Assembly: GCA_012521105.1 (NCBI GenBank)
Contig: JAAYNA010000063.1
Coordinates: 1-64,000, forward strand
Source of the DNA: Clostridiaceae bacterium
GTDB taxonomy: Bacteria > Bacillota > Clostridia > DSM-8532
Length of the DNA stretch: 64,000 nt
Reading direction: 5' to 3'
Shown one piece after another: positions 1 through 64,000 of the stretch (the stretch's first letter is position 1; the number at the start of each line of letters is the position of its first letter). The position numbers and the translations under genes were made by a program. A model generated the notes under the pieces. That model was not told the origin of the DNA and ran no database searches. It was given only the letters and a program-made list of their open reading frames with translations.

Positions 1-59
1 AACATTAATAGTGCCTCGCGGATAATTTTTATATTATAAATACATTTCAATTCAATTTT

Positions 60-82
60 TAAGCCATAAGGGCTTATTTTTT
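60..82 (+). terminator. Intrinsic terminator of a gene left of the window
   Basis: TAAGCC pairs with GGCTTA around a five-base loop and is followed by a run of six T. It faces rightward and probably ends transcription of a plus-strand gene that lies outside the window. Confidence 0.6.
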
Positions 83-135
83 ACATACATAAAATTTTAT
101 AAATAGTAAAAAAGTCTCATTCTTTGCATGTATCG

Positions 136-164
136 TTTACTTTTTTTAAAAATAGAATTATAAT
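136..164 (+). promoter_or_regulatory. Sigma-A-like promoter for the GGDEF response regulator
   Basis: TTTACT and TATAAT are separated by exactly 17 bases. The start codon lies about 125 bases downstream, leaving an AT-rich leader in which I see no clear structure. Assignment rests on consensus match only. Confidence 0.5.
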
Positions 165-288
165 TGTATAGCAGGCTTTCATTATATCAGTTGATCATAT
201 TAATGCATAATTTAATTCAATATTTTTCCACTGCATTTTGCATACCTGACATGATTATAAAGTTGTTAAGAAGGGCATATGGTAGGAA

Positions 289-1221
289 ATGTTCAGCAAA
301 AAAATATTGGTTATTGAAGATTCAGAGTTTATGCAAAGTATGATTCGCGATATCCTTACAAAAGAAGGATATGAGGTATACTCTGCGTATTCTGGCGAAG
401 AGGGTCTTGATAAGATTTCGTCAATTAAGCCCGCTCTCATAATTCTCGATATAGTAATGCCTGGTATGAGCGGGTTCGATGTATGCCGCATTCTTCGCGC
501 CGATGAAAGTAACAATCTGACCCCGATTATTATACTAACATCCCAGGTAAGTGAGGACGATAAACTTATTGGCCTTGAGTTAGGGGCTGATGACTATATT
601 ATAAAGCCTTTCAACAGCCGTGAACTGGTAAGCAGGGTCAGGAACACACTTGTAAGAATTGAAAGAAACCGCTCTGCAAACCCATTGACAGGTTTATGCG
701 GAAATGTTGAAATACAGTCCGAGTTGAATTACCGGCTTGCTAATAAGAAAAAAATAGCAGTAATTTATTGTGATCTGGATAATTTTAAGGCCTTTAATGA
801 TGTATATGGGTTTGTAAGAGGAGATTCTGTTATTAAGCTTACTGCCGATATTATTCGTGATGCAGTACAGTTTGAGGGTAACCGGGATGATTTTATTGGA
901 CATATCGGTGGGGATGATTTTGTTATAATAACCTCATGGGACAAGTATGAAAATATTTGCAAAATGATTATTGAAGACTTTGATAAAAAAATACTCTTCT
1001 TATATAATGAAGAGGACAGGAAAAAAGGTTATATATCCACGAAAAACCGTCTGGGGCAGTTAAGGAATTTTCCTATAATGACTATTTCTCTTGCGGTTAC
1101 AACAAATGAAAAGAGAAATTATGAAAGCGCACTTGAAATAGCCGAGGTTGCCGCAGAGGTTAAAAAATACGTAAAAAATCTGGATGGAAGCAATTATATG
1201 AAAGACAGGAGAGGGTGTTAA
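289..1221 (+). CDS. Response regulator with receiver and GGDEF-type (GGDDF) domains
   Basis: A 310-residue cytoplasmic signalling protein. Residues 1-120 form a receiver domain with acidic pocket E10-D11, phospho-acceptor D54 in LDIVMP, T84 and K106 in IIKPF. Residues about 130-300 are a diguanylate-cyclase fold with NPLTGL, a DLDNFKAFND-like substrate loop, and GGDDF at 207-211 in place of GGDEF, so the usual Glu is Asp. The fold suggests phosphorylation-controlled c-di-GMP synthesis or binding; activity is uncertain because of the Glu-to-Asp change. AGGA sits just before the ATG. The next gene begins on the base after its stop codon, so the two are co-transcribed. No cognate histidine kinase is in the window. 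Confidence 0.88.
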   Translation: MFSKKILVIEDSEFMQSMIRDILTKEGYEVYSAYSGEEGLDKISSIKPALIILDIVMPGMSGFDVCRILRADESNNLTPIIILTSQVSEDDKLIGLELGADDYIIKPFNSRELVSRVRNTLVRIERNRSANPLTGLCGNVEIQSELNYRLANKKKIAVIYCDLDNFKAFNDVYGFVRGDSVIKLTADIIRDAVQFEGNRDDFIGHIGGDDFVIITSWDKYENICKMIIEDFDKKILFLYNEEDRKKGYISTKNRLGQLRNFPIMTISLAVTTNEKRNYESALEIAEVAAEVKKYVKNLDGSNYMKDRRGC

Positions 1222-1788
1222 TTGGACAATAAAGTCTGGTCACAAATAAAGAGAGGTCTTAGAATCACCGGAGATTATATTGTTATTCTGATAATTTTCG
1301 GAGTTTTTTCCTCAATAGTGTTTTCTATTTTTAAAGAAAATCTGGAGACAGGGATTACAATATTTTCGGTTATTATTTTCCTTCTTATGTTTTCAATGAT
1401 GTATACAGGCATGAGCGATACCGCTTTCAGGGAAAAACGCCCACAGTACAACATAGATCCTCCACCCTATAAAGGATTTATATATGGTGCTATAGGTACC
1501 CTACCCATTTTGCTAATCCAGCTTGTTTATTATCTGGTTAATGTTCCCGAAGAATTGCTAACCATGAAAAGACGTATTCTTCAGGCATTCACAGCTCCGT
1601 TGTATTGGCTGGCGAGATTAATTTCTCACGATGTATGGGCATATCATGTGGTACTGCTGGTCATTCCCGTTATTGCCGGTCTTGGCTATCTGGCTGGGTT
1701 TTATGACTTTTACATTATGAAAAAGCTGAAAATATTCGATAAGCTGAAAAGGAATCAGAACAATAAAAAGGCGAAGAAGTCCAGCTGA
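1222..1788 (+). CDS. Hypothetical multi-pass membrane protein
   Basis: A 188-residue protein I do not recognise. It has about four hydrophobic segments (near residues 18-38, 43-63, 84-107 and 140-162) and a lysine-rich, cytoplasmic-looking C-terminal tail. The TTG start is the base after the stop of the GGDEF regulator; GAGGG lies 8-12 bases upstream within the end of that gene, so translation is probably coupled. Linkage to a c-di-GMP type regulator hints at a membrane output or sensor partner, but nothing in the sequence proves it. Confidence 0.72.
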   Translation: MDNKVWSQIKRGLRITGDYIVILIIFGVFSSIVFSIFKENLETGITIFSVIIFLLMFSMMYTGMSDTAFREKRPQYNIDPPPYKGFIYGAIGTLPILLIQLVYYLVNVPEELLTMKRRILQAFTAPLYWLARLISHDVWAYHVVLLVIPVIAGLGYLAGFYDFYIMKKLKIFDKLKRNQNNKKAKKSS

Positions 1789-1870
1789 CAAAATAATATC
1801 TGTAACATAGTATATGGTCAACCCCTCCTTGAATATGTTATTACAGAAGAAATAAAGGACGGGGTGTAAT

Positions 1871-2710
1871 ATGATCGTACTTGTTAAAAAAAGTAATTTA
1901 ACACTCATTATACTTATTTTCCTGTTGTCCATTGCACTATATTGTTTGAATCTTGGAGGGGACGCAGCTGCAACTCCGGCATCTTCAATTTCAAGTCTGG
2001 GGACGGTGGTAGTTGATGCAGGGCATGGTGGTGAAGATCCAGGTAAAGTAAGTTCTTATTCCGGAGCAAAGGAAAAGGATATTAACCTGTCAATTGCAAA
2101 GTTTCTTGCCGAAGAGCTGAAAGCGGCAGGGTACCAGGTGATAATGACGCGGGAAGAAGACAAGCTGGTGTATAAAGAAGGCACTACCGACATTACCGAT
2201 AAAAGAAGGCAGGACTTAACGCGAAGAAAAGAAATCATGGATAACAGTGGCGCCGATATAGTTGTTAGTATTCATTTAAACGATTTTAGCCAGAGTAAAT
2301 ATTACGGTGCTCAGGTTTTTTATCCGCCCAATTCAGAGGATAGCAAAAATCTTGCGGTAAATGTTCAAAAGGTTTTAAGGGAGGACGTAGATCCGACCAA
2401 CAAGCGGGAAGCCCTGGTAAAAAGTACTCCTATTTTAATACTTAGAAATCTTAAAACTCCCACGGTAGTTGTGGAATGCGGCTTCCTATCCAACGAGCAG
2501 GAAGAGGAGAAATTAAGGACAGAGAGCTATCAGAAAAAGATAGCAAAAGCCATTAAAAAAGGAATTGACAATTATTTTTTATCGTCTCAGAAAACAAATA
2601 ATTCTGACCAAAAAAGCCTTGATGATACAGGGTATGGAACTGAACCGGTAAATCTTGATGACACCGGTATTACAGAAAGTTCTGAAAGTTATATAAACAC
2701 AGATGATTAG
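1871..2710 (+). CDS. cwlD: N-acetylmuramoyl-L-alanine amidase, CwlD type
   Basis: An Amidase_3 family zinc amidase of 279 residues. An N-terminal hydrophobic segment (about 8-28) exports it. Catalytic-domain motifs are DAGHGG (zinc His), a Glu in KEKDINL, SIHLND (second zinc His) and ECGFLSN (catalytic Glu). In spore formers CwlD removes the peptide from muramic acid in the cortex, the first step to muramic-delta-lactam, which germination enzymes such as SleB recognise. A roughly 40-residue acidic Ser/Thr/Asp tail follows the domain and makes it longer than Bacillus CwlD. sleB lies convergently downstream across a hairpin. GGACGGGGTG precedes the ATG. Confidence 0.9.
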   Translation: MIVLVKKSNLTLIILIFLLSIALYCLNLGGDAAATPASSISSLGTVVVDAGHGGEDPGKVSSYSGAKEKDINLSIAKFLAEELKAAGYQVIMTREEDKLVYKEGTTDITDKRRQDLTRRKEIMDNSGADIVVSIHLNDFSQSKYYGAQVFYPPNSEDSKNLAVNVQKVLREDVDPTNKREALVKSTPILILRNLKTPTVVVECGFLSNEQEEEKLRTESYQKKIAKAIKKGIDNYFLSSQKTNNSDQKSLDDTGYGTEPVNLDDTGITESSESYINTDD

Positions 2711-2733
2711 TGTAGAAAAATTCAAAATATTAA

Positions 2734-2766
2734 TACAGGGATGCTGTTAAAGTGTGCATCCCTGTA
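2734..2766. terminator. Hairpin terminator between convergent cwlD and sleB
   Basis: An 11-bp perfect stem (TACAGGGATGC with GCATCCCTGTA) around an 11-base loop sits between two convergent genes and could serve both. The T-tract is weak on the plus side; on the minus side the sequence after the stem is moderately T-rich. Confidence 0.65.
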
Positions 2767-2778
2767 ATGTCTTTATGG

Positions 2779-3465
2779 CTATTTAGCAAAATTGTGTTTT
2801 CCTATTGACAGCATTATTGGTCTGGTCCATATCCATTTGCTGGTTGCAGTATTAGGGTTGTAATAATAGATACAGCCATAGGTGGGATCCCAGCCATTCA
2901 AGGCATCACGGGCAGCTTTGTAAGACTGGGAAGTAGGCTCAAGGTTGATTTGTCCGTCTGAAACTGCATCGAAGGCTCCTGGCTGGTAGATTACTCCTGC
3001 TATGGTATTTGGGAATCTGCTGTCTTTTACACGGTTTAATACTACAGCCGCAACTGCAACCTGGCCTATATAGGGTTCTCCTCTTGCTTCACCGTGAATA
3101 AGATGAGCGAGAAGATCTACATCTCTGTTGGTTGTGGTTTGCTTAACTCCTGTTGGCAGTCCTAACGCAGACAGAGTTTCGGGCCCTACCACTCCATCAA
3201 CCTTTAGTCCGTTTTTATACTGAAAATATCTTACTGCCTTATAAGTCTGATATCCAAAAATACCATCTACGTTACCTTCATAGTAACCCCATTGCTTTAG
3301 CTTTTTCTGTATGTTGGTGACCTCGGTTCCCCTTGAACCGTAATATGAAAGGACTGCATGGCTATAGCCGAAAAAATCCCTTGCTCCATCAGTCAGGACC
3401 GGATATAAGAGGAATATTGCAATAATAATAGCAATAAGAATCCTGAATATTTTTACCTTTTGCAT
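2779..3465 (-). CDS. sleB: Spore cortex-lytic enzyme / cell wall hydrolase SleB
   Basis: A 228-residue exported hydrolase. A signal or anchor segment (about 5-23) is followed by a PG_binding_1 repeat (about 40-105, including DGIFGYQT and DGVVGPET) and a Hydrolase_2 domain (about 120-228) with the GEARGEP motif carrying the catalytic Glu, plus AVAAVVLNRV. SleB is a lytic transglycosylase that cleaves muramic-delta-lactam-containing cortex peptidoglycan in germination. The start chosen is the ATG after GGGGGAG; an ATG four codons upstream (to 3477) lacks a ribosome site. The three minus-strand genes upstream end in their own terminator. ypeB, the usual partner, is not adjacent. Confidence 0.88.
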   Translation of the reverse strand: MQKVKIFRILIAIIIAIFLLYPVLTDGARDFFGYSHAVLSYYGSRGTEVTNIQKKLKQWGYYEGNVDGIFGYQTYKAVRYFQYKNGLKVDGVVGPETLSALGLPTGVKQTTTNRDVDLLAHLIHGEARGEPYIGQVAVAAVVLNRVKDSRFPNTIAGVIYQPGAFDAVSDGQINLEPTSQSYKAARDALNGWDPTYGCIYYYNPNTATSKWIWTRPIMLSIGKHNFAK

Positions 3466-3620
3466 ATTCTCCCCCATTTCAGGTTATTAGTTAATCTTCT
3501 GTACAATAACCAGGCATTGTTTATATGCATCAGCTAATAAAATTGTGTGCACTAGAAAGAAAAAGTATTCTGAAACTGTATATGCAATGAATGGAAATTA
3601 AAACAAATAAAAAAGCAAAT

Positions 3621-3655
3621 CCGCTTCTTTTAAATTGAATTAAAATAAGAAGCGG
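3621..3655 (-). terminator. Intrinsic terminator of the three-gene unknown operon
   Basis: CCGCTTCTT and AAGAAGCGG form a 9-bp stem with an AT-rich loop that can pair further. Read on the minus strand it is followed by a T-rich tract, so it ends the small-gene operon before sleB. Confidence 0.7.
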
Positions 3656-3706
3656 CAACCGGACAGGTAATAAAAAATGAACAGATAATTGACTGCAATT
3701 AAAATA

Positions 3707-3976
3707 CTAAAAAAAGGGAAAAAGTTGTTTGTCAAGGCCTGCAATGAAGATAAAAATTAAAAGAACCAGAAGAAAATTGTCGCAATCATCATCCGATGCA
3801 ATTAAAATAATCAGGCCAAGCAATAGAACATCATCGAGCTGTATTCTTTTTAGTAAACTTTTTATATCAGGAAATCCGCTATGGTAATCATGGGAATGTG
3901 AAGATGTACTCGGGTACATAATGTTATCCTTTTCGGTTGGTAAAGGAATGTTTAATAGCTCATTGCTTTCAGACAT
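3707..3976 (-). CDS. Small hypothetical protein with hydrophobic acidic C-terminus
   Basis: An 89-residue protein of unknown function and third gene of a three-gene minus-strand cluster. Its start overlaps the stop of the gene before it by one base, implying translational coupling. The N-terminal half is polar and Ser/His-rich. The C-terminal half alternates Leu/Ile runs with an Asp cluster (LLGLIILIASDDDCDN followed by a second hydrophobic run), which could be one or two short membrane helices interrupted by acids. I recall similar short Leu- and Asp-rich proteins in other clostridia but cannot name a family. Confidence 0.65.
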   Translation of the reverse strand: MSESNELLNIPLPTEKDNIMYPSTSSHSHDYHSGFPDIKSLLKRIQLDDVLLLGLIILIASDDDCDNFLLVLLIFIFIAGLDKQLFPFF

Positions 3977-4365
3977 TACAATAACCTCCCGCTATTGTTC
4001 GTAACAGTCCTTATAATGCTTGCTATTTTCAGGATATTTAAGCAGGTGGCACAGCGTTCTCTTCTGCTCGGGTTTAAAAATGGTTGTATTGAATACAGCA
4101 GGTTAATTCTTGAATCCTCTATACTGTTAACCTGGTTTAGCAAGCCCTGTATATTCCTAATCCAGTCAGATTCTCTCAATGACAGTTGCCCGGTATTTCC
4201 TGTAAGCCCCTGTTCCTGTTCATCATATCCCTCGGCATATGATTCGTCATCAAAATCCGGGGATTTGTTCAGTGAACTGAACAGCCGGCGAATGCCATCC
4301 TGGGCTTCCGGGCTGTTAAGCATATCAGAAATTTGTCGAATTTTATCATCCATTCCCTGGGCCAT
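3976..4365 (-). CDS. Hypothetical protein, middle gene of the small cluster
   Basis: A 129-residue soluble protein of unknown function. An N-terminal helix-forming segment (DKIRQISDMLNSPEAQDGI) is followed by an acidic Gly/Gln-rich linker (about 38-62) and a C-terminal helical region (about 75-125) with LLYSIQPFLNPSRRERC and a hydrophobic stretch. No signal peptide is visible. AGGAGG lies just upstream of the ATG. It overlaps the next gene by one base and follows the 98-residue gene by about 50 bases, so the three are probably one transcript. Confidence 0.68.
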   Translation of the reverse strand: MAQGMDDKIRQISDMLNSPEAQDGIRRLFSSLNKSPDFDDESYAEGYDEQEQGLTGNTGQLSLRESDWIRNIQGLLNQVNSIEDSRINLLYSIQPFLNPSRRERCATCLNILKIASIIRTVTNNSGRLL

Positions 4366-4416
4366 GAGTGCTCAACCTCCTTTAACCGAACTAATTCATC
4401 ATGGTATGGGGCCTGT

Positions 4417-4713
4417 TCAGCCGAGAATTTCACGTATTTTCCGAATAACCTTTTCACCGTCGCGGCCCAGAACCTGATAGATTTTTTGAATATCTGCTTC
4501 TGTAATTCTGTTTCTATAGTCACTAATGTTAATCCCAAGTTCTCTTAAGCGCCTTTTATCGTATTCGTCAAGCTTTTTCATAGTTTCATCTATATTTACA
4601 TTCTGAAGCTTTCTTCTCAACTCGGCAGGACTTTCATTACGAAGCATCTCTATTCCTTTTTCTATCTTCTTCCTTGTTATTTGACCATGTAGATAATTAG
4701 AAAGATCGCTCAT
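4417..4713 (-). CDS. Hypothetical protein, first gene of the small cluster
   Basis: A 98-residue protein that is highly charged and almost wholly helical, with no membrane segment. The C-terminal part (RITEADIQKIYQVLGRDGEKVIRKIREIL) resembles a helical adaptor more than an enzyme. An AGAGGTGA-type ribosome site precedes the ATG. It is divergent from the flavoprotein gene at 4814 and leads the three-gene cluster. Function unknown. Confidence 0.68.
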   Translation of the reverse strand: MSDLSNYLHGQITRKKIEKGIEMLRNESPAELRRKLQNVNIDETMKKLDEYDKRRLRELGINISDYRNRITEADIQKIYQVLGRDGEKVIRKIREILG

Positions 4714-4760
4714 TAAATCACCTCTGATAAATGTTACAGTGTCAGTTTATGCTAAAAGAC

Positions 4761-4789
4761 TTGTTCTTGTGACTGATAAACTGTAAAAT
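4761..4789 (+). promoter_or_regulatory. Possible sigma-A promoter for the flavoprotein gene
   Basis: TTGTTC and TAAAAT are spaced by 17 bases. An 8-bp dyad (CAGTTTAT at 4743, ATAAACTG at 4776) spans the region between the divergent genes and overlaps this promoter. The predicted start of transcription falls very close to the ribosome site, which lowers confidence. Confidence 0.4.
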
Positions 4790-4813
4790 ACCAGAAGAAG
4801 GAGTGAGTGCAAT

Positions 4814-5695
4814 ATGATATATGATGCAATTATTATAGGTGACGGTCCGGCAGGGATTTCAGCCGCCTTGTATACAATACGCGCGAATATGAAAACACTG
4901 ATCCTTGGGTTAGGAGACAGCGTTTTGAAAAAGGCTTTAAAAGTTGAAAATTATTATGGGTTTTCAGAGCCTGTTTCAGGTGAAAAGCTTATCAATGAAG
5001 GGGAGGCTCAACTGAAACGGCTTGGAGGAGTGATCCTTAAAGAAGAGGTTATAGGGATTGAAAAGGAAGATGTTTTCCATGTAAAAACAGTAAATAACAC
5101 TTATACAGCGCACTCTGTGCTAATTGCAACGGGTCAGAAGCCAGTTAACATAAAAATTCAGAACCTGAAAAGATTTGAAGGCAAGGGTATCAGTTATTGC
5201 ACTACCTGTGACGGTTTTTTCTACCGTGGAAAAAAAGTTGGAGTGCTTGGATTTAAAGACTTTGCACTGCACGAGGCAAAGGAACTGCTCAGTTTTACCG
5301 ATGATATTACTATTTTTACAAATGGGGAGAAAACTGATTTTACAGAAGAATCTCTGGTTGGTAAGTTTGAAATAAATAAGAAGCTGATTTCAGCCTTTGA
5401 AGGTGAGGAATTCATTGAAAAAATAGTTTTTGAAGATGGTTCCGAAATTCCTGTTGATGGGATCTTTATCGCTTATGGTACCGCATCAAGCATAAATTTC
5501 GCACTAAAAATGGGGATATTAACAAAAGAACAGGCAATTGTTGCAAACAGCAATCAGGAAACAAATATTCCCGGGCTTTATGCTGCAGGGGATTGTACAG
5601 GAGTTTTTAAACAGATAGCTGTTGCTGTAGGCCAGGGCGCCATTGCAGGGAAAAACATGATCGAATACGTGCGCAGTCTTAGAAAGCAAGGGTAG
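4814..5695 (+). CDS. Thioredoxin reductase-like flavoprotein lacking NADPH motifs
   Basis: A 293-residue flavoprotein of the thioredoxin reductase fold. It keeps the FAD-binding GDGPAG at 9-14, the redox pair C129-T-T-C132 (followed by DG, as in TrxB) and the C-terminal FAD motif AAGDCTG. The NADPH domain is changed: the usual GxGxxA loop reads GFKDFA (146-151), and the HRRxxxR motif for the 2'-phosphate is absent (ITIFTNGEKTDF). Ferredoxin-dependent flavin thioredoxin reductases (FFTR) of clostridia keep the CxxC but do not use pyridine nucleotides, so this is a candidate FFTR; that is inference. It is apparently single, with no thioredoxin gene beside it. AGAAGGAG precedes the ATG. Confidence 0.82.
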   Translation: MIYDAIIIGDGPAGISAALYTIRANMKTLILGLGDSVLKKALKVENYYGFSEPVSGEKLINEGEAQLKRLGGVILKEEVIGIEKEDVFHVKTVNNTYTAHSVLIATGQKPVNIKIQNLKRFEGKGISYCTTCDGFFYRGKKVGVLGFKDFALHEAKELLSFTDDITIFTNGEKTDFTEESLVGKFEINKKLISAFEGEEFIEKIVFEDGSEIPVDGIFIAYGTASSINFALKMGILTKEQAIVANSNQETNIPGLYAAGDCTGVFKQIAVAVGQGAIAGKNMIEYVRSLRKQG

Positions 5696-5719
5696 ATCTT
5701 TTGTTTCCCAGATTCACAC

Positions 5720-5782
5720 GCGGGTCCTGCTTCGGGTGTTCTGTCTCCTTGAACAACAAAGCACCTGCCGGGAACCCCGCCC
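5720..5782 (-). repeat. Dispersed palindromic repeat, module 1 (inverted copy)
   Basis: A GC-rich hairpin-forming segment whose reverse complement matches 37532-37593 at roughly 73% by eye, including two near-perfect 13-base blocks (GGCAGGTGCTTTG and GAAGCAGGACC plus flank). Arms GGTGTT and AGCACC are internal, with outer arms GCGGG and CCCGC. It is non-coding on both strands as far as I can tell. Confidence 0.6.
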
Positions 5783-5810
5783 TTCAGTATAAGGATAACT
5801 CGATAGCTAC

Positions 5811-5848
5811 CGTGCAATGACCGAAGCTTTTAGCGTAGTGCAGCATAG
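5811..5848 (+). repeat. Dispersed repeat, module 2 (diverged copy)
   Basis: GTGCAATGACCGAAGC, then TTTTA and GCAGCATAG, lines up with the better matched module 2 copies at 37610-37652 and 61236-61278 with gaps. The match is partial, so membership rests mainly on its adjacency to module 1, the same pairing seen at 37.5 kb. Confidence 0.45.
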
Positions 5849-5977
5849 AGATGAGCAGTCAGATTCTTTATTGTTATAGGGTGTTTTTTTCTGAAAATTT
5901 GTCTGGAACACAGCGTATATTTGTCCGGTGAAAGGCATAGGTATATTCTAGACAAATCCGAGAGGGGTTTTTTAAGC

Positions 5978-6673
5978 ATGAAAAAAACAATCCTTATAAC
6001 CGTTTTAATGATTACAATTCTATTGTTCGCAGGTTGTATGAAAACAACTGATAAAGCGTTAAAGCAGCTTGAAGAGGATGAGATACGTCCGGTAAGCAGT
6101 ATTGTTTTAACCGAAGAGGATGCACGAAAGTTAAATGAAAAACTGCCGGTAACACTTTACTTTTCTAATCAGGACGGAACTCGTCTTATAAACGAAATAC
6201 ACTATATCAGCATGGATGAAGCAAAGCAGGGAACCGAAAAACTGGCATCGGTGCTGGTTAAGGAACTTATAAAAGGTCCTTCAAACAGTGAACTGAAATC
6301 AACAATACCCGAGGGTGCCTCCCTCAGATCACCTGTTAAAATTGAAGGACGCACTGCAATTGTTGATATGACAAAAGAATTTGTAGATAATCATCCCGGT
6401 GGCAAAGAAGCAGAAGAGATGACAATCTTCTCTATTGTGAATACACTGACCGAACTTAAGGATATAGAAACAGTAAAATTTCTGATAAATGGAAAGGAAC
6501 AGAAAGAGTTCAAAGGTAATTTCCGTTTTGATAACGCATTTCCAAGGAATGAAGCTTTAATTGACAGAAAACAAAGCTATTCTGTATTGCCCGAGGATGA
6601 ATTGATACAGGGTGAAGATGCTGAAGAAGCCAGTGTCAATGATATATATGATGAAGAAATACTAGAAGATTAA
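5978..6673 (+). CDS. GerMN-domain lipoprotein
   Basis: A 231-residue lipoprotein whose signal peptide ends in lipobox LFAGC (Cys at residue 20), so it is anchored on the outer face of the membrane. The central part (about 55-195, VTLYFSNQDGTRL through the VKFLINGK region) is a GerMN domain, known from GerM and related sporulation or germination lipoproteins. The tail is strongly acidic. The ATG at 5978 is chosen because the signal peptide begins there and GAGAGGGG lies upstream; an in-frame ATG 19 codons earlier would add an unlikely charged leader. A hairpin at 6710-6731 follows. Exact role unknown. Confidence 0.8.
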   Translation: MKKTILITVLMITILLFAGCMKTTDKALKQLEEDEIRPVSSIVLTEEDARKLNEKLPVTLYFSNQDGTRLINEIHYISMDEAKQGTEKLASVLVKELIKGPSNSELKSTIPEGASLRSPVKIEGRTAIVDMTKEFVDNHPGGKEAEEMTIFSIVNTLTELKDIETVKFLINGKEQKEFKGNFRFDNAFPRNEALIDRKQSYSVLPEDELIQGEDAEEASVNDIYDEEILED

Positions 6674-6709
6674 CCGGTTACAGAGTAATTTCTCAGGTTC
6701 TTTAATTTT

Positions 6710-6731
6710 ACCCGTCTTGTAATAGACGGGT
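6710..6731 (+). terminator. Hairpin between the GerMN gene and ddl
   Basis: ACCCGTCT and AGACGGGT form an 8-bp perfect stem with a six-base loop. No strong T-run follows, so it may terminate poorly. A TATAAT at 6741 just beyond it may belong to a ddl promoter that overlaps the hairpin. Confidence 0.5.
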
Positions 6732-6833
6732 AGTTTCATGTATAATCAAAGAAGCTTTTAAACGATAGCAGAATAAAAGAAAGAGCTTGTTTTGTGTTCG
6801 GCTTTTGAACTTGTACAACACGGAGTGATAATA

Positions 6834-7940
6834 ATGAAAGAAAAAACCAGGGTTGTTGTTCTTTTTGGTGGGCAATCATCTGAGCACGAAATATCAAGAA
6901 CTTCTGCCCAGTCGGTTTTGGAAAATCTAAACCATGAAAAATACGATATATTGCCTGTGGGAATTACGAAAAAAGGAGAGTGGCTTCCCTATAGCGGCGA
7001 ATATGAATATATTGGCAGTGGGGAATGGGAAGAAAAAGCCTGGCAGGAATTTCAGAAAAGAGAAATACCCGCAGAAAAAACACCCCGTACCATAAAGAAT
7101 TTTCTTAAGGAAATATGCGGCCGTTCAATAGATATTGTTTTTCCTGTATTGCATGGAGCAAATGGTGAAGACGGATCTGTTCAGGGTTTATTAGAGTTGG
7201 CAGGCATACCTTATGTGGGTTGCAATGTATTATCTTCTGCGGTTGGAATGGATAAGGCTGTAAGCAAAATTCTTTTTGAGCATGCAGGCTTGAACCAGGG
7301 TAAATATATTGTATTAAAAAGAACTGAAATTTATAAAAATATGTCCGAAATTCAGGCAAAGGTTCAATCCTGCATAGGATACCCGTGTTTCGTTAAACCT
7401 TCAAACTCAGGTTCATCGGTTGGTGTAACAAAGGTTAAGGAGCCAGGAAATCTTCCTGAGGCTCTGGAGATTGCGGCAAATTATGATCGGAAAATTCTAG
7501 TCGAGGAATATATTGATGGCAGAGAAGTGGAATGTGCTGTTCTAGGTTATGATTCTCCAATTGCGTCGACGGTAGGCGAGATTGTTCCATGCAACGAGTT
7601 TTATGATTACGAAGCCAAATATATAAATTCAGGTTCAAAAATATGCATACCTGCTGATTTAGATGAGGAAATCAAAGAAACTATCCGTGCTGATGCCATA
7701 ACCGCATTTAAAGCATTGGACTGTGCCATATTGGCAAGGGTGGATTTTTTCGTTGAAAACAGGACCCGGAAAGTATTTATTAACGAAATAAATACCATGC
7801 CGGGTTTTACAAGTATAAGTATGTATCCGAAATTATGGGATGCAAGCGGTATTTCCTATAAGGAATTATTGGAAAGACTGATTGATCTTTCTTTTTTGCG
7901 TTACAAAGAGAATTATAGATCATATGAGAGGAAATTATAA
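6834..7940 (+). CDS. ddl: D-alanine--D-alanine ligase
   Basis: An ATP-grasp ligase of 368 residues that joins two D-Ala for the peptidoglycan pentapeptide in the cytoplasm. It shows the N-terminal FGGQSSEHEIS signature (11-21), the central CFVKPSNSGSSVGVTKV ATP-grasp loop, EEYIDGREVECAVLG, and the metal/ATP-binding NEINTMPGFT near residue 317. The start is the ATG after CGGAGTG; an in-frame ATG 14 codons upstream (6792) has no ribosome site. Its stop overlaps the murI start (TAATG), so the two wall-precursor enzymes are translationally coupled. D-Ala for it would come from Alr at 30.8 kb. Confidence 0.95.
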   Translation: MKEKTRVVVLFGGQSSEHEISRTSAQSVLENLNHEKYDILPVGITKKGEWLPYSGEYEYIGSGEWEEKAWQEFQKREIPAEKTPRTIKNFLKEICGRSIDIVFPVLHGANGEDGSVQGLLELAGIPYVGCNVLSSAVGMDKAVSKILFEHAGLNQGKYIVLKRTEIYKNMSEIQAKVQSCIGYPCFVKPSNSGSSVGVTKVKEPGNLPEALEIAANYDRKILVEEYIDGREVECAVLGYDSPIASTVGEIVPCNEFYDYEAKYINSGSKICIPADLDEEIKETIRADAITAFKALDCAILARVDFFVENRTRKVFINEINTMPGFTSISMYPKLWDASGISYKELLERLIDLSFLRYKENYRSYERKL

Positions 7941-8764
7941 TGGATAACAGACCAATAGGAGTTTTTGATTCCGGCCTGGGTGGGTTAACTGTTGTTAAGG
8001 AAATTATGAAGCAGCTTCCTAATGAAAGTATTATCTATTTCGGCGATGACGGTAGAACGCCCTATGGAACCAAATCCAGAGAAACAGTAATTAAATATAC
8101 CAAACAGGATTTAGCATTTTTGCTATCAATGGATGTTAAGCTTGTGGTTGTAGCGTGTAACACAGTAAGTGCCCTGGCACTTCCTGAGGTAAGGCCGGCT
8201 ATTAATGTGCCCGTTCTTGAAGTTATTGAACCGGGTGCAAGAAGTGCATTGAAAAAATCAAAACGAGGCAGAATAGGAATAATAGCAACACCTGCAACAA
8301 CCCAAAGTGGTGTTTATCCCAGAGCAATAAGAAATATGAACCCAAATGTACAGATTTTTTCACAAGCATGTCCGCTTTTTGTGAACCTTGTTGAAGAGGG
8401 CTGGTGGGATAATGAGATTACCAGAATGGTAGCAGAAGAATACCTTAAAGAATTAAAACAGGCGCAGATAGATACTCTTGTACTGGGTTGTACTCATTAT
8501 CCGCTTCTTGCAAATACTATCAGTGATGTTATGGGCGATGAGGTTACACTTGTAAGTTCGGCTGAGGAATTGTCGGTCACCCTTAAGGAGCTTTTACATA
8601 AAGAAAAACTTGAAAGTCCGGATGAACATGCCACATACCGGTACTATACAAGCGACAGTGTGGAAAAGTTCAGAAAACTTGGTAAAATGATACTTGGAAA
8701 AGAAATTTCCAATATTGAACGGGTGGACATGGAAAATTATGAACAAAAAGCTTGTAAATTCTAG
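7940..8764 (+). CDS. murI: Glutamate racemase
   Basis: A 274-residue cofactor-independent racemase that supplies D-glutamate for MurD. It has the FDSGLGGLTV N-terminal motif, catalytic C73 in VACNT and C184 in GCTHYP with H186, the two-cysteine acid/base pair of the family. Length is typical. It overlaps ddl by one base and is followed by the DUF1934 gene after a 70-base gap. Confidence 0.96.
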   Translation: MDNRPIGVFDSGLGGLTVVKEIMKQLPNESIIYFGDDGRTPYGTKSRETVIKYTKQDLAFLLSMDVKLVVVACNTVSALALPEVRPAINVPVLEVIEPGARSALKKSKRGRIGIIATPATTQSGVYPRAIRNMNPNVQIFSQACPLFVNLVEEGWWDNEITRMVAEEYLKELKQAQIDTLVLGCTHYPLLANTISDVMGDEVTLVSSAEELSVTLKELLHKEKLESPDEHATYRYYTSDSVEKFRKLGKMILGKEISNIERVDMENYEQKACKF

Positions 8765-8834
8765 GATAAATATGATATAAAATAATATATTTTAAGATAA
8801 AGAACATTGAATTGTATTGAAAGAGGGAGCAAAC

Positions 8835-9251
8835 TTGAAAAAAGACGTAATGATAACAGTTGACAGCAGACAGGAGCATGTTGATAAGGATGCCGATGTT
8901 TTCAATTTCATTACCGAGGGTACTTATTATAAGGAAGACGGCAATTACTACATTACGTATAATGAAAGTAATATTACGGGTATGGACGGGACAACTACAA
9001 CTTTGAAAATAGAGTCCGATTCGGTTACACTGATCCGTCTTGGAAATGTAAGCAGCCTTATGGTTTTTCAAAAAGGCCGCAAGCATACATCTGAATATAA
9101 TACCGAATATGGTACTTTTGAAGTTGGAGTAACAGCACAAAAAGTGTCTGTAGATATGAATGATTTGGGTGGAAGTATTAATGTTGAATATATCATTGAG
9201 GTGAATAATCAGTTAACCAGTTTTACCACTCTTAATGTAAAGGTTCAGTAA
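8835..9251 (+). CDS. DUF1934 family beta-barrel protein (YwiB-like)
   Basis: A 138-residue calycin-like protein of the DUF1934/YwiB family: a mostly beta protein with ITEGTYYKEDGNYYITYNES near the N-terminus. In Bacillus ywiB also lies directly before argS, and the same neighbourhood is seen here. Function unknown. The TTG start at 8835 is preferred because AGAGGGA lies six bases upstream; an ATG five codons later is the alternative. Twenty bases separate it from argS, so they are probably co-transcribed. Confidence 0.82.
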   Translation: MKKDVMITVDSRQEHVDKDADVFNFITEGTYYKEDGNYYITYNESNITGMDGTTTTLKIESDSVTLIRLGNVSSLMVFQKGRKHTSEYNTEYGTFEVGVTAQKVSVDMNDLGGSINVEYIIEVNNQLTSFTTLNVKVQ

Positions 9252-9271
9252 TAGACAAAGGATGGTTTTAT

Positions 9272-10963
9272 ATGTATAGCGTTTATGAGCAAATTACAGA
9301 GCAGATAAAAACAGTTATAAAAAATGCCATTAATCAGGCAGTTTCTAATGGAGAACTTCCCGAGGCCGACATTCCGGACATTATGCTTGAAAAGCCAAGG
9401 GAAGAAGCCTTTGGTGATTTATCTACAAACCTGGCCATGCAAATGGCAAAGCCGGTTAAAATGGCACCAAGACATATAGCCCAGTCAATTTTAAAGCATA
9501 TAAACACAGAGGGCACATTTATTAATAAAGTAGATGTTGCCGGACCGGGTTTTATTAATTTTTATCTCAATAATGAGTGGCTTTATAAGACTTTGAGGCT
9601 GATAGATGAGAGACAGGAAGGTTATGGCGAGATAAATATCGGCAATGGCGAAAAAGTAATGGTGGAGTTTGTAAGTGCCAATCCTACCGGGCCTTTACAC
9701 ATGGGCAATGCCCGAGGTGGTGCTCTTGGAGATTGCATAGCAAGTGTACTTGAAAAGGCGGGTTTCGACGTAACAAGGGAATACTATGTGAATGACGCAG
9801 GAAACCAAATGGAGAAGTTCGGAATATCCCTTGAAGCCAGGTACCTGCAGCAGTTAAAGGGAGAAGACAGCATACCGTTCCCCGAAGACGGATACCATGG
9901 CGAGGATATAATCGACCATGTTAAGGACTATATAAAAGAATATGGCTCCAATCTTTTGGACAAAAGCCCTGAAGAAAGAAGAAAGGCGCTTATAGAATAT
10001 GCACTGCCAAGAAACTTAAAAAGAATTCATGACGGACTGACCAGGTATAGAATTAATTATGATGTTTGGTTCAGGGAGAGCACCCTCTATGAAAGTGAAA
10101 TTGAAGAGACAATAAACCTTTTGAAAGAGCGGGGTTATATTATTGAGAAAGATGGTGCACTATGGCTTAACGGTGAAAAAGCAGGCCTTGAAAAAGATGA
10201 AGTGCTGATAAGGCAGAATGGGTTTCCAACTTATATGGCCGCCGATATAGCCTACCACCGCAACAAATTTATTAAAAGGGGTTTTGACAGGGTTATAAAT
10301 CTGTGGGGTGCTGATCATCATGGGCATGTGGCAAGAATGAAGGCAGCAATGGAAGCCATAGGCATTTCAAAGGACAGGCTGCATATTGTACTGTTCCAGC
10401 TTGTTCACCTGTACAAAAACGGTGAGATTGCAAGAATGTCAAAAAGAACGGGTCGTACCATATCATTGGATGATTTACTGGATGAAGTGGGGATAGATGC
10501 TGCAAGGTTTTTCTTTAACATGAAAACTTCAGGCAGCCACCTGGATTTCGATATGGATCTGGCTGTCGAGCAGTCAAACAACAACCCTGTTTTCTATGTT
10601 CAGTATGCCCATGCACGGATTTGCAGTATTTTAAGAAAGCTTGCAGAAGAAAATATTAAAAGAATTCCTTCTGAAAAAGTAAACCTGACTTTGCTTACAC
10701 AGCCCGAGGAACTGGCATTGATTAAAAAGCTTGCAGAATATCCGGAAGAAATAAGAATGGCTGCACAAACGCTGGAACCAAGCCGGTTAACCCATTATGT
10801 AATGGATGTGGCTTCGGGTTTCCATAGTTTTTATAATGCCTGCAGAGTTAAAGGTGAAGACGAGGATTTATTGCAAGCAAGGCTGTTTCTTATCCACTGC
10901 ACAAAAATTGTTATAAAAAATGTATTGGATTTAATTCGCATAGATGCTCCAGAAAAGATGTAG
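9272..10963 (+). CDS. argS: Arginyl-tRNA synthetase
   Basis: A class I aminoacyl-tRNA synthetase of 563 residues charging tRNA-Arg. The N-terminal Arg_tRNA_synt_N region (about 1-100) precedes the HIGH-type motif as HMGN (143-146) within NPTGPLHMGNARGG. The KMSKS motif is present as MSKR at 389-392. The DALR anticodon-binding domain occupies about 440-563 and ends LIRIDAPEKM, the usual ArgS C-terminus. No T-box leader is visible upstream. Confidence 0.97.
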   Translation: MYSVYEQITEQIKTVIKNAINQAVSNGELPEADIPDIMLEKPREEAFGDLSTNLAMQMAKPVKMAPRHIAQSILKHINTEGTFINKVDVAGPGFINFYLNNEWLYKTLRLIDERQEGYGEINIGNGEKVMVEFVSANPTGPLHMGNARGGALGDCIASVLEKAGFDVTREYYVNDAGNQMEKFGISLEARYLQQLKGEDSIPFPEDGYHGEDIIDHVKDYIKEYGSNLLDKSPEERRKALIEYALPRNLKRIHDGLTRYRINYDVWFRESTLYESEIEETINLLKERGYIIEKDGALWLNGEKAGLEKDEVLIRQNGFPTYMAADIAYHRNKFIKRGFDRVINLWGADHHGHVARMKAAMEAIGISKDRLHIVLFQLVHLYKNGEIARMSKRTGRTISLDDLLDEVGIDAARFFFNMKTSGSHLDFDMDLAVEQSNNNPVFYVQYAHARICSILRKLAEENIKRIPSEKVNLTLLTQPEELALIKKLAEYPEEIRMAAQTLEPSRLTHYVMDVASGFHSFYNACRVKGEDEDLLQARLFLIHCTKIVIKNVLDLIRIDAPEKM

Positions 10964-11026
10964 GCAATTAACAGAATAAAAGCTTTAAAAAGTTCGATGT
11001 ATAAAATACTTGAAAGGAGAAGGGTT

Positions 11027-11521
11027 ATGGGTTTATACCAGGAATGGACGAAAAAAATAGAAGAACATCAAAGCACGGGTACATACGGCGATTTCTTTAC
11101 AAACTATCTTAGCTCGGAACAAAACGCCTATGAACAGATTCTTGAAAAGGAACAAAGAAACCTTACAGGTACAGTGAAAGAACTGGCTGACAGTTTTTCA
11201 ATGGATCCGGTAACTTTTATGGGCTTTCTTGACGGGATTAATACAAGCTTGTCCGAGGAATTAAACCTTGAAGAGCTGAACGAGGATTCAACAATTACCC
11301 TGGAGATTGATTATGAAAAGCTGTACTATAACATGCTGAAAGCAAAGGCAGAGTGGTTGTATACGCTGCCCCAATGGGATAAACTGCTTTCCGATGAAAA
11401 AAGGAAAGAGCTCCGTTTGAAGCTTCATGAAGACAGCCGTATTACCGTTGAAAAAATTGGTAGGAATGATCCCTGCCCCTGTGGCAGCGGTAAGAAATAT
11501 AAAAAGTGCTGCGGCAGATAA
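11027..11521 (+). CDS. SEC-C metal-binding motif protein
   Basis: A 164-residue cytoplasmic protein with an N-terminal helical region of no recognised family and a C-terminal SEC-C zinc motif ([16 protein letters not shown]), like that at the end of SecA. AAGGAG lies eight bases before the ATG at 11027; an ATG ten codons upstream is less likely. It follows argS by 63 bases and ends in its own terminator. Function unknown; SEC-C motifs often mediate binding to ribosomes or chaperones. Confidence 0.8.
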
Positions 11522-11591
11522 AAATATTAAAGAAGATAAAATTATCATAAAAAAGCAAAATATCTGACAGATTGTGAAATTTCACTTTGAT

Positions 11592-11640
11592 AAAATACCT
11601 GAGGACTATAAATCATTATTAGTTCCGGGTATTTTTGTTT
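11592..11640 (+). terminator. Intrinsic terminator of the ddl-argS-SEC-C region
   Basis: AAAATACC at the left pairs with GGGTATTTT at the right across an AT-rich loop, with further partial pairing (GAGGAC/GTTCC) inside, followed by TTTTTGTTTT. Confidence 0.65.
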
Positions 11641-11717
11641 TAATGAGGGTATAAATAGGTCACACCAAGAAAGAGTTGGCTTTAGCTGGTTGTTACCATG
11701 AAAGTGAGGGGAATAAT

Positions 11718-12800
11718 ATGCATAAAAAGTACAGATTGGGTGTTGTAGGGCTTGGTGAAGGCAGGAGTATCATTTCTGCCGCTTTGCAAAGTAACAGATG
11801 GGAGCTTGTTAATATATGCGATTTAAATGAAGAACTGTGCCATGAAAGAATGAATGAATTTGGTTTTAACAGGTACACAACAGATTATAACGAGCTTTTA
11901 AGAGATGAAAATATAGACGTGATCGCAATATATACACCCGACCAGCTGCATGGCCTTCATATACGACAGGCAATGGAAGCAGGAAAGCATGTCATATGCA
12001 CAAAGCCTGTACTGCCATCGTTGGATGAAGCTAAGGATTTGCTGGAGTGCCAGAAAAAATATAACAGGTATGTTTTTGTGGGGCAGAGCTCAAGGTTTTT
12101 TGAACCCATGATACATCAAAGGGAAGACTTTGAAAAAGGGCGCCACGGCGAACTGATCTCAGTTGAGGCTCATTACAATACCGATGCCAGATGGTTTTTG
12201 CAAAAAGACTGGAGCCGTAAAAAGGGTTTTTCATGGATGTATAACTTTATGATTCACCCGGTGGATCTTGTCAGATGGTATTTATCCGATATCACTGAGG
12301 TTTATGGGCGCGCTGTTGTCAGCTCCAACACAAAAGAGTATGGATTGGATTGCTATGACACTATGAAGGTTCTGTTTACCGATTCCAAGGGAAGATTTGG
12401 TTTGGCTGGAGGTTCCTATGCTGTACCCTGCAGAGGGATTGAACCTACAATGTCGTGCATAATCCGTGGAACTAATGGTACTACAAAAAGCGAGTATGCC
12501 AAACTGGCATATCATACACATTTCGACAATGACGGTTATCAGATGAGTACCTATGAAGATAAGCATGATTACTATTTCAGGTTTGAAGGTGAATCCCACC
12601 ATGCGGGTGAATATCAGAATTATATTGAATATTTTGCGAAAAGCCTTGATGCAGGAGAAATACCAAAGCCCGACTTAAAGGAAGGTATCGTAACGATTGC
12701 CGTACTTGTAGCCATAGAAAAAAGCCTTGAAACAGGTATGCCTGTGAAGGTCGGGGATGTGCTTAAGAAATACGGGCTATCAGAACTATATTTCCAATAA
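11718..12800 (+). CDS. Gfo/Idh/MocA family NAD(P)-dependent oxidoreductase
   Basis: A 360-residue protein with an N-terminal Rossmann fold (GVVGLGEGRS near residue 10) and the family's CTKPVLPSLDEA motif, with the catalytic-loop Lys near 97, plus a C-terminal alpha/beta substrate domain (MYNFMIHPVDLVRWYL and the DxxxD/H region). Family members oxidise or isomerise sugars, inositols and sugar acids with bound NAD(P). The substrate cannot be read from the sequence, but kdgK, gnd and GH4 downstream suggest a carbohydrate. The ATG at 11718 follows GAGGGGAA; an earlier in-frame ATG has no ribosome site. It appears monocistronic. Confidence 0.88.
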   Translation: MHKKYRLGVVGLGEGRSIISAALQSNRWELVNICDLNEELCHERMNEFGFNRYTTDYNELLRDENIDVIAIYTPDQLHGLHIRQAMEAGKHVICTKPVLPSLDEAKDLLECQKKYNRYVFVGQSSRFFEPMIHQREDFEKGRHGELISVEAHYNTDARWFLQKDWSRKKGFSWMYNFMIHPVDLVRWYLSDITEVYGRAVVSSNTKEYGLDCYDTMKVLFTDSKGRFGLAGGSYAVPCRGIEPTMSCIIRGTNGTTKSEYAKLAYHTHFDNDGYQMSTYEDKHDYYFRFEGESHHAGEYQNYIEYFAKSLDAGEIPKPDLKEGIVTIAVLVAIEKSLETGMPVKVGDVLKKYGLSELYFQ

Positions 12801-12870
12801 AGAAATTCCTGTAATATACATATTTAACAGGCAGGAATATTATTGATTTAAAAGCCGATAAAATTATTAC

Positions 12871-12899
12871 TTGAATAAAATACCGCTACATTATATAAT
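12871..12899 (+). promoter_or_regulatory. Sigma-A promoter for the ABC exporter genes
   Basis: TTGAAT and TATAAT are separated by 17 bases, 33 bases before the ATG at 12932, with GAAAGGGG in between as ribosome site. Confidence 0.65.
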
Positions 12900-12931
12900 G
12901 TTACAGATATTGGTAAGAAAGGGGCATTATT

Positions 12932-13642
12932 ATGCTTCAGGTTAAGGGTTTAACAAAAAAATACAATAATATTCTTGCCGTGAATAATGTAAGTTTCGAA
13001 GTAGAAAGCGGAGAAATTGCAGTATTACTGGGTCCTAATGGGGCGGGAAAAAGCACTACAATTAAGTCAATAGCGGGTCTTTTAAGGTTTGATGGTCAGA
13101 TTTTAATAAATGGTTTGCCAAACAAAACCATTGAAGCAAAAAAAGTATTTGGCTATGTACCCGAAACCGCAGCCATGTATGAATACTTAACGGTTTACGA
13201 GCATATTGAATTTATAGCACGGGCATATCGTCTTGATGAAAGCTACAGAGAAAAAGCCGAGTACCTACTTAAACGTTTTGAGCTTTACGATAAGATTGGC
13301 AAACTGGGTAAAGAATTGTCAAAAGGCATGCAGCAGAAGCTTAGCATATGCTGCGCTTTAATAATAAATCCGAAAATAATTATGCTTGATGAGCCCATGG
13401 TGGGGCTTGACCCAAAGGCAATAAAAGAGTTAAAGAGTATTTTTATCGATCTCAAAAACCAAGGGTGTGCCGTGTTAATCAGCACACATATCATAGACAG
13501 CATAGAAGAAGTATGGGATAAGGTACTTATTATGAACAAAGGCAGGGTTATATTGTCAAGAACGCGGGAGGAATTAGAGGAAAAAGCCGAATCGCTGGAA
13601 GATGTATATTTCAGGCATACGGAAGGAGTATCCGGTTTATGA
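12932..13642 (+). CDS. ABC transporter ATP-binding protein
   Basis: A 236-residue nucleotide-binding subunit with Walker A GPNGAGKST (34-42), signature-like LSKGMQQK, Walker B IIMLDEPMVGLD, and the switch His in STHIID. It resembles DrrA/YhcH-type exporter ATPases with a short C-terminal tail. Its stop overlaps the start of the permease by four bases (ATGA), so the two form one exporter. The substrate is not evident. Confidence 0.93.
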   Translation: MLQVKGLTKKYNNILAVNNVSFEVESGEIAVLLGPNGAGKSTTIKSIAGLLRFDGQILINGLPNKTIEAKKVFGYVPETAAMYEYLTVYEHIEFIARAYRLDESYREKAEYLLKRFELYDKIGKLGKELSKGMQQKLSICCALIINPKIIMLDEPMVGLDPKAIKELKSIFIDLKNQGCAVLISTHIIDSIEEVWDKVLIMNKGRVILSRTREELEEKAESLEDVYFRHTEGVSGL

Positions 13643-15198
13643 GTTCACTGTTCTATATAATTCGAAAACAGTTTAAGAATGTATTCCGCGGTCTGGCTCA
13701 AAAACCTCTTGCCCTTATCGGATATATATTAATTGGTATAATGCTGGTTGGTTTTGTTGTAATTGCATTCATCATGCCTTCAGGCTTGGTACGGAGCAGC
13801 AGCAGTGAAATTTTCAGTGCAGGGATTACCGGTTTTATTCTTATATCTTTGTACCTGGGGCTAAGGCAGGGTATAGAAAAAGGGAGTACCTATTTTCGGT
13901 TTGCCGATGTAAACCTTGTTTTCACAGCGCCTTTAAAGCCAAGCCAGGTTCTTTTATATGGTTTTATCAAACGTATCGGTACTTCTTTGTTTATTGTTTT
14001 CTTTACAGTTTTTCAGATACCAAATATTAAGAATAATTTTGTATTGGCAGATTATGGCGTACTGGCTATTCTTACTGCCGTGCTGTTTTATTCTGTTTTA
14101 TTCCCTATTCTTGGAATGGTCATTTACAGCTTTACATCTCACAGCAATGAGGGACGTGTTCTTGTAAAGCGTATACTTGATGTAACTGCAATACTCTTCG
14201 TTCTGTTCTTTATTATCACTCTTACTGTGAAACGTTCTTTAGTGGAGGCCTTTGTTTCGTACTTTAATTACGAAGTCTTCTCATACATTCCGATAGCGGG
14301 CCAGCTTTCCACTATTGCATCGGCGGCAGTTTATGGCATTGATTATAAATTTTATATCAGTATTGCTGTTCTTGTAACAATAATTGGATTATCTGTTGCA
14401 ATTTTATACAATATATATCTGGATTATTACGAAGATGTACTCAGTGCTACGGGGGAGCTTGAGTCGAGATTGAAGGCAAAGCGGAAAGGCCGGGACGCAA
14501 GTCTGGAAAAAAGAAAAATACGAAAGGTAGAAGGCGGATTCTCTTCTTATGGTGCAAGGGCAATCTTTGAAAAGCATAAGTTAGAATACAGGAAAGTCAG
14601 CTACTTTCTTTTCTTTGATAAATCAACTTTACTTGTTGTTCTAATGGGAATAGGTTTTAAATATCTCATGGCCGAAGGTGGTTCAAGTATCTTTTTTACA
14701 CTGTTTTTCAGTGCATATATGCTCTTTTTCCTTGTTATTCAGGGAAAATGGCCAATGGAACTTGAAAAGCCATATATATTCCTTATCCCCGAACCAAAGG
14801 GGCTGAAACTTTTATATACCACTTTTACAGAAAATCTGAAAAATTTACTTGATGGAACACTTTTGTTTATTATTGCTTATTTCGTATATGATACCAGTAT
14901 TCCGGTTGTGTTGCTGTGTATAATAAGCTATACATTGTATGGTGCAATATACATATACGGAGATATTGTATCCCGACGCCTTTTTGGAAGCATACACAGC
15001 AGGGTCATGCTAATTTTTATAAAATTGATTATTTCATTTTTTGTGGTTCTGCCGGGGATTATCATAATGTTTGTTATACAAAACATTACAGGTAACGAAT
15101 TATTCTCTGTTTTTTCAGTTACAATGTGGAATTTATTCGTTACTATGTGTTTATTTCTCGCGTCATTGGGAATATTCAACAATATAGAATCAACTTAA
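13639..15198 (+). CDS. ABC exporter membrane protein
   Basis: A 519-residue permease with roughly ten to twelve hydrophobic segments and a basic cytoplasmic loop near residues 275-305 (RLKAKRKGRDASLEKRKIRK). It resembles the putative ABC exporter family (PF16962-like) found beside lone ATPases in Firmicutes. It overlaps the ATPase gene by four bases. No peptide or antibiotic precursor gene is adjacent, so its cargo is unknown. Confidence 0.82.
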   Translation: MSSLFYIIRKQFKNVFRGLAQKPLALIGYILIGIMLVGFVVIAFIMPSGLVRSSSSEIFSAGITGFILISLYLGLRQGIEKGSTYFRFADVNLVFTAPLKPSQVLLYGFIKRIGTSLFIVFFTVFQIPNIKNNFVLADYGVLAILTAVLFYSVLFPILGMVIYSFTSHSNEGRVLVKRILDVTAILFVLFFIITLTVKRSLVEAFVSYFNYEVFSYIPIAGQLSTIASAAVYGIDYKFYISIAVLVTIIGLSVAILYNIYLDYYEDVLSATGELESRLKAKRKGRDASLEKRKIRKVEGGFSSYGARAIFEKHKLEYRKVSYFLFFDKSTLLVVLMGIGFKYLMAEGGSSIFFTLFFSAYMLFFLVIQGKWPMELEKPYIFLIPEPKGLKLLYTTFTENLKNLLDGTLLFIIAYFVYDTSIPVVLLCIISYTLYGAIYIYGDIVSRRLFGSIHSRVMLIFIKLIISFFVVLPGIIIMFVIQNITGNELFSVFSVTMWNLFVTMCLFLASLGIFNNIEST

Positions 15199-15274
15199 TT
15201 TTGTCATCAAAGTTGCATGAGGCTGGTCAATATTTCCGGTTGACAAAAGATAATAGAAACTGGAATATACATCC

Positions 15275-15303
15275 TGTCCAAACAAAACAAAATGAGGTAT
15301 AAT
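15275..15303 (+). promoter_or_regulatory. Possible promoter of the kdgK-gnd genes
   Basis: A consensus TATAAT at 15298 has only a weak -35 (TGTCCA) at 17-base spacing. A TTGACA further up (15239) is too far away. A weak -35 is typical of activated promoters, but no activator site is identifiable. Confidence 0.35.
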
Positions 15304-15338
15304 AATAGCGAATAAATTTTATTAGAGGAGGGTAATTA

Positions 15339-16412
15339 ATGCAACTAAAAGAAAACGCTGTTTACTCTTTGGTGGTTCCAACAAGTATGGGTGTAAGGAT
15401 CACTCCTGTCAATTCACAGCCCGTACATTCCAGTGACACTTATTTTATGCACGCCACAAGTGCTGAAACCAATGTAGCCAGTATATCATCCTATCTGGGG
15501 CTAAAAGTTAAGGTATTAACCACATTTGTTAAAGATAGTCCCATTGCAAGATTTATTAAGGATGATCTGGCAAGCAGGCATATGGAATATGAAGGTAAGG
15601 AAGTTCCTCAGGGAGGACCTTGGGGGTACCGTCACCAGTTTAATATCGCCGATTCAGGCTTTGGCGCCAGAGGCCCGAGAGTGCACAATGATCGCGCCGG
15701 TGAAGTGGGAAGAACATTAAATGTAAAGGATTTTGACCTTGACAAGTTATTTGGTCAGGATGGCGTTAAAATTATTCACATGTCGGGTCTGATTGCTGCT
15801 TTGTCTCCTGAAACAAGCACATTCTGTCTCGAACTGGCCAGAGCTGCTAAAAAATACGGAACAAAAATATCCTTCGACCTGAATTACCGCGCTTCTTTCT
15901 GGAAGGATCGTGAAAAAGAGCTGAGAGATGTATTTACTGAAATAGCAAGCATTTCAGATGTTCTTATAGGCAACGAAGAAGACTTTCAGCTTTGTCTTGG
16001 GGTAGAGGGTCCTGAAGCAGGTGGCAAGGATCTGTTAGGAAAGATTGACAGTTTTAAAGGAATGATTACCCGCGTTAAAGCAAAGTTCCCTAATGTTGAG
16101 GTATTCGCCAATACACTGCGTGAAGTAATCAGTACAAATCAACACTTATGGGGAGCTATAATGCTGGAAAATGACAACTGGCATGTAGCAGAGCCTCGCG
16201 AAATTCATGTCCTTGACCGTATAGGTGGGGGTGACGGTTTTGTTGGCGGCCTGCTGTATGGAATTCTCAGAGGCTGGGAACCTGAAAAATGGATAAAATT
16301 CGCATGGGCAACCGGTGCCATGGCAACAACATTCCTCACAGACTATGCACAGCCCGCGGATGAGGAACAGGTGTGGAGTATTTGGGAAGGAAATGCGCGC
16401 GTAAAAAGGTAA
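15339..16412 (+). CDS. kdgK: 2-keto-3-deoxygluconate kinase, PfkB family
   Basis: A 357-residue ribokinase/PfkB-family sugar kinase. The second PfkB signature is DRIGGGDGF (293-301) with D299 as catalytic base; KISFDLNYRASFW and NEEDF are typical of KDG kinases. It would phosphorylate 2-keto-3-deoxy-D-gluconate, the product of uronate and aldonate dehydration, to KDPG for aldolase cleavage. Substrate is inferred from similarity and from gnd, the LarA homologue and GH4 nearby; other 2-keto sugar acids are possible. GGAGGG precedes the ATG, and gnd begins 36 bases after the stop. Confidence 0.82.
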   Translation: MQLKENAVYSLVVPTSMGVRITPVNSQPVHSSDTYFMHATSAETNVASISSYLGLKVKVLTTFVKDSPIARFIKDDLASRHMEYEGKEVPQGGPWGYRHQFNIADSGFGARGPRVHNDRAGEVGRTLNVKDFDLDKLFGQDGVKIIHMSGLIAALSPETSTFCLELARAAKKYGTKISFDLNYRASFWKDREKELRDVFTEIASISDVLIGNEEDFQLCLGVEGPEAGGKDLLGKIDSFKGMITRVKAKFPNVEVFANTLREVISTNQHLWGAIMLENDNWHVAEPREIHVLDRIGGGDGFVGGLLYGILRGWEPEKWIKFAWATGAMATTFLTDYAQPADEEQVWSIWEGNARVKR

Positions 16413-16448
16413 TTATAAGGTAATAATATCAATGTAGGAGGGATTTCT

Positions 16449-17900
16449 GTGAGCAAAGCAGATATAGGCTTAATTGGCCTTGCAGTTATGGGTGAAAACC
16501 TGGTTATGAATATGGAGAGCAAGGGCTTTACAGTTGCAGTGTTTAATCGTTCTACCGAAAAAGTAAGCGCTTTCATAGAAGGACGTGCTAAAGGAAAAAA
16601 CATTATTGGTACCTATTCAATTGAGGAATTGGTAAATTCTTTGAAGAAACCAAGAAAAATTATGTTAATGATTAAGGCCGGAAAGCCCGTTGATGATTTC
16701 ATTGAGTTACTAATCCCCTACCTCGAAAAGGGTGATATCATAATAGACGGTGGTAACTCTCATTTTCCCGATTCCATACGCCGTACAAAATACCTGGAAG
16801 AAAAGGGACTTCTGTTTATCGGTACAGGAGTATCCGGTGGAGAAGAGGGAGCTTTGAAAGGGCCAAGCCTCATGCCCGGTGGGTCACCTGATGCATGGCC
16901 GCATGTTAAAGACATATTCCAGGCAATAGCAGCAAAAGTTGAAGACGGATCTCCATGCTGTGACTGGGTTGGAGAAAACGGTGCAGGTCACTTTGTAAAA
17001 ATGGTGCACAATGGTATTGAATATGGCGATATGCAGTTGATTTGTGAAGCTTATCATTTGATGAAAGATTTGCTTGGTATGTCTGCCGATGAAATGCACG
17101 AAGTGTTCAAGGAGTGGAATGAAGGAGAATTAGACAGCTATCTTATAGAAATTACCCGTGATATTCTTGCATACAAGGATGAAGATGGCCAGCCTTTAGT
17201 AGACAAGATCCTTGACACAGCAGGACAAAAAGGTACAGGCAAGTGGACGGCTATTGCTGCACTTGATGAAGGTATACCATTGACCTTAATTGGTGAGGCT
17301 GTTTTCTCACGCTGCCTGTCAGCAATAAAAGAAGAAAGAGTAGCAGCTTCGAAGGTGCTTTCAGGTCCTGTTCCCAAATACACAGGTGATAAGAAAGAAT
17401 TGATAGAGGATATTCGCAATGCTCTGTATGCGTCAAAAATAGTTTCCTATGCTCAGGGCTATACTTTAATGCGTGCGGCTGCAAAAACCTATGGATGGAA
17501 TCTGAACTATGGTGGTATTGCTCTGATGTGGCGCGGTGGATGTATTATCCGCTCTAAATTCCTTGGCAAGATTAAAGAAGCTTTTGATAAAAATCCAAAT
17601 CTTACAAATCTTCTTTTGGATCCTTTCTTTAAGGAAAGGGTTGAGAAGGCCCAGGAAAGCTGGAGAAGGGTTACCTCAATTGCATTAACTAATGGTATTC
17701 CCGTTCCGGCATTTACATCTGCATTGTGCTATTACGACGGTTACAGAAGCGAAAGACTGCCTGCCAACCTCTTGCAAGCCCAGCGCGACTATTTCGGCGC
17801 TCATACCTACGAAAGAATTGACAGACCAAGGGGCGAATTCTTCCATACCAACTGGACAGGAGAAGGCGGAACTACCTCTGCATCAACATATAATGTTTAG
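16449..17900 (+). CDS. gnd: 6-phosphogluconate dehydrogenase, decarboxylating
   Basis: A 483-residue NAD(P)-dependent enzyme converting 6-phosphogluconate to ribulose 5-phosphate and CO2. It has GLAVMGENL, NRSTEKV at the dinucleotide site, GGEEGALKGPSLMPGG, catalytic K184 within HFVKMVHNGIEYGD, and the C-terminal RGGCIIRS and DYFGAHTYERID motifs. It is the long Gnd form, with the tail closing over the neighbouring subunit. GTG start after TAGGAGGG. Position after kdgK points to sugar-acid catabolism as much as to the pentose phosphate pathway. Confidence 0.95.
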   Translation: MSKADIGLIGLAVMGENLVMNMESKGFTVAVFNRSTEKVSAFIEGRAKGKNIIGTYSIEELVNSLKKPRKIMLMIKAGKPVDDFIELLIPYLEKGDIIIDGGNSHFPDSIRRTKYLEEKGLLFIGTGVSGGEEGALKGPSLMPGGSPDAWPHVKDIFQAIAAKVEDGSPCCDWVGENGAGHFVKMVHNGIEYGDMQLICEAYHLMKDLLGMSADEMHEVFKEWNEGELDSYLIEITRDILAYKDEDGQPLVDKILDTAGQKGTGKWTAIAALDEGIPLTLIGEAVFSRCLSAIKEERVAASKVLSGPVPKYTGDKKELIEDIRNALYASKIVSYAQGYTLMRAAAKTYGWNLNYGGIALMWRGGCIIRSKFLGKIKEAFDKNPNLTNLLLDPFFKERVEKAQESWRRVTSIALTNGIPVPAFTSALCYYDGYRSERLPANLLQAQRDYFGAHTYERIDRPRGEFFHTNWTGEGGTTSASTYNV

Positions 17901-17933
17901 AATTTGGTGAGTGAACCAAAGTAATAAAATATC

Positions 17934-18161
17934 GCTAATTCGCAATAGCATTAATGCAAAAATTTATAACTTAATGACAGAATTCAAAGCATCTCGGTCC
18001 GGACATCTGTGTTTTGTTTTGCCGGAGCCTGTAGATTCGGCTTTATTATCCGCACTCCGAGTCACAGGCTCCAGCCTGCACTCTGCAATACTGCCTCCAG
18101 GGAGATGCTGCGAAATTTCCAGTATAAATATTTCACATTAATAAATTCTTTGCGAATTAGC
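17934..18161. repeat. MITE-like palindromic element between gnd and the larA homologue
   Basis: A 228-bp element bounded by perfect 12-bp inverted repeats, GCTAATTCGCAA at 17934 and TTGCGAATTAGC at 18150. The similarity continues inward with ATTAATG/CATTAAT and AT-rich arms. Nested inside are AGCATCTC/GAGATGCT (17988, 18102) and GGAGCCTGT/ACAGGCTCC (18024, 18064), the latter extended by GATTCGG/CCGAGTC. No transposase gene and no clear target duplication are seen. Its right end lies four bases from the ribosome site of the next gene. The stretch 17988-18101 is related to 37370-37462. Confidence 0.65.
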
Positions 18162-18178
18162 CAGTAAGGGTGGTTGGG

Positions 18179-19453
18179 ATGAAAGATATTATTAAAGTTG
18201 CTAATACAAACAACGGTGTAACAAATGAAGAACTTCAGTCTATCATTGATGAAGTAATAAACGAAGCGGGCAGAAAGCCGTTGAAAAAGATTTTACTGCT
18301 TCCTCCCGACTTTACACGCATGCATTCGGGTGCAGGTAAAATCACTGCCATGATATATTCAAAGCTTAAAGATACAGTGCAGGTGGATATCATGCCGGCG
18401 CTGGGTACCCACGATCCCATGACCGAAGATCAGATCGAAGCCTTTTTTGAAGGAGTGGTGCCCTATGATAAAGTTATTCCGCACAACTGGAGAGAGGATG
18501 TAGTTAAGATCGGCGAAGTACCCGCAAGCTATGTATCTGAAGTTTCTGAAGGGCTTATAAACGATCCCCTTCCGGTTGAAATAAACAAACGCATTATCGA
18601 TTCTTCATACGACCTTATTCTTTCCATTGGTCAGGTTGTACCCCACGAAGTTGTAGGGATGGCGAACTATACAAAGAACATACTTGTAGGTTGCGGCGGT
18701 AAGGATACTATTAATCATAGCCATATACTGGGGGCAGTTTTCGGGATGGAGCGCATTATGGGTAAGGATCATTCCCCGGTCAGAAAGGTTTTTGACTATG
18801 CGCAGGAACACTTCCTGAATAACCTTCCATTGGTATATATACTAACCGTAACCACTGCTAAACAGGATGAGGTTAAAATTGAGGGAGTGTTTGCAGGTAA
18901 CACCAGGAGAATTTTTGAAGAGGCTGTTGAGCTCAGCCGTGAAAAGAATCTGATCTGGCTTGATGAGCCTATTCAGAAGGCTGTAGTGTACCTTGATCCC
19001 AGAGAATTCAAGAGTACATGGCTTGGAAATAAGGCTATCTACCGTACACGCATGGCGATGGCCGATGGCGGTGAACTTATAATTCTGGCACCCGGTGTAA
19101 GAAAGTTCGGGGAAGACGACGATATCGACAAATTAATTAGAAAATACGGATATAAGGGAAGGGAAAATACCCTGAAACAATACAATGAAAATGCCGACCT
19201 TAAGGAAAATCCGTCAGCAGCGGCTCATTTAATCCACGGTTCAAGCGACGGAAGGTTTACTATCACTTACGCGGTTGAACATTTAACCCGTGAAGAAGTG
19301 GAAGGTGTAGGGTTTAAATACATGTCCTATGAAGAAGCCGAAAAGAAATATAAGCCTGAAGGAATTACCGATGGCTATTATGAAGACGGCGGAGAAAAAT
19401 ACTTCTATATTTCCAACCCTGCACTGGGGCTTTGGTCGGTTACCGGAAAATAA
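18179..19453 (+). CDS. LarA-family nickel-dependent racemase/epimerase homologue
   Basis: A 424-residue protein of the lactate racemase (LarA, DUF2088) family, which uses the nickel-pincer nucleotide. Expected active-site residues are present: D44 and R47 in PPDFTR, H78 in ALGTHDP, H156 in VVPHEVVG and K166 in NYTKNIL, the last two ten apart as in LarA. The family includes malate, phenyllactate and D-gluconate 2-epimerases. Neighbours kdgK, gnd and GH4 favour a sugar acid such as gluconate/mannonate over lactate; that is inference. The larB/C/E cofactor genes are not in the window. The ATG at 18179 follows AAGGGTGG; a GTG three codons up is possible. Confidence 0.82.
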   Translation: MKDIIKVANTNNGVTNEELQSIIDEVINEAGRKPLKKILLLPPDFTRMHSGAGKITAMIYSKLKDTVQVDIMPALGTHDPMTEDQIEAFFEGVVPYDKVIPHNWREDVVKIGEVPASYVSEVSEGLINDPLPVEINKRIIDSSYDLILSIGQVVPHEVVGMANYTKNILVGCGGKDTINHSHILGAVFGMERIMGKDHSPVRKVFDYAQEHFLNNLPLVYILTVTTAKQDEVKIEGVFAGNTRRIFEEAVELSREKNLIWLDEPIQKAVVYLDPREFKSTWLGNKAIYRTRMAMADGGELIILAPGVRKFGEDDDIDKLIRKYGYKGRENTLKQYNENADLKENPSAAAHLIHGSSDGRFTITYAVEHLTREEVEGVGFKYMSYEEAEKKYKPEGITDGYYEDGGEKYFYISNPALGLWSVTGK

Positions 19454-19544
19454 AAACCGTTTAAAAATAAGAATAATCTATTTTGCTGAAATATCGCTGA
19501 AATTGCCAGGCGATTTCCAATTATTTACGCAGGTTAAAATATAA

Positions 19545-19578
19545 GGGTTTGCATATTATCCCATGCAAACTCTTTTTT
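19545..19578 (+). terminator. Intrinsic terminator after the larA homologue
   Basis: GTTTGCAT and ATGCAAAC form an 8-bp stem extended by G-T and G-C pairs, followed by six T. It is closely similar to the terminator at 21532-21567. Confidence 0.8.
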
Positions 19579-19610
19579 ATGTTTAGTCCGGGAAAGTTAA
19601 GGCTTATGGA

Positions 19611-19918
19611 TTATTTGTGCAACCGTATATATTCTGTGGGAGATACCAGCATAATCCGTTTAAAGGCTCTGCGGAATGTACTGGAATTATTATATCCCGA
19701 TTACTGAGCAATTTCATCTACCAATGAACGTTCATCCAGTAAAAGTGCAGAAGCATGCTTAATTCTTAAATTCTCCAGGCAGTGACTAAAGTTTTCCCCT
19801 GTTTACTCCTTGAAAAATTGTGAGAAATAGCTCTCGGACAGATCGAATTTATGGGATAAGCTTGCACAATGATACAAAGCCATGACAATAAGGCAGGCAG
19901 CATAAACTACTTTGCATT
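19611..19918 (-). pseudogene. Remnant of an AraC-family regulator (HTH domain only)
   Basis: Read on the minus strand, one frame gives the whole C-terminal AraC DNA-binding domain: SESYFSQFFKE, then a stop, TGENFSHCLENLRIKHASAL, then ERSLVDEIAQ, a second stop, SGYNNSSTFRRAFKRIML and SPTEYIRLHK. The order and spacing match the two HTH motifs of the family. Two in-frame TAA codons (plus-strand positions 19803 and 19701) break it, and nothing before about 19918 resembles the N-terminal sensor domain. It is divergent from the GH4 gene, the usual position of a local regulator, so it probably once controlled this locus. Confidence 0.85.
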
Positions 19919-19980
19919 AATAAAATAAGGTTTAATAATTACCGATTAAATAGGAAAGAAACAAAAAAACAAGAAACTCA

Positions 19981-20030
19981 CTCTGCATTGGTATATAATG
20001 ATAGATGAAAATATATACCATGAAGCAGAG
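19981..20030 (+). promoter_or_regulatory. Inverted repeat with TATAAT upstream of the GH4 gene
   Basis: CTCTGC/GCAGAG form outer arms and TGGTATATA/TATATACCA form perfect 9-bp inner arms around a 14-base centre. A TATAAT (19994) lies in the left arm, and AGGAGGG follows ten bases after the right arm. It could be a repressor or activator site on the promoter or an RNA hairpin; the sequence does not decide. Confidence 0.55.
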
Positions 20031-20047
20031 CTTAAGGAGGGTTAAAT

Positions 20048-21457
20048 ATGTCTTTCAAGGTTGCTTTTATAGGTGCAGGAAGCATAGGATTTACAAGAAA
20101 TCTTCTCAGAGACCTTTTATCTGTTCCTGAATTCAGAGAAATTGAGATTGCATTTACAGACATCAGTGAAAGAAATCTTGATATGGTTACGCAGCTTTGT
20201 CAGAGAGATATTGATGAAAACAATCTGAATATCAAAATTCAATCAACCACAGATCGCAGAGCTGCACTGGAAAACGCAAAATATGTATTCAATGTTGTCA
20301 GAATAGGCGGACTGGATGCGTTTAAGCTGGATATTGAGATACCGTTAAAATATGGGGTTGACCAGTGTGTGGGAGATACCTTGTGCGCCGGAGGTATTAT
20401 GTACGGGCAAAGAGGGATTCCTGCAGTGCTGGATTTCTGCAAGGATATACGCGAGGTAGCCCGGGAAGACTGCCTGTTATTGAACTATGCCAATCCGAAT
20501 GCAATGATTACATGGGCCTGCAATAAGTATGGCGGTGTAAAAACAATTGGTTTATGCCACGGAGTGCAGCACGGGCATCAGCAAATCGCAGAAGTATTAG
20601 GCTTGAAGAAAGACGAGGTTGATATTGTTTGTGCCGGCATCAATCATCAGACATGGTATATTCAAGTAAGGCACAATGGCAGGGATATGACTGGAGAGCT
20701 CCTGGAAGCATTTGAAAGACATCCTGTATACAGCAAAACCGAAAAGGTACGTATAGATATGCTTAGAAGGTTCGGATATTACAGTACCGAATCAAATGGA
20801 CATTTAAGTGAGTATGTACCATGGTACAGGAAAAGGCCTGAAGAAATTATGAGCTGGGTTGACCTTAGCAGCTGGATAAACGGCGAAACCGGAGGGTATC
20901 TCAGAGAGTGTATGGAAACGAGGAACTGGTTTGAGAAGGATTTTCCTAAATGGATGAAAGAACCAGCGAAGAAGTTTGATCCTGCTGAAAGAAGCGACGA
21001 ACATGGTTCCTACATAATTGAAGGGCTTGAGACCGGAAGGATTTACAGAGGACATTTTAATGTGATAAATAACCAGGTTATTACGAATCTTCCGGCAGAT
21101 GCCATAGTTGAAGTTCCGGGATATGTTGATGCAAATGGTATAAATATCCCTGCAGTAGGGGACCTGCCATTAGGCTGTGCTGCTGTATGTAATGCCAGTA
21201 TTTCGGTTCAGAGGTTGGCTGTTGAAGCAGCGGTTCACGGAGATGATCAGTTATTAAGGCAGGCAATGATGATGGATCCTCTGCTGGGTGCTGTTTTAAA
21301 TCCTCCCGAAATATGGCAGATGACCGATGAAATGCTGGTAGCTCAGGAGCGCTGGCTTCCACAGTATGCGGAGGCAATTGCAAAAGCAAAAGAAAGACTG
21401 GCATCAGGCAAATTGATTCCGACGAAAAATTATAAAGGAGCGGCAAGAAAAAATTAA
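20048..21457 (+). CDS. Glycoside hydrolase family 4 (alpha-galacturonidase/-glucosidase type)
   Basis: A 469-residue GH4 enzyme, a family that hydrolyses glycosides through NAD+ redox steps and a divalent metal. It has the NAD motif FIGAGSIGFTRNLL (8-20), NYANPNAM (146-153), metal ligands C170 in CHGVQHG and H200 in GINHQTW. The residue after Cys-His helps define the specificity subgroup; Gly there is, as I recall, typical of uronidase members such as LplD rather than CHS alpha-galactosidases. With KDG kinase nearby and GH88 elsewhere, an alpha-galacturonidase or alpha-glucuronidase role is plausible. AGGAGGG precedes the ATG. Confidence 0.85.
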   Translation: MSFKVAFIGAGSIGFTRNLLRDLLSVPEFREIEIAFTDISERNLDMVTQLCQRDIDENNLNIKIQSTTDRRAALENAKYVFNVVRIGGLDAFKLDIEIPLKYGVDQCVGDTLCAGGIMYGQRGIPAVLDFCKDIREVAREDCLLLNYANPNAMITWACNKYGGVKTIGLCHGVQHGHQQIAEVLGLKKDEVDIVCAGINHQTWYIQVRHNGRDMTGELLEAFERHPVYSKTEKVRIDMLRRFGYYSTESNGHLSEYVPWYRKRPEEIMSWVDLSSWINGETGGYLRECMETRNWFEKDFPKWMKEPAKKFDPAERSDEHGSYIIEGLETGRIYRGHFNVINNQVITNLPADAIVEVPGYVDANGINIPAVGDLPLGCAAVCNASISVQRLAVEAAVHGDDQLLRQAMMMDPLLGAVLNPPEIWQMTDEMLVAQERWLPQYAEAIAKAKERLASGKLIPTKNYKGAARKN

Positions 21458-21531
21458 AACCATGAAAACCCTGTACTGTTAAAATGGTATATTGAAATTG
21501 CCAGGCATAAATATAACTGATTGAAATGTGT

Positions 21532-21567
21532 GAGTTTGCATTATTATCTGTGCAAACTCTTTTTTTA
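21532..21567 (+). terminator. Intrinsic terminator after the GH4 gene
   Basis: GAGTTTGCA and TGCAAACTC form a perfect 9-bp stem with a ten-base loop, followed by eight T (counting the base that closes the stem). It matches the terminator at 19545, with TGAAATTGCCAGGC upstream of both, indicating a duplicated 3' segment. Confidence 0.88.
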
Positions 21568-21709
21568 TGTTTAAGTACTTTCAATTATATAATTCTTAGG
21601 TTGTTTTTAATTCAGATATTAGAACAATCAGGATTCCTGTCGGATAGGCGGGTTGATTTATGTAAAGCTTAATTACATAAATTACTATGGATTATATTAC
21701 CTGGTCAAA

Positions 21710-21738
21710 TTGACAAATAACGTTATGTAAAGTATAAT
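21710..21738 (+). promoter_or_regulatory. Consensus sigma-A promoter of the oppBCDF operon
   Basis: TTGACA and TATAAT, both perfect, are spaced by 17 bases. Transcription would begin near 21745, leaving a leader of about 190 bases before oppB. Confidence 0.85.
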
Positions 21739-21744
21739 TTAAAA

Positions 21745-21885
21745 CATGCAAATCAGGTATTAGTTTTATACACTGATTTAATGCCTGCTTAAACTTCTAT
21801 TCTATCCCTGAGAACAGTGGGGTGGCAATGTATAAAAACAGGTAAGTTTTTAGCTGTGTCTTCTAAAGACATGTTTTTTTTGTCA
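21745..21885 (+). promoter_or_regulatory. Structured oppB leader with alternative hairpins and terminator
   Basis: Two hairpins share the same left arm and exclude one another: AAATCAGGTAT with ATAC-A-CTGATTT, or CAGGTATTA (about 21754) with TAATGCCTG (about 21778). A further element follows, with ATCCC/GGGGT around TGAGAACAGT. The leader then carries TGTCTT-CTA-AAGACA and eight T (21857-21881), an intrinsic terminator 50-odd bases before the oppB ribosome site. This is the layout of transcription attenuation. I do not recognise a known riboswitch class or a T-box motif in it. Confidence 0.55.
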
Positions 21886-21937
21886 TTTGATTTAAAAGAA
21901 AGTTTAGGTTGTTTTATTTTATTGAGGGGTGTCATTA

Positions 21938-22855
21938 ATGAGTGGATATATAATTAAAAGGGTTATATCGGCTATAGTTACACTTTTTTTGGTTGCAACG
22001 CTGACCTTTTTTCTGATGTATCTGGTTCCGGGAGGTCCCTTTCTGTCTGAGAAAGCGCCTTCACAACAGACTTTAAAGGCTTTGGAAGAAAAGTATGGCC
22101 TGGATCAGCCAATCGGCGTTCAGTACCTGAATTATATGAAAAGGCTGATACGGGGAGATTTGGGTACGTCGCTGAAAATGCGGGGTCAGGAAGTTAACGA
22201 TATTATAAAAACAAGATTTCCTGTTTCAGCAAAAATAGGTCTTATGGCAGTGATACTGGCAATTTGTGTGGGCATACCACTGGGCTCTGTTGCTGCCCTA
22301 AATCGGGGCAATTGGTTTGACAGGCTTATAATGTTTTTATCAACGTTGGGCATAGCCATACCTGGTTTTGTTGTAGCCACCGTTCTGATGTTCTTTTTTG
22401 GGGTCAGGCTGCGCATTTTGCCCACTTTTGGTCTTACCTCACCATTGCACTATATACTTCCTGTAGCTGCATTGGCGTTTTATCCCACTGCATATATTTC
22501 AAGATTAATGCGTTCAAGCATGCTTGATGTATTGGGGCAGGATTATATGCGAACTGCAAGAGCAAAAGGTCTGAGCCAGTTTAAAGCACTGTTTAAACAC
22601 GCTTTACGTAATGCTGTTCTTCCTGTTGTAACTTATTTGGGACCTATGCTTGCAGGTATTCTTACAGGGAGTTTTGTTGTTGAGAAAATATTTACAATAC
22701 CCGGCTTGGGAAGTCAGTTTGTCGGCTCAATTACCGACAGGGATTATCCATTGATAATGGGTACAACAATTTTCCTTGCGTTTTTGCTCATTACAATGAA
22801 TGTGATAGTTGATATAGCTTATAAAATAATAGATCCGAGAATTAAACTGAAGTAG
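21938..22855 (+). CDS. oppB: Oligopeptide/oligosaccharide ABC transporter permease OppB
   Basis: A 305-residue inner-membrane permease with six predicted helices; an N-terminal helix (SGYIIKRVISAIVTLFLVAT), the VPGGPF loop and the cytoplasmic EAA-like motif (YMRTARAKGLSQFKALFKHALRNA) that docks on the ATPases. The ATG at 21938 follows GAGGGGTG; a GTG three codons upstream overlaps that site. First gene of oppBCDF. The binding protein gene lies 3' at 26.8 kb. Opp/Dpp-type systems in polysaccharide degraders often import oligosaccharides, so the substrate is open. Confidence 0.92.
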   Translation: MSGYIIKRVISAIVTLFLVATLTFFLMYLVPGGPFLSEKAPSQQTLKALEEKYGLDQPIGVQYLNYMKRLIRGDLGTSLKMRGQEVNDIIKTRFPVSAKIGLMAVILAICVGIPLGSVAALNRGNWFDRLIMFLSTLGIAIPGFVVATVLMFFFGVRLRILPTFGLTSPLHYILPVAALAFYPTAYISRLMRSSMLDVLGQDYMRTARAKGLSQFKALFKHALRNAVLPVVTYLGPMLAGILTGSFVVEKIFTIPGLGSQFVGSITDRDYPLIMGTTIFLAFLLITMNVIVDIAYKIIDPRIKLK

Positions 22856-22871
22856 AAGGGAGTGACCGAAA

Positions 22872-23921
22872 GTGGATAATAAGAAAAATCCTTTAAGTTT
22901 TCATCTTGATGTGTCCGATTTTCTGCCTGCAGACGAAAGAGAAAAACAAAGCATGGTTGTTATGCGGGAAAGTGTGAGTTTTTGGAAGGACGGATTTAGA
23001 AGGCTGCGCAAAAATAAACTGGCAATGGCTTCGTTAGTTGTTATCATAATTATTATGATTTCTGCATTTATTGTTCCTTCGTTCTATCCGTATTCCTATG
23101 AGCAGCAGATTAGGGGAAGTGAGAACCTGGGTATTATGGAATACTCGGATGCAGAAATAGAGCGCATTAAATCAGGTGAAGAGGTGTTTCCGCATATTCT
23201 TGGAACCGACAGCCTTGGCCGTGATTTAATGATCAGGATCATGGTTGGAAGTAAGATATCGTTACTGGTTGGTATTGTAGCGAGTGCAATTATATTGGTG
23301 ATAGGTTCGGCCTATGGCTCCATAGCTGGTTATTTTGGTGGCAAGGTAGACATGATTATGATGAGAGCTGTGGATATTATTTATACCGTACCGGATATTT
23401 TAATTATTATACTGCTTTCGGTAACTTTGAAGTTTCCATTGAAGGAACTTGCGGATAATGTTAAAGCTTTTGCCTGGATTAATACCGTTGGAATTGGTCT
23501 TATCAGTATTTTTGTTGTTTTTTCACTGTTGTATTGGGTTGGAATGGCCAGGATTGTTAGAGGCCAGGTGCTTATGTTAAAAGAACAGGAATATGTAGTT
23601 GCAGCAAAAGCATTGGGTGCATCTGACAGCAGAATTATTAAAAAGCACCTTTTAACTAACAGTATTGGAACGCTTATTGTAACAACAACGCTGCAGATAC
23701 CCTCTTCAATATTCACCGAAAGCTTTTTAAGCTTTTTAGGCCTTGGTGTATCAGCACCCATGCCAAGCCTTGGCTCGCTGGCATCACAGGCAATAGGGGG
23801 GATTTCTTCCTATCCCCATAGGTTAATGGCACCTGCAATTGTGATAAGCCTTATTATTTTATCATTCAACCTATTGGGTGATGGCTTAAGAGACGCTTTT
23901 GATCCTAGACTTAAGAATTAG
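22872..23921 (+). CDS. oppC: Oligopeptide/oligosaccharide ABC transporter permease OppC
   Basis: A 349-residue permease with the N-terminal OppC_N region (FWKDGFRRLRKNKLAMASL and the first helix), then the LGTDSLGRDLMIRIMVG motif and five further helices, with the EAA-like loop YVVAAKALGASDSRII. GTG start following GGGAGTG; 16 bases after oppB. It would pair with OppB as the transmembrane pore. Confidence 0.92.
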   Translation: MDNKKNPLSFHLDVSDFLPADEREKQSMVVMRESVSFWKDGFRRLRKNKLAMASLVVIIIIMISAFIVPSFYPYSYEQQIRGSENLGIMEYSDAEIERIKSGEEVFPHILGTDSLGRDLMIRIMVGSKISLLVGIVASAIILVIGSAYGSIAGYFGGKVDMIMMRAVDIIYTVPDILIIILLSVTLKFPLKELADNVKAFAWINTVGIGLISIFVVFSLLYWVGMARIVRGQVLMLKEQEYVVAAKALGASDSRIIKKHLLTNSIGTLIVTTTLQIPSSIFTESFLSFLGLGVSAPMPSLGSLASQAIGGISSYPHRLMAPAIVISLIILSFNLLGDGLRDAFDPRLKN

Positions 23922-23931
23922 GGGGATTAAT

Positions 23932-24936
23932 GTGAGGAAAACATTATTAGATATAAAAAATTTAAGGCTCTCATTCTTCACTCCTGCAGGAGAGGTAAAA
24001 GCTCTCAATGATATTTCCATCAGTATGCAGGAGGGGGATGTGCTGGGCATTGTAGGTGAGAGCGGCAGTGGAAAGTCAGTTACAGCTTCTGCGATAATGG
24101 GACTTACTGCCTACCCGGGAAAAATAATCGGAGGAACTATAGACTTTAACGGGCACCGAATAAATGAAATGTCAGAAAAAGAGATGCGAAAAATACGGGG
24201 AAAAGAAGTCAGCATGATATTTCAGGATCCAATGACATCGTTGAACCCGGTTTATACTATAGGTAACCAGATTATGGAGGTATTAAAGCTGCATACCGAT
24301 TTGAATAAACAGCAGGCTTATGAACGATCGGTGGAGCTTTTGAAACTTGTGGGCATAAACGAGCCTGAAAAAAGGCTTAAGCAATATCCCCACGAACTTT
24401 CAGGCGGTATGAGGCAAAGAGTAATGATTGCGATAGGTTTGGCCTGTGAGCCTAAGCTATTAATTGCAGACGAACCTACAACTGCCCTGGATGTGACCAT
24501 TCAGGCCCAGATTCTGGAATTGATGATGGAGCTTAAAAATAAAATAAATATGTCAATTATTATGATAACTCACGATCTTGGTATTGTTGCAAATATGTGC
24601 GATAAAATTGTGGTTATGTACGCAGGCAAGGTTGTGGAAACGGGTACGGCCGATGAAATTTTTTATAACCCGAAACATGAATATACAAAGGGTCTTTTAC
24701 GCAGTATACCAAAGCTTGATTCTGAAAAGCATGAAAAGCTGATACCCATTGAAGGAACACCTGTGGATTTGCTTAATCCGCCTGCGGGATGCCCTTTTGC
24801 TCCCCGATGCGGACAATGCATGAAAATATGCCTGAAAAGAATGCCCGAGTTTACAGAGCTTTCAGATACGCATAAAAGTGCATGCTGGATGCTGCAAAAA
24901 GAAGCTTTTGAACAGAAGAGGAGGGAAGAAAAATGA
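23932..24936 (+). CDS. oppD: Oligopeptide/oligosaccharide ABC transporter ATPase OppD
   Basis: A 334-residue ATPase with Walker A GESGSGKS (42-49), signature ELSGGMRQR, Walker [13 protein letters not shown] and switch His in MITHDLG. The C-terminal oligo_HPY region has a four-Cys cluster ([14 protein letters not shown]), which in Opp/Dpp ATPases can hold an iron-sulfur cluster. GTG start after AGGGGGATT; it overlaps oppF by four bases (ATGA). Confidence 0.93.
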
Positions 24937-25937
24937 GCCTTGCAAATGAAAAAAGCACAAAAAACAATACCCTGGTAGAGGTTCGGAATTTAAAGCAGTA
25001 CTTCCCTGTCAGCTACGGTCTGTTCAGTAAGAAATATATTAAAGCCATTGATGATGTATCATTCAACATCAAAAGAGGCGAAACTCTGGGGCTTGTAGGT
25101 GAGTCGGGCTGTGGAAAAACTACGACGGGAAGGTCTATTCTTCGCCTGTATGAACCCACAGGTGGAAGAATTATATATGACGGTGTGGATATAACAAAGG
25201 TTGATATGAAGCCATACAGAAAGAAAATGCAAATTGTCTTCCAGGACCCGTACGCATCATTGGATCCGAGAATGACGGTTGGCGATATAATAGGGGAACC
25301 CATTGACATTAATAAACTGGCTGGTTCAAAAAAAGAAAGAACATATATGATTTTGGAAATGCTCAATCGCGTGGGCTTAAACAGTGAGCATGCCAACCGC
25401 TATCCTCATGAGTTTTCGGGAGGACAGAGACAGCGTATAGGTATTGCCCGTGCTCTTGCAGTAAATCCTGAGTTCATTGTTTGTGACGAGCCAATATCGG
25501 CACTGGATGTTTCGATACAGGCACAGATAGTAAATATGTTTGAGGAACTGCAGGAAAAAATGGGATTGACATACCTTTTTATTGCCCATGATATTTCGGT
25601 TGTGGAACACATCAGCAACAGGATAGGTGTTATGTACCTTGGCAAGCTGGTGGAACTTGCCGACAGCCATGAACTTGTGTTTCATAATGTGCATCCTTAT
25701 ACAAGATCGCTTATATCGGCTGTTCCGATACCCGATCCTGCATCAAGCAGAAAAAGAAAAAGAATTGTTCTTGAGGGGGATGTGCCAAGTCCCTTGAACC
25801 CGCCCAGCGGCTGTCGTTTCTGCACCCGCTGCCCGTATGCTGATGAGCGCTGCAAAACGGAAGAGCCGAAACTCACCGAGATAAGCAATGGTCATTATGC
25901 AGCCTGCCATCATCTGGATAAGGTTCAGGGCAATTAA
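24933..25937 (+). CDS. oppF: Oligopeptide/oligosaccharide ABC transporter ATPase OppF
   Basis: A 334-residue ATPase partner of OppD with Walker A GESGCGKT, signature FSGGQRQR, Walker [12 protein letters not shown] and the C-terminal oligo_HPY extension with its own Cys cluster ([14 protein letters not shown]). GAGGGAAGAA precedes the ATG inside the end of oppD. The operon ends here at a strong terminator (25975-26036), separating it from oppA. Confidence 0.93.
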
Positions 25938-25974
25938 ACGGCAGTATACCTTTCACCGTTCCATTTAAACATAT

Positions 25975-26036
25975 GCCGGCAATGCTTTTTCTGATATTAA
26001 TCATCAGGAGAAATGAATTGCCGGCTTTTATTTTTT
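25975..26036 (+). terminator. Strong intrinsic terminator of oppBCDF
   Basis: GCCGGCAAT and ATTGCCGGC form a perfect 9-bp outer stem, with CTGAT/ATCAG as an inner hairpin, followed by TTTTATTTTTT. Confidence 0.85.
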
Positions 26037-26042
26037 CATACT

Positions 26043-26685
26043 TTACTCCTCCATTTCATACTCCCAGGTGGATAGATTTTTGTCATCTCCAGCTAATATT
26101 AATAACTTTGAATCATCTTTTCATTCAATACCTGAAATACTTTTAATAATTTTTTGTCATTAAAATTCTTTTCTTTAATTGTTGAAAGCATATTACTATT
26201 TATATCAAGGATATTTACACGCTGAATGATTGGAGTTTCTTGTGGTGCATATAAAAAGGCAAAATTCTTTGAATTTGGGCTAAATCCTGCAGAAGGCAGC
26301 CGTAAAACACCATCAATCTTTGCTTCGGCAATTACTTTAGTACTCTTATCCTCTGCGTTGAATGTTAAAATTTTAATCTCGTCTTGATAATTGCTTATTG
26401 GAGTATATGCGATCATATTATTTTGAACATCAATAATATCAGGATTCGCCCTTTCAAGCTCTAAATTATAGCATTCGCTTTTAATGTTCGAAACATGAAA
26501 TGTTGTTGTGCCATCAGTGCTTTTTGCAAAATGAAAAAATCTTCGTTTATCCAATTAATAATGGAAAAATACGTCTGTTTCTCACCGCTGATAAGTTGAT
26601 TTTCTTCACCGGTAAAAGTTCTATTCGTCGTGCTTCTTTTGCTTTTTGGAAATAATTTGTATGGATTATTTATAAATTGGATATA
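26043..26685 (-). pseudogene. Decayed beta-propeller (TolB/WD40-like) protein gene
   Basis: Protein-like sequence runs through three frames on the minus strand. Upstream frame: RTFTGEENQLISGEKQTYFS then IINWINE. Middle frame (26554 down to 26099): DFFHFAKSTDGTTTFHVSNI through IKILTFNAED to KVFQVLNEK. Last frame: DDSKLLILAGDDKNLSTWEY then EMEE and a stop at 26043. The first switch falls at a run of six T in the coding strand (near 26540), the second near 26110. Blade-like motifs (FSPNSKNFAFLY, DDSKLLILAGDDKNLSTWEY) suggest a TolB or WD40-like propeller. No N-terminus or signal peptide is found upstream of a TAA at 26686. A gene fragment with two frameshifts fits better than a short intact gene. 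Confidence 0.7.
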
Positions 26686-26777
26686 TTAACTAAGGAAAAA
26701 TTGGTTTTTGCTGTTATTAATCAGTTGAGCTTTTACCAGGTGAGTTGTATTAGTCAGAAAAAGGAGTGAAGGTATTT

Positions 26778-28403
26778 GTGAAAAAGAATTTATTTCTTTT
26801 ATCAATGGTTCTTATAACAAGCATTTTTATTAGTTCCTGTAAACCTGATACCCAGCCTGGACCGGACGGTGGTGGCACACCCGTTCCAAAACCTGTGGAA
26901 CTTGCAGTACATGTTGGTTCGGAACCCGATATTATTGACCCGGCTTTAAATTCTGCGGCAGATGTGGCCACAATGCTGGTTCATGCTTTCGAAGGTTTAA
27001 TGACCCTTGACGAGAATGGTACACCGGTTTACGGACAGGCAGAATCTCATAGCGTAAGCGATGACGGGCTGACATACACATTTACACTGCGTGAGGGCCT
27101 AAAATGGAGTGATGGAAAGCCTTTGACTGCCAACGACTTTGCTTATTCATGGAACAGGGCTATCAGCCCCGAGACTGCTGCTGATTATGCTTATATGTTT
27201 GAATCCATTGAGGGTTATAGTGAGGGAAAGCTTAATGTGACGGCTCACGATGACAGAACACTGGTGGTAAAACTGGTTGCGGTTACACCGTATTTCCTTG
27301 AATTATGTGCCTTTCCCGTATTTTTTCCGGTGAGGCAGGATATAGTGGATGCAAATCCTGATACATGGACATTAAATCCGTCAACATATATTGGAAACGG
27401 ACCTTATATGCTTCAGGAATGGGTGCACGATTCCTACATGCTTTTCAAAAAGAACCCAAATTACTGGAATGCGTCCAAAATAACCGGGCCCGACACGATC
27501 AGGTTTATGCTGATGTCGGATGATAATGCCATTCTTGCCGCCTTTCAAAATGGTGAAATTTTCTTTGCAGATTCACTGCCCACCGACGAAATTGATGCAT
27601 GGAAGGACAAACCTGAATTCAACCTGCAGGGACAGCTGGGAACCTATTATATCAGCTTTAATGTATCGAAACCGCCTCTGAACAATCCTATGGTGAGAAA
27701 AGCCCTTGTGCTTGCAGTTGACAGGGATTACATTGTAACAAACATAGGCAAGGCAGGGCAGCAGCCTGCAGGTGCATTTGTTCCTACCGGACTTTCAGAT
27801 GTTGATCCGACACAGGAATTCCGGGAAGTAGGGGGAGACTATTACGATACTTCAAAGGATGCTTACGAGGCAAATCTTAACGAGGCCAAAAAATTACTTG
27901 CCGATGCAGGCTATCCGAATGGTGAGGGCATCCCCACAATTGAATATCTTTATAACGAAGGAACAGGTCACCAGCTTATAGCAGAAGCCCTTCAGTCTAT
28001 GTGGAAGGAAATTGGTATAAACGTGACCCTTTCTTCTCAGGAATGGAATACTTTCCTTAATACACGCAAAAACGGGGAATATTACATGGCGCGTAACGGC
28101 TGGATTGCCGACTACAACGATCCGATATGCTTTCTTGATATGTGGATTACCGGCGGAGGAAATAACGATGCTCAATGGTCGAACAAGGAGTATGATGATT
28201 TAATAAGACGCATTAAATCTTCGTCGGACAGGGAAGAGCGTATGGAGCTTATGCATCAGGCAGAAGACATACTCTTCGACGAATGGATTCTCTGTCCTAT
28301 TTACTTTTATGTAGACATATACCTGAAAAGTGAAAAGCTTGAGGGCTTTTACTCCTCACCCCTTGGATACAAATACTTCTTGTATACTACGATTAAGGAT
28401 TAA
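26778..28403 (+). CDS. oppA: Oligopeptide/oligosaccharide-binding lipoprotein OppA
   Basis: A 541-residue extracellular solute-binding lipoprotein (SBP_bac_5). The signal peptide ends in lipobox ISSC, and the mature part begins with a Pro/Gly-rich linker (DTQPGPDGGGTPVPKP). Family motifs include the LREGLKWSDGKPLTANDFAYSWNR region (read in parts: KWSDGKPLTANDF) and WNTFLNTRKNGEYYMARNGW. It would bind substrate and deliver it to OppBC. The GTG at 26778 is chosen because a GTG four codons earlier lies inside the AAGGAG site. It is separated from oppBCDF by a terminator and a pseudogene, so it probably has its own promoter. Confidence 0.92.
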   Translation: MKKNLFLLSMVLITSIFISSCKPDTQPGPDGGGTPVPKPVELAVHVGSEPDIIDPALNSAADVATMLVHAFEGLMTLDENGTPVYGQAESHSVSDDGLTYTFTLREGLKWSDGKPLTANDFAYSWNRAISPETAADYAYMFESIEGYSEGKLNVTAHDDRTLVVKLVAVTPYFLELCAFPVFFPVRQDIVDANPDTWTLNPSTYIGNGPYMLQEWVHDSYMLFKKNPNYWNASKITGPDTIRFMLMSDDNAILAAFQNGEIFFADSLPTDEIDAWKDKPEFNLQGQLGTYYISFNVSKPPLNNPMVRKALVLAVDRDYIVTNIGKAGQQPAGAFVPTGLSDVDPTQEFREVGGDYYDTSKDAYEANLNEAKKLLADAGYPNGEGIPTIEYLYNEGTGHQLIAEALQSMWKEIGINVTLSSQEWNTFLNTRKNGEYYMARNGWIADYNDPICFLDMWITGGGNNDAQWSNKEYDDLIRRIKSSSDREERMELMHQAEDILFDEWILCPIYFYVDIYLKSEKLEGFYSSPLGYKYFLYTTIKD

Positions 28404-28521
28404 ACAACCATCCATCAAATGAGCCCTGTCTTTACAGATGATACTGCTACCGGTAGTGAATAAAACCACCCGGCTTTCGCAGTGTTGTTCGGTTGCTTTA
28501 ATCTCATAAAAGGTATAAAGC

Positions 28522-28554
28522 AAAAGCAGGTTTGAATGGATCAAACCTGCTTTT
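28522..28554. terminator. Hairpin terminator after oppA
   Basis: A 14-bp perfect stem (AAAAGCAGGTTTGA with TCAAACCTGCTTTT) around a five-base loop, whose 3' arm ends in four T. It is symmetric enough to act for both oppA and the minus-strand rubredoxin-like gene. The rest of 28404-28664 shows nothing further. Confidence 0.8.
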
Positions 28555-28664
28555 GCCAGTGAGCCCCCAGCCCTGCAATTATCTTGCTTGCTTTGTGTTT
28601 TTACCGTTTTACAAAAATTTATGAAAAAAGGAGCTCTTGAAAACAATAGGAGAATGCCAGAGTT

Positions 28665-29000
28665 TTAAAACTTTCCTTTGGTCATATGGCCTTCAAGTTC
28701 TGCTTTAGAGCGTTGTTTTATTATCCATGCCTCTTTTTTTGCCTTATTAAACAAAGAAACGCAAGGAGGGTCCAGATCAATTTCAATGCCTTCTTCACAT
28801 AACCGGATAATTCTCATTGCCAGCTGAACTATTTCCATATGAATGTCATTGGTACGGTCGGAGGAATAAATTTTGTTTGCCTGCTCTTCAGTCAGTTCAT
28901 CAAATTTTTCTCTGGGGGCTCCACATTTTGGACAAATATCCGGGGATTCTTCTCCTTCATAAACAAACCTGCATACTGAACATTTGAATAGTTTTACCAT
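28665..29000 (-). CDS. Rubredoxin-like domain protein
   Basis: A 111-residue cytoplasmic protein. The N-terminal part holds a rubredoxin-type iron site (CSVCRFVYEGEE, then CPKCGAPREKFDEL), as at the C-terminus of rubrerythrins. The rest (about 45-111) is helical with no ferritin-like iron motif, so it is not a full rubrerythrin. A role in electron transfer or oxidative-stress handling is plausible in an anaerobe. GAAGGAG lies about ten bases before the ATG at 29000; a GTG three codons upstream is too close to that site. Confidence 0.82.
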   Translation of the reverse strand: MVKLFKCSVCRFVYEGEESPDICPKCGAPREKFDELTEEQANKIYSSDRTNDIHMEIVQLAMRIIRLCEEGIEIDLDPPCVSLFNKAKKEAWIIKQRSKAELEGHMTKGKF

Positions 29001-29218
29001 GCCAAGCACACTCCTTCTATAAGCTAATTAATATTTTTTGTAATAATAATAATACCCCAATAAGAAGGCTACAAACAGAAGAAATAAAAATTAGTATTAC
29101 TGTAAAAGCAAAATAGATGACAAGAAATTGATTTAACAGATTTACCTTAGTATAATTAAAATTAATATATATTGATACAAAAAGGGATTATTATAAGTTA
29201 GTGCGGAGGCAAGCCCTT

Positions 29219-30784
29219 ATGAAACTGGCTAAACCAATTCAAATGAAAGAGATAGACGAGATTGCTATATACAGGTACAAAATTCCCGGAATAATTCTTA
29301 TGGAAAATGCGGCCCTTCATGTTGTAAAAGCGGCAACAGAAATGCTTAACGAACATAATTCCCGAAAGGTTACATTGATAGCAGGGAAAGGAAATAACGG
29401 AGGGGATGCCTTTGCAGCTGCAAGGCATCTGATGCAAAAGTTTGACGTGTCAATAATTTCTCTTGCAGAAAGGAATAGTGTATCCTGCGATGCCAAAGTG
29501 TTTTTAGATATCCTTGAAAACCTTAAGGCCGATATAAAATACTTAACAGGAACAGATTCCCTTAAAGAAATAAAGACATTTATAAACAGCTCGGATCTCA
29601 TTATCGACGGCATTTTTGGAACAGGAATTCATGGCGATATAAAAGGATTTTATCAGGATGTTATCACTGCATTAAATGAAAGCGGTAAAAGAGTGCTTTC
29701 GATAGACATCCCATCGGGAATAAACGGAGAAACAGGGCAAATCTGCAATGTGGCTGTAAAAGCAGAAAAAACTGTCACATTTTCCCTGCCTAAGCCAGGG
29801 TTATATCAATATCCGGGAAGAGAGTATTCGGGTGATATTATTATTGCTGATATTGGTATTCCGTTTGAGGCTATGGAAAAAGCCGGTCTTTCGGGTGAGT
29901 TGTTGGATACCGATTTTTTGCTCCCGCATCTTTCTGAAAGACCAAAGGACGGGCATAAGGGAACCTTTGGAAAAGTAATGATAATTACCGGTTCAAGGGG
30001 TATGACGGGAGCGGGAACGCTTGCTGCATTGTCTGCATTTAAAACAGGCACCGGACTGGTATATCTTGCAGTTCCTGAGTCACTTGCTGCAATATATGGG
30101 ACTACAGTCCCCGAAGCAATACTGTTCCCAATAAAAGATGAAAATGGTACTATCGAGGATGAAGCAACTGATTTTCTAGTTAATAAATCAGTTGCTATGG
30201 ATGCAGTGGTTATCGGACCGGGTTTATCTACAGAACCTCAGATAGAAAGGCTTGTAAATAGTTTGGTAACGAAGTGTCCGGTACCTCTGGTAATTGATGC
30301 TGATGCACTGAATGTGCTTAACTTAAACGCATTACAGGAGCGAAAGTTTCCCACGATACTTACACCGCATCCCGGGGAGTTTTCAAGGCTTTGCGGCTTA
30401 AGTATTGAGGAGGTTCAGAAAAACAGGATCGAAAAAGCAGTTGAATTCAGCAGGAATACTAATGCAATCGTTGTATTGAAAGGAGCCGGGACGGTAATAG
30501 CATGTCCTGACGGGAAATATTTTATTAATACTTCGGGTCATCACTGTCTTGCAGTTGCTGGTTCTGGTGATGTGCTGGCCGGTATGATAGGTTCTTTTTT
30601 GGGCCAGCGTGTATCCTTTGAAATGGCTGCATGTCTGGGAGTATTCATTCACGGTAAATGTGGTGAAGTGCTGGCTGAAAAAAATAATGGCCAGGCTGGT
30701 TACAGAGCAAGCGAAATTTTAAGTGTGATACCTTCTGTGGTCGGAGATTTAATGCGTATTAAAAAGTTATATACCGGCAGTTAA
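29219..30784 (+). CDS. nnr: Bifunctional NAD(P)H-hydrate epimerase/dehydratase
   Basis: A 521-residue fusion that repairs hydrated NAD(P)H. The N-terminal YjeF_N half (about 1-210: MENAALHVV, AGKGNNGGDAFAAARHL, DGIFGTGIHG, DIPSGINGETG) is the epimerase. The C-terminal half (about 225-505, with HKGTFGKVMIITGSRGMTGAG, LTPHPGEFSRL, GSGDVLAG) is the ADP-dependent dehydratase. GGAGG lies ten bases before the ATG at 29219; a GTG six codons up is the alternative. It precedes alr, an arrangement seen in many Firmicutes. Confidence 0.93.
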   Translation: MKLAKPIQMKEIDEIAIYRYKIPGIILMENAALHVVKAATEMLNEHNSRKVTLIAGKGNNGGDAFAAARHLMQKFDVSIISLAERNSVSCDAKVFLDILENLKADIKYLTGTDSLKEIKTFINSSDLIIDGIFGTGIHGDIKGFYQDVITALNESGKRVLSIDIPSGINGETGQICNVAVKAEKTVTFSLPKPGLYQYPGREYSGDIIIADIGIPFEAMEKAGLSGELLDTDFLLPHLSERPKDGHKGTFGKVMIITGSRGMTGAGTLAALSAFKTGTGLVYLAVPESLAAIYGTTVPEAILFPIKDENGTIEDEATDFLVNKSVAMDAVVIGPGLSTEPQIERLVNSLVTKCPVPLVIDADALNVLNLNALQERKFPTILTPHPGEFSRLCGLSIEEVQKNRIEKAVEFSRNTNAIVVLKGAGTVIACPDGKYFINTSGHHCLAVAGSGDVLAGMIGSFLGQRVSFEMAACLGVFIHGKCGEVLAEKNNGQAGYRASEILSVIPSVVGDLMRIKKLYTGS

Positions 30785-30846
30785 CAGGCTGTTGGACAGT
30801 ATTACAGGATCATATAAAGAGAAAAAAGCGGAAGGAAGGGCTACCT

Positions 30847-32016
30847 TTGAATTGTAATCTGAACAGAGCATGGGCCGAGATACATTTAGACAATATAGAA
30901 CATAATGTTAAGGAAGTAGTAAAAAGGGTTGGAAAAATGACCGAGGTAATGGCAGTTGTTAAAGCCGACGCTTATGGTCACGGCGTATTTGAAACAGTTC
31001 CCACCCTGATTGAAAGCGGAGCAACAAGACTTGCCGTTTCTATGCTTGATGAGGCAATTCAGTTAAGGGAATTTGGTATCAAGGTACCGATACTTGTTCT
31101 GGGTTATACAGAGCCATCAAGAGTTGAGGATGTAATTAATTATAACATTACTCAGACTGTTTTCAGCCATGAACTTGCCAAAGCCTTGTCCGATGCAGCA
31201 GTCAGACTTGGAAAACAGGCCAAAATACATATTAAAATTGACACCGGAATGACTAGAGTGGGATTTATGCCCGGGTACAGCGCGGTAAAAGATGTGGTTA
31301 GAATTAATGAACTTCCGGGTATTATTATAGAAGGGCTGTTTAGTCACTTTGCTTCTGCCGATGAGGTTGACAGGGAATTTACAATGATTCAGTTTGAACG
31401 CTTCGAGAGTATTATCCAGGAGCTTAACCGGATAGGAATTTTAATTCCTGTAAAACATATTGCAAACAGTGCTGCGATAATTCAATATCCTAACCTGCAT
31501 CTGAACATAGTACGTCCCGGTATAGTTCTTTACGGGTTGTATCCATCCAACGATATAGATAAAAGCTTAATCAATATCAAACCCGCAATGGAACTTAAAG
31601 CCAAAATAGTGCTTGTTAAGGAAGTGGAGGAAGGAACTCCGATAAGCTATGGCAGAACTTATGTAACAAAAAGAAAAAGCCGTATAGCAACACTGCCTAT
31701 AGGGTATGCAGATGGTTATTCCAGGCTTCTTTCGAACAGGGGCAGGGTATTAATACATGGAGAATATGCCCCCATTGTAGGCAGTATTTGCATGGATCAG
31801 TGCATGGTTGATGTAACCGATATAAAAAAAGAAGTAAGAACAGGGGATGAGGCTGTAATTTTTGGTGTCCAGGGTAATAATAAAATTACCGTAGATGAAA
31901 TATCTCAGCTATGCAGTACTATAAATTATGAAGTTGTAAGTTTGATAGGCAAAAGGATCCCAAGGGTATATTTAAGAGGGGGAAAAGTTGTTAATGTAGT
32001 TAATTACCTTATTTAA
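30847..32016 (+). CDS. alr: Alanine racemase
   Basis: A 389-residue PLP enzyme converting L-Ala to D-Ala for Ddl. PLP-binding K39 lies in VVKADAYGHG, and the substrate-binding KIDTGMTRVGF motif, LPIGYADGYSR and GSICMDQCMVDVT are present. TTG start with GGAAGGAAGGG upstream; an earlier start is not supported. It follows nnr by 62 bases and is followed by mazF, the Bacillus order, but with no antitoxin gene between. Confidence 0.95.
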   Translation: MNCNLNRAWAEIHLDNIEHNVKEVVKRVGKMTEVMAVVKADAYGHGVFETVPTLIESGATRLAVSMLDEAIQLREFGIKVPILVLGYTEPSRVEDVINYNITQTVFSHELAKALSDAAVRLGKQAKIHIKIDTGMTRVGFMPGYSAVKDVVRINELPGIIIEGLFSHFASADEVDREFTMIQFERFESIIQELNRIGILIPVKHIANSAAIIQYPNLHLNIVRPGIVLYGLYPSNDIDKSLINIKPAMELKAKIVLVKEVEEGTPISYGRTYVTKRKSRIATLPIGYADGYSRLLSNRGRVLIHGEYAPIVGSICMDQCMVDVTDIKKEVRTGDEAVIFGVQGNNKITVDEISQLCSTINYEVVSLIGKRIPRVYLRGGKVVNVVNYLI

Positions 32017-32156
32017 CTTTGCTACAGAAATAAACAAACTTTATAATAACCTTTGTACATTTTCTGTCATATGGTAATGCATGAAACTTATAAAAAATGT
32101 AATACTTATTAATAGAGTTTTACTTTTAATAGAAATTTATGTAATGTACATTTAAT

Positions 32157-32185
32157 TTGACGGGGTTTACAAAAAAAAATATAAT
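32157..32185 (+). promoter_or_regulatory. Sigma-A promoter of mazF
   Basis: TTGACG and TATAAT are spaced by 17 bases, 55 bases before the mazF ATG. It gives mazF its own transcription start, independent of alr. Confidence 0.75.
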
Positions 32186-32240
32186 AAAATTGGAAAACTA
32201 ATACCAGTGGGGTCAAATCCAGCACGGAGGAGTGAATGGT

Positions 32241-32600
32241 ATGGAGATAAAAAGAGGGGATATCTTCTATGCGGATTTGAGTCCTGTAGTAGGTTCGGAA
32301 CAAGGAGGTGTAAGGCCTGTCCTCGTTATACAAAATGACGTAGGCAATAAATATAGTCCAACCATAATTGTTTCGGCGATAACATCAAGACTCAGTAAGA
32401 CTAAGCTTCCGACACACATAGAGATACCTGGGGAATTATATGGATTAAGTAAGGATTCGGTTATATTATTGGAACAGGTCAGAACTATAGACAAAAGAAG
32501 GCTGCGGGAAAAAACAGGCCATTTGGATGAAAATATTATGATGAAGGTAAATGAAGCATTAAGCACCAGTTTTGGCCTTGAATCAGGTTATTTACAGTAA
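32241..32600 (+). CDS. mazF: MazF/EndoA-family endoribonuclease toxin
   Basis: A 119-residue PemK/MazF ribonuclease closely resembling Bacillus EndoA. With the ATG at 32241, the conserved catalytic residues fall at R25 (in [12 protein letters not shown]) and T48 (in AITS), the same numbers as in EndoA, which supports this start over a GTG three codons upstream. GGAGGAG precedes it. MazF toxins cleave mRNA at short sites and are held in check by a small antitoxin. The 224 bases between alr and this gene contain no credible antitoxin gene, and none is seen downstream. Confidence 0.92.
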
Positions 32601-32679
32601 GTATACATACCGCAGCAGTTGCTTATAACGAGGCCTAAAAAAGTTTTACAAACCATATTACAGCGGTAAACCATTAAAC

Positions 32680-32709
32680 ATGCCAAAGGTCCATAAGGCC
32701 CTTTGGCAT
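32680..32709 (+). terminator. Hairpin downstream of mazF
   Basis: ATGCCAAAGG and CCTTTGGCAT form a 10-bp perfect stem with a ten-base loop. There is no T-run, so termination is uncertain. Confidence 0.4.
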
Positions 32710-32766
32710 TGGACAAGCAAGGGGTTATATAGTTTTTAATTTGCTAAATATAGGGGGTAACAAAAG

Positions 32767-33378
32767 ATGAGGAAGAAAGGCCAATTGTATCTTCTGATTG
32801 TAGTTTTAGCAGTTTTCTCTACAGTTATTATAGCACATGCTGCGTCATCTGCACAGCCCGGAAGTGAATTTGATCCGTTGGTGACAAAAAGCTATGTGGA
32901 TGAACAAATTCAGAAATTAGCAGAGAAAATTGGAAGTGGCAAATCAACGGGCGGCAGTTCTACAAAAACAGGTAGTGTTGATGAACAGGTCATTGATAAT
33001 CTCAGAACCGATGTAAGAGATCTTACCAATTTGATAATCGATGCTTATATAAAAATCCAGAGTCTTGAAAAACAGAACCTGGAGCTTATTCAAAAGTTAC
33101 AAGCCCTTGAGGGTGGGTTTGTAGTTGTTGAAGCATCAAAAGGGCAGATAATAGTGCTTGGAGCAGGTTCTGAAGCAATTGTAAGAAGCGGAGAGACTAC
33201 AGCAATATCCGGTATGTATGGTGGTCTGGCTGATGTTACTTCGGCGAGGGATATAAATACAGGAGAAACAATTCCCAACCAACACCTTCTGATATCTGCA
33301 AGGGATGATGGAAGGGGTATTAAGGTAGTTTCAGATATATCCTTTATGCTGATCCGCGGTAGTTACACAATTCAGTAA
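32767..33378 (+). CDS. Exported coiled-coil protein of unknown function
   Basis: A 203-residue protein with a cleavable-looking signal peptide (hydrophobic 7-24, cleavage near AHA-AS). The segment GSEFDPLVTKSYVDEQI follows; I recall this kind of sequence in other clostridial exported proteins. A Ser/Gly/Thr linker (about 60-72), a coiled coil (about 75-112) and a beta-rich C-terminal part (about 115-203) come next. The coiled coil suggests oligomerisation at the cell surface. It lies 43 bases before an exported FAD oxidoreductase on the same strand, so the two may be co-expressed. GGGGGTAA precedes the ATG. Function unknown. Confidence 0.75.
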   Translation: MRKKGQLYLLIVVLAVFSTVIIAHAASSAQPGSEFDPLVTKSYVDEQIQKLAEKIGSGKSTGGSSTKTGSVDEQVIDNLRTDVRDLTNLIIDAYIKIQSLEKQNLELIQKLQALEGGFVVVEASKGQIIVLGAGSEAIVRSGETTAISGMYGGLADVTSARDINTGETIPNQHLLISARDDGRGIKVVSDISFMLIRGSYTIQ

Positions 33379-33421
33379 GATGATATTGGTTTTTGTATAT
33401 TCATTGTTGGTGTAATTTGCT

Positions 33422-35257
33422 ATGGGTAATAAACGAATAATCCGAAATTTAATAGTTTCTGCATTGTTTTTTCTAACTTTCTGGTTCGGAATACTTCCGA
33501 TAATTACAGGGCAGGAGTTTGAAGAACGATATTTAAAGGAAAACCAGCCAAAAGGGGAAAACCAGTTCGGGCTGGTTGTTTTCGGTACCGAGCCTGAAGG
33601 TATAGCAGCAGCTTTGTCAGCAGCAAGAATGGGGCTTAAAACTTTGCTGATAACAGAGGACATGGATCCCAGCAGTTCCATAGAATCAGCAATAATTGCG
33701 TACACTTCTCCTGATTATGCGGTTTTGAACCAGGAAAAAATAAACCTGAATACAGGCATATATACCGAGTTATTCGGGGAAACGGGCGGGAATTTTTCAT
33801 ACCGGGATTATACCCGTTCGGTTCAGCAAATGCTTGAAGAAGAGCCGAATATTACGGTTTTTTATAATGCATCCTGTTTATCTGTTGAAACTTATGAAAA
33901 TATGGTTAAATCGGTTTTAATTAATCACAATGGGCAGACAAAAACAATTGAAGCCTCATATTTTATAGATGCTACAGAAAACGGAGATGTATTGATGCTT
34001 TGCGGGGTGCCCTTTTTTCTTGGATCCGAAGACATAAATCTACCTGACTCGTACATGCCGGTAATGTTTAATTTTGTTATTTCAAATGTTTCCTGGGATG
34101 ATATACAGAGCATCGGTAAGCATAGCCAGAATATGTATGACTTTCAGCAGGTTTTAAGTCAATACCAAAGACACAGTAAAAAAACAAAAATTTCAAATAT
34201 AAGTTTTATAGGACAACCCGGTGATGAAATAGTTGTAAGCGGTATACGTATGCATCAGGTGAATGTCAATAATGGTTCACTGCTAAGTGAAGATTTTAAT
34301 AATGCCTTAAACGAGGCGAAAATGCTAACGGCCTTTTTAAAAACGGCTTTTACCCCTTTTGAGAACTGTTTATTTAAAACCGGGCCATCAAGCTTTTATG
34401 TTCCGGAATACAGGCATTTTGAGGGGCGGTATACGTTAACCGTTGAGGATATTCTGGAAAACAGAAATTTTCCTACCAAGATAGTAATGGCATCAGGACC
34501 CATCAATGCCGAGAAGTTTATAAGTGCCGAGGTATCGGAAGAATTCTCATATATACTTGGGAACCCTGTTGTTTACAGTATTCCTCTTGAATGCTTTATT
34601 CCCAGAGATTTTGATAATTTATTAATGGCAGGCAAAAAAGCCTCTTACTCCTCATTAGCCGCAACAAGCGCAGGCAGGATGGCTGTAAGTATAACAGGCG
34701 GACAGGCACTGGGTATCACTGCAGCATACTGTTTACTTAATGATATGACCCCGGTAGAATTATGCCAGGCTGATGAGAATGTAATAAAAGATTATCATAA
34801 ACTATTAAAAAGATTGGGTATTACTCTGATAGATTTTGATGAAAGTAACCCAAACGCAAATCACTGGGCATGGCCTGCGGTAAAAGAGCTTGTTAAGTAT
34901 GGTCTTGTTGCAGGAGGCATGGATAATGATTATCTGTTCGATATGGAAGCATACCAGGAAAACCTTGTTACATTGATAATAAATCTGATTGTAAAAGAAG
35001 CACCCGATAAATATTCACTCAGGCTGGACAATCGTGTCAGACCTTATTCCACGGAAGATTTGCTTACAGGTGAAAAAGCCTGTGAAATTCTTTTAAAAAC
35101 ACTGGATATTCCATATGATACAGGTCATGCATACAAAACCGCAAAGGAAAGAAATTTGATTCCCGATGAGGTTTTGCAGAAATTAAAACCTGAATCCTTT
35201 GTTACAATGGATTTTGTTTATGTCCTTACTGTACATATAGTCGATTTATTGCAATAA
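33422..35257 (+). CDS. Membrane-anchored FAD-dependent oxidoreductase with SLH-like C-terminus
   Basis: A 611-residue protein. A basic N-terminus and one hydrophobic segment (about 8-28) are followed by an FAD_oxidored-type domain (about 38-450) whose dinucleotide loop reads FGTEPEGIAAALSAARMG, with FIDATENGDVL typical of the family and a C-terminal FAD-binding region (SYSSLAATSAGRMAV). From about 475 the sequence (NHWAWPAVKELVKYGLVAGG, then a second diverged repeat) resembles S-layer homology domains. The topology suggests the flavin domain is outside the membrane, with no twin-arginine motif. Substrate unknown. No strong ribosome site is visible. Confidence 0.75.
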   Translation: MGNKRIIRNLIVSALFFLTFWFGILPIITGQEFEERYLKENQPKGENQFGLVVFGTEPEGIAAALSAARMGLKTLLITEDMDPSSSIESAIIAYTSPDYAVLNQEKINLNTGIYTELFGETGGNFSYRDYTRSVQQMLEEEPNITVFYNASCLSVETYENMVKSVLINHNGQTKTIEASYFIDATENGDVLMLCGVPFFLGSEDINLPDSYMPVMFNFVISNVSWDDIQSIGKHSQNMYDFQQVLSQYQRHSKKTKISNISFIGQPGDEIVVSGIRMHQVNVNNGSLLSEDFNNALNEAKMLTAFLKTAFTPFENCLFKTGPSSFYVPEYRHFEGRYTLTVEDILENRNFPTKIVMASGPINAEKFISAEVSEEFSYILGNPVVYSIPLECFIPRDFDNLLMAGKKASYSSLAATSAGRMAVSITGGQALGITAAYCLLNDMTPVELCQADENVIKDYHKLLKRLGITLIDFDESNPNANHWAWPAVKELVKYGLVAGGMDNDYLFDMEAYQENLVTLIINLIVKEAPDKYSLRLDNRVRPYSTEDLLTGEKACEILLKTLDIPYDTGHAYKTAKERNLIPDEVLQKLKPESFVTMDFVYVLTVHIVDLLQ

Positions 35258-35325
35258 ACCACTTGTTTGTCCTTGCTCTGACTGCACAGCTCCTGTAAAT
35301 GAAGAGTATTGCGCAATATCTTTAC

Positions 35326-35365
35326 GCATTACCTTACAGTAACTTTACGCTAACTCCGGTAATGC
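35326..35365. terminator. Hairpin between convergent genes at 35.3 kb
   Basis: GCATTACC and GGTAATGC form an 8-bp stem with a 24-base loop between the convergent FAD oxidoreductase and DUF3810 genes. A palindrome TATTGCGCAATA lies just before it. T-runs are lacking on both sides. Confidence 0.35.
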
Positions 35366-35377
35366 TGCCTGTCAGGC

Positions 35378-36502
35378 TTATATGGAATTATTCTCAAGAT
35401 AATGGGCTATCAGAAGATCTACAAATTTACCGTAACTTTGCATTCCTTCGGGCTGATTGTTGCTTTTCAGATAGGCTTCGTTCATCTTGTCGGCAATTTT
35501 CGTGGCCGTATCTTTTTGGTGTTTGTTCCAGAAGTCCCTGATTTCATTCTGATCCTTTTTTATATCTTCGCTTAAAAGCTCGGATATTTCCCGATACAGC
35601 TCAGGAGACTGCCTGTATAATGCATTTCCGGTGTAAGTTAAAGCAGAAAGATACCCTGAGTACTTAAACAGTATATCAGGGTGACTTTTACAGGCCAGGA
35701 AAGCAACATAATTTGCCTCATCTTCAAAAGTAATTCCCATCTGGTGAGCAATTTCATGACATGCGGTATGGGGCAGGGTAACCAACGGAGGTTCAATGTT
35801 TATATTCGGCTCTCCTGTTATAAAACTATACACCCCGGTATATCCCGATATTGTTTGTATCCTTGAAAAAAGAAGCCCTTTAACCCTTACCCTGCTTGTG
35901 TGAAACAGATCAAATTTTTCGGTAAGAGGCAAATAGCCTTCCCATGCGGTTTCAAGAACATTTTTTACTTTCGTCCTGTCCGAGCTGGTATCCTGAACAC
36001 TTGACAACACACTACGTATATCATTTGCTTTTAATATTAAGGCTTTGTAGGTTTCGGCCAGATCTTCCACCGAGGTTTCCCTGACATCAAGCCCAAGCTG
36101 ATCCTTAGGAGGCAGGCGGTAGTTATTAAGGTTCCATAAAAACTGGAACAGAAAAAGACCTATGGCTAAAAGTAAAATAACCAGAGTTACGAAATTTAAC
36201 ATTTCTTTGACAAATTCTCTTTTAAAGACCGAACGGATAAGCCTTGCAAATCGGTAAATCCCGAAAACAATCAGGGCAATAATAACTAATTCATAAAGGG
36301 AAAAAGGAAAGAAATTTGCAATGGATGTCTGGATTTTAGAACTGACAGGATATATCCCTCTTGAAAAATATTTCTCAATCAGGTCTGGGTAATGCGAACC
36401 TATTTTTTTTGCAGCCTGCGATAATAAAATCAGTACTGCAGATATAATAAGCAATATTATTTCTCTTTTTTCGTCATATTTATTGGAAGTATTGCCCAGC
36501 AT
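35378..36502 (-). CDS. DUF3810 family membrane metalloprotease-like protein
   Basis: A 374-residue DUF3810 protein. Three N-terminal hydrophobic segments (about 15-32, 65-85, 98-122) precede a soluble domain with HEIAH (a HExxH zinc-protease motif) and a downstream Glu in EDEANYVAF, matching a gluzincin-like layout (HEIAHQMGITFEDEAN). Presumably an active zinc peptidase facing outside the membrane; no substrate is known to me. It begins one base after the stop of the tagA-like gene, so they are co-transcribed. Confidence 0.85.
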   Translation of the reverse strand: MLGNTSNKYDEKREIILLIISAVLILLSQAAKKIGSHYPDLIEKYFSRGIYPVSSKIQTSIANFFPFSLYELVIIALIVFGIYRFARLIRSVFKREFVKEMLNFVTLVILLLAIGLFLFQFLWNLNNYRLPPKDQLGLDVRETSVEDLAETYKALILKANDIRSVLSSVQDTSSDRTKVKNVLETAWEGYLPLTEKFDLFHTSRVRVKGLLFSRIQTISGYTGVYSFITGEPNINIEPPLVTLPHTACHEIAHQMGITFEDEANYVAFLACKSHPDILFKYSGYLSALTYTGNALYRQSPELYREISELLSEDIKKDQNEIRDFWNKHQKDTATKIADKMNEAYLKSNNQPEGMQSYGKFVDLLIAHYLENNSI

Positions 36503-36503
36503 T

Positions 36504-37247
36504 TTATCTCGCTTTCTTTAAAAAACGCTTTTTAAATGTTAAAACCATAAACCGTGGCAAGTCCATCATTCGTTTAATTCTCCTCGGTTCCCGTATGAGC
36601 CTGTGCAGCCACTCAAACCCTGCTTTCCTGATAAATTCAGGAGTCAATGATACCTTACCGGCAAAAACATCAATGCTTCCACCAACACCAATTAAAACTT
36701 TACAGTTAAGACGATACATATTACTGTTGATCCAAATTTCCTGTTTTGGAGCACCTAATCCAACAAGCACAATATCAGGCTCGGCGCTGTTTATTTTTTG
36801 AACGACATCACTTTCTTCTTCGGGTTTAAAATATCCATGATCGTATCCTGCTATTTTTATTTTTTTATACTCTGCAATTATATTCACTGCAGCCATTTCT
36901 GCTACACCGGGTTGACCGCCCAGTATATAGAAACTTACGTTTTTCCCCGAGAATACTTTAAACAAATTTTTAACCAAATCAATTCCAGAGACCTTCTCTT
37001 TAAGAGGTGTCTTTAATATCCTTGAAGCCAGTATAACCCCTGCTCCATCGGCCACTAACAGCTCTGCAGCATTGAGAATGTTTTTGAATTCTAAATTTCT
37101 CTGTGCCTGCATTATTATTTCCGAATTGGGAGTGTATACCGCCCTTGGAACAGAGCCATCCTCTTCAACCCAGTCCTGGATTAATTGAACAGCCTCGCGC
37201 ATCGTAACATTATGGATTTTAACACCGTGGATGTCTATTTTATTCAT
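36504..37247 (-). CDS. tagA: WecG/TagA/CpsF family glycosyltransferase
   Basis: A 247-residue GT26-family membrane-associated glycosyltransferase. Motifs are YTPNSEI, VADGAGVILASR (catalytic Asp region), GGQPGVAE, VGLGAPKQE and GVGGSIDVFAG with FEWLHRLIREPRRI at the C-terminus. In Bacillus TagA adds ManNAc to lipid-linked GlcNAc, committing to wall teichoic acid; here the acceptor could be another polyprenyl-linked wall glycan. ATG start with a GGAGG-type site upstream (read on the minus strand). First gene of a two-gene minus-strand operon. Confidence 0.9.
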   Translation of the reverse strand: MNKIDIHGVKIHNVTMREAVQLIQDWVEEDGSVPRAVYTPNSEIIMQAQRNLEFKNILNAAELLVADGAGVILASRILKTPLKEKVSGIDLVKNLFKVFSGKNVSFYILGGQPGVAEMAAVNIIAEYKKIKIAGYDHGYFKPEEESDVVQKINSAEPDIVLVGLGAPKQEIWINSNMYRLNCKVLIGVGGSIDVFAGKVSLTPEFIRKAGFEWLHRLIREPRRIKRMMDLPRFMVLTFKKRFLKKAR

Positions 37248-37369
37248 ATGTCTTATCCTCCGTTGTGCTTTTAGCTAGTTTATTATATCCTATTTTTTTA
37301 TTTGAGAAAAGAGACAAAAGAGGAACAAGTGTCTGATTCCGGCATGTATAATGTATGTAACATTCTCGT

Positions 37370-37462
37370 AGCATCTCCTTTCCGGCATCTGTGATATGCT
37401 TGTCGGACCTTTAGATTCAGCTCTGGCTCAGTAACACACTTTGATCCATACTGCATACCAGG
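37370..37462 (+). repeat. Dispersed repeat, module 0 (related to 17988-18101)
   Basis: AGCATCTC, TCCGG-CATCTGTG and TAGATTC-GCT occur in the same order and spacing as in the element at 18.0 kb, and CAGTAACAC and TACTGC plus CCAGG follow similarly. The first 55 bases are roughly 75% alike by eye. The flanking inverted repeats of the 18.0 kb copy are not present here. Confidence 0.5.
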
Positions 37463-37531
37463 AAGTTGAGAGCGGAAAGCTGAGCGACCCGGGATATGGA
37501 GACCGCAACGCAGAACTTTTTTAGTAAAAAA

Positions 37532-37593
37532 GGGCGGATGTTTGGCAGGTGCTTTGGTGCGCAAGTGAAGCAAAACACCTGAAGCAGGACCGC
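37532..37593 (+). repeat. Dispersed palindromic repeat, module 1
   Basis: A hairpin-forming segment (CAGGTGCTTTG opposite CAAAACACCTG) whose reverse complement recurs at 5720-5782. Two blocks, GGCAGGTGCTTTG and GAAGCAGGACC, are identical between the copies. Confidence 0.6.
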
Positions 37594-37609
37594 TGACCAA
37601 TACTGTGAA

Positions 37610-37652
37610 GATTTTGTGCAATGCCCGAAACAGACGTTTTATATGCAAGAGC
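37610..37652 (+). repeat. Dispersed repeat, module 2
   Basis: A 43-base segment matching the reverse complement of 61236-61278 at 39 of 43 positions by eye, including TTGTGCAATGCCCGAAACAG and ATATGCAAGAGC. Unlike the 61.2 kb copy, it has lost the second long palindrome arm. Confidence 0.75.
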
Positions 37653-37686
37653 AGTATAGTCGTGGCATCATAACGATGTGATGCAA

Positions 37687-37715
37687 TTGCAAGCAATTGA
37701 TTCGGTTGTTATAAT
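37687..37715 (+). promoter_or_regulatory. Probable promoter of pcrA
   Basis: TTGCAA and TATAAT at 17-base spacing, about 60 bases before the ATG of pcrA and directly after the repeat modules. Confidence 0.5.
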
Positions 37716-37776
37716 AAATTTGCGTATAGTAGTTTTACTTTAACGACAAAAATTTGACTAAATCGGAGGAACTAAG

Positions 37777-39978
37777 ATGGAGCTTATTCAGGGTTTGAAC
37801 CCTCAGCAAAAAGAGGCAGTGCTGCATACCGAAGGCCCGCTTTTAGTGCTGGCAGGCGCAGGTTCAGGCAAAACAAGAGTTTTGACTCATCGTATTGCTT
37901 ATTTAATTGAAGAAAAAGGAGTTTCACCATATAACATTTTAGCAATAACCTTTACCAATAAGGCTGCAAGAGAAATGAAAGAACGCATTGAAAGCATTAT
38001 TGGTCCAAGGGCGCTGGATACATGGACCGGTACCTTTCATTCCTGTTGCGTAAGAATATTGCGCAGAGAAATAGACAGAATCGGTTTTGACAGGAACTTC
38101 GTAATATACGACTCTGCTGATCAGGAAACTTTAATGAAAGATTGCCTTAACCAGTTGCAATATAATGAAAAGAACTTTCCGCCCAGAATGGTATTGTCTG
38201 AGATTAGCAGGGCAAAGGATGAATTAATATCTCCTGAAGACTACAGCTTAATGGCAGGCTCTGATTTCAGACTCAGTAAAATAGCAAAACTTTATACTCT
38301 GTACCAAAGAAAATTAAAAGCCAACAATGCTCTGGATTTTGATGATATTATAATGCATACCCTGAAAATATTTACCGATCATCCCGAGGTACTTGATTAT
38401 TACCAGAGCAAATTTAAATACATCCTTGTAGATGAATACCAGGATACTAATACCGCCCAATATATGCTGGTGAGTATGCTGGCTGCAAAGCACCATAATG
38501 TGTGTGTTGTTGGTGATGACGACCAATCAATATATGGGTGGCGCGGAGCTAATGTGCGTAATATTCTGGAGTTTGAAAAAGACTTTAAAGGTTGCAGAGT
38601 GATTAAACTTGAGCAAAATTACAGATCAACAGCAAATATATTAAATGCTGCAAACCATGTTATCAGAAACAATTACAGCCGTAGATCAAAAACACTCTGG
38701 ACGAAAAATGAGGAAGGCGATAAGATACAGGTTTTTGAAGCATCGGATGAAAGAGAAGAAGCCTGGTATGCTTCAAACCGAATAAAAAATGAGGTAAGGT
38801 CGGGAAAACGAAATTACCGGGATTTTGCCGTTCTTTACAGAATAAATGCGCAGTCCCGTGTTTTTGAAGACGCGTTCATGAAGAACGGGATACCCTATAA
38901 AATAATAGGTGGGCATAAATTCTATGATCGTAAGGAAATCAAGGATGTTATTGCATACCTGAGGGTTATTCAAAACCCGAATGATGACATAAGCCTGAAA
39001 AGAATTATAAATGTACCCAAAAGAGGAATTGGCAGGGTAACAATGGATAAAGCCGAGCAACTGGCAATAAGTAATGGGGTAAGCTTATATTCGGTAATCG
39101 TACAGCCCGAAAAATTTCCCGAGCTTTCCCGTGCGGCAGAAAGGCTGAAGGCATTCACAGATACGCTGGCAAGGTTCAGGACTATGCTCTCGTATACAAA
39201 TCTGATTGAATGGATTAAAATGGTTATAGAAGAAAGCGGTATTATCCGGGAACTGGAGCAGGAAGGAACTGTGGAGGCTAAAACCCGCGTCGAAAATATT
39301 CGGGAGTTCCAATCGGTTGCGGTAGAATATGTTAACAACAGTGAACAAGAAGAGCCTTCCCTTGAGGATTTCTTAGCGCATATTTCCCTTATTGCCGATG
39401 TCGACGACATAAACGAAGAGGCTGACAGGGTTGTTCTTCTCACAATGCATAGTGCCAAAGGGCTTGAATTTCCGGTGGTCTTTCTTACAGGCATGGAGGA
39501 GGGATTATTTCCAAGCAGCCGTTCCTTTGGCGAGGAACATGAGATGGAAGAGGAACGCCGGCTCTGCTATGTGGGAATTACAAGAGCAAAAGAAAAGCTA
39601 TATCTTTCATACGCCAAATCAAGAATGTTATTTGGAAACACAACATACACAAGCCCTTCAAGGTTTTTTGATGAAATTCCGCCCGAGTTACTTGATTATC
39701 CCGAAAGTGGGTCATTAAACGATAACAACATGTTAAAATCATTGAACCAGGTAACAGGACTGGATACCTGGAAACAGCGCACTGCTTCCTTTTCACAGGC
39801 ACAGGAAATTGAGCCATGCAATGTTGAAGTGGGTGATCGCGTTATACATAAAAAATTTGGTGAAGGTACTGTAACAAAAAAAGAGCCCGAAGGTTCAGAT
39901 TTTAAGCTGGAAATAAACTTTGATGCATATGGGATGAAAAGGTTAATGGCATCCTTCGCAAGACTAAAGCGATTGTAA
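37777..39978 (+). CDS. pcrA: ATP-dependent DNA helicase PcrA/UvrD
   Basis: A 733-residue SF1A 3'-5' helicase for DNA repair and removal of blocked replication or transcription complexes. It has the Q motif (LNPQQKEAV), Walker A AGAGSGKT, TFTNKAA, Walker B VDEYQDTN, GDDDQSIYGWRGA, LEQNYRS, LLTMHSAKGLEF and VGITRAKEKLYL. A C-terminal Tudor-like module (VEVGDRVIHKKFGEGTVTK) is the RNA-polymerase-binding tail of PcrA. CGGAGGA precedes the ATG. It is single, divergent from tagA. Confidence 0.96.
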   Translation: MELIQGLNPQQKEAVLHTEGPLLVLAGAGSGKTRVLTHRIAYLIEEKGVSPYNILAITFTNKAAREMKERIESIIGPRALDTWTGTFHSCCVRILRREIDRIGFDRNFVIYDSADQETLMKDCLNQLQYNEKNFPPRMVLSEISRAKDELISPEDYSLMAGSDFRLSKIAKLYTLYQRKLKANNALDFDDIIMHTLKIFTDHPEVLDYYQSKFKYILVDEYQDTNTAQYMLVSMLAAKHHNVCVVGDDDQSIYGWRGANVRNILEFEKDFKGCRVIKLEQNYRSTANILNAANHVIRNNYSRRSKTLWTKNEEGDKIQVFEASDEREEAWYASNRIKNEVRSGKRNYRDFAVLYRINAQSRVFEDAFMKNGIPYKIIGGHKFYDRKEIKDVIAYLRVIQNPNDDISLKRIINVPKRGIGRVTMDKAEQLAISNGVSLYSVIVQPEKFPELSRAAERLKAFTDTLARFRTMLSYTNLIEWIKMVIEESGIIRELEQEGTVEAKTRVENIREFQSVAVEYVNNSEQEEPSLEDFLAHISLIADVDDINEEADRVVLLTMHSAKGLEFPVVFLTGMEEGLFPSSRSFGEEHEMEEERRLCYVGITRAKEKLYLSYAKSRMLFGNTTYTSPSRFFDEIPPELLDYPESGSLNDNNMLKSLNQVTGLDTWKQRTASFSQAQEIEPCNVEVGDRVIHKKFGEGTVTKKEPEGSDFKLEINFDAYGMKRLMASFARLKRL

Positions 39979-40076
39979 GGAGCTAACGGCTATTTTCCTT
40001 TCGTGTAAAACATAATTATTTCCTGCTGCGGGTATACTTCTAAAGAATGCTTAGCTAGGTTTGGGAGGGGATTGTA

Positions 40077-40292
40077 TTGAGTAAATCCATGTCACCTGAT
40101 GAACTTAAGCACATAGGAGAAAACTGCAGCCAATATCAGCAGCAAAGACGTGCTTCCAGTGCTGTTATGAGATTATACGAGGAAGAAGGCATTTCGTGCA
40201 GTACCTGCAGGAATTGGTCGGGTTTCAGATGCGTAATTGACGCATTTGACAATGTAGCTGCAAACATAGGTATACTCTCTGAAGAAGAATAA
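40077..40292 (+). CDS. Small cysteine-containing hypothetical protein
   Basis: A 71-residue soluble protein with Cys spacing C-x(n)-CSTC-x(7)-C (ENCSQY, SCSTCRNW, FRCVID), which could hold a metal. TTG start with GGGAGGGG upstream. It lies between pcrA and spoIIE. Function unknown. Confidence 0.65.
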   Translation: MSKSMSPDELKHIGENCSQYQQQRRASSAVMRLYEEEGISCSTCRNWSGFRCVIDAFDNVAANIGILSEEE

Positions 40293-40335
40293 ATTTTAAA
40301 ATTTCCGGGAAAAACTGTAAAACGACACCGAAAGA

Positions 40336-40377
40336 CATTAGTAATCTGTATAATCGTTATTATATAGATTACTAATG
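40336..40377. promoter_or_regulatory. 42-bp dyad upstream of spoIIE
   Basis: A symmetric dyad with outer arms CATTAGTAATCT/AGATTACTAATG (12 bp, perfect), inner arms TATAAT/ATTATA and centre CGTT. It lies 22 bases before the spoIIE ATG and contains a TATAAT (40349-40354) that could be the -10 of spoIIE. AACGACA at 40321, 21 bases upstream, resembles a Spo0A box at 5 of 7 positions. It may be an operator, an mRNA hairpin, or a terminator without a T-run. Confidence 0.6.
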
Positions 40378-40399
40378 ATAAACCGGGAGGTCGTTTTTC

Positions 40400-42778
40400 A
40401 TGAAAGGTACAACAGTGTACAGCCGTGGAATTTCAGTTACGGGCAGGAAAGCATTTGCACTTTGGAGCAGGCTTAAAACTCTTACTTCAAAAGAATTCAC
40501 AATGTCTGTTTTTTGTGGAATTATATCACAGGGAACACTTTTAGGTATACTCAGACCGTTTGGTCCCTCATTCTATGCAGCTTTTTCCGGCAATACAACT
40601 GTTAAAGTGCTGATGACGGGTCTTATTTTTATATGGAATTTGATTCGCGGGGATCTTTACACAGCGTTAAAACAAACAGCTGTAATTTTTCTTTACGAAT
40701 GGATCAAGAAAATTTTTATACGCAATGAAGACCGGGTAAGTTACTTAAAAAATTCATTATTAATTTCAATTGCCACAGCAATAACGGGTATATTTATTTT
40801 TATTATAAATGGACAGGTACTGGAATCGCTTCTTATAGTTTCAATTGAGGTAGTACTTGCCTGTGTTCTGACAGTAGTTTTTTCAGCAACTGTTCATGGG
40901 CAGGAAGAAGCATCGGCAGATGGTTTTACCGGGCATAAAAAAACAGAGTATTTTGGCCTGTTGGTGCTTGGCAGCGCTTTTCTGCTTGGCATATCAGGGA
41001 TTAGTATAGCATGGTTTAATATTGATAGAACAATTGCAGGCTTGGCCCTTCTGATGCTTATCAGGCACTTAGGTCCGGGTTTTGGTGCCTGTGCGGGCTG
41101 CATGGCCGGACTTGCGTTATCAACAGGGTTCCCGGATTCATTTATGTCCATTACGGGTTTATATGCCATATCGGGCATGGCAGCGGGAATGCTACATAAT
41201 TCAAAGATTGCAGCCGGCAGTGTTTTCTTTTTGGTACAGTTTCTTTTTATTACATTATCTTTAAACCTGCCGGTGAACTATTTTGATGCCATTATCCCGG
41301 TAATACTGTTTATGCTGGTTCCCGATTTGAGGGCCGGAAGAGTAATATGGATTAAAAACAGGATAGAACATACCGAATGTGAATCGGAAAAAATAGAAAC
41401 AATACGTAAAACTGTATCAGAAAAAATCTGTGATATGTCAAAAGCGATGTATAAGCTTGGCCATACCCTTGAACGACAGATAAAGGATGCTGAGTTTGGC
41501 AGCGAAGACATCTATAATTCAATAATTGAGCATCTCACCCAAAAGGTATGCATTTCGTGCAATAAATCCAATGTGTGTTGGGAGACACGGCTATTTTACA
41601 CATATAATGTAATGTGCAATCTAATAGATTCACTGCAGTCAGATGGAAATGATTTTATTGGTGAAACCGAACGGGAACTAACCCTGTTCTGTGTGAAGTC
41701 CGGCCTGGTTGTAGATGTGTTGTCCAGAATAATTGAAATAAAGCGTGTGGACAGGGTATGGCAGAAAATACTGAACGAAAGTCGAAGTGTGATACCCGAA
41801 CAGATTTACTGCGTATCCGAGACTCTGACCAAACTGTCCGGAGAAGTGCTTAACCATATCGAATTCTTTAGCGAAGAAGAAAGGAATATAGAAACGTTAC
41901 TAAAAAGAAGTGATTTCCCGGTAGTAAAGACAGAGGTGAAAAGGGGCAATAATGGCAGGTTTCACGCAGAAATTCAGTTCGATGGCTGTAAGGGACAGAA
42001 ACTATGCCGTAAGTTAATTGAAAATACAGTTACCAGGGTTTTAGGCGTTAACATGGTTATGGAGGAAGGGGATTGTAAAAATCGTGGAAGAGAGCAGTGT
42101 GTTTTATTTCTTAAGGAAAAAGAAAATCTGGGCGTCATTACAGGCATTTCAAAGGTGAAAAAAAGTAAAACGCGTGTTTCGGGTGATTGCTTTTCATTTT
42201 TAAAAACAGAGGAAGGAAAGTATGTTGTTGCATTAAGTGATGGGATGGGCAGCGGCAGGGAAGCAAATAAACTGAGTGAAAGTGCAATTGGTTTATTTGA
42301 ACAGCTTCTAAGTTGTGGAGTTTCAATTCGTTTGTCACTGAATCTCGTGAATATGTTAATTTCAATAAAAAACACAGAGAAATATGCGACTATGGATGTA
42401 GCTTCAATAGATTTATATACCGGAGAAACAGAATTTTTCAAAATGGGTGCCATGCCTAGTCTTGTTGTGAGCGGTAATAACATGGATTATATACAGATTA
42501 ATAATCTGCCTGCAGGGCTTCATCGGGAAAGCTATGTTCAATGTGAGAAAAGGAAATTATCGGACGGCGAGTTCATTATTATGATGACAGATGGTGTTTA
42601 TGAAAAACTGAGTGGAGGTATGGGCAGTAAGTTTATGGATAATGTAATTAATGCAAAAAACACATTAAATCCTCAGGAAATGGCTGATAACCTGCTAAAA
42701 AAAGCATGTGGTGATACTGAGAATATAGGTGATGATATGACTGTTCTGGTGGCAAAAATATGGCGTAAAACAGGATAA
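40400..42778 (+). CDS. spoIIE: Stage II sporulation protein E phosphatase
   Basis: A 792-residue membrane PP2C-type phosphatase that dephosphorylates SpoIIAA to activate sigma-F in the forespore and helps form the polar septum. The N-terminal half (about 35-325) has roughly ten hydrophobic segments. A central regulatory region (about 330-560) is followed by the SpoIIE/PP2C domain (about 570-790) with VALSDGMGSGREA, MDVASIDLYTGE, MMTDGVYEKL and NIGDDMTVLVAKI, holding the metal-binding aspartates. GGGAGG precedes the ATG. It has its own promoter region containing the 42-bp dyad. Confidence 0.96.
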   Translation: MKGTTVYSRGISVTGRKAFALWSRLKTLTSKEFTMSVFCGIISQGTLLGILRPFGPSFYAAFSGNTTVKVLMTGLIFIWNLIRGDLYTALKQTAVIFLYEWIKKIFIRNEDRVSYLKNSLLISIATAITGIFIFIINGQVLESLLIVSIEVVLACVLTVVFSATVHGQEEASADGFTGHKKTEYFGLLVLGSAFLLGISGISIAWFNIDRTIAGLALLMLIRHLGPGFGACAGCMAGLALSTGFPDSFMSITGLYAISGMAAGMLHNSKIAAGSVFFLVQFLFITLSLNLPVNYFDAIIPVILFMLVPDLRAGRVIWIKNRIEHTECESEKIETIRKTVSEKICDMSKAMYKLGHTLERQIKDAEFGSEDIYNSIIEHLTQKVCISCNKSNVCWETRLFYTYNVMCNLIDSLQSDGNDFIGETERELTLFCVKSGLVVDVLSRIIEIKRVDRVWQKILNESRSVIPEQIYCVSETLTKLSGEVLNHIEFFSEEERNIETLLKRSDFPVVKTEVKRGNNGRFHAEIQFDGCKGQKLCRKLIENTVTRVLGVNMVMEEGDCKNRGREQCVLFLKEKENLGVITGISKVKKSKTRVSGDCFSFLKTEEGKYVVALSDGMGSGREANKLSESAIGLFEQLLSCGVSIRLSLNLVNMLISIKNTEKYATMDVASIDLYTGETEFFKMGAMPSLVVSGNNMDYIQINNLPAGLHRESYVQCEKRKLSDGEFIIMMTDGVYEKLSGGMGSKFMDNVINAKNTLNPQEMADNLLKKACGDTENIGDDMTVLVAKIWRKTG

Positions 42779-42780
42779 GT

Positions 42781-42806
42781 AGAACCTTACTTTTAAGTAA
42801 GGTTCT
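42781..42806. terminator. Hairpin between convergent spoIIE and murC
   Basis: AGAACCTTACTT and AAGTAAGGTTCT make a 12-bp near-perfect palindrome with a two-base centre. It lies at the junction of convergent genes and touches the murC stop codon, so it probably serves both directions. Confidence 0.65.
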
Positions 42807-44208
42807 ATCCCACTGCTCTAATTTTTTTTTCTGAAAGGAACAACTCTCCTACTTTGTCAATATCGCCGGCTCCAAGAGTTAAAACCAGATCACCTGCCGA
42901 AGAGTCACGTATAAGAGAGTCGACAATATCCTCAAAGGAGGGAATATAAACTGCATTATTCAAGTGTTCATTAATTTTATTCACAAGATCTGATGAATGT
43001 ACCAGCCCGTTGTCATTTTCCCTTGCGGCATAAATATCTGTAACATAAACCTTGTCTGCAAGAGTAAATGCTTTTGAAAACTCATTAATAAATTCTTTTG
43101 TTCGGGTATAGGTATGGGGCTGAAATACACATAATACCTTACCTCTCGTACAGCTTCTCGCAGACTTTAGAGTAGCAATAACTTCTGTAGGGTGGTGGGC
43201 ATAATCATCAACCACTTTTATTCCATCTACGGTACCCTTGTGTTCAAAACGACGGTGTGTTCCCTTAAACTTTCTTAAACTGTTTTTAATTATGCCGGCA
43301 GGAATACCCAATGCGCTGCATGCAGCAAAACATGCCAGACTATTGCTTACGTTGTGTATGCCGGGAACACTGAGCTTCATACGTAGTATGCTTTTCTTTC
43401 CGCAAACCACGTTAAAAGATGGAAAGCCATTTTCATCAAAGGTTATATTTCTGGCAGTCCAAAAGGCTCTTGGAGAAGTTAACCCATATGTGACAGTTCT
43501 GCATTTTAACTGTTCAAGTATGTTAACGACGTGTTCGTTGTCGGCGTTACCTACAACAATACCTTCAGGAGGAACCCGGGTTGCAAAATTTAAAAAAGAA
43601 TTGGCTATTTGATTAATATCGTGAAAATAATCCAGATGATCGGGTTCTATATTAAGAATAATACCCATAAATGGATTAAATTTTAGAAAACTGTCTTTAT
43701 ATTCACAGGCTTCGGTTACAAAAAACTGAGAAGCTCCAATCCGGGTAGTGCCTCCAATGGCATCAAGAATGCCCCCCACATGAATGGTGGGATCCATGCC
43801 TGCTTCCATTAAGCAGAAAGAAATCATGGAAGTGGTAGTTGTTTTTCCGTGTGTTCCGGATACTGCAATACTTTTCTCGTACATATGCATAATTTCACCT
43901 AATAAGGTGGCTCTGTCAATTACAGGAATGCCTTTTCTTCTGGCTTCTTCAAGCTCAGGATGATCGATTGGCATTGCTGCAGTATAAACAACAAGGTTTT
44001 GATTTGTAATATTGGAAGGTTCCTGTTTTAAAAAGACAGGAACATTTTTAAGTCTTAACCTTTCAATATTAGGTGATTTTTTTTCGTCCGAGCCGGTAAC
44101 ATGAATACCCAGACTTAACAAAATCTCACATAGGCCGCTCATGCTTATGCCGCCTATACCAACCATATGGACTGTGGCACCTGCTAAACTCGGTAAAAGA
44201 TTACTCAT
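42805..44208 (-). CDS. murC: UDP-N-acetylmuramate--L-alanine ligase
   Basis: A 467-residue Mur ligase adding L-Ala to UDP-MurNAc in the cytoplasm. The N-terminal Rossmann loop reads VGIGGISMSGL, the ATP loop SGTHGKTTTTSMI, followed by NIEPDHLDYF, the DDYAHHPTEV motif and QPHTYTRTKEF. Length is typical. It is convergent with spoIIE and divergent from spoVG; in this genome it stands apart from a mur cluster. The ATG follows a GAGGTG site on the minus strand. Confidence 0.96.
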   Translation of the reverse strand: MSNLLPSLAGATVHMVGIGGISMSGLCEILLSLGIHVTGSDEKKSPNIERLRLKNVPVFLKQEPSNITNQNLVVYTAAMPIDHPELEEARRKGIPVIDRATLLGEIMHMYEKSIAVSGTHGKTTTTSMISFCLMEAGMDPTIHVGGILDAIGGTTRIGASQFFVTEACEYKDSFLKFNPFMGIILNIEPDHLDYFHDINQIANSFLNFATRVPPEGIVVGNADNEHVVNILEQLKCRTVTYGLTSPRAFWTARNITFDENGFPSFNVVCGKKSILRMKLSVPGIHNVSNSLACFAACSALGIPAGIIKNSLRKFKGTHRRFEHKGTVDGIKVVDDYAHHPTEVIATLKSARSCTRGKVLCVFQPHTYTRTKEFINEFSKAFTLADKVYVTDIYAARENDNGLVHSSDLVNKINEHLNNAVYIPSFEDIVDSLIRDSSAGDLVLTLGAGDIDKVGELFLSEKKIRAVG

Positions 44209-44314
44209 AGTAACACCTCAAATATTTATCGGTAGAGGTTTTTTCCAAAAAAATTTCTGTATTAATTATAACCAAATTCAGCCCTCATTACACTTTTAAC
44301 GGGCAACAAACCTT

Positions 44315-44343
44315 ATTATACTATACATCGGGGTGATTCACAA
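44315..44343 (-). promoter_or_regulatory. Sigma-A-like promoter of murC
   Basis: On the minus strand TTGTGA and TATAAT are spaced by 17 bases, giving a leader of about 100 bases before murC. A second TATAAT nearer the gene has no matching -35. Confidence 0.5.
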
Positions 44344-44527
44344 TAGAACAATGTTTCACTCTATCAATCTCCTTTATAAATAAAACCAGGGAAGACAACC
44401 TTCTTTTCCCAGGTTAAACAAATCCATATACATTATATGCAAAAGGGTTGATATTTTTCACAAAAGCATATCTCCATTAGATCAGGAAAATAAAAGAAAA
44501 AAATTTCAATAAATTTCTTAAAAAAAG

Positions 44528-44556
44528 AAGGATTTATTTAATTTGTGGCGAATAAT
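44528..44556 (+). promoter_or_regulatory. Sigma-H-type promoter of spoVG
   Basis: GAAGGATTT and GGCGAATAA, with 11 bases between these elements, match the sigma-H consensus (RnAGGAwwW and RnnGAATww). The whole run resembles the Bacillus spoVG P1 promoter as I recall it. It lies about 80 bases before the spoVG ATG. Confidence 0.75.
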
Positions 44557-44634
44557 ACCTATAAACGGGAAATTGCATAAATATTATACGCAACTTCCCA
44601 ACCACAACATTAGGATACGGAAGGTGGTACAGAA

Positions 44635-44940
44635 ATGGAGATTACGGATATCCGAATTAGAAAAATTGATTCAGAAGGGAAAATGAAGGCTGTTGTGTCG
44701 GTTACGTTTGACAATGCATTTGTGGTTCACGATATTAAAATTATCGAAAGCCAAAATGGACTTTTCATCGCGATGCCCAGCAGAAAGACACCCAGCGGAG
44801 AATTCAGGGATATTGCACATCCTATACACTCAGAAGCACGTGCTAACATTCAGTCTGCAATCCTTGAAAAATACCAGACTATGCTGGTAGAAGAAGAAAC
44901 AGGTGAGGGAGCAGATAGCTCCGAAACAGAAGACAAATAA
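44635..44940 (+). CDS. spoVG: Septation/regulatory protein SpoVG
   Basis: A 101-residue SpoVG protein, a small nucleic-acid-binding regulator affecting septation, sporulation and virulence genes in Firmicutes. The N-terminal [26 protein letters not shown] and [20 protein letters not shown] motifs are fully conserved. The tail is acidic. GGAAGGTGG precedes the ATG. It opens the conserved spoVG-glmU-prs-pth-mfd block and has its own terminator. Confidence 0.97.
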
Positions 44941-44959
44941 GAATAATATAAGAAGAAAA

Positions 44960-44993
44960 GGCACTTACATATGTATAAGTGCCTGTATTTTTC
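44960..44993 (+). terminator. Intrinsic terminator after spoVG
   Basis: GGCACTTA and TAAGTGCC form an 8-bp stem with partial pairing in the loop, followed by TGTATTTTTC. Confidence 0.75.
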
Positions 44994-45018
44994 TATTTAT
45001 ACCGGTCACGGGCATGTT

Positions 45019-45041
45019 CCACCACCTCTGACAGGTGGTGG
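45019..45041 (+). terminator. Second hairpin downstream of spoVG
   Basis: CCACCACCT and AGGTGGTGG form a perfect 9-bp GC-rich stem with a five-base loop. A seven-T run comes seven bases later, so it may be a back-up terminator or a leader structure for glmU. Confidence 0.5.
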
Positions 45042-45280
45042 GTATATGTTTTTTTGTCGTTTTTCTCTATACATTTTAGTGCTTTAATTATAATCACTTC
45101 ATTATTGACCTTTTAGGAGTACAAATCCCGTGTTACTTTTGTCTATTTTGCATGTTGAAAAAATACAATAAACATGAGAGAATTATTATGTTATGGTGTG
45201 TTTAATATGCAAGCCATTTCTTTTGTTATTTAAATTATTTATGGTTTGGGTTTAACAAAACCGGGAGGAGTAATTTCCAC

Positions 45281-46672
45281 ATGGAAGCATTTTATGCTGT
45301 TATATTAGCTGCAGGAGCCGGAACGCGAATGAAGTCGGACAGGGCCAAAGTTATTCATGAGCTTTGCGGAAAACCTATGGTTAACTGGGTAATAGATGCA
45401 GTGAAGGCTTCGGGAACAGAAAATATCATTGTAGTTACAGGGCACCAGGAGGATCAGGTCAGAGCCTGTATAAAGGAAAAAGTGGAATTTGTTTCTCAAA
45501 ATGAGCAGTTGGGTACCGGGCACGCAGTTATGCAGGTAAAACCACTGCTTCAGGGAAAAAAAGGTACCTGTCTGATCTTATGTGGGGACACTCCTTTAAT
45601 TACTTCAGAAACTATAAAGCAAATCGTTCATGAGCATAACGACAATAACAGGGCAATGACTGTTTTAACAGCCATTTTTGAAGATCCTGAGGGCTACGGC
45701 AGAATAATCAGAGACCATTCAGGTAACGTAAGGGGTATTGTTGAGCATAGTGATGCCACTTCAGAACAGCTTCGGATTAAAGAAATTAACACAGGTATAT
45801 ACTGTTTTGAAATAGACTATTTGTTAAAATCTTTGGAAAATCTATCGAATCAAAACGACCAAAATGAATACTACCTAACCGATACGTTGTCCATAATCCT
45901 GGAAAATGGTGGTAAAGTTGGCACCACTACTTTAGGCTGCACCGATGAAATGATGGGAATCAATGACCGTGTACAGCTTGCATGGGCACAGAAAATTTTG
46001 AACAGGCGGATAATAGAGAAACACATGCGGAACGGGGTTACCTTTCTTAACCCGGACAGTTGTATTGTTGAGCACAGTGTAGATATCGGAAGGGATACTG
46101 TTATATACCCTTTAACAATTCTTGAGGGAAATACAAAAGTAGGTCAAAACTGCATAATAGGTCCCAACTCAAAAATTACAGATACCCTTATTGGCAATAA
46201 CGTTACCGTATTAAATTCAGTAACCATTGAAAGCACCATCGATGACGATACAAATGTTGGTCCTTTTGCTTATCTCAGACCTGGAAACCAAATAGGGAAA
46301 AATGTTAAAATAGGTGATTTTGTAGAGGTAAAGAAATCTGTAATAGGGGATCATACGAAAATATCACATTTAGCATATATAGGAGATGCAGAAATCGGCA
46401 AAAATGTAAATATAGGCTGCGGTGTTGTCGTGGTGAATTATGATGGCGAAAAGAAACATAAAACAATTGTAGGAGATAATAGTTTTGTTGGCTGCAATGT
46501 GAATCTGGTTTCGCCGGTGGAAGTAAAAGCAAATTCTTTTATAGCAGCCGGCTCAACAATAACCGAAGAAGTCCCCGAATTTTCTCTTGCAATTGCCAGG
46601 AGTCGTCAAACCATTATCCGTGACTGGGTAATACGAAAAGGAAGATTAAGAGGAAAGAAACCTGAAGAGTAA
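45281..46672 (+). CDS. glmU: Bifunctional GlmU (GlcN-1-P acetyltransferase / GlcNAc-1-P uridyltransferase)
   Basis: A 463-residue enzyme making UDP-GlcNAc for peptidoglycan and teichoic acids. The N-terminal uridyltransferase (about 1-230) has LAAGAGTRMKSDRAKV, LGTGHAVMQ and the CGDTPLI metal site. The C-terminal left-handed beta-helix acetyltransferase (about 250-455) has hexapeptide repeats and the GPFAYLRPG and NYDGEKKHKT catalytic region. GGGAGGAG precedes the ATG, and prs begins 21 bases after the stop. Confidence 0.97.
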   Translation: MEAFYAVILAAGAGTRMKSDRAKVIHELCGKPMVNWVIDAVKASGTENIIVVTGHQEDQVRACIKEKVEFVSQNEQLGTGHAVMQVKPLLQGKKGTCLILCGDTPLITSETIKQIVHEHNDNNRAMTVLTAIFEDPEGYGRIIRDHSGNVRGIVEHSDATSEQLRIKEINTGIYCFEIDYLLKSLENLSNQNDQNEYYLTDTLSIILENGGKVGTTTLGCTDEMMGINDRVQLAWAQKILNRRIIEKHMRNGVTFLNPDSCIVEHSVDIGRDTVIYPLTILEGNTKVGQNCIIGPNSKITDTLIGNNVTVLNSVTIESTIDDDTNVGPFAYLRPGNQIGKNVKIGDFVEVKKSVIGDHTKISHLAYIGDAEIGKNVNIGCGVVVVNYDGEKKHKTIVGDNSFVGCNVNLVSPVEVKANSFIAAGSTITEEVPEFSLAIARSRQTIIRDWVIRKGRLRGKKPEE

Positions 46673-46693
46673 TTTTACGGAGGTTGTTATAAA

Positions 46694-47653
46694 ATGAACT
46701 TACACGGAAAAGACATAAAAATATTCGCAGGCAACTCGAACATTGAACTTGCGGAAGAGATCGCTGCAAAAATCGGTTTGCCTCTTGGTGCTTCAAATGT
46801 GGGACGTTTCAGTGACGGTGAAATAGCCATAAGTATTAACGAAGTGGTGAGGGGTTCGGATGTTTTTATTATCCAGTCAACCTGTACACCGGTAAACGAC
46901 AATCTGGTTGAGTTGTTAATTCTCATTGATGCCCTCAGAAGAGCTTCAGCAGGCAGAATTACCGCTGTTATGCCATATTTTGGATATGCCAGGCAGGACA
47001 GAAAAGCTAAAGCAAGGGACCCTATTTCTGCGAAGCTTGTAGCCAATCTTATAACCACTGCCGGAGCAGACAGGGTTTTAACGATGGATTTGCATGCAAA
47101 CCAGCTTCAGGGTTTCTTTGATATACCCCTGGACCACCTTTTGGGAGCACCCATTATTGCAAAATATATTCAGGAGAAATTTGGGAACACTGACGACTTG
47201 GTTGTTGTTTCTCCAGATGTAGGCAGCGTTTCACGCTCAAGGAAATTTGCAGAAAAACTTGAAGCGCCTTTGGCTATTATTGATAAACGCCGGCCAAAAG
47301 CCAATGTTTGTGAAATTATGAATATTATAGGTGATGTTCGCGGAAAACGGGCAATACTTGTTGATGATATAATTGATACCGCAGGCACAATCGTGGGCGC
47401 AGCAAATGCATTGGCAGATATAGGTGCCAAGGAAGTATATGCCTGCTGTACCCATGGAGTATTGTCAGGACCGGCCATTGAGCGTATTAAAAATTCGCCT
47501 ATAAAGGAACTTGTTACGTTGAACACCATACCCCTTCGTAAGGAAAAAAGAATAGATAAAATCACCGTGCTTTCGGTTGCAGATGTTTTTGCAGAGGCGA
47601 TAGAGCGCATTTATGGCGATATTTCCATATCAACGTTATTTACGCAACAATAA
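46694..47653 (+). CDS. prs: Ribose-phosphate pyrophosphokinase
   Basis: A 319-residue PRPP synthetase (ribose 5-phosphate plus ATP to PRPP), feeding nucleotide, His and Trp synthesis. It has [14 protein letters not shown], the ATP-binding [11 protein letters not shown] segment, [16 protein letters not shown] and the PRPP loop [17 protein letters not shown] precedes the ATG. Co-transcribed with glmU and ended by a strong terminator. Confidence 0.97.
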
Positions 47654-47673
47654 CTTTTATTAATATTATAAAG

Positions 47674-47709
47674 TCAACGGGCCTGTTATTCCTGCCCGTT
47701 GATTTTTTT
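47674..47709 (+). terminator. Intrinsic terminator after prs
   Basis: TCAACGGGC and GCCCGTTGA form a perfect 9-bp stem with an 11-base loop followed by seven T. Confidence 0.9.
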
Positions 47710-47762
47710 ATGTTATTAAATAAAAAGCTATGGTATACTTCAATTGAAAAGGAGGATACTGA

Positions 47763-48326
47763 ATGTTTGTTTTTGCAGGTCTTGGCAATCCAGGAAAACA
47801 ATATGAAAGAACCAGGCATAATATAGGCTTTGAATGCGTTGATTATATATCCTTGCTTTATCGTATACCCTTTACAAAAATAAAATTTAAGGCTCTTATT
47901 GGTGAAGGTTTTATCCAGGGTGAGAAGGTTATGCTTGTGAAGCCCCAGACATATATGAACAACAGCGGAGAATCTTTACGTGAAATTGTAGAGTATTACA
48001 GGCTGGAGCTTAGCAGGCTTGTAGTAATATATGATGATATTGATCTTGATTTGGGAACCATCCGTATCCGTCCACGGGGAAGTGCCGGTACCCATAATGG
48101 TATGCGCTCCATTCTCTATCACCTTATGACGGAAGAATTTCCCCGTATAAGAGTTGGTATTGGTAAGCCTGAACCCCCACAGGATTTAGTTTCTTTTGTT
48201 TTGGGCAAGTTAAATAACGAAGAACAAAGAATAATGAATGAAACAATAAAAAAGGTAGCCTTATCGGTTCAGGAAATAATTGAAAGCGGAATTGATATGG
48301 CCATGAGTAAATTTAACGGGAAATAA
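47763..48326 (+). CDS. pth: Peptidyl-tRNA hydrolase
   Basis: A 187-residue enzyme releasing peptides from stalled peptidyl-tRNA (Bacillus SpoVC). N9 and catalytic H19 lie in LGNPGKQYERTRHNIGF, and KPQTYMNNSGES, DDIDLDLGTIRIR and GSAGTHNGMRSI are conserved. AAGGAGG precedes the ATG. It lies 21 bases before mfd. Confidence 0.97.
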   Translation: MFVFAGLGNPGKQYERTRHNIGFECVDYISLLYRIPFTKIKFKALIGEGFIQGEKVMLVKPQTYMNNSGESLREIVEYYRLELSRLVVIYDDIDLDLGTIRIRPRGSAGTHNGMRSILYHLMTEEFPRIRVGIGKPEPPQDLVSFVLGKLNNEEQRIMNETIKKVALSVQEIIESGIDMAMSKFNGK

Positions 48327-48347
48327 CAAAGCTTGAGGTTGTGTTTG

Positions 48348-51300
48348 ATGAATAACAACAGATTTTATAACTGGGACAAATTTTGCGAAATAAAAACAGA
48401 TATCTCGGAAGGTTCTAGTATCTCAATCAATGGCCTTATGGATACCCAAAGGCACCATATGGTTTATTCTGTTATTGCCAAAACCAATAGAAAAGTAATC
48501 TATATTGCTGCCAACGAATTGCAGGCGCGTAATGCCTTCGCTAATTTCAATGGCATGTCCAAAGGAAGGGTACTGTATTTTCCCTTCAGAGAAAAAATGC
48601 TCTACGATGTAGAAGCAAAAAGCAATGACCAGGCGCATGAAAGAATAGAAATTCTTGATCGGATTCTCAGGCGGGACTATGATATTGTGGTTCTATCCTG
48701 TGAATCCCTGCTGGATATTTTTATGCCTCCTGAAGATTTTGCCTCTCATAGACTATCCTTTAAAACAGGGGATACAATAGATTTGGAAAAGCTGATATCC
48801 GAATTGGTGAAAATGGGATACGAAAGAGAAGAGGAGGTGCAGGGTCCGGGACAGTTTACAATAAGAGGCGGTATTATAGACATATTCCCGATACAGCTTG
48901 CAAACCCTGTAAGAGTTGAATTATTTGATATTGAAGTTGATTCAATACGCATTTTTGATCCCGAAAGTCAAAGATCTGTTCAAAGCATTATGGAATTTGA
49001 TATTCTTCCGGCAAAAGAGTTTATTTTTACAAAGGATCATGCCGCCCATATAGCTGACAGGGTTCAATGTGAACTTTCCGAGGTTTTATCAAAAATAAAG
49101 GATAGAGAACTTGCTTATTCGTTAGATAGAAACTTTGGAACTTATATTGAAAAATTAAAAAATGCCGAATACTTTGCAGGTATAGACAAGTTTATCCCCT
49201 ATTTTTATGAGAAAAAGCATACAATTTTGCATTATGTAAATAGGGGAGAACTGCTGTTTATTGAAGATGTGGCAAGATTAAAGCAACGGCTTGGAAATGT
49301 TATTGAAGAGTACCATAGGCAGTGCGAAATCCTTTTAGAAAAGGGAATGATTTTACCTGGATCTTTTTCAATGTATCATGATCCTGAAGAACTGTCAAAA
49401 CAGTTTGCTGACATGCAGATGGTGTATCTTAACAGCCTTGATGCTCAGGAATGGCTTACTGATATAAAGGGCCAGTATTCTTTGCATGGCTATAATATAG
49501 AGCCGTACGGCGGTCACATAGAAGAACTGAAAAAGGATATAAGGTCCTGGCTTGATAAAGGATATCAGATAACAATACAGACTTCATCAGAACAAAGGAA
49601 GGAAGGGCTTAAGAGTTTTTTAGAAAATGAAAATATCCGTACCTTAACGCAGTACCCTGAAGGTGACATACCCTGTGTTGTGATAAAGACGGGTCAGTTG
49701 CGAAACGGGTTTATATATCCTGATATTAAGTGGGCAGTATTATGTGAAAGTGATATCATTGCAGACAAAAAAACAAGGATAAGCCCCCAGTTCAGGAGCG
49801 GAAAGAAAATAAAGATATTTACAGATTTGACGGTTGGGGATTTTGTAGTTCACCAGACCCATGGAATAGGTATATATAAGGGAATAGAGTCTCTTACCGT
49901 TGACGGCACCAAAAATGAGTATTTGAAGATTGAATACCGTGATGGTGGCTTGTTATATATACCTACAACACAAATGGAACTGATTCAGAAATATATAGGT
50001 ACTGAAGGAAAAAACCCCAGAATTAACAAACTGGGCGGAACTGAATGGGCAAAGCAAAAGAAAAGAGTAAAGGAATCGTTAAAACAACTTGCAGAAAGTT
50101 TAATTCGTCTTGAAGCCGAACGTGCTGCAATGGAAGGCCACGCTTATTCCCCGGACACTGTCTGGCAGAAACAATTTGAAGATGCCTTTGAATGGGAAGA
50201 AACCAAAGATCAGCTTAGATGTACAGAAGAAATAAAAGCAGATATGGAATCTAAAAGGCCTATGGATCGTCTGCTTTGTGGAGATGTTGGTTATGGAAAG
50301 ACAGAAGTGGCATTGCGCGCTGTTTTTAAAGCGGCAATGGACGGAAAACAGTCAGCTTTTTTAGTTCCAACAACTGTTCTGGCTTCCCAACATTTTGAAA
50401 ATTTTAAAAAACGATTTGAACAATTTCCTGTCACAGTTGAAATGTTAAGCAGATTTCGTACCGTCAGTGAGCAAAAAAAGATTATTAAGGACCTAAAATC
50501 AGGCCGTATTGATCTTATAGTGGGCACTCATAAACTTCTTAACAAGGAGGTACGTTTTAAGGATCTTGGACTTTTGATTATAGATGAAGAACAGCGGTTT
50601 GGTGTTGAGCAAAAAGAGAAAGTAAAAAGCATGTATCCCAAAGTGGATATTCTGACCCTGTCTGCTACTCCTATACCCAGAACTCTTCACATGTCGCTGA
50701 CCGGTATAAGGGATATAAGTACAATAGAAGAGCCACCCGAACAAAGATACCCGGTTCAGACCTATGTCCTTGAATACAGTGAGGATGTAATTTCAGATGC
50801 AATTAGAAGAGAGATTGCAAGGGATGGCCAGGTTTTCTATCTATATAACCGTGTAAAAGGAATTCAGGCAAAGGCAGCCAGATTACAGGAAATGTTAAAG
50901 CCAATCCGTGTAGGTTATGCCCATGGGCAAATGAGTGAAAGACAGCTTGAAAAAATAATTACTTCCTTTATAAATAAGGAATTCGATGTATTGGTTTGTA
51001 CCACAATTATCGAGTCGGGAATTGATATGCCCAATGTAAACACAATAATAGTGGAAGATGCAGACAGGCTTGGACTGGCCCAGATGTATCAGCTCAGGGG
51101 AAGAGTGGGGCGTTCAAACCGTCTGGCTTATGCCTATCTGACATATAAAAAAGATAAAGTGCTGAATGAAATAGCAGAGAAAAGGCTTAAAGCCATCCGC
51201 GAATTTACCGAATTTGGCTCGGGTTTTAAAATAGCCATGCGGGATTTGCAAATAAGGGGTGCCGGAAACCTTTTGGGGCCCGAGCAGCATGGACATATGG

Positions 51301-51839
51301 AATCGGTAGGTTATGACACTTATGTGAAGCTTCTGGATGAAACGATAAAGGAATTAAAGGGGGAATTTATACCTGACGATGATTTTGAAGTAACAATTGA
51401 TATCAAGATAGATGCATATCTTGATTCGGGCTATATACCCGACGAACAGGCAAGGCTTGACATGTATAAAACAATTGCTGCTATTGAAACCGAAGACGAG
51501 GCCATGGATGTATATGATGAACTTATAGACAGATACGGTGACGTTCCCGATGCAGCCTCAAATCTGATTAAAACCGTTTTGGTAAGAAAACTTGCTGCAA
51601 GATGTGGATTTAGTATTATTAAGAAAAAGGGTAACATGGTACTGTTGTATTTTAAGGATCAAACCACACTCCCCTTATCACTCTTATCAAAATTTATACA
51701 GGAGCAAAAGGGAAGGATCATGTTTTCAGCAGGCAAAACACCTTACCTGTCATATAGGGCAGAGGGCTTAAATCCCTCTGAAATACTTGATAATATTAAG
51801 ATTCTGTTACAGACGGTTCATAAATTGCAGTTGGAATAA
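48348..51839 (+). CDS. mfd: Transcription-repair coupling factor
   Basis: A 1163-residue Mfd translocase that removes stalled RNA polymerase and recruits UvrA. The N-terminal UvrB-like region (about 25-350, FTIRGGIIDIFPI) is followed by the CarD-like polymerase-interacting domain (GDFVVHQTHGIGIYKG). The SF2 motor has LCGDVGYGKTEVA, DEEQRFGV, LSATPIPRT and QLRGRVGRS, and a C-terminal TRCF domain closes it. The ATG at 48348 follows GAGGTTG; a TTG five codons upstream is less likely. The fin anti-sigma gene that lies between pth and mfd in Bacillus is absent. Confidence 0.96.
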   Translation: MNNNRFYNWDKFCEIKTDISEGSSISINGLMDTQRHHMVYSVIAKTNRKVIYIAANELQARNAFANFNGMSKGRVLYFPFREKMLYDVEAKSNDQAHERIEILDRILRRDYDIVVLSCESLLDIFMPPEDFASHRLSFKTGDTIDLEKLISELVKMGYEREEEVQGPGQFTIRGGIIDIFPIQLANPVRVELFDIEVDSIRIFDPESQRSVQSIMEFDILPAKEFIFTKDHAAHIADRVQCELSEVLSKIKDRELAYSLDRNFGTYIEKLKNAEYFAGIDKFIPYFYEKKHTILHYVNRGELLFIEDVARLKQRLGNVIEEYHRQCEILLEKGMILPGSFSMYHDPEELSKQFADMQMVYLNSLDAQEWLTDIKGQYSLHGYNIEPYGGHIEELKKDIRSWLDKGYQITIQTSSEQRKEGLKSFLENENIRTLTQYPEGDIPCVVIKTGQLRNGFIYPDIKWAVLCESDIIADKKTRISPQFRSGKKIKIFTDLTVGDFVVHQTHGIGIYKGIESLTVDGTKNEYLKIEYRDGGLLYIPTTQMELIQKYIGTEGKNPRINKLGGTEWAKQKKRVKESLKQLAESLIRLEAERAAMEGHAYSPDTVWQKQFEDAFEWEETKDQLRCTEEIKADMESKRPMDRLLCGDVGYGKTEVALRAVFKAAMDGKQSAFLVPTTVLASQHFENFKKRFEQFPVTVEMLSRFRTVSEQKKIIKDLKSGRIDLIVGTHKLLNKEVRFKDLGLLIIDEEQRFGVEQKEKVKSMYPKVDILTLSATPIPRTLHMSLTGIRDISTIEEPPEQRYPVQTYVLEYSEDVISDAIRREIARDGQVFYLYNRVKGIQAKAARLQEMLKPIRVGYAHGQMSERQLEKIITSFINKEFDVLVCTTIIESGIDMPNVNTIIVEDADRLGLAQMYQLRGRVGRSNRLAYAYLTYKKDKVLNEIAEKRLKAIREFTEFGSGFKIAMRDLQIRGAGNLLGPEQHGHMESVGYDTYVKLLDETIKELKGEFIPDDDFEVTIDIKIDAYLDSGYIPDEQARLDMYKTIAAIETEDEAMDVYDELIDRYGDVPDAASNLIKTVLVRKLAARCGFSIIKKKGNMVLLYFKDQTTLPLSLLSKFIQEQKGRIMFSAGKTPYLSYRAEGLNPSEILDNIKILLQTVHKLQLE

Positions 51840-51999
51840 TAATTGATTATAATTAAAATGTCTGAACTAAATCCATCACTGAAAATTGCATTATAATCAG
51901 GCTAAAATATTGTTATTGCTTTTGTTTCCTTTATTGCACTACTATTTTTGGGCAATAAGGAAGTGTTTAATATTTGACCACATCAAAGGTGGATTAACC

Positions 52000-53031
52000 A
52001 TGAAAAAAATAATGACCATTGTACTTATTGCAGCGGTTATTGCTACAGGAAGTATTTATTTTATATTGGATTCAAGAAGTTATGTCGCCAAGGTTGGCGG
52101 TCAGAAAATCAAGAATTATGAGTATGTTTTCTTTCTCCGCACTCAAAAGCAGATAACAGAATCTGAGGCGGGTGTGACCGATGAGCAGGAGAAAAGAAAA
52201 CTTTGGAAGACGGCTGTTGACGGGGAGGATCCGGTAGTAATTGTTATGAACCAGGCTTTGGAAAACGCAAAAGAGTTTAAAGTGCAATTAATCAAGGCCA
52301 GACAATCAAAATTTAGGCTGTCTGATTCGGAGCGCAAGGAAATCAATCAGTATTTAAATAATTGGTTGCAAATTACAGAAAACAGAAATTATGTACTGAA
52401 TGAAATAGGCATAAGTATTTCCCAGTTCAAGGACATGATGATGAAGTCCCAGCTTGTGGGCAGGTTTGCCTATGACTTTATGCAAAAAAACAGTGACGCT
52501 GTAACTGTTTTGGATGAAGAGGCAGAAAAATATTACAACGAGAACAGAAAAAATATGGATGACGTAACAGTCAGGCATATTTTAATTTCAATTGAAGAAA
52601 ATATGAGTGACGAACAAAAAGCCGAGAAAAGAAAGCTTTCGGAAGAGCTTTTGAAAAGGCTGGAAAAGGGTGAAAACATGTCCGACCTGGTTAATGAGTA
52701 TTCTGATGACCCCGGCTCGAAGGAAAATGGAGGCATATACACCTTCAAATATTCCGAACCCTACGCCCGAGAGTTTAAAGATTGGGCCTTCAGCGCCAAG
52801 GTTGGGGATATGGATATTGTTGAAACCCAATTTGGATATCATATTATGAGGCTGGAATACAGAAGTACCTTTGAAGACAAAAAGGAACTTGCCAGAAGCG
52901 AAATAAAAGCCAATAAGCTTAATGAGTATTATCAAAACAAGGTAAAAGAATGGCTGGATGATCCGTATTTTAATCTGGTTAAAAATGAAAAAATACTCAA
53001 TAAAATAACCAAGAAAACCTTTGAAAAATAA
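52000..53031 (+). CDS. Membrane-anchored parvulin-type peptidyl-prolyl isomerase (PrsA/SurA-like)
   Basis: A 343-residue foldase outside the cell membrane. An N-terminal signal or anchor segment (KKIMTIVLIAAVIATGSIYF) without a lipobox Cys precedes a SurA_N-like helical region (about 30-175) and a PpiC domain (about 180-275: VRHILISIEENM, YSDDPGSKENGG, FSAKVGDMDIVETQFGYHIM). It would help fold secreted proteins. The ATG at 52000 follows AAAGGTGG; an ATG 38 codons upstream would add an implausible leader. Placed between mfd and spoVT, near where Bacillus has other genes. Confidence 0.88.
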   Translation: MKKIMTIVLIAAVIATGSIYFILDSRSYVAKVGGQKIKNYEYVFFLRTQKQITESEAGVTDEQEKRKLWKTAVDGEDPVVIVMNQALENAKEFKVQLIKARQSKFRLSDSERKEINQYLNNWLQITENRNYVLNEIGISISQFKDMMMKSQLVGRFAYDFMQKNSDAVTVLDEEAEKYYNENRKNMDDVTVRHILISIEENMSDEQKAEKRKLSEELLKRLEKGENMSDLVNEYSDDPGSKENGGIYTFKYSEPYAREFKDWAFSAKVGDMDIVETQFGYHIMRLEYRSTFEDKKELARSEIKANKLNEYYQNKVKEWLDDPYFNLVKNEKILNKITKKTFEK

Positions 53032-53138
53032 CGAGGTGTAGAATTCCCGCTGCTTTACACTGCCACGCCCTCCTTCAACTAAAAAATCTTTCAAGCACAA
53101 CCACCTTTTGGCTTAAGTCTTTTATATTTGGTATGTTT

Positions 53139-53168
53139 GCATAAAAACTACAGTATCTATTCATAATA
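53139..53168 (+). promoter_or_regulatory. Sigma-G-type promoter of spoVT
   Basis: GCATA and CATAATA are spaced by 18 bases, matching the forespore sigma-G consensus (gHATR, 17-18, CATwhTA). It lies about 40 bases before the spoVT start, and spoVT is a sigma-G gene in Bacillus. Confidence 0.75.
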
Positions 53169-53208
53169 ATAGCGTAAGATTTCTTTAGGTTGAAAGGAGG
53201 CATAGACC

Positions 53209-53760
53209 TTGAAGGCAACAGGCATCGTTAGAAGAATTGATGATTTGGGACGTGTTGTAATTCCCAAGGAAATCAGACGGACATTGAGAATTCGTGAAGG
53301 CGATCCATTAGAAATATTTACAGACCGTGAAGGTGAAGTAATTCTAAAGAAATATTCCCCTATTGGCGAATTGGGTGATTTTGCAACAGAATATGCTGAA
53401 TCTCTGCATAATACAAGTGGGCATATTGTATGTGTTGCTGACAGGGATTCCATCATTGCTGTATCAGGTGCATCTAAAAAGGAGTTCCTGGAGAAACCGT
53501 TAAGCAGTGAACTTGAAAAAATCATAGAATCAAAAAACACATTTGTAGCACCTTCTGCTGAATCTGCAAAAGTTACAATTTTAAGTGACGAATCAAGTGA
53601 CAAATATACATCCCAGGTTATTACACCTATTATTTCAGAAGGTGATCCTATCGGAGCTGTAATGGTTTTATCAACAGATCCTAATGCTAAAATGGGTGAT
53701 GTCGAGACAAAGCTGGCCCAGTCGGCAGCAACTTTTTTAGGAAAGCATATGGAACAATAA
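53209..53760 (+). CDS. spoVT: Stage V sporulation protein T, AbrB-family regulator
   Basis: A 183-residue forespore regulator. The N-terminal AbrB swapped-hairpin DNA-binding domain (about 1-50, GIVRRIDDLGRVVIPKEIRR) is followed by a GAF-like domain (about 55-180). In Bacillus it tunes sigma-G genes, including those for germination. TTG start with AAAGGAGG upstream. A sigma-G promoter precedes it and a terminator follows. Confidence 0.97.
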   Translation: MKATGIVRRIDDLGRVVIPKEIRRTLRIREGDPLEIFTDREGEVILKKYSPIGELGDFATEYAESLHNTSGHIVCVADRDSIIAVSGASKKEFLEKPLSSELEKIIESKNTFVAPSAESAKVTILSDESSDKYTSQVITPIISEGDPIGAVMVLSTDPNAKMGDVETKLAQSAATFLGKHMEQ

Positions 53761-53798
53761 AAGAAGAGAGCCTCAAAGGCTCTCTCTTCTTTATAACC
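53761..53798 (+). terminator. Intrinsic terminator after spoVT
   Basis: AAGAAGAGAGCCT and AGGCTCTCTCTTCTT pair with a small bulge; the 3' arm itself ends TTCTTT. The GH88 gene converges from the right, so the hairpin may serve both. Confidence 0.8.
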
Positions 53799-53849
53799 AA
53801 AAAAATACCCCTGCCAAAATTCCTTGTTGGTAAGCCGAATTCTTTTTAA

Positions 53850-54989
53850 TCACCACAGACAAATGCCCTTTTCCTTCAATTTCATGATGGCTTCCAGAAA
53901 ATAAAAATCACCGTAAATAATGCTTTTATGTATACCGCTGTTATATGATTCCGAACCATTTTTCAAAATGGAGTCTGTCTTGTCAGTCCAGTCGCATTGC
54001 TCTTTTTCCAGGGATTTCAAAATCTTTATTGCAGTATTTAAATAAAGTTTTTTTTCAAAAGAGGGAACATGTTTGGAAATTTCGATCATTCCGCAGGCGG
54101 CAATAGCACCGGCAGTTGTATCAATGTATAATGGTGCGTCAGGACTTCTGAAATCTATGGTTGGGATGAAGCTGTCCTGAATACAGGATATGAAATAATG
54201 AGCTACTTTTTTAGCAAGATCCAGATATAGTGTTTTTTGGGTGTGCAAATAAGATAAAGCGAAACCATATATTGCCCAGCTTTGCCCCCTGGACCATGAC
54301 GAACCCGTGCCATACCCCTGACCACCATAAGTTTTAATAACTTCCCCTGTATTTGTGTCGTATTCAATAATGTGAATTACCGACCCGTCAGGACGAATTA
54401 CATTTTCAGCTGTCTTATCGGCATGAGCTTCAGCTATGAAACGGTAGCGGCTATAGCCTGTTTCATTCGAAGCCCAATATAATAACGGGAGATTCATCAT
54501 AGTATCTATAATAGACCATCCCTCCCGCTCTTTACCATTCCATGCAGTGATAAAACCACCTTTTATATTAAACCGCGACGCTAAATGATTTGCGGCAATT
54601 AATCCTCTGATTTTGGATTCTGGATTACCTGTAATTCTGTAGTTCGCAACGCTTGATAAATGCCACATGAAGCCGACATCATGGTGCAGGCCTTCAAAAC
54701 TTCCGTCAAGCCCAAATAGCACCTTATCCAAACGCAGTTCTGCTTTTTCTGCCATTTCTCTGTATTTTTCATCCTGTGTTCCCATATACATCAGCCACAG
54801 AATTCCGGGCCAGAAGCCATTAGTCCACCAGGTGGGATCTTCTTTGAATTTGTCGTCGTATCTACCGTCAACAGTTGTATAAGGTATTTTATCCCCCACA
54901 TTGGCAGCGACTTTGCTCATCTTGACTTTAATATTTTCCCAAACCGAATCAAGCCAATTACTGTCCTGCACTGAAATGCCGAACATCAT
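53850..54989 (-). CDS. Glycoside hydrolase family 88 (unsaturated glucuronyl hydrolase)
   Basis: A 379-residue (alpha/alpha)6-barrel enzyme that releases 4,5-unsaturated uronic acids from oligosaccharides made by polysaccharide lyases. The two family aspartates appear as D104 in HHDVGFM and D162 in IDTMMNLP, with SWSRGQSWAIYG and DTTAGAIAACG also typical. No signal peptide, so it acts in the cytoplasm on imported oligosaccharides. The start is the ATG after AAGGAGTGA on the minus strand; a GTG two codons up is possible. Its product would feed the KDG route served by KdgK at 15.3 kb. Confidence 0.92.
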   Translation of the reverse strand: MMFGISVQDSNWLDSVWENIKVKMSKVAANVGDKIPYTTVDGRYDDKFKEDPTWWTNGFWPGILWLMYMGTQDEKYREMAEKAELRLDKVLFGLDGSFEGLHHDVGFMWHLSSVANYRITGNPESKIRGLIAANHLASRFNIKGGFITAWNGKEREGWSIIDTMMNLPLLYWASNETGYSRYRFIAEAHADKTAENVIRPDGSVIHIIEYDTNTGEVIKTYGGQGYGTGSSWSRGQSWAIYGFALSYLHTQKTLYLDLAKKVAHYFISCIQDSFIPTIDFRSPDAPLYIDTTAGAIAACGMIEISKHVPSFEKKLYLNTAIKILKSLEKEQCDWTDKTDSILKNGSESYNSGIHKSIIYGDFYFLEAIMKLKEKGICLW

Positions 54990-55103
54990 ATTCACTCCTT
55001 ATTTACCAAATATTTTATATGAGTGCTTATATTGTATCATGATTAGTGTATCAATGGTATCTTACTTTTTCCTTTTACATAATATATATCCAATACTAAC
55101 CTC

Positions 55104-55132
55104 TTGAAAGATAGGTGCTGTTCCAGTATAAT
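55104..55132 (+). promoter_or_regulatory. Promoter of the SRP RNA gene
   Basis: TTGAAA and TATAAT with exactly 17 bases between; the mature 5' end of the RNA predicted from helix pairing (55140) lies eight bases after the -10. Confidence 0.85.
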
Positions 55133-55139
55133 TAGAATA

Positions 55140-55405
55140 TCGTGCTAGACGGGGAGGTAGCGGTGCCCTGTACCTGCAACCCGCTATAGCAGGGTTGAAT
55201 TCCTGCCCGAGGCATGTAGCTGTGAAGTCAGGGCCCTGATTAAAGGGCAATGAAGATTGGGTCTTGCGCAATTCAGGGCTGTGAACCCCGTCAGGTCCGG
55301 AAGGAAGCAGCGGTAAGCAGTTGACTGGATGTGCCGTGAGGGTGCCTAATCCGAGCTTTTTGTCAGAGTACCGTTTGTAGCTGTATGTCGACGGCAGGTG
55401 CACGA
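55140..55405 (+). ncRNA. ffs: Signal recognition particle RNA, large bacterial type
   Basis: A 266-base RNA of the Bacillus-type SRP class with Alu and S domains. The diagnostic Ffh-binding segment GTCAGGTCCGGAAGGAAGCA lies at about 55290-55310 and is followed by GCGGTAAGCAG. The ends pair (TCGTGC at 55140 with GCACGA at 55400), and the 5' part holds the paired Alu-domain loops. It scaffolds Ffh for co-translational targeting of secreted and membrane proteins. A perfectly spaced promoter precedes it. The region 55406-55615 shows no clear terminator or gene. Confidence 0.95.
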
Positions 55406-55615
55406 TACATATCTATGTGTGAATTTGCGTCAGAGATTTATCTTCCGGTATTTAATATTAAAACTTTATTTCCCCATGTAATATTAATCTGTAAAAAAAT
55501 GAAACTTTTCAGCTTCTAACCATAGCAGTTTATTTATTTTAAATATTGTGAATTTAGTAAAAAAGGCCGATAAAAAATTAGAGTGGTTAAATGGTTTTGT
55601 CAGGCGGTAAAATTT

Positions 55616-57541
55616 ATGAACAGAAATAATAAAAGAGTTCTGTATATTATTTGTTTTTTTATTTTTATTTTTACCTTGTTATGGCTTATATTCTCTTATG
55701 TAACAAGCAATTCTCATTTTGCTTTTTTCACGTGGTTATCAGGTGATTTGCTTCTGTCATTATTAATAACATCATTAATTATTATCATTTTCTTAATAAG
55801 CCGCTATAACAGTTTAATCCGGGAACTTAACAGATCCTTTAAAAAAATAAACAATTCAGATAACGATAAGCACCCGGCTGAAAGCAAAAGAAAGACATTA
55901 TTGCATGCTATATTTGATATCAGCTATGACATCGGTAGAATAACAAAAGACATACAAAAACAGATAAGAGAGCTGAATGAGCGTAGCGCAGAGCTTGATC
56001 GAAAAAATACCAAATTGAATAATGCCTATAAACAGCTTGAAACATCATATGCCCAACTGCAGGCCTTAATGGAACAGCTGAAAGAATCAGAGCAGAGATA
56101 CCACTCTCTTGTGATTAATATTCCTGATATTGTTCTTACCCTTGACAGCCATGGAAGAATAACTTTTGGCAACAGAGCCTGTAGAGACATTTTAAACTTC
56201 AGGCGTCATGACATTGTGGGAAAACCATTTCAGTGCTTTATTCATGATGATTATGTTAGTACATTTAACTACGGGAAACTTAAGCAGTTAGTTCAGGAAA
56301 AAGGCGAACAAATAATACAAATCCCGTTGAAGAGAAAAAACGGTACAATAATTCAAACAGAGATTAAATTTACACCTGCTTTAGAATCCCGGGGCAGCAG
56401 TATACAGGCAATTATACGTGATGTAACAGAGCAAAAGCTGATGGAAAATAAACTTGTTGAAAACAACCGAAGACTTGAAATTATAAATGGTTTTAGTCAG
56501 AAGATTTCTTCGGCTTTGGAACTGCCTGATATATATAGAACCTGTGTAAAAACTTTAACTGAATTATTGGGATTCTATGGTGCAATATATTTCATGGCAG
56601 AAAAAAAGGACAAATTTTATCGTATTGCAGAGTATTCGGGAGATTATTTTAAGCAATCCGACAGTTTGAAATATTTTTCATATATTCATCGCGATATATC
56701 CTCGTTATACAATAGAAATAAAGATGGTACAGTTCTGGGTTTTAATACATTTGTTGAGCCTCTTATTAAAGAGCATGGGAAAATCGTAAACATTCCGCCT
56801 TTTGAGGCAGTATATATTCAGGAACTGAAAATGGGAGATACAGGTTCGGGTCTGCTGCTTGTAATTACTAATAAAGCTCTTTCGCCCGAGGAATTTGATA
56901 TATTGCGTTCCATTGGCAATACCGCCGCTGTTGCAGTTGAAAATTCAATATATCTGACCAAATCAAAAAATAGCTATGTTGCAACATTTGATGCACTTAT
57001 CACTGCTGTAGAAGCCAGGGATCAGTATACAAGGGGGCATTTACAAAGAGTTTCGGCTTTTGCTGTTAGAATAGCCAAAGAAATGGGAATGAATAAAGAA
57101 CAGATAGAAGAGCTCCGCATAGCAGGCATATTACATGACGTGGGGAAAATTGGAATAAGTGACAAAATCCTGCTTAAGAAGGGGCCTCTTACAAAGGAAG
57201 AGTATGAAGAAATTAAGAAGCACCCTGCCATAAGTAATAAAATTCTTCATCCAATAGGTTTATCAGACAGAATTCTAAAGGCAATAGCATTCCATCATGA
57301 GAGATTTGACGGCAGAGGATATCCCTTCGGATTAAGTAATGAAAGCCTTGGCCCTGAACCGCAGATTATTGCTGTGGCAGATGCCTTTGATGCTATGACT
57401 TCAAAAAGACCTTACCGGGAACCATGGTCGGTAGCTGAGGCTATCAGAGAGCTTGAAGCAAATAAAGGAAGTCAGTTTCATCCCGATATTGTTGATGTTA
57501 TGCTCAAAATTCAAAGAAATAGAGTTAAACCCCTTATCTAG
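55616..57541 (+). CDS. Membrane sensor with PAS, GAF and HD-GYP domains
   Basis: A 641-residue protein. Two N-terminal membrane helices (about 9-30 and 44-62) are followed by a coiled coil (about 105-155), a PAS domain (about 158-275: IPDIVLTLDSHGRITFGN), a GAF-like region (about 290-450) and an HD-GYP domain (about 455-635: LHDVGKIGI, HHERFDGRGYP, DAFDAMTSKRPYR). HD-GYP domains hydrolyse c-di-GMP, so it may oppose a GGDEF protein such as that at 0.3 kb. The ATG at 55616 is preferred; a GTG 11 codons upstream is open. Monocistronic, with its own terminator. Confidence 0.9.
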   Translation: MNRNNKRVLYIICFFIFIFTLLWLIFSYVTSNSHFAFFTWLSGDLLLSLLITSLIIIIFLISRYNSLIRELNRSFKKINNSDNDKHPAESKRKTLLHAIFDISYDIGRITKDIQKQIRELNERSAELDRKNTKLNNAYKQLETSYAQLQALMEQLKESEQRYHSLVINIPDIVLTLDSHGRITFGNRACRDILNFRRHDIVGKPFQCFIHDDYVSTFNYGKLKQLVQEKGEQIIQIPLKRKNGTIIQTEIKFTPALESRGSSIQAIIRDVTEQKLMENKLVENNRRLEIINGFSQKISSALELPDIYRTCVKTLTELLGFYGAIYFMAEKKDKFYRIAEYSGDYFKQSDSLKYFSYIHRDISSLYNRNKDGTVLGFNTFVEPLIKEHGKIVNIPPFEAVYIQELKMGDTGSGLLLVITNKALSPEEFDILRSIGNTAAVAVENSIYLTKSKNSYVATFDALITAVEARDQYTRGHLQRVSAFAVRIAKEMGMNKEQIEELRIAGILHDVGKIGISDKILLKKGPLTKEEYEEIKKHPAISNKILHPIGLSDRILKAIAFHHERFDGRGYPFGLSNESLGPEPQIIAVADAFDAMTSKRPYREPWSVAEAIRELEANKGSQFHPDIVDVMLKIQRNRVKPLI

Positions 57542-57624
57542 AGTATTAATGTACAGGTTTGAATTAGCCACCCATTTTTTATTGGCAATCATAAATTTGT
57601 ATGTTATAATCATAAAGGTTTTTT

Positions 57625-57646
57625 AAAGTCCTTGGGACTTTTTTAT
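57625..57646 (+). terminator. Intrinsic terminator after the HD-GYP gene
   Basis: AAAGTCC and GGACTTT form a 7-bp stem with a three-base loop, followed by a run of T. Confidence 0.85.
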
Positions 57647-57800
57647 TATTAAACTAATTTAATCTGCTTTGTTCCTTTGGTAAGAATGGTAATACTTAAG
57701 GATAGCTTAATAATTTAATCTGATCATCTGTTTTTGGTATGGGAATTAAGCAGATTGTTAAATACTATATTAATATTTAAAATTTAGGAGGCCAACCTGA

Positions 57801-59081
57801 ATGAAATCGAAAGTAGAAAATGTGGACAAGAATGTTGTGAAATTAACTATTGAGGAAGATGCACAGCGCTTTAACGAAAGTCTTAGAAAAGCGTACCAGA
57901 AAACTAAAGGCAGGTTTTCAATTCCCGGTTTTAGAAAAGGCAGAGCTCCAATGAATTTAATTGAAAAATACTATGGAGATAATATATTTTATGAAGAAGC
58001 CTTCAATATAATCTGCCCCGATGCATATGAGGCGGCAATAAAGGAACATAACATTATCCCTGTGGATGCACCTGAATTAGATATTGAACAGATTGGCAGG
58101 GATCAAAATTTAATATTCACCGCAAAAGTAACAGTTAAACCCGAGGTTAAACTGGGGGAATATAAAGGGCTTCCTGTAGAAAAAGAGCAGGTGAATATTA
58201 CCGATGAAGATGTTCAAAAAGAGCTTGAGAAAATTCAGGACAGAAATTCAAGGCTTGTTTCTGTAGAGGACAGACCTGTTCAGGATAAAGATATTATAAA
58301 TATTGATTTTGAAGGATTTATTGACGGCCAGCTTTTTGAAGGAGGTTCATCAAAGGGATATACACTGGTTGTGGGTTCTAACACTTTTATTCCCGGTTTT
58401 GAGGAACAGCTAATTGGTGCCTCACTGAATCAGGAATTAGACGTAAATGTTACATTCCCGGAAGATTATCATAGTGAGGAGCTAAAGGGAAAACCGGCAG
58501 TTTTCAAAGTCCGTATTAACGAAATAAAATACAAGGAACTTCCTGTTATAGATGATGAGTTTGCTCAGGATGTGAGTGAATTTGATACCTTGGAAGAATA
58601 TAAAGCCGATATTAGAAAGAAATTAGAAAAAGATGCTCAGGATGCGGCCGAACGTAAATATGAAAATGAGCTTGTTAAGAAAGCTGTGGAAAATGCCGAA
58701 GTTGATATTCCGGAAGTTATGGTGGAACGTCAGATCAACAATATTATGCAAAGGTTAAATATGACTCTGCTTTATCAGGGTATGGATTTGAATACCTATT
58801 TAAATATGATGGGTATTGACGAAAAAACAATGCGTGATGATTACAGGGAAAGGGCTCTTGAGGAAGTAAAAACACAGTTGGTACTGGAAAAGATTTCCCA
58901 AGCTGAAAAAGTTGAAGCTTCGGACGAAGAAGTTGAGGCAGAGATAGCAGAGATGGCTAAAAATTACAATCAAAATGCCGAGGATTTTAAGAAACATTTA
59001 CAGAATGACGATATAGAATATATTAAAGACACCATTATTACAAGAAAAACTATTGAACTGATGAAGCAGAAACCCGAGTAA
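57801..59081 (+). CDS. tig: Trigger factor
   Basis: A 426-residue ribosome-bound chaperone. The N-terminal domain carries the ribosome-docking motif GFRKGRAP, followed by an FKBP-type isomerase domain (about 160-245: KDIINIDFEGFIDGQLFEGG, FIPGFEEQLIGA) and a helical C-terminal chaperone domain. TAGGAGG precedes the ATG. It precedes clpP and clpX, the common order. Confidence 0.97.
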   Translation: MKSKVENVDKNVVKLTIEEDAQRFNESLRKAYQKTKGRFSIPGFRKGRAPMNLIEKYYGDNIFYEEAFNIICPDAYEAAIKEHNIIPVDAPELDIEQIGRDQNLIFTAKVTVKPEVKLGEYKGLPVEKEQVNITDEDVQKELEKIQDRNSRLVSVEDRPVQDKDIINIDFEGFIDGQLFEGGSSKGYTLVVGSNTFIPGFEEQLIGASLNQELDVNVTFPEDYHSEELKGKPAVFKVRINEIKYKELPVIDDEFAQDVSEFDTLEEYKADIRKKLEKDAQDAAERKYENELVKKAVENAEVDIPEVMVERQINNIMQRLNMTLLYQGMDLNTYLNMMGIDEKTMRDDYRERALEEVKTQLVLEKISQAEKVEASDEEVEAEIAEMAKNYNQNAEDFKKHLQNDDIEYIKDTIITRKTIELMKQKPE

Positions 59082-59265
59082 AAGTAAGCCTCAACAGATT
59101 ATGCAAAAGATACCGGTTATATAATATCGGGTAATTTTGTTTAAAAGATCACAACCGGGGAAATTTATATAATACTATTGTACAATAAACAATAATTTTA
59201 TACTTAAGTATAATAACAGTATGGTCCGTCAAAAAAAGATCATATTAAGAAAAGGGGGATGAAAT

Positions 59266-59847
59266 ATGCCACTTATACCTTATGTAATTGAGCAGAGTAA
59301 CAGGGGAGAACGTTCATATGATATTTACTCCCGTTTGCTGGAGGATAGAATCATATTTTTAAGCGACGAGGTTAATGATGTAACAGCAAGCCTGATAGTA
59401 GCTCAAATGCTGTTTTTGGATGCTAAGGATCCAGACAAGGATATACAGTTTTATATTAATAGTCCTGGTGGCTCAGTATCAGCGGGTCTTGCCATTTATG
59501 ATACAATACAGCATGTGAAATCCGATGTATCTACAATTTGTGTAGGTATGGCAGCAAGTATGGGAGCATTTTTACTTGCTTCAGGAACCAAGGGTAAACG
59601 TTTTGCCTTGCCCAACAGCACAATAATGATACATCAGCCTATGGGTGGTGCGAAAGGTCAGGCCACCGATATCAAAATTCACGCAGAATGGATTTTAAAA
59701 ACTAAGGATAATTTAAACCGCATTTTAAGTGAAAAAACCGGGCAGCCTCTGGAAAAGATTCAGCGCGATGTAGAAAGGGATTACTTTATGTCTTCATGGG
59801 AGGCAAAGGATTACGGAATTGTCGACGAAGTTATGGTACCAAGATAA
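59266..59847 (+). CDS. clpP: ATP-dependent Clp protease proteolytic subunit
   Basis: A 193-residue serine protease forming the tetradecameric ClpP barrel. The catalytic triad is S98 (GMAASMGAF), H123 (MIHQPMGG) and D172 (RDYFMSS). The N-terminal propeptide is short (start [10 protein letters not shown]). GGGGGATG-type site before the ATG. It is followed by clpX after 14 bases. Confidence 0.97.
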
Positions 59848-59861
59848 CGAGGTGAAGTTTA

Positions 59862-61163
59862 GTGTCAAGATATGAAGATAAAAAACAGCTTAAATGCTCT
59901 TTTTGCGGAAAGACTCAGGAACAGGTCAAAAGGCTTGTTGCAGGACCCGGTGTTTATATTTGTGATGAATGTATAGAACTTTGCTCTGAAATTATTGGTG
60001 AAGAGTTTGAAGATACGGGTGTAGATATACAGCTGGAAGAAATTCCAAAACCCATAGAAATAAAAAATATTCTCGACCAGTATGTTATTGGACAGGAAAA
60101 CGCCAAAAAATCACTGGCTGTTGCTGTATACAACCACTACAAGAGGATAAACTCTGAACTGGTTTCTGGTGATGTGGAATTGCAAAAAAGTAATATTCTG
60201 ATGATAGGTCCCACCGGTTCGGGAAAAACATTACTTGCTCAAACATTGGCGAAAATATTAAATGTTCCTTTTGCCATTGCAGATGCAACATCATTAACAG
60301 AAGCCGGTTATGTTGGGGAAGATGTGGAAAATATACTCCTGAAACTTATCCAAGCTGCAGACTATGATATAGAACGAGCAGAGAAGGGCATCATATATGT
60401 GGATGAAATAGACAAGATTGCCAGAAAATCCGATAACCCCTCCATAACCCGCGATGTAAGCGGGGAGGGTGTTCAACAGGCCTTATTAAAAATACTTGAA
60501 GGCACTGTAGCTTCGGTACCACCCCAGGGTGGGAGGAAGCATCCGCACCATGAGTTTATACAAATAGACACTACCAATATTTTGTTTATTTGTGGAGGTG
60601 CGTTTGACGGTCTTGATAAGATTATAGAAAACAGAATTGGTAAGAAAACAATCGGTTTTGGTGCTGCCATCGAAAGCAGCATGGATCGGAGCAAAAAGAT
60701 CGGTGAACTGTTTCAACAGGTAACACCGCAGGATTTGTTAAAATACGGTCTGATACCCGAGTTTATTGGCAGGCTCCCTATAGTTGCTTCGTTGCATTCT
60801 CTGGACAGGGATGCTTTGATAGAAATTCTTACAAAGCCCCGGAATGCTCTTGTAAAGCAATATAAGAAGCTGTTTGAAATAGACGGTGTTGAGCTTGTTA
60901 TAGAGGAATGTGCCCTGCACGCAATTGCCGATAAGGCTCTTGAGAGAAAGACCGGGGCAAGAGGGTTGCGTTCTATCATGGAGGAAATCCTAACCGATGT
61001 TATGTATGAAATTCCATCCAAAAAGAATGTGGAAAAGTGTATAGTTGATGGAGAAGTTGTTCTTTCAGGACGTGAGCCCACTCTTATTTTTAATGATACT
61101 AGGAAAGCATTGAATTCACCAAAAAAGAAAAAACAGAAAGAAAATATTGATTCAGCATCGTAA
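59862..61163 (+). CDS. clpX: ATP-dependent Clp protease ATP-binding subunit ClpX
   Basis: A 433-residue AAA+ unfoldase that feeds substrates to ClpP. The zinc domain has C12, C15, C34 and C37. The AAA+ core has Walker A GPTGSGKT, Walker [11 protein letters not shown] and the GYVGEDVEN pore-loop segment, and an IGF-type ClpP-binding loop reads IGFGA. GTG start after GAGGTGAA. It ends at a strong terminator. A lon gene, often next in Firmicutes, is not present. Confidence 0.97.
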
Positions 61164-61164
61164 G

Positions 61165-61188
61165 AATCCGGCTATGCCGGATTTTTTT
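61165..61188 (+). terminator. Intrinsic terminator after clpX
   Basis: AATCCGGC and GCCGGATT form a perfect 8-bp stem with a three-base loop, followed by a run of T. Confidence 0.92.
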
Positions 61189-61213
61189 ATGTGAGAAAGC
61201 TCTGCTTTTTACA

Positions 61214-61278
61214 GATATTGTGCAATGTAAGAACAGCTCTTGCATATGAAGCGACTGTTTCGGGCATTGCACAATATC
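61214..61278. repeat. Dispersed palindromic repeat, module 2 as a full hairpin
   Basis: Perfect 14-bp arms GATATTGTGCAATG and CATTGCACAATATC with AACAG/CTGTT as an inner pair. The reverse complement of 61236-61278 matches 37610-37652 at 39 of 43 positions by eye. It lies in a 300-base non-coding spacer between clpX and the topoisomerase genes; it has no T-run, and clpX already has a terminator. Confidence 0.78.
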
Positions 61279-61316
61279 AAAAGTTTAATTGACGCCGTTT
61301 TGAACATGCGTGAAGA

Positions 61317-61345
61317 TTGAAAATCACAAAATAATATAGTATTAT
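61317..61345 (+). promoter_or_regulatory. Promoter of the topoisomerase operon
   Basis: TTGAAA and TATTAT with 17 bases between, about 120 bases before the start of the ATPase subunit gene. Between it and the gene I see nothing further. Confidence 0.6.
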
Positions 61346-61463
61346 AGAACATGGGTTCGGTCTTTCATAAACTTAAACTGACGCAGACTTGGAAATTTTT
61401 AATGCTCGCATATGGCACATTATTTTAAACTAATAGACAGGAAAAAAAGAGTGAGGTGTACAA

Positions 61464-63440
61464 ATGAAAAAAAACAACAGAAATTACGGAAATGAAAGTA
61501 TAACATCTCTGAAGGGAGCCGAACGCGTCAGACTACGACCGGGCGTTATTTTTGGTTCAGATGGCATTGAAGGTTGTCAGCATTCTTTCTTTGAAATTCT
61601 ATCTAATTCTATAGATGAGGCCCGAGAAGGTTTTGGTAAAGAAATAAAGGTTACCCGTCACCGTGATTTTTCAATTACGGTGGAAGACAAGGGACGTGGT
61701 GTTCCCCTGGATTACAACCCAATTGAGAAGCGCTATAACTGGGAACTGGTATATTGTGAGCTTTATGCAGGTGGAAAATATAATAATAACAGTGGTGAAA
61801 ACTACGAGTTCAGTCTTGGTTTAAACGGCCTTGGCGCCTGTGCAACCCAATACAGTTCGGAATATATGTTTGTTACATCTTTCAGGGATGGTTATAAATA
61901 TTCATTGGAGTTCAGGAAGGGAGAAAATGTTGGTGGCCTTAAAAGGGAGAAGGTAAGCTATGAACATACGGGTACTGTAACACATTGGAGACCCGATCTT
62001 GAGGTTTTTACTGATATTAAAATTCCCATTGAGTATTACAGGCAAACATTAAAAAGACAGGCTGTTGTTAACCCGGGTCTTAGATTTATATTAGCAGATG
62101 AGGAATCGGGAAATACAGAAGAGTTCTATTATGAAAACGGTATAATGGATTATGTGAAGGAATTATCTGAAGATAAGGGTTTTACTTCTGCTCAGTATTT
62201 CGAAACCTCTGTAAGAGGCCGGGACAGGGAAGACAAACCTGAATATAAGGTGAAAATTCATGTTGCTTTCCTGTTCAACAATGAAATTAATGCACTTGAA
62301 TATTATCACAATTCCAGTTTTCTGGAGTATGGAGGCGCGCCCGATAAGGCTGTTAAAAGCGCTTTTGTTTATGAAATTGATAAATATTTAAGAAACAATA
62401 ACAAGTATAACAGGAACGAATCCAAAATAACCTTTGCAGATATTCAGGAAAGCCTGATTTTTGTCAGCAGTTCCTTTTCAACCATTACCAGCTACGAAAA
62501 CCAGACTAAAAAGTCCATAACAAACAGGTTTATTCAGGAAGCCATGACCGATTTCCTGAAGGAACAACTTGAAGTGTACCTCATTGAGAACAGGGATGAA
62601 GCAGAAAAAATCGCTGGCCAGGTATTGGCAAACAAAAGAAGTCGCGAATCTGCCGAAAGGACACGTATTGATGTCAGGAAAAAACTTAGCGGTAAGGTGG
62701 ATTTTACAAATCGGGTAAAGAAATTTGTTGACTGCAGAACAAAAGACGTTTCCAAAAGAGAGCTTTATATTGTTGAAGGCGACTCTGCCCTTGGTTCATG
62801 TAAAATGGCCAGGGATGCCGAGTTTCAGGCCATAATGCCTGTCCGCGGTAAAATACTGAACTGCCTGAAAGCAGATTATGAAGCAATTTTTAAAAGTGAA
62901 ATAATAGTGGATCTTCTAAAGGTTATGGGTTGTGGTGTGGAGATAAAGACAAGGCACAACAGGGATCTCAGTACGTTTAACATGGAAAACCTCAGGTGGG
63001 ACAAGGTTATAATATGTACCGATGCCGATGTGGATGGGTTCCAGATACGCACTTTAATTCTGGCAATGATATACAGGCTAATTCCCACCCTTATCCGTGA
63101 AGGAAAGGTGTATATTGCAGAATCACCTTTGTTTGAAATCCGTAGTAAGGATAAAACATGGTTTGCGTATAATGAGAAGGAAAAGAATGATATATTGAAG
63201 AAGCTGAAAGGTGAAAAGGTGGCAATTCTACGTTCAAAAGGGTTAGGCGAAAACGATCCTGATATGATGTGGCACACTACCATGAACCCTGAAACAAGAA
63301 GGTTAATAAAGGTTGTTCCCGATGACATGAAACAAACGCAGGAGTTTTTTGATATTCTTCTTGGAGATAACCTGCAGGGCAGAAAAGACTATATTAGTGA
63401 GCACGGTCACGAATATTTGGACATGCTTGATGTAAGCTGA
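61464..63440 (+). CDS. parE: Type IIA topoisomerase ATPase subunit (ParE/GyrB-like)
   Basis: A 658-residue GyrB/ParE-like protein. The GHKL ATPase (about 15-220) has EILSNSIDEARE (catalytic Glu and Asn), VEDKGRGVP and GLNGLGACATQYSS. A transducer follows (about 225-400), then TOPRIM with YIVEGDSALG, PVRGKILNCLKAD and CTDADVDGFQIRTL, where the metal-binding DxD is intact. It differs from ordinary GyrB (VRLRPGVIFGSDGIEG in place of the usual RKRPGMYIGS type) and lacks the GyrB insert, so I take it as a divergent topoisomerase IV. GAGGTG precedes the ATG. It pairs with the next gene. Confidence 0.88.
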   Translation: MKKNNRNYGNESITSLKGAERVRLRPGVIFGSDGIEGCQHSFFEILSNSIDEAREGFGKEIKVTRHRDFSITVEDKGRGVPLDYNPIEKRYNWELVYCELYAGGKYNNNSGENYEFSLGLNGLGACATQYSSEYMFVTSFRDGYKYSLEFRKGENVGGLKREKVSYEHTGTVTHWRPDLEVFTDIKIPIEYYRQTLKRQAVVNPGLRFILADEESGNTEEFYYENGIMDYVKELSEDKGFTSAQYFETSVRGRDREDKPEYKVKIHVAFLFNNEINALEYYHNSSFLEYGGAPDKAVKSAFVYEIDKYLRNNNKYNRNESKITFADIQESLIFVSSSFSTITSYENQTKKSITNRFIQEAMTDFLKEQLEVYLIENRDEAEKIAGQVLANKRSRESAERTRIDVRKKLSGKVDFTNRVKKFVDCRTKDVSKRELYIVEGDSALGSCKMARDAEFQAIMPVRGKILNCLKADYEAIFKSEIIVDLLKVMGCGVEIKTRHNRDLSTFNMENLRWDKVIICTDADVDGFQIRTLILAMIYRLIPTLIREGKVYIAESPLFEIRSKDKTWFAYNEKEKNDILKKLKGEKVAILRSKGLGENDPDMMWHTTMNPETRRLIKVVPDDMKQTQEFFDILLGDNLQGRKDYISEHGHEYLDMLDVS

Positions 63441-63504
63441 TTGAGTTGCTGTAAAGTGACGTAACGCTCTGATACAACTTAAACGATGAAGTGAGGATAT
63501 TTCA

Positions 63505-64000
63505 TATGAAGTTTACCGAACAAAAGATAGTGGAAACATTAAAAATAAACTATATGCCCTATGCAATGAGTGTTATTGTTTCCCGTGCAATCCCGGAAAT
63601 AGACGGGTTAAAACCATCCCACAGGAAACTTCTGTACACAATGTATAAGATGGGGCTTTTACACGGCGCAAAAACCAAATCGGCAAATGTAGTAGGACAA
63701 ACAATGAAACTGAATCCCCACGGTGATATGGCAATTTACGAAACATTGGTCAGGCTTACAACAGGAAATGGTGCGCTTTTGCATCCGCTTGTTGAGTCCA
63801 AGGGGAATTTCGGGCGTGTTTATGCAAGGGACATGAAATTTGCTGCCCCGAGATATACCGAGGTTAAACTTTCAGAGATAAGTAGCGAACTGTTCAGAGA
63901 TATAGATAAGGATACGGTAGATTTTACAGATAACTATGATGGGACAATGAAAGAGCCTGTATTGCTACCAACGGTTTTTCCCAATATTCTGGTTAACCCG
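63505..64000 (+). CDS. parC: Type IIA topoisomerase cleavage subunit (ParC/GyrA-like), 3' end outside window
   Basis: The first 165 codons of a GyrA/ParC-like DNA breakage-reunion subunit, running off the window edge. It shows YMPYAMSVIVSRAIPEIDGL, KPSHRKLLYTMYKMG, NPHGDMAIYE and the active-site Y117 in AAPRYTEVKL, preceded by R116. GTGAGGA lies before the ATG, and the ATPase subunit gene ends 64 bases upstream. The residue usually Ser in the helix after HGD is Met (M75), and the acidic residue four on is Glu. Confidence 0.9.

Follow-up and report, generated by a model that had tools for sequence, protein, structure and literature searches.

Results

The window, that is the whole stretch of 64,000 nucleotides analysed here, belongs to a draft genome of 3.38 Mb in 194 contigs (G000), and it carries two related intergenic segments, one upstream of pcrA at 37.6 kb and one at 61.2 kb, flanked by the clpX terminator and a gyrB/parE-type gene. 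The first-pass annotation had regarded them as copies of a dispersed palindromic repeat, either a small mobile element (REP or MITE-like) or a structured RNA family, and its description of the pair proved accurate: when 37610-37652 is set against the reverse complement of 61236-61278, 39 of 43 positions are identical, exactly as reported, including both blocks described as such. The second-best 43-base match of 37610-37652 in the whole window, both strands considered, reached 26/43, and the 20-mer TTGTGCAATGCCCGAAACAG was found twice in the window with up to three mismatches (0.01 expected from dinucleotide shuffles). The perfect 14-bp arms described at 61.2 kb were recovered at 61214-61227 and 61265-61278; they bound a 65-bp hairpin of the module that we call A (61214-61278, minus strand, nhmmer E = 1.9e-8), and the RNA fold of 61210-61285 had z = -5.05 against shuffles. 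It was likewise confirmed that a single arm is kept at 37.6 kb, where nhmmer aligned 37610-37660 (plus strand) to the left arm of A alone (model positions 2-51 of 202, E = 2.1e-5; blastn with the 61.2-kb copy, E = 9.1e-11) and where 37600-37680 folded no better than shuffles (z = 0.42).

The repeat at 37.6 kb is larger than first described, since it reaches about 37660 and is preceded at 37431-37591 (plus strand) by a second, longer quasi-palindromic repeat, module E (model positions 34-194 of 198, nhmmer E = 9.4e-31, the model being built from 19 E copies of four genomes). E and A alternate: E is followed by the A fragment at 37.4-37.66 kb, and at 5.7 kb a fragment of E (5719-5802, minus strand; model positions 116-198, nhmmer E = 1.9e-15; blastn match 5718-5765) directly abuts a right-arm fragment of A (5807-5863, minus strand; model positions 144-201, E = 5.3e-9). 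A weak and probably decayed A remnant with bits of both arms lies at 35261-35306 and has no assigned strand (nhmmer E = 0.003 on each strand; blastn E = 0.005). At the Rfam gathering threshold the window gave the bacterial large SRP RNA alone (RF01854, 55140-55405, 212.6 bits), and five element loci searched with E up to 1 gave nothing near a gathering score.

Reading the flanks of the G000 copies defined the full A copy as a quasi-palindrome of about 200 bp with the left arm GATATTGTGCAATGCCGGAAACAGNCGCTTCATTTGCAAGAGCTGTGCAGTTCAGCTCGGGCAAGCCGAAACTCGCAAAAATGC, the right arm GCATTTTTGCTCAAACAGTCGGCTTGCTTATCCTCGCTCTGACTGCACATCTCTAAGCTGCATTCCGCTAAAAGTTTCCTTGCATTGCACAATATC and the terminal inverted repeats GATATTGTGCAATG.../...CATTGCACAATATC. 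In the relative G018, A sits within a third module, C, and the C ends GTTACTGTTCACAC...GTGTGAACAGTAAC form the terminal inverted repeats of the units there; a scan of this genome for the 24-base C end motif gave 80 matches, against 0 for the control. The order E-A-E recurs in DTU069 with similar linkers. E had no match in the A-rich G024, therefore A and E are independent modules. In G024 A forms tandem arrays with a period of about 222 bp; at two loci (L142, contig C36:43300-45500; L145, contig C102) four to five A hairpins follow one another with linkers of about 20 bp that alternate in type. A mini form of about 66 bp in G018 corresponds to an A copy from which the whole stretch separating the two GCTTCATT direct repeats of its arms has been lost, and the mini forms, the 65-bp copy at 61.2 kb included, are internal deletions of the A hairpin. 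Both the A core (about 200 bp) and the G018 units (93-335 bp) stay below the limit of about 500 bp for MITEs, are without a transposase gene and have terminal inverted repeats; the GC content is 43% in A and 56% in E as compared with 39% in the window, thus the AT-richness of a typical MITE is lacking.

The annotation had made its proposal depend on further copies, and these are numerous. With up to three mismatches TTGTGCAATGCCCGAAACAG occurs 18 times in G000, the reversed-pattern control giving 0, and BLAST with the A consensus returned at least 36 matches in G000, at least 70 in G024 (also labelled DTU070), at least 36 in G017 (AS06), at least 45 in G018 (AS09), 2 in G026 and 0 in G025. The related genomes G017, G018 and G024 hold, like G000, full-length A copies, all of them at most 91% identical to the consensus query; the A end motif alone was counted 77 times in G018. 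Each of three relatives thus contains A in tens of copies, and A also occurs in two MAGs besides these. An exact internal A motif was found, among 84,980 genomes, in five MAGs only (DTU070, DTU069, AS06rmzACSIP_332, AS09scLD_248 and AS02xzSISU_46), an exact scan of genome contigs with the A end motif gave no match, and neither did a search for A in plasmids, phages and viral contigs. Among 391 Clostridia genomes, a sample without G017 and G018, A matches were confined to the window's own genus and none occurred in the 387 genomes sampled outside it. All carriers, which were taken as bacteria of anaerobic digesters, biogas reactors or sludge, are represented by draft MAGs, and such assemblies reconstruct repeats badly. 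No description of an A/E/C repeat family was found in open-access papers, and the family is apparently undescribed so far.

Movement could be followed in G018, a member of a related genus. The left and right 8-bp flanks of the units bounded by C ends match each other well above expectation (z = 6.8), with no signal at lengths of 4-7 or 9-12. When all end pairs were used, length 8 gave z = 7.7, or 5.6 without nested units, and lengths 6, 7, 9 and 10 gave none; after the nested units, whose flanks resemble another end, had been dropped, 9 of 34 units matched at 7 or more of the 8 positions versus 0.5 expected. These direct repeats are target-site duplications, and G018 thus has the flanking repeats by which a MITE is recognised. 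The units bearing them measure 93, 116, 120, 126, 130, 292, 331 and 335 bp, those of 116-130 bp being mini and those of 331 and 335 bp composite forms; as the lengths are so different, full, mini and composite forms must all have moved, the composite one being able to move as a whole. At the A core ends, which may not be the outer ends of a unit, no 8-bp signal was detected in G000, G024 and G017/DTU069, and a length-2 signal was ascribed to mixed orientation. An end-agnostic search for duplications gave no signal and was powerless, since it missed the positive control G018 as well. As for an autonomous partner, no A halves lying kilobases apart were seen among the sampled loci, in drafts that lose high-copy IS; the frames inside the G018 C ends, judged by eye, looked like ordinary genes and none was transposase-like. 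A search for the Y1_Tnp domain (PF01797) in two element-rich genomes, G024 (99% complete) and G017 (84% complete), found none. At two G018 loci (L168, L286) a hairpin that resembles a terminator, AAAAAAGCTGAAA...AGCTGAAGCTTTTTT, apparently holds the C unit in its loop, which suggests insertion into terminators.

The annotation had also asked for compensatory changes in the folded copies, and these are abundant. Over 51 full copies from six genomes, pairing holds in 93% of the cells of the 64-pair A stem, and in 23 of the 64 pairs both sides have changed. Double-changed cells number 191 versus 67 in shuffles and 14-41 with the stem slid, a control that retains the relatedness of the copies; these counts overstate independent events, since the copies themselves served to derive the stem and many changes within a genome go back to common descent. 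Paired variants include AAGTCGA/TCGACTT in G017 and DTU069, where the other genomes have AAGCCGA/TCGGCTT, as well as GTGCGGT/ACCGCAC, GTGCAGT/ACTGCAC and GTATAGT/ACTATAC. Even the terminal 14 bp of A, which varies between and within genomes (GATATTGTGC, GATATCGTGC, GATACCGTGC, ACTATTGTAC), still pairs with the opposite end, for instance as ACTATTGTAC/GTACAATAGT versus GATATCGTGC/GCACGATATC. With DNA folding parameters one DTU069 copy had z = -6.0. When only columns with good pairing in every subfamily were counted, departures from pairing showed no strand asymmetry overall (30 G-U vs 34 A-C), which gives no support to selection on an RNA strand. By group this strict filter gave 19 G-U vs 10 A-C in G024, 7 vs 10 in G018 and 4 vs 14 in G017/DTU069/AS02; a looser structure gave 52 vs 15 in G024, an excess that comes partly from columns unpaired in most copies.

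The A copies are intergenic, and the genes on either side mostly run in one direction; A follows that direction in 22 cases and opposes it in 13, counts that rest on crude longest-ORF gene calls, which 22 copies overlapped; in G000 alone A is on the strand of its flanking genes in 9 cases vs 1. Some sites are shared between genera (loci L002/L232/L148 and L010/L210/L216). A is found at the 3' side of clpX in G000, G024 and AS02, and at a site between spmB, so named from reading its translation, and a response regulator gene in G000, DTU069 and AS02, and its orientation at such orthologous sites differs between species. Both loci found in AS02 are sites also occupied in the window's genome. Between clpX and the gyrB-type gene of G025 and G026 the element was not clearly recognisable, and at pcrA the flanks were too diverged to be aligned for a clean empty site. 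Genera have orthologous sites in common at a higher rate than simple random insertion would lead one to expect, which may reflect either hotspot insertion or old residence with inversion through the arms.

Discussion

We consider it likely that both segments are pieces of repeats that belong to a single family of transposable palindromes, MITE-like, modular and non-autonomous. This reading draws on direct observations, namely the copies, their module structure, the covariation of the stem and the 8-bp duplications of G018, and membership among MITEs is supported by length, inverted ends and target duplication. Against it stand the autonomous element that was looked for and not found, the A core ends of G000, G024 and G017/DTU069, where no 8-bp duplication came to light, the GC content of A and E above that of the window, the shared orthologous sites and the draft state of the MAGs. 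Mobility was seen in a relative, and the copies of the window would themselves have arrived by transposition. According to the proposed course of events, an A core of about 200 bp, a quasi-palindrome with arms paired over 64 base pairs, would be carried in larger units, such as the G018 units of 93-335 bp with C ends, which would insert into intergenic DNA and create an 8-bp target-site duplication. Since the duplication has this length, the mover is presumably a DDE-type transposase acting in trans; 8-bp duplications fit several DDE families. The copies might have been altered later by deletion within the hairpin, leading to mini forms, by fusion with other palindromic modules (E and C) and, in G024, by tandem amplification. 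The role of the paired arms would be that of a DNA hairpin or of matching ends in transposition, not that of an RNA.

The RNA alternative offered by the annotation, a structured non-coding RNA under selection on one strand, be it an attenuator, an sRNA or an mRNA-stability element, could account for the compensatory changes along the A stem, for asymmetric internal loops conserved across genera, for the occurrence of A near the same genes in different genera and for the same-strand bias in G000. However, an RNA family should combine compensation with wobble tolerance on one strand, and here compensation is present and the asymmetry is absent: in a selected RNA the departure favoured on the functional strand would be G-U, and overall G-U and A-C departures are about equal. 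The orientation relative to genes is mixed and differs between species at one site, Rfam has no match, and the 8-bp duplications show movement; this branch of the annotation is not supported and seems quite unlikely.

It might also be supposed that the repeats are old immobile palindromes, the arms of which look compensatory through template switching or gene conversion, with neither selection nor present mobility. Quasi-palindromes do get corrected by template switching, the shared orthologous sites suggest long residence, and duplications matching at 7/8 rather than 8/8 suggest that many insertions are not recent. Homogenisation would nevertheless erase the arm-specific asymmetric loops, which persist across genera, the existence of subfamilies particular to one genome, with paired variants of their own, implies that amplification happened repeatedly, and the duplications show movement at some time; we regard this explanation as very unlikely.

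REP units measure 20-40 bp and carry a GTAG or CGTC tag, and IS200/IS605-type HUH transposition is not known to make 8-bp target duplications. Spread as REP/BIME-type repeats by a RAYT (Y1 HUH) transposase acting on single-stranded hairpins is extremely unlikely and was rejected, because, in spite of the intergenic hairpin mosaics and the G024 arrays with their linkers of about 20 bp, which resemble BIMEs (PMC3733652), PF01797 is absent from two carriers, G024 and G017, the target duplications are 8 bp long, and A (about 200 bp) and the units of 93-335 bp far exceed 20-40 bp. Of the mobile element that the annotation had proposed, the strict REP version is thus not supported, and the MITE-like version is supported by copies spread through the genome, their terminal inverted repeats, their variation in size and the duplications in a related genus.

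MITEs are typically, not strictly, AT-rich relative to their host. Like the prokaryotic MITEs, among them Correia/NEMIS, ERIC, QMITE and Chunjie (reviewed in PMC10969869), the family is short and non-coding, has terminal inverted repeats and strong hairpins, is present in tens of intergenic copies, varies in size through internal deletion and makes short target duplications; unlike them it is a mosaic of two or three unrelated palindromes with abundant compensatory stem change, A and E are not AT-rich, and no related IS was found. BOX of Streptococcus pneumoniae, with boxA, boxB and boxC modules in variable number and a length of 67-637 bp (PMC3049150), is likewise a composite modular repeat with terminal inverted repeats that pair mutually, target duplications and a range of few related species, a likeness of description; here, however, the modules (A, E, C) are whole hairpins able to stand alone. 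REP/BIME sequences with RAYT transposases are similar as palindromic intergenic units that cluster in mosaics and arrays (PMC3733652), and they differ from our units, which are several times longer, lack a RAYT domain in two carriers and have an 8-bp duplication. By analogy the family would work like a MITE, with a modularity like that of BOX (PMC3049150, PMC10969869).

For the Clostridia of biogas reactors, an order that has been little studied, this means an additional and apparently undescribed group of mobile palindromes. Its base-paired co-evolution has left an unusually clear record, and its target duplication can be measured. The group offers a case for testing whether hairpin structure at the DNA level constrains bacterial MITEs. 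The further idea that such transposable palindromes are recognised mainly by hairpin structure and not by end sequence, the hairpins A, E and C being interchangeable modules in one mobile unit, is a doubtful one. In practice, repeats of this kind break MAG assemblies and can pass wrongly for regulatory RNAs.

Two other short repeats were seen next to A. In contig C40 of G017 (L079) a 42-bp tandem repeat, CTTACATTGCACAATATCTCATAAGCAGAATACTCCATATTG, comes after a full A copy and consists of the A right end and a linker, and at the end of contig C149 of G000 (L039) the 34-bp GGGACAGGTACCTTGTCTGGCTATCCCAAAACTG occurs twice beside an A right end and resembles other hairpin repeats.
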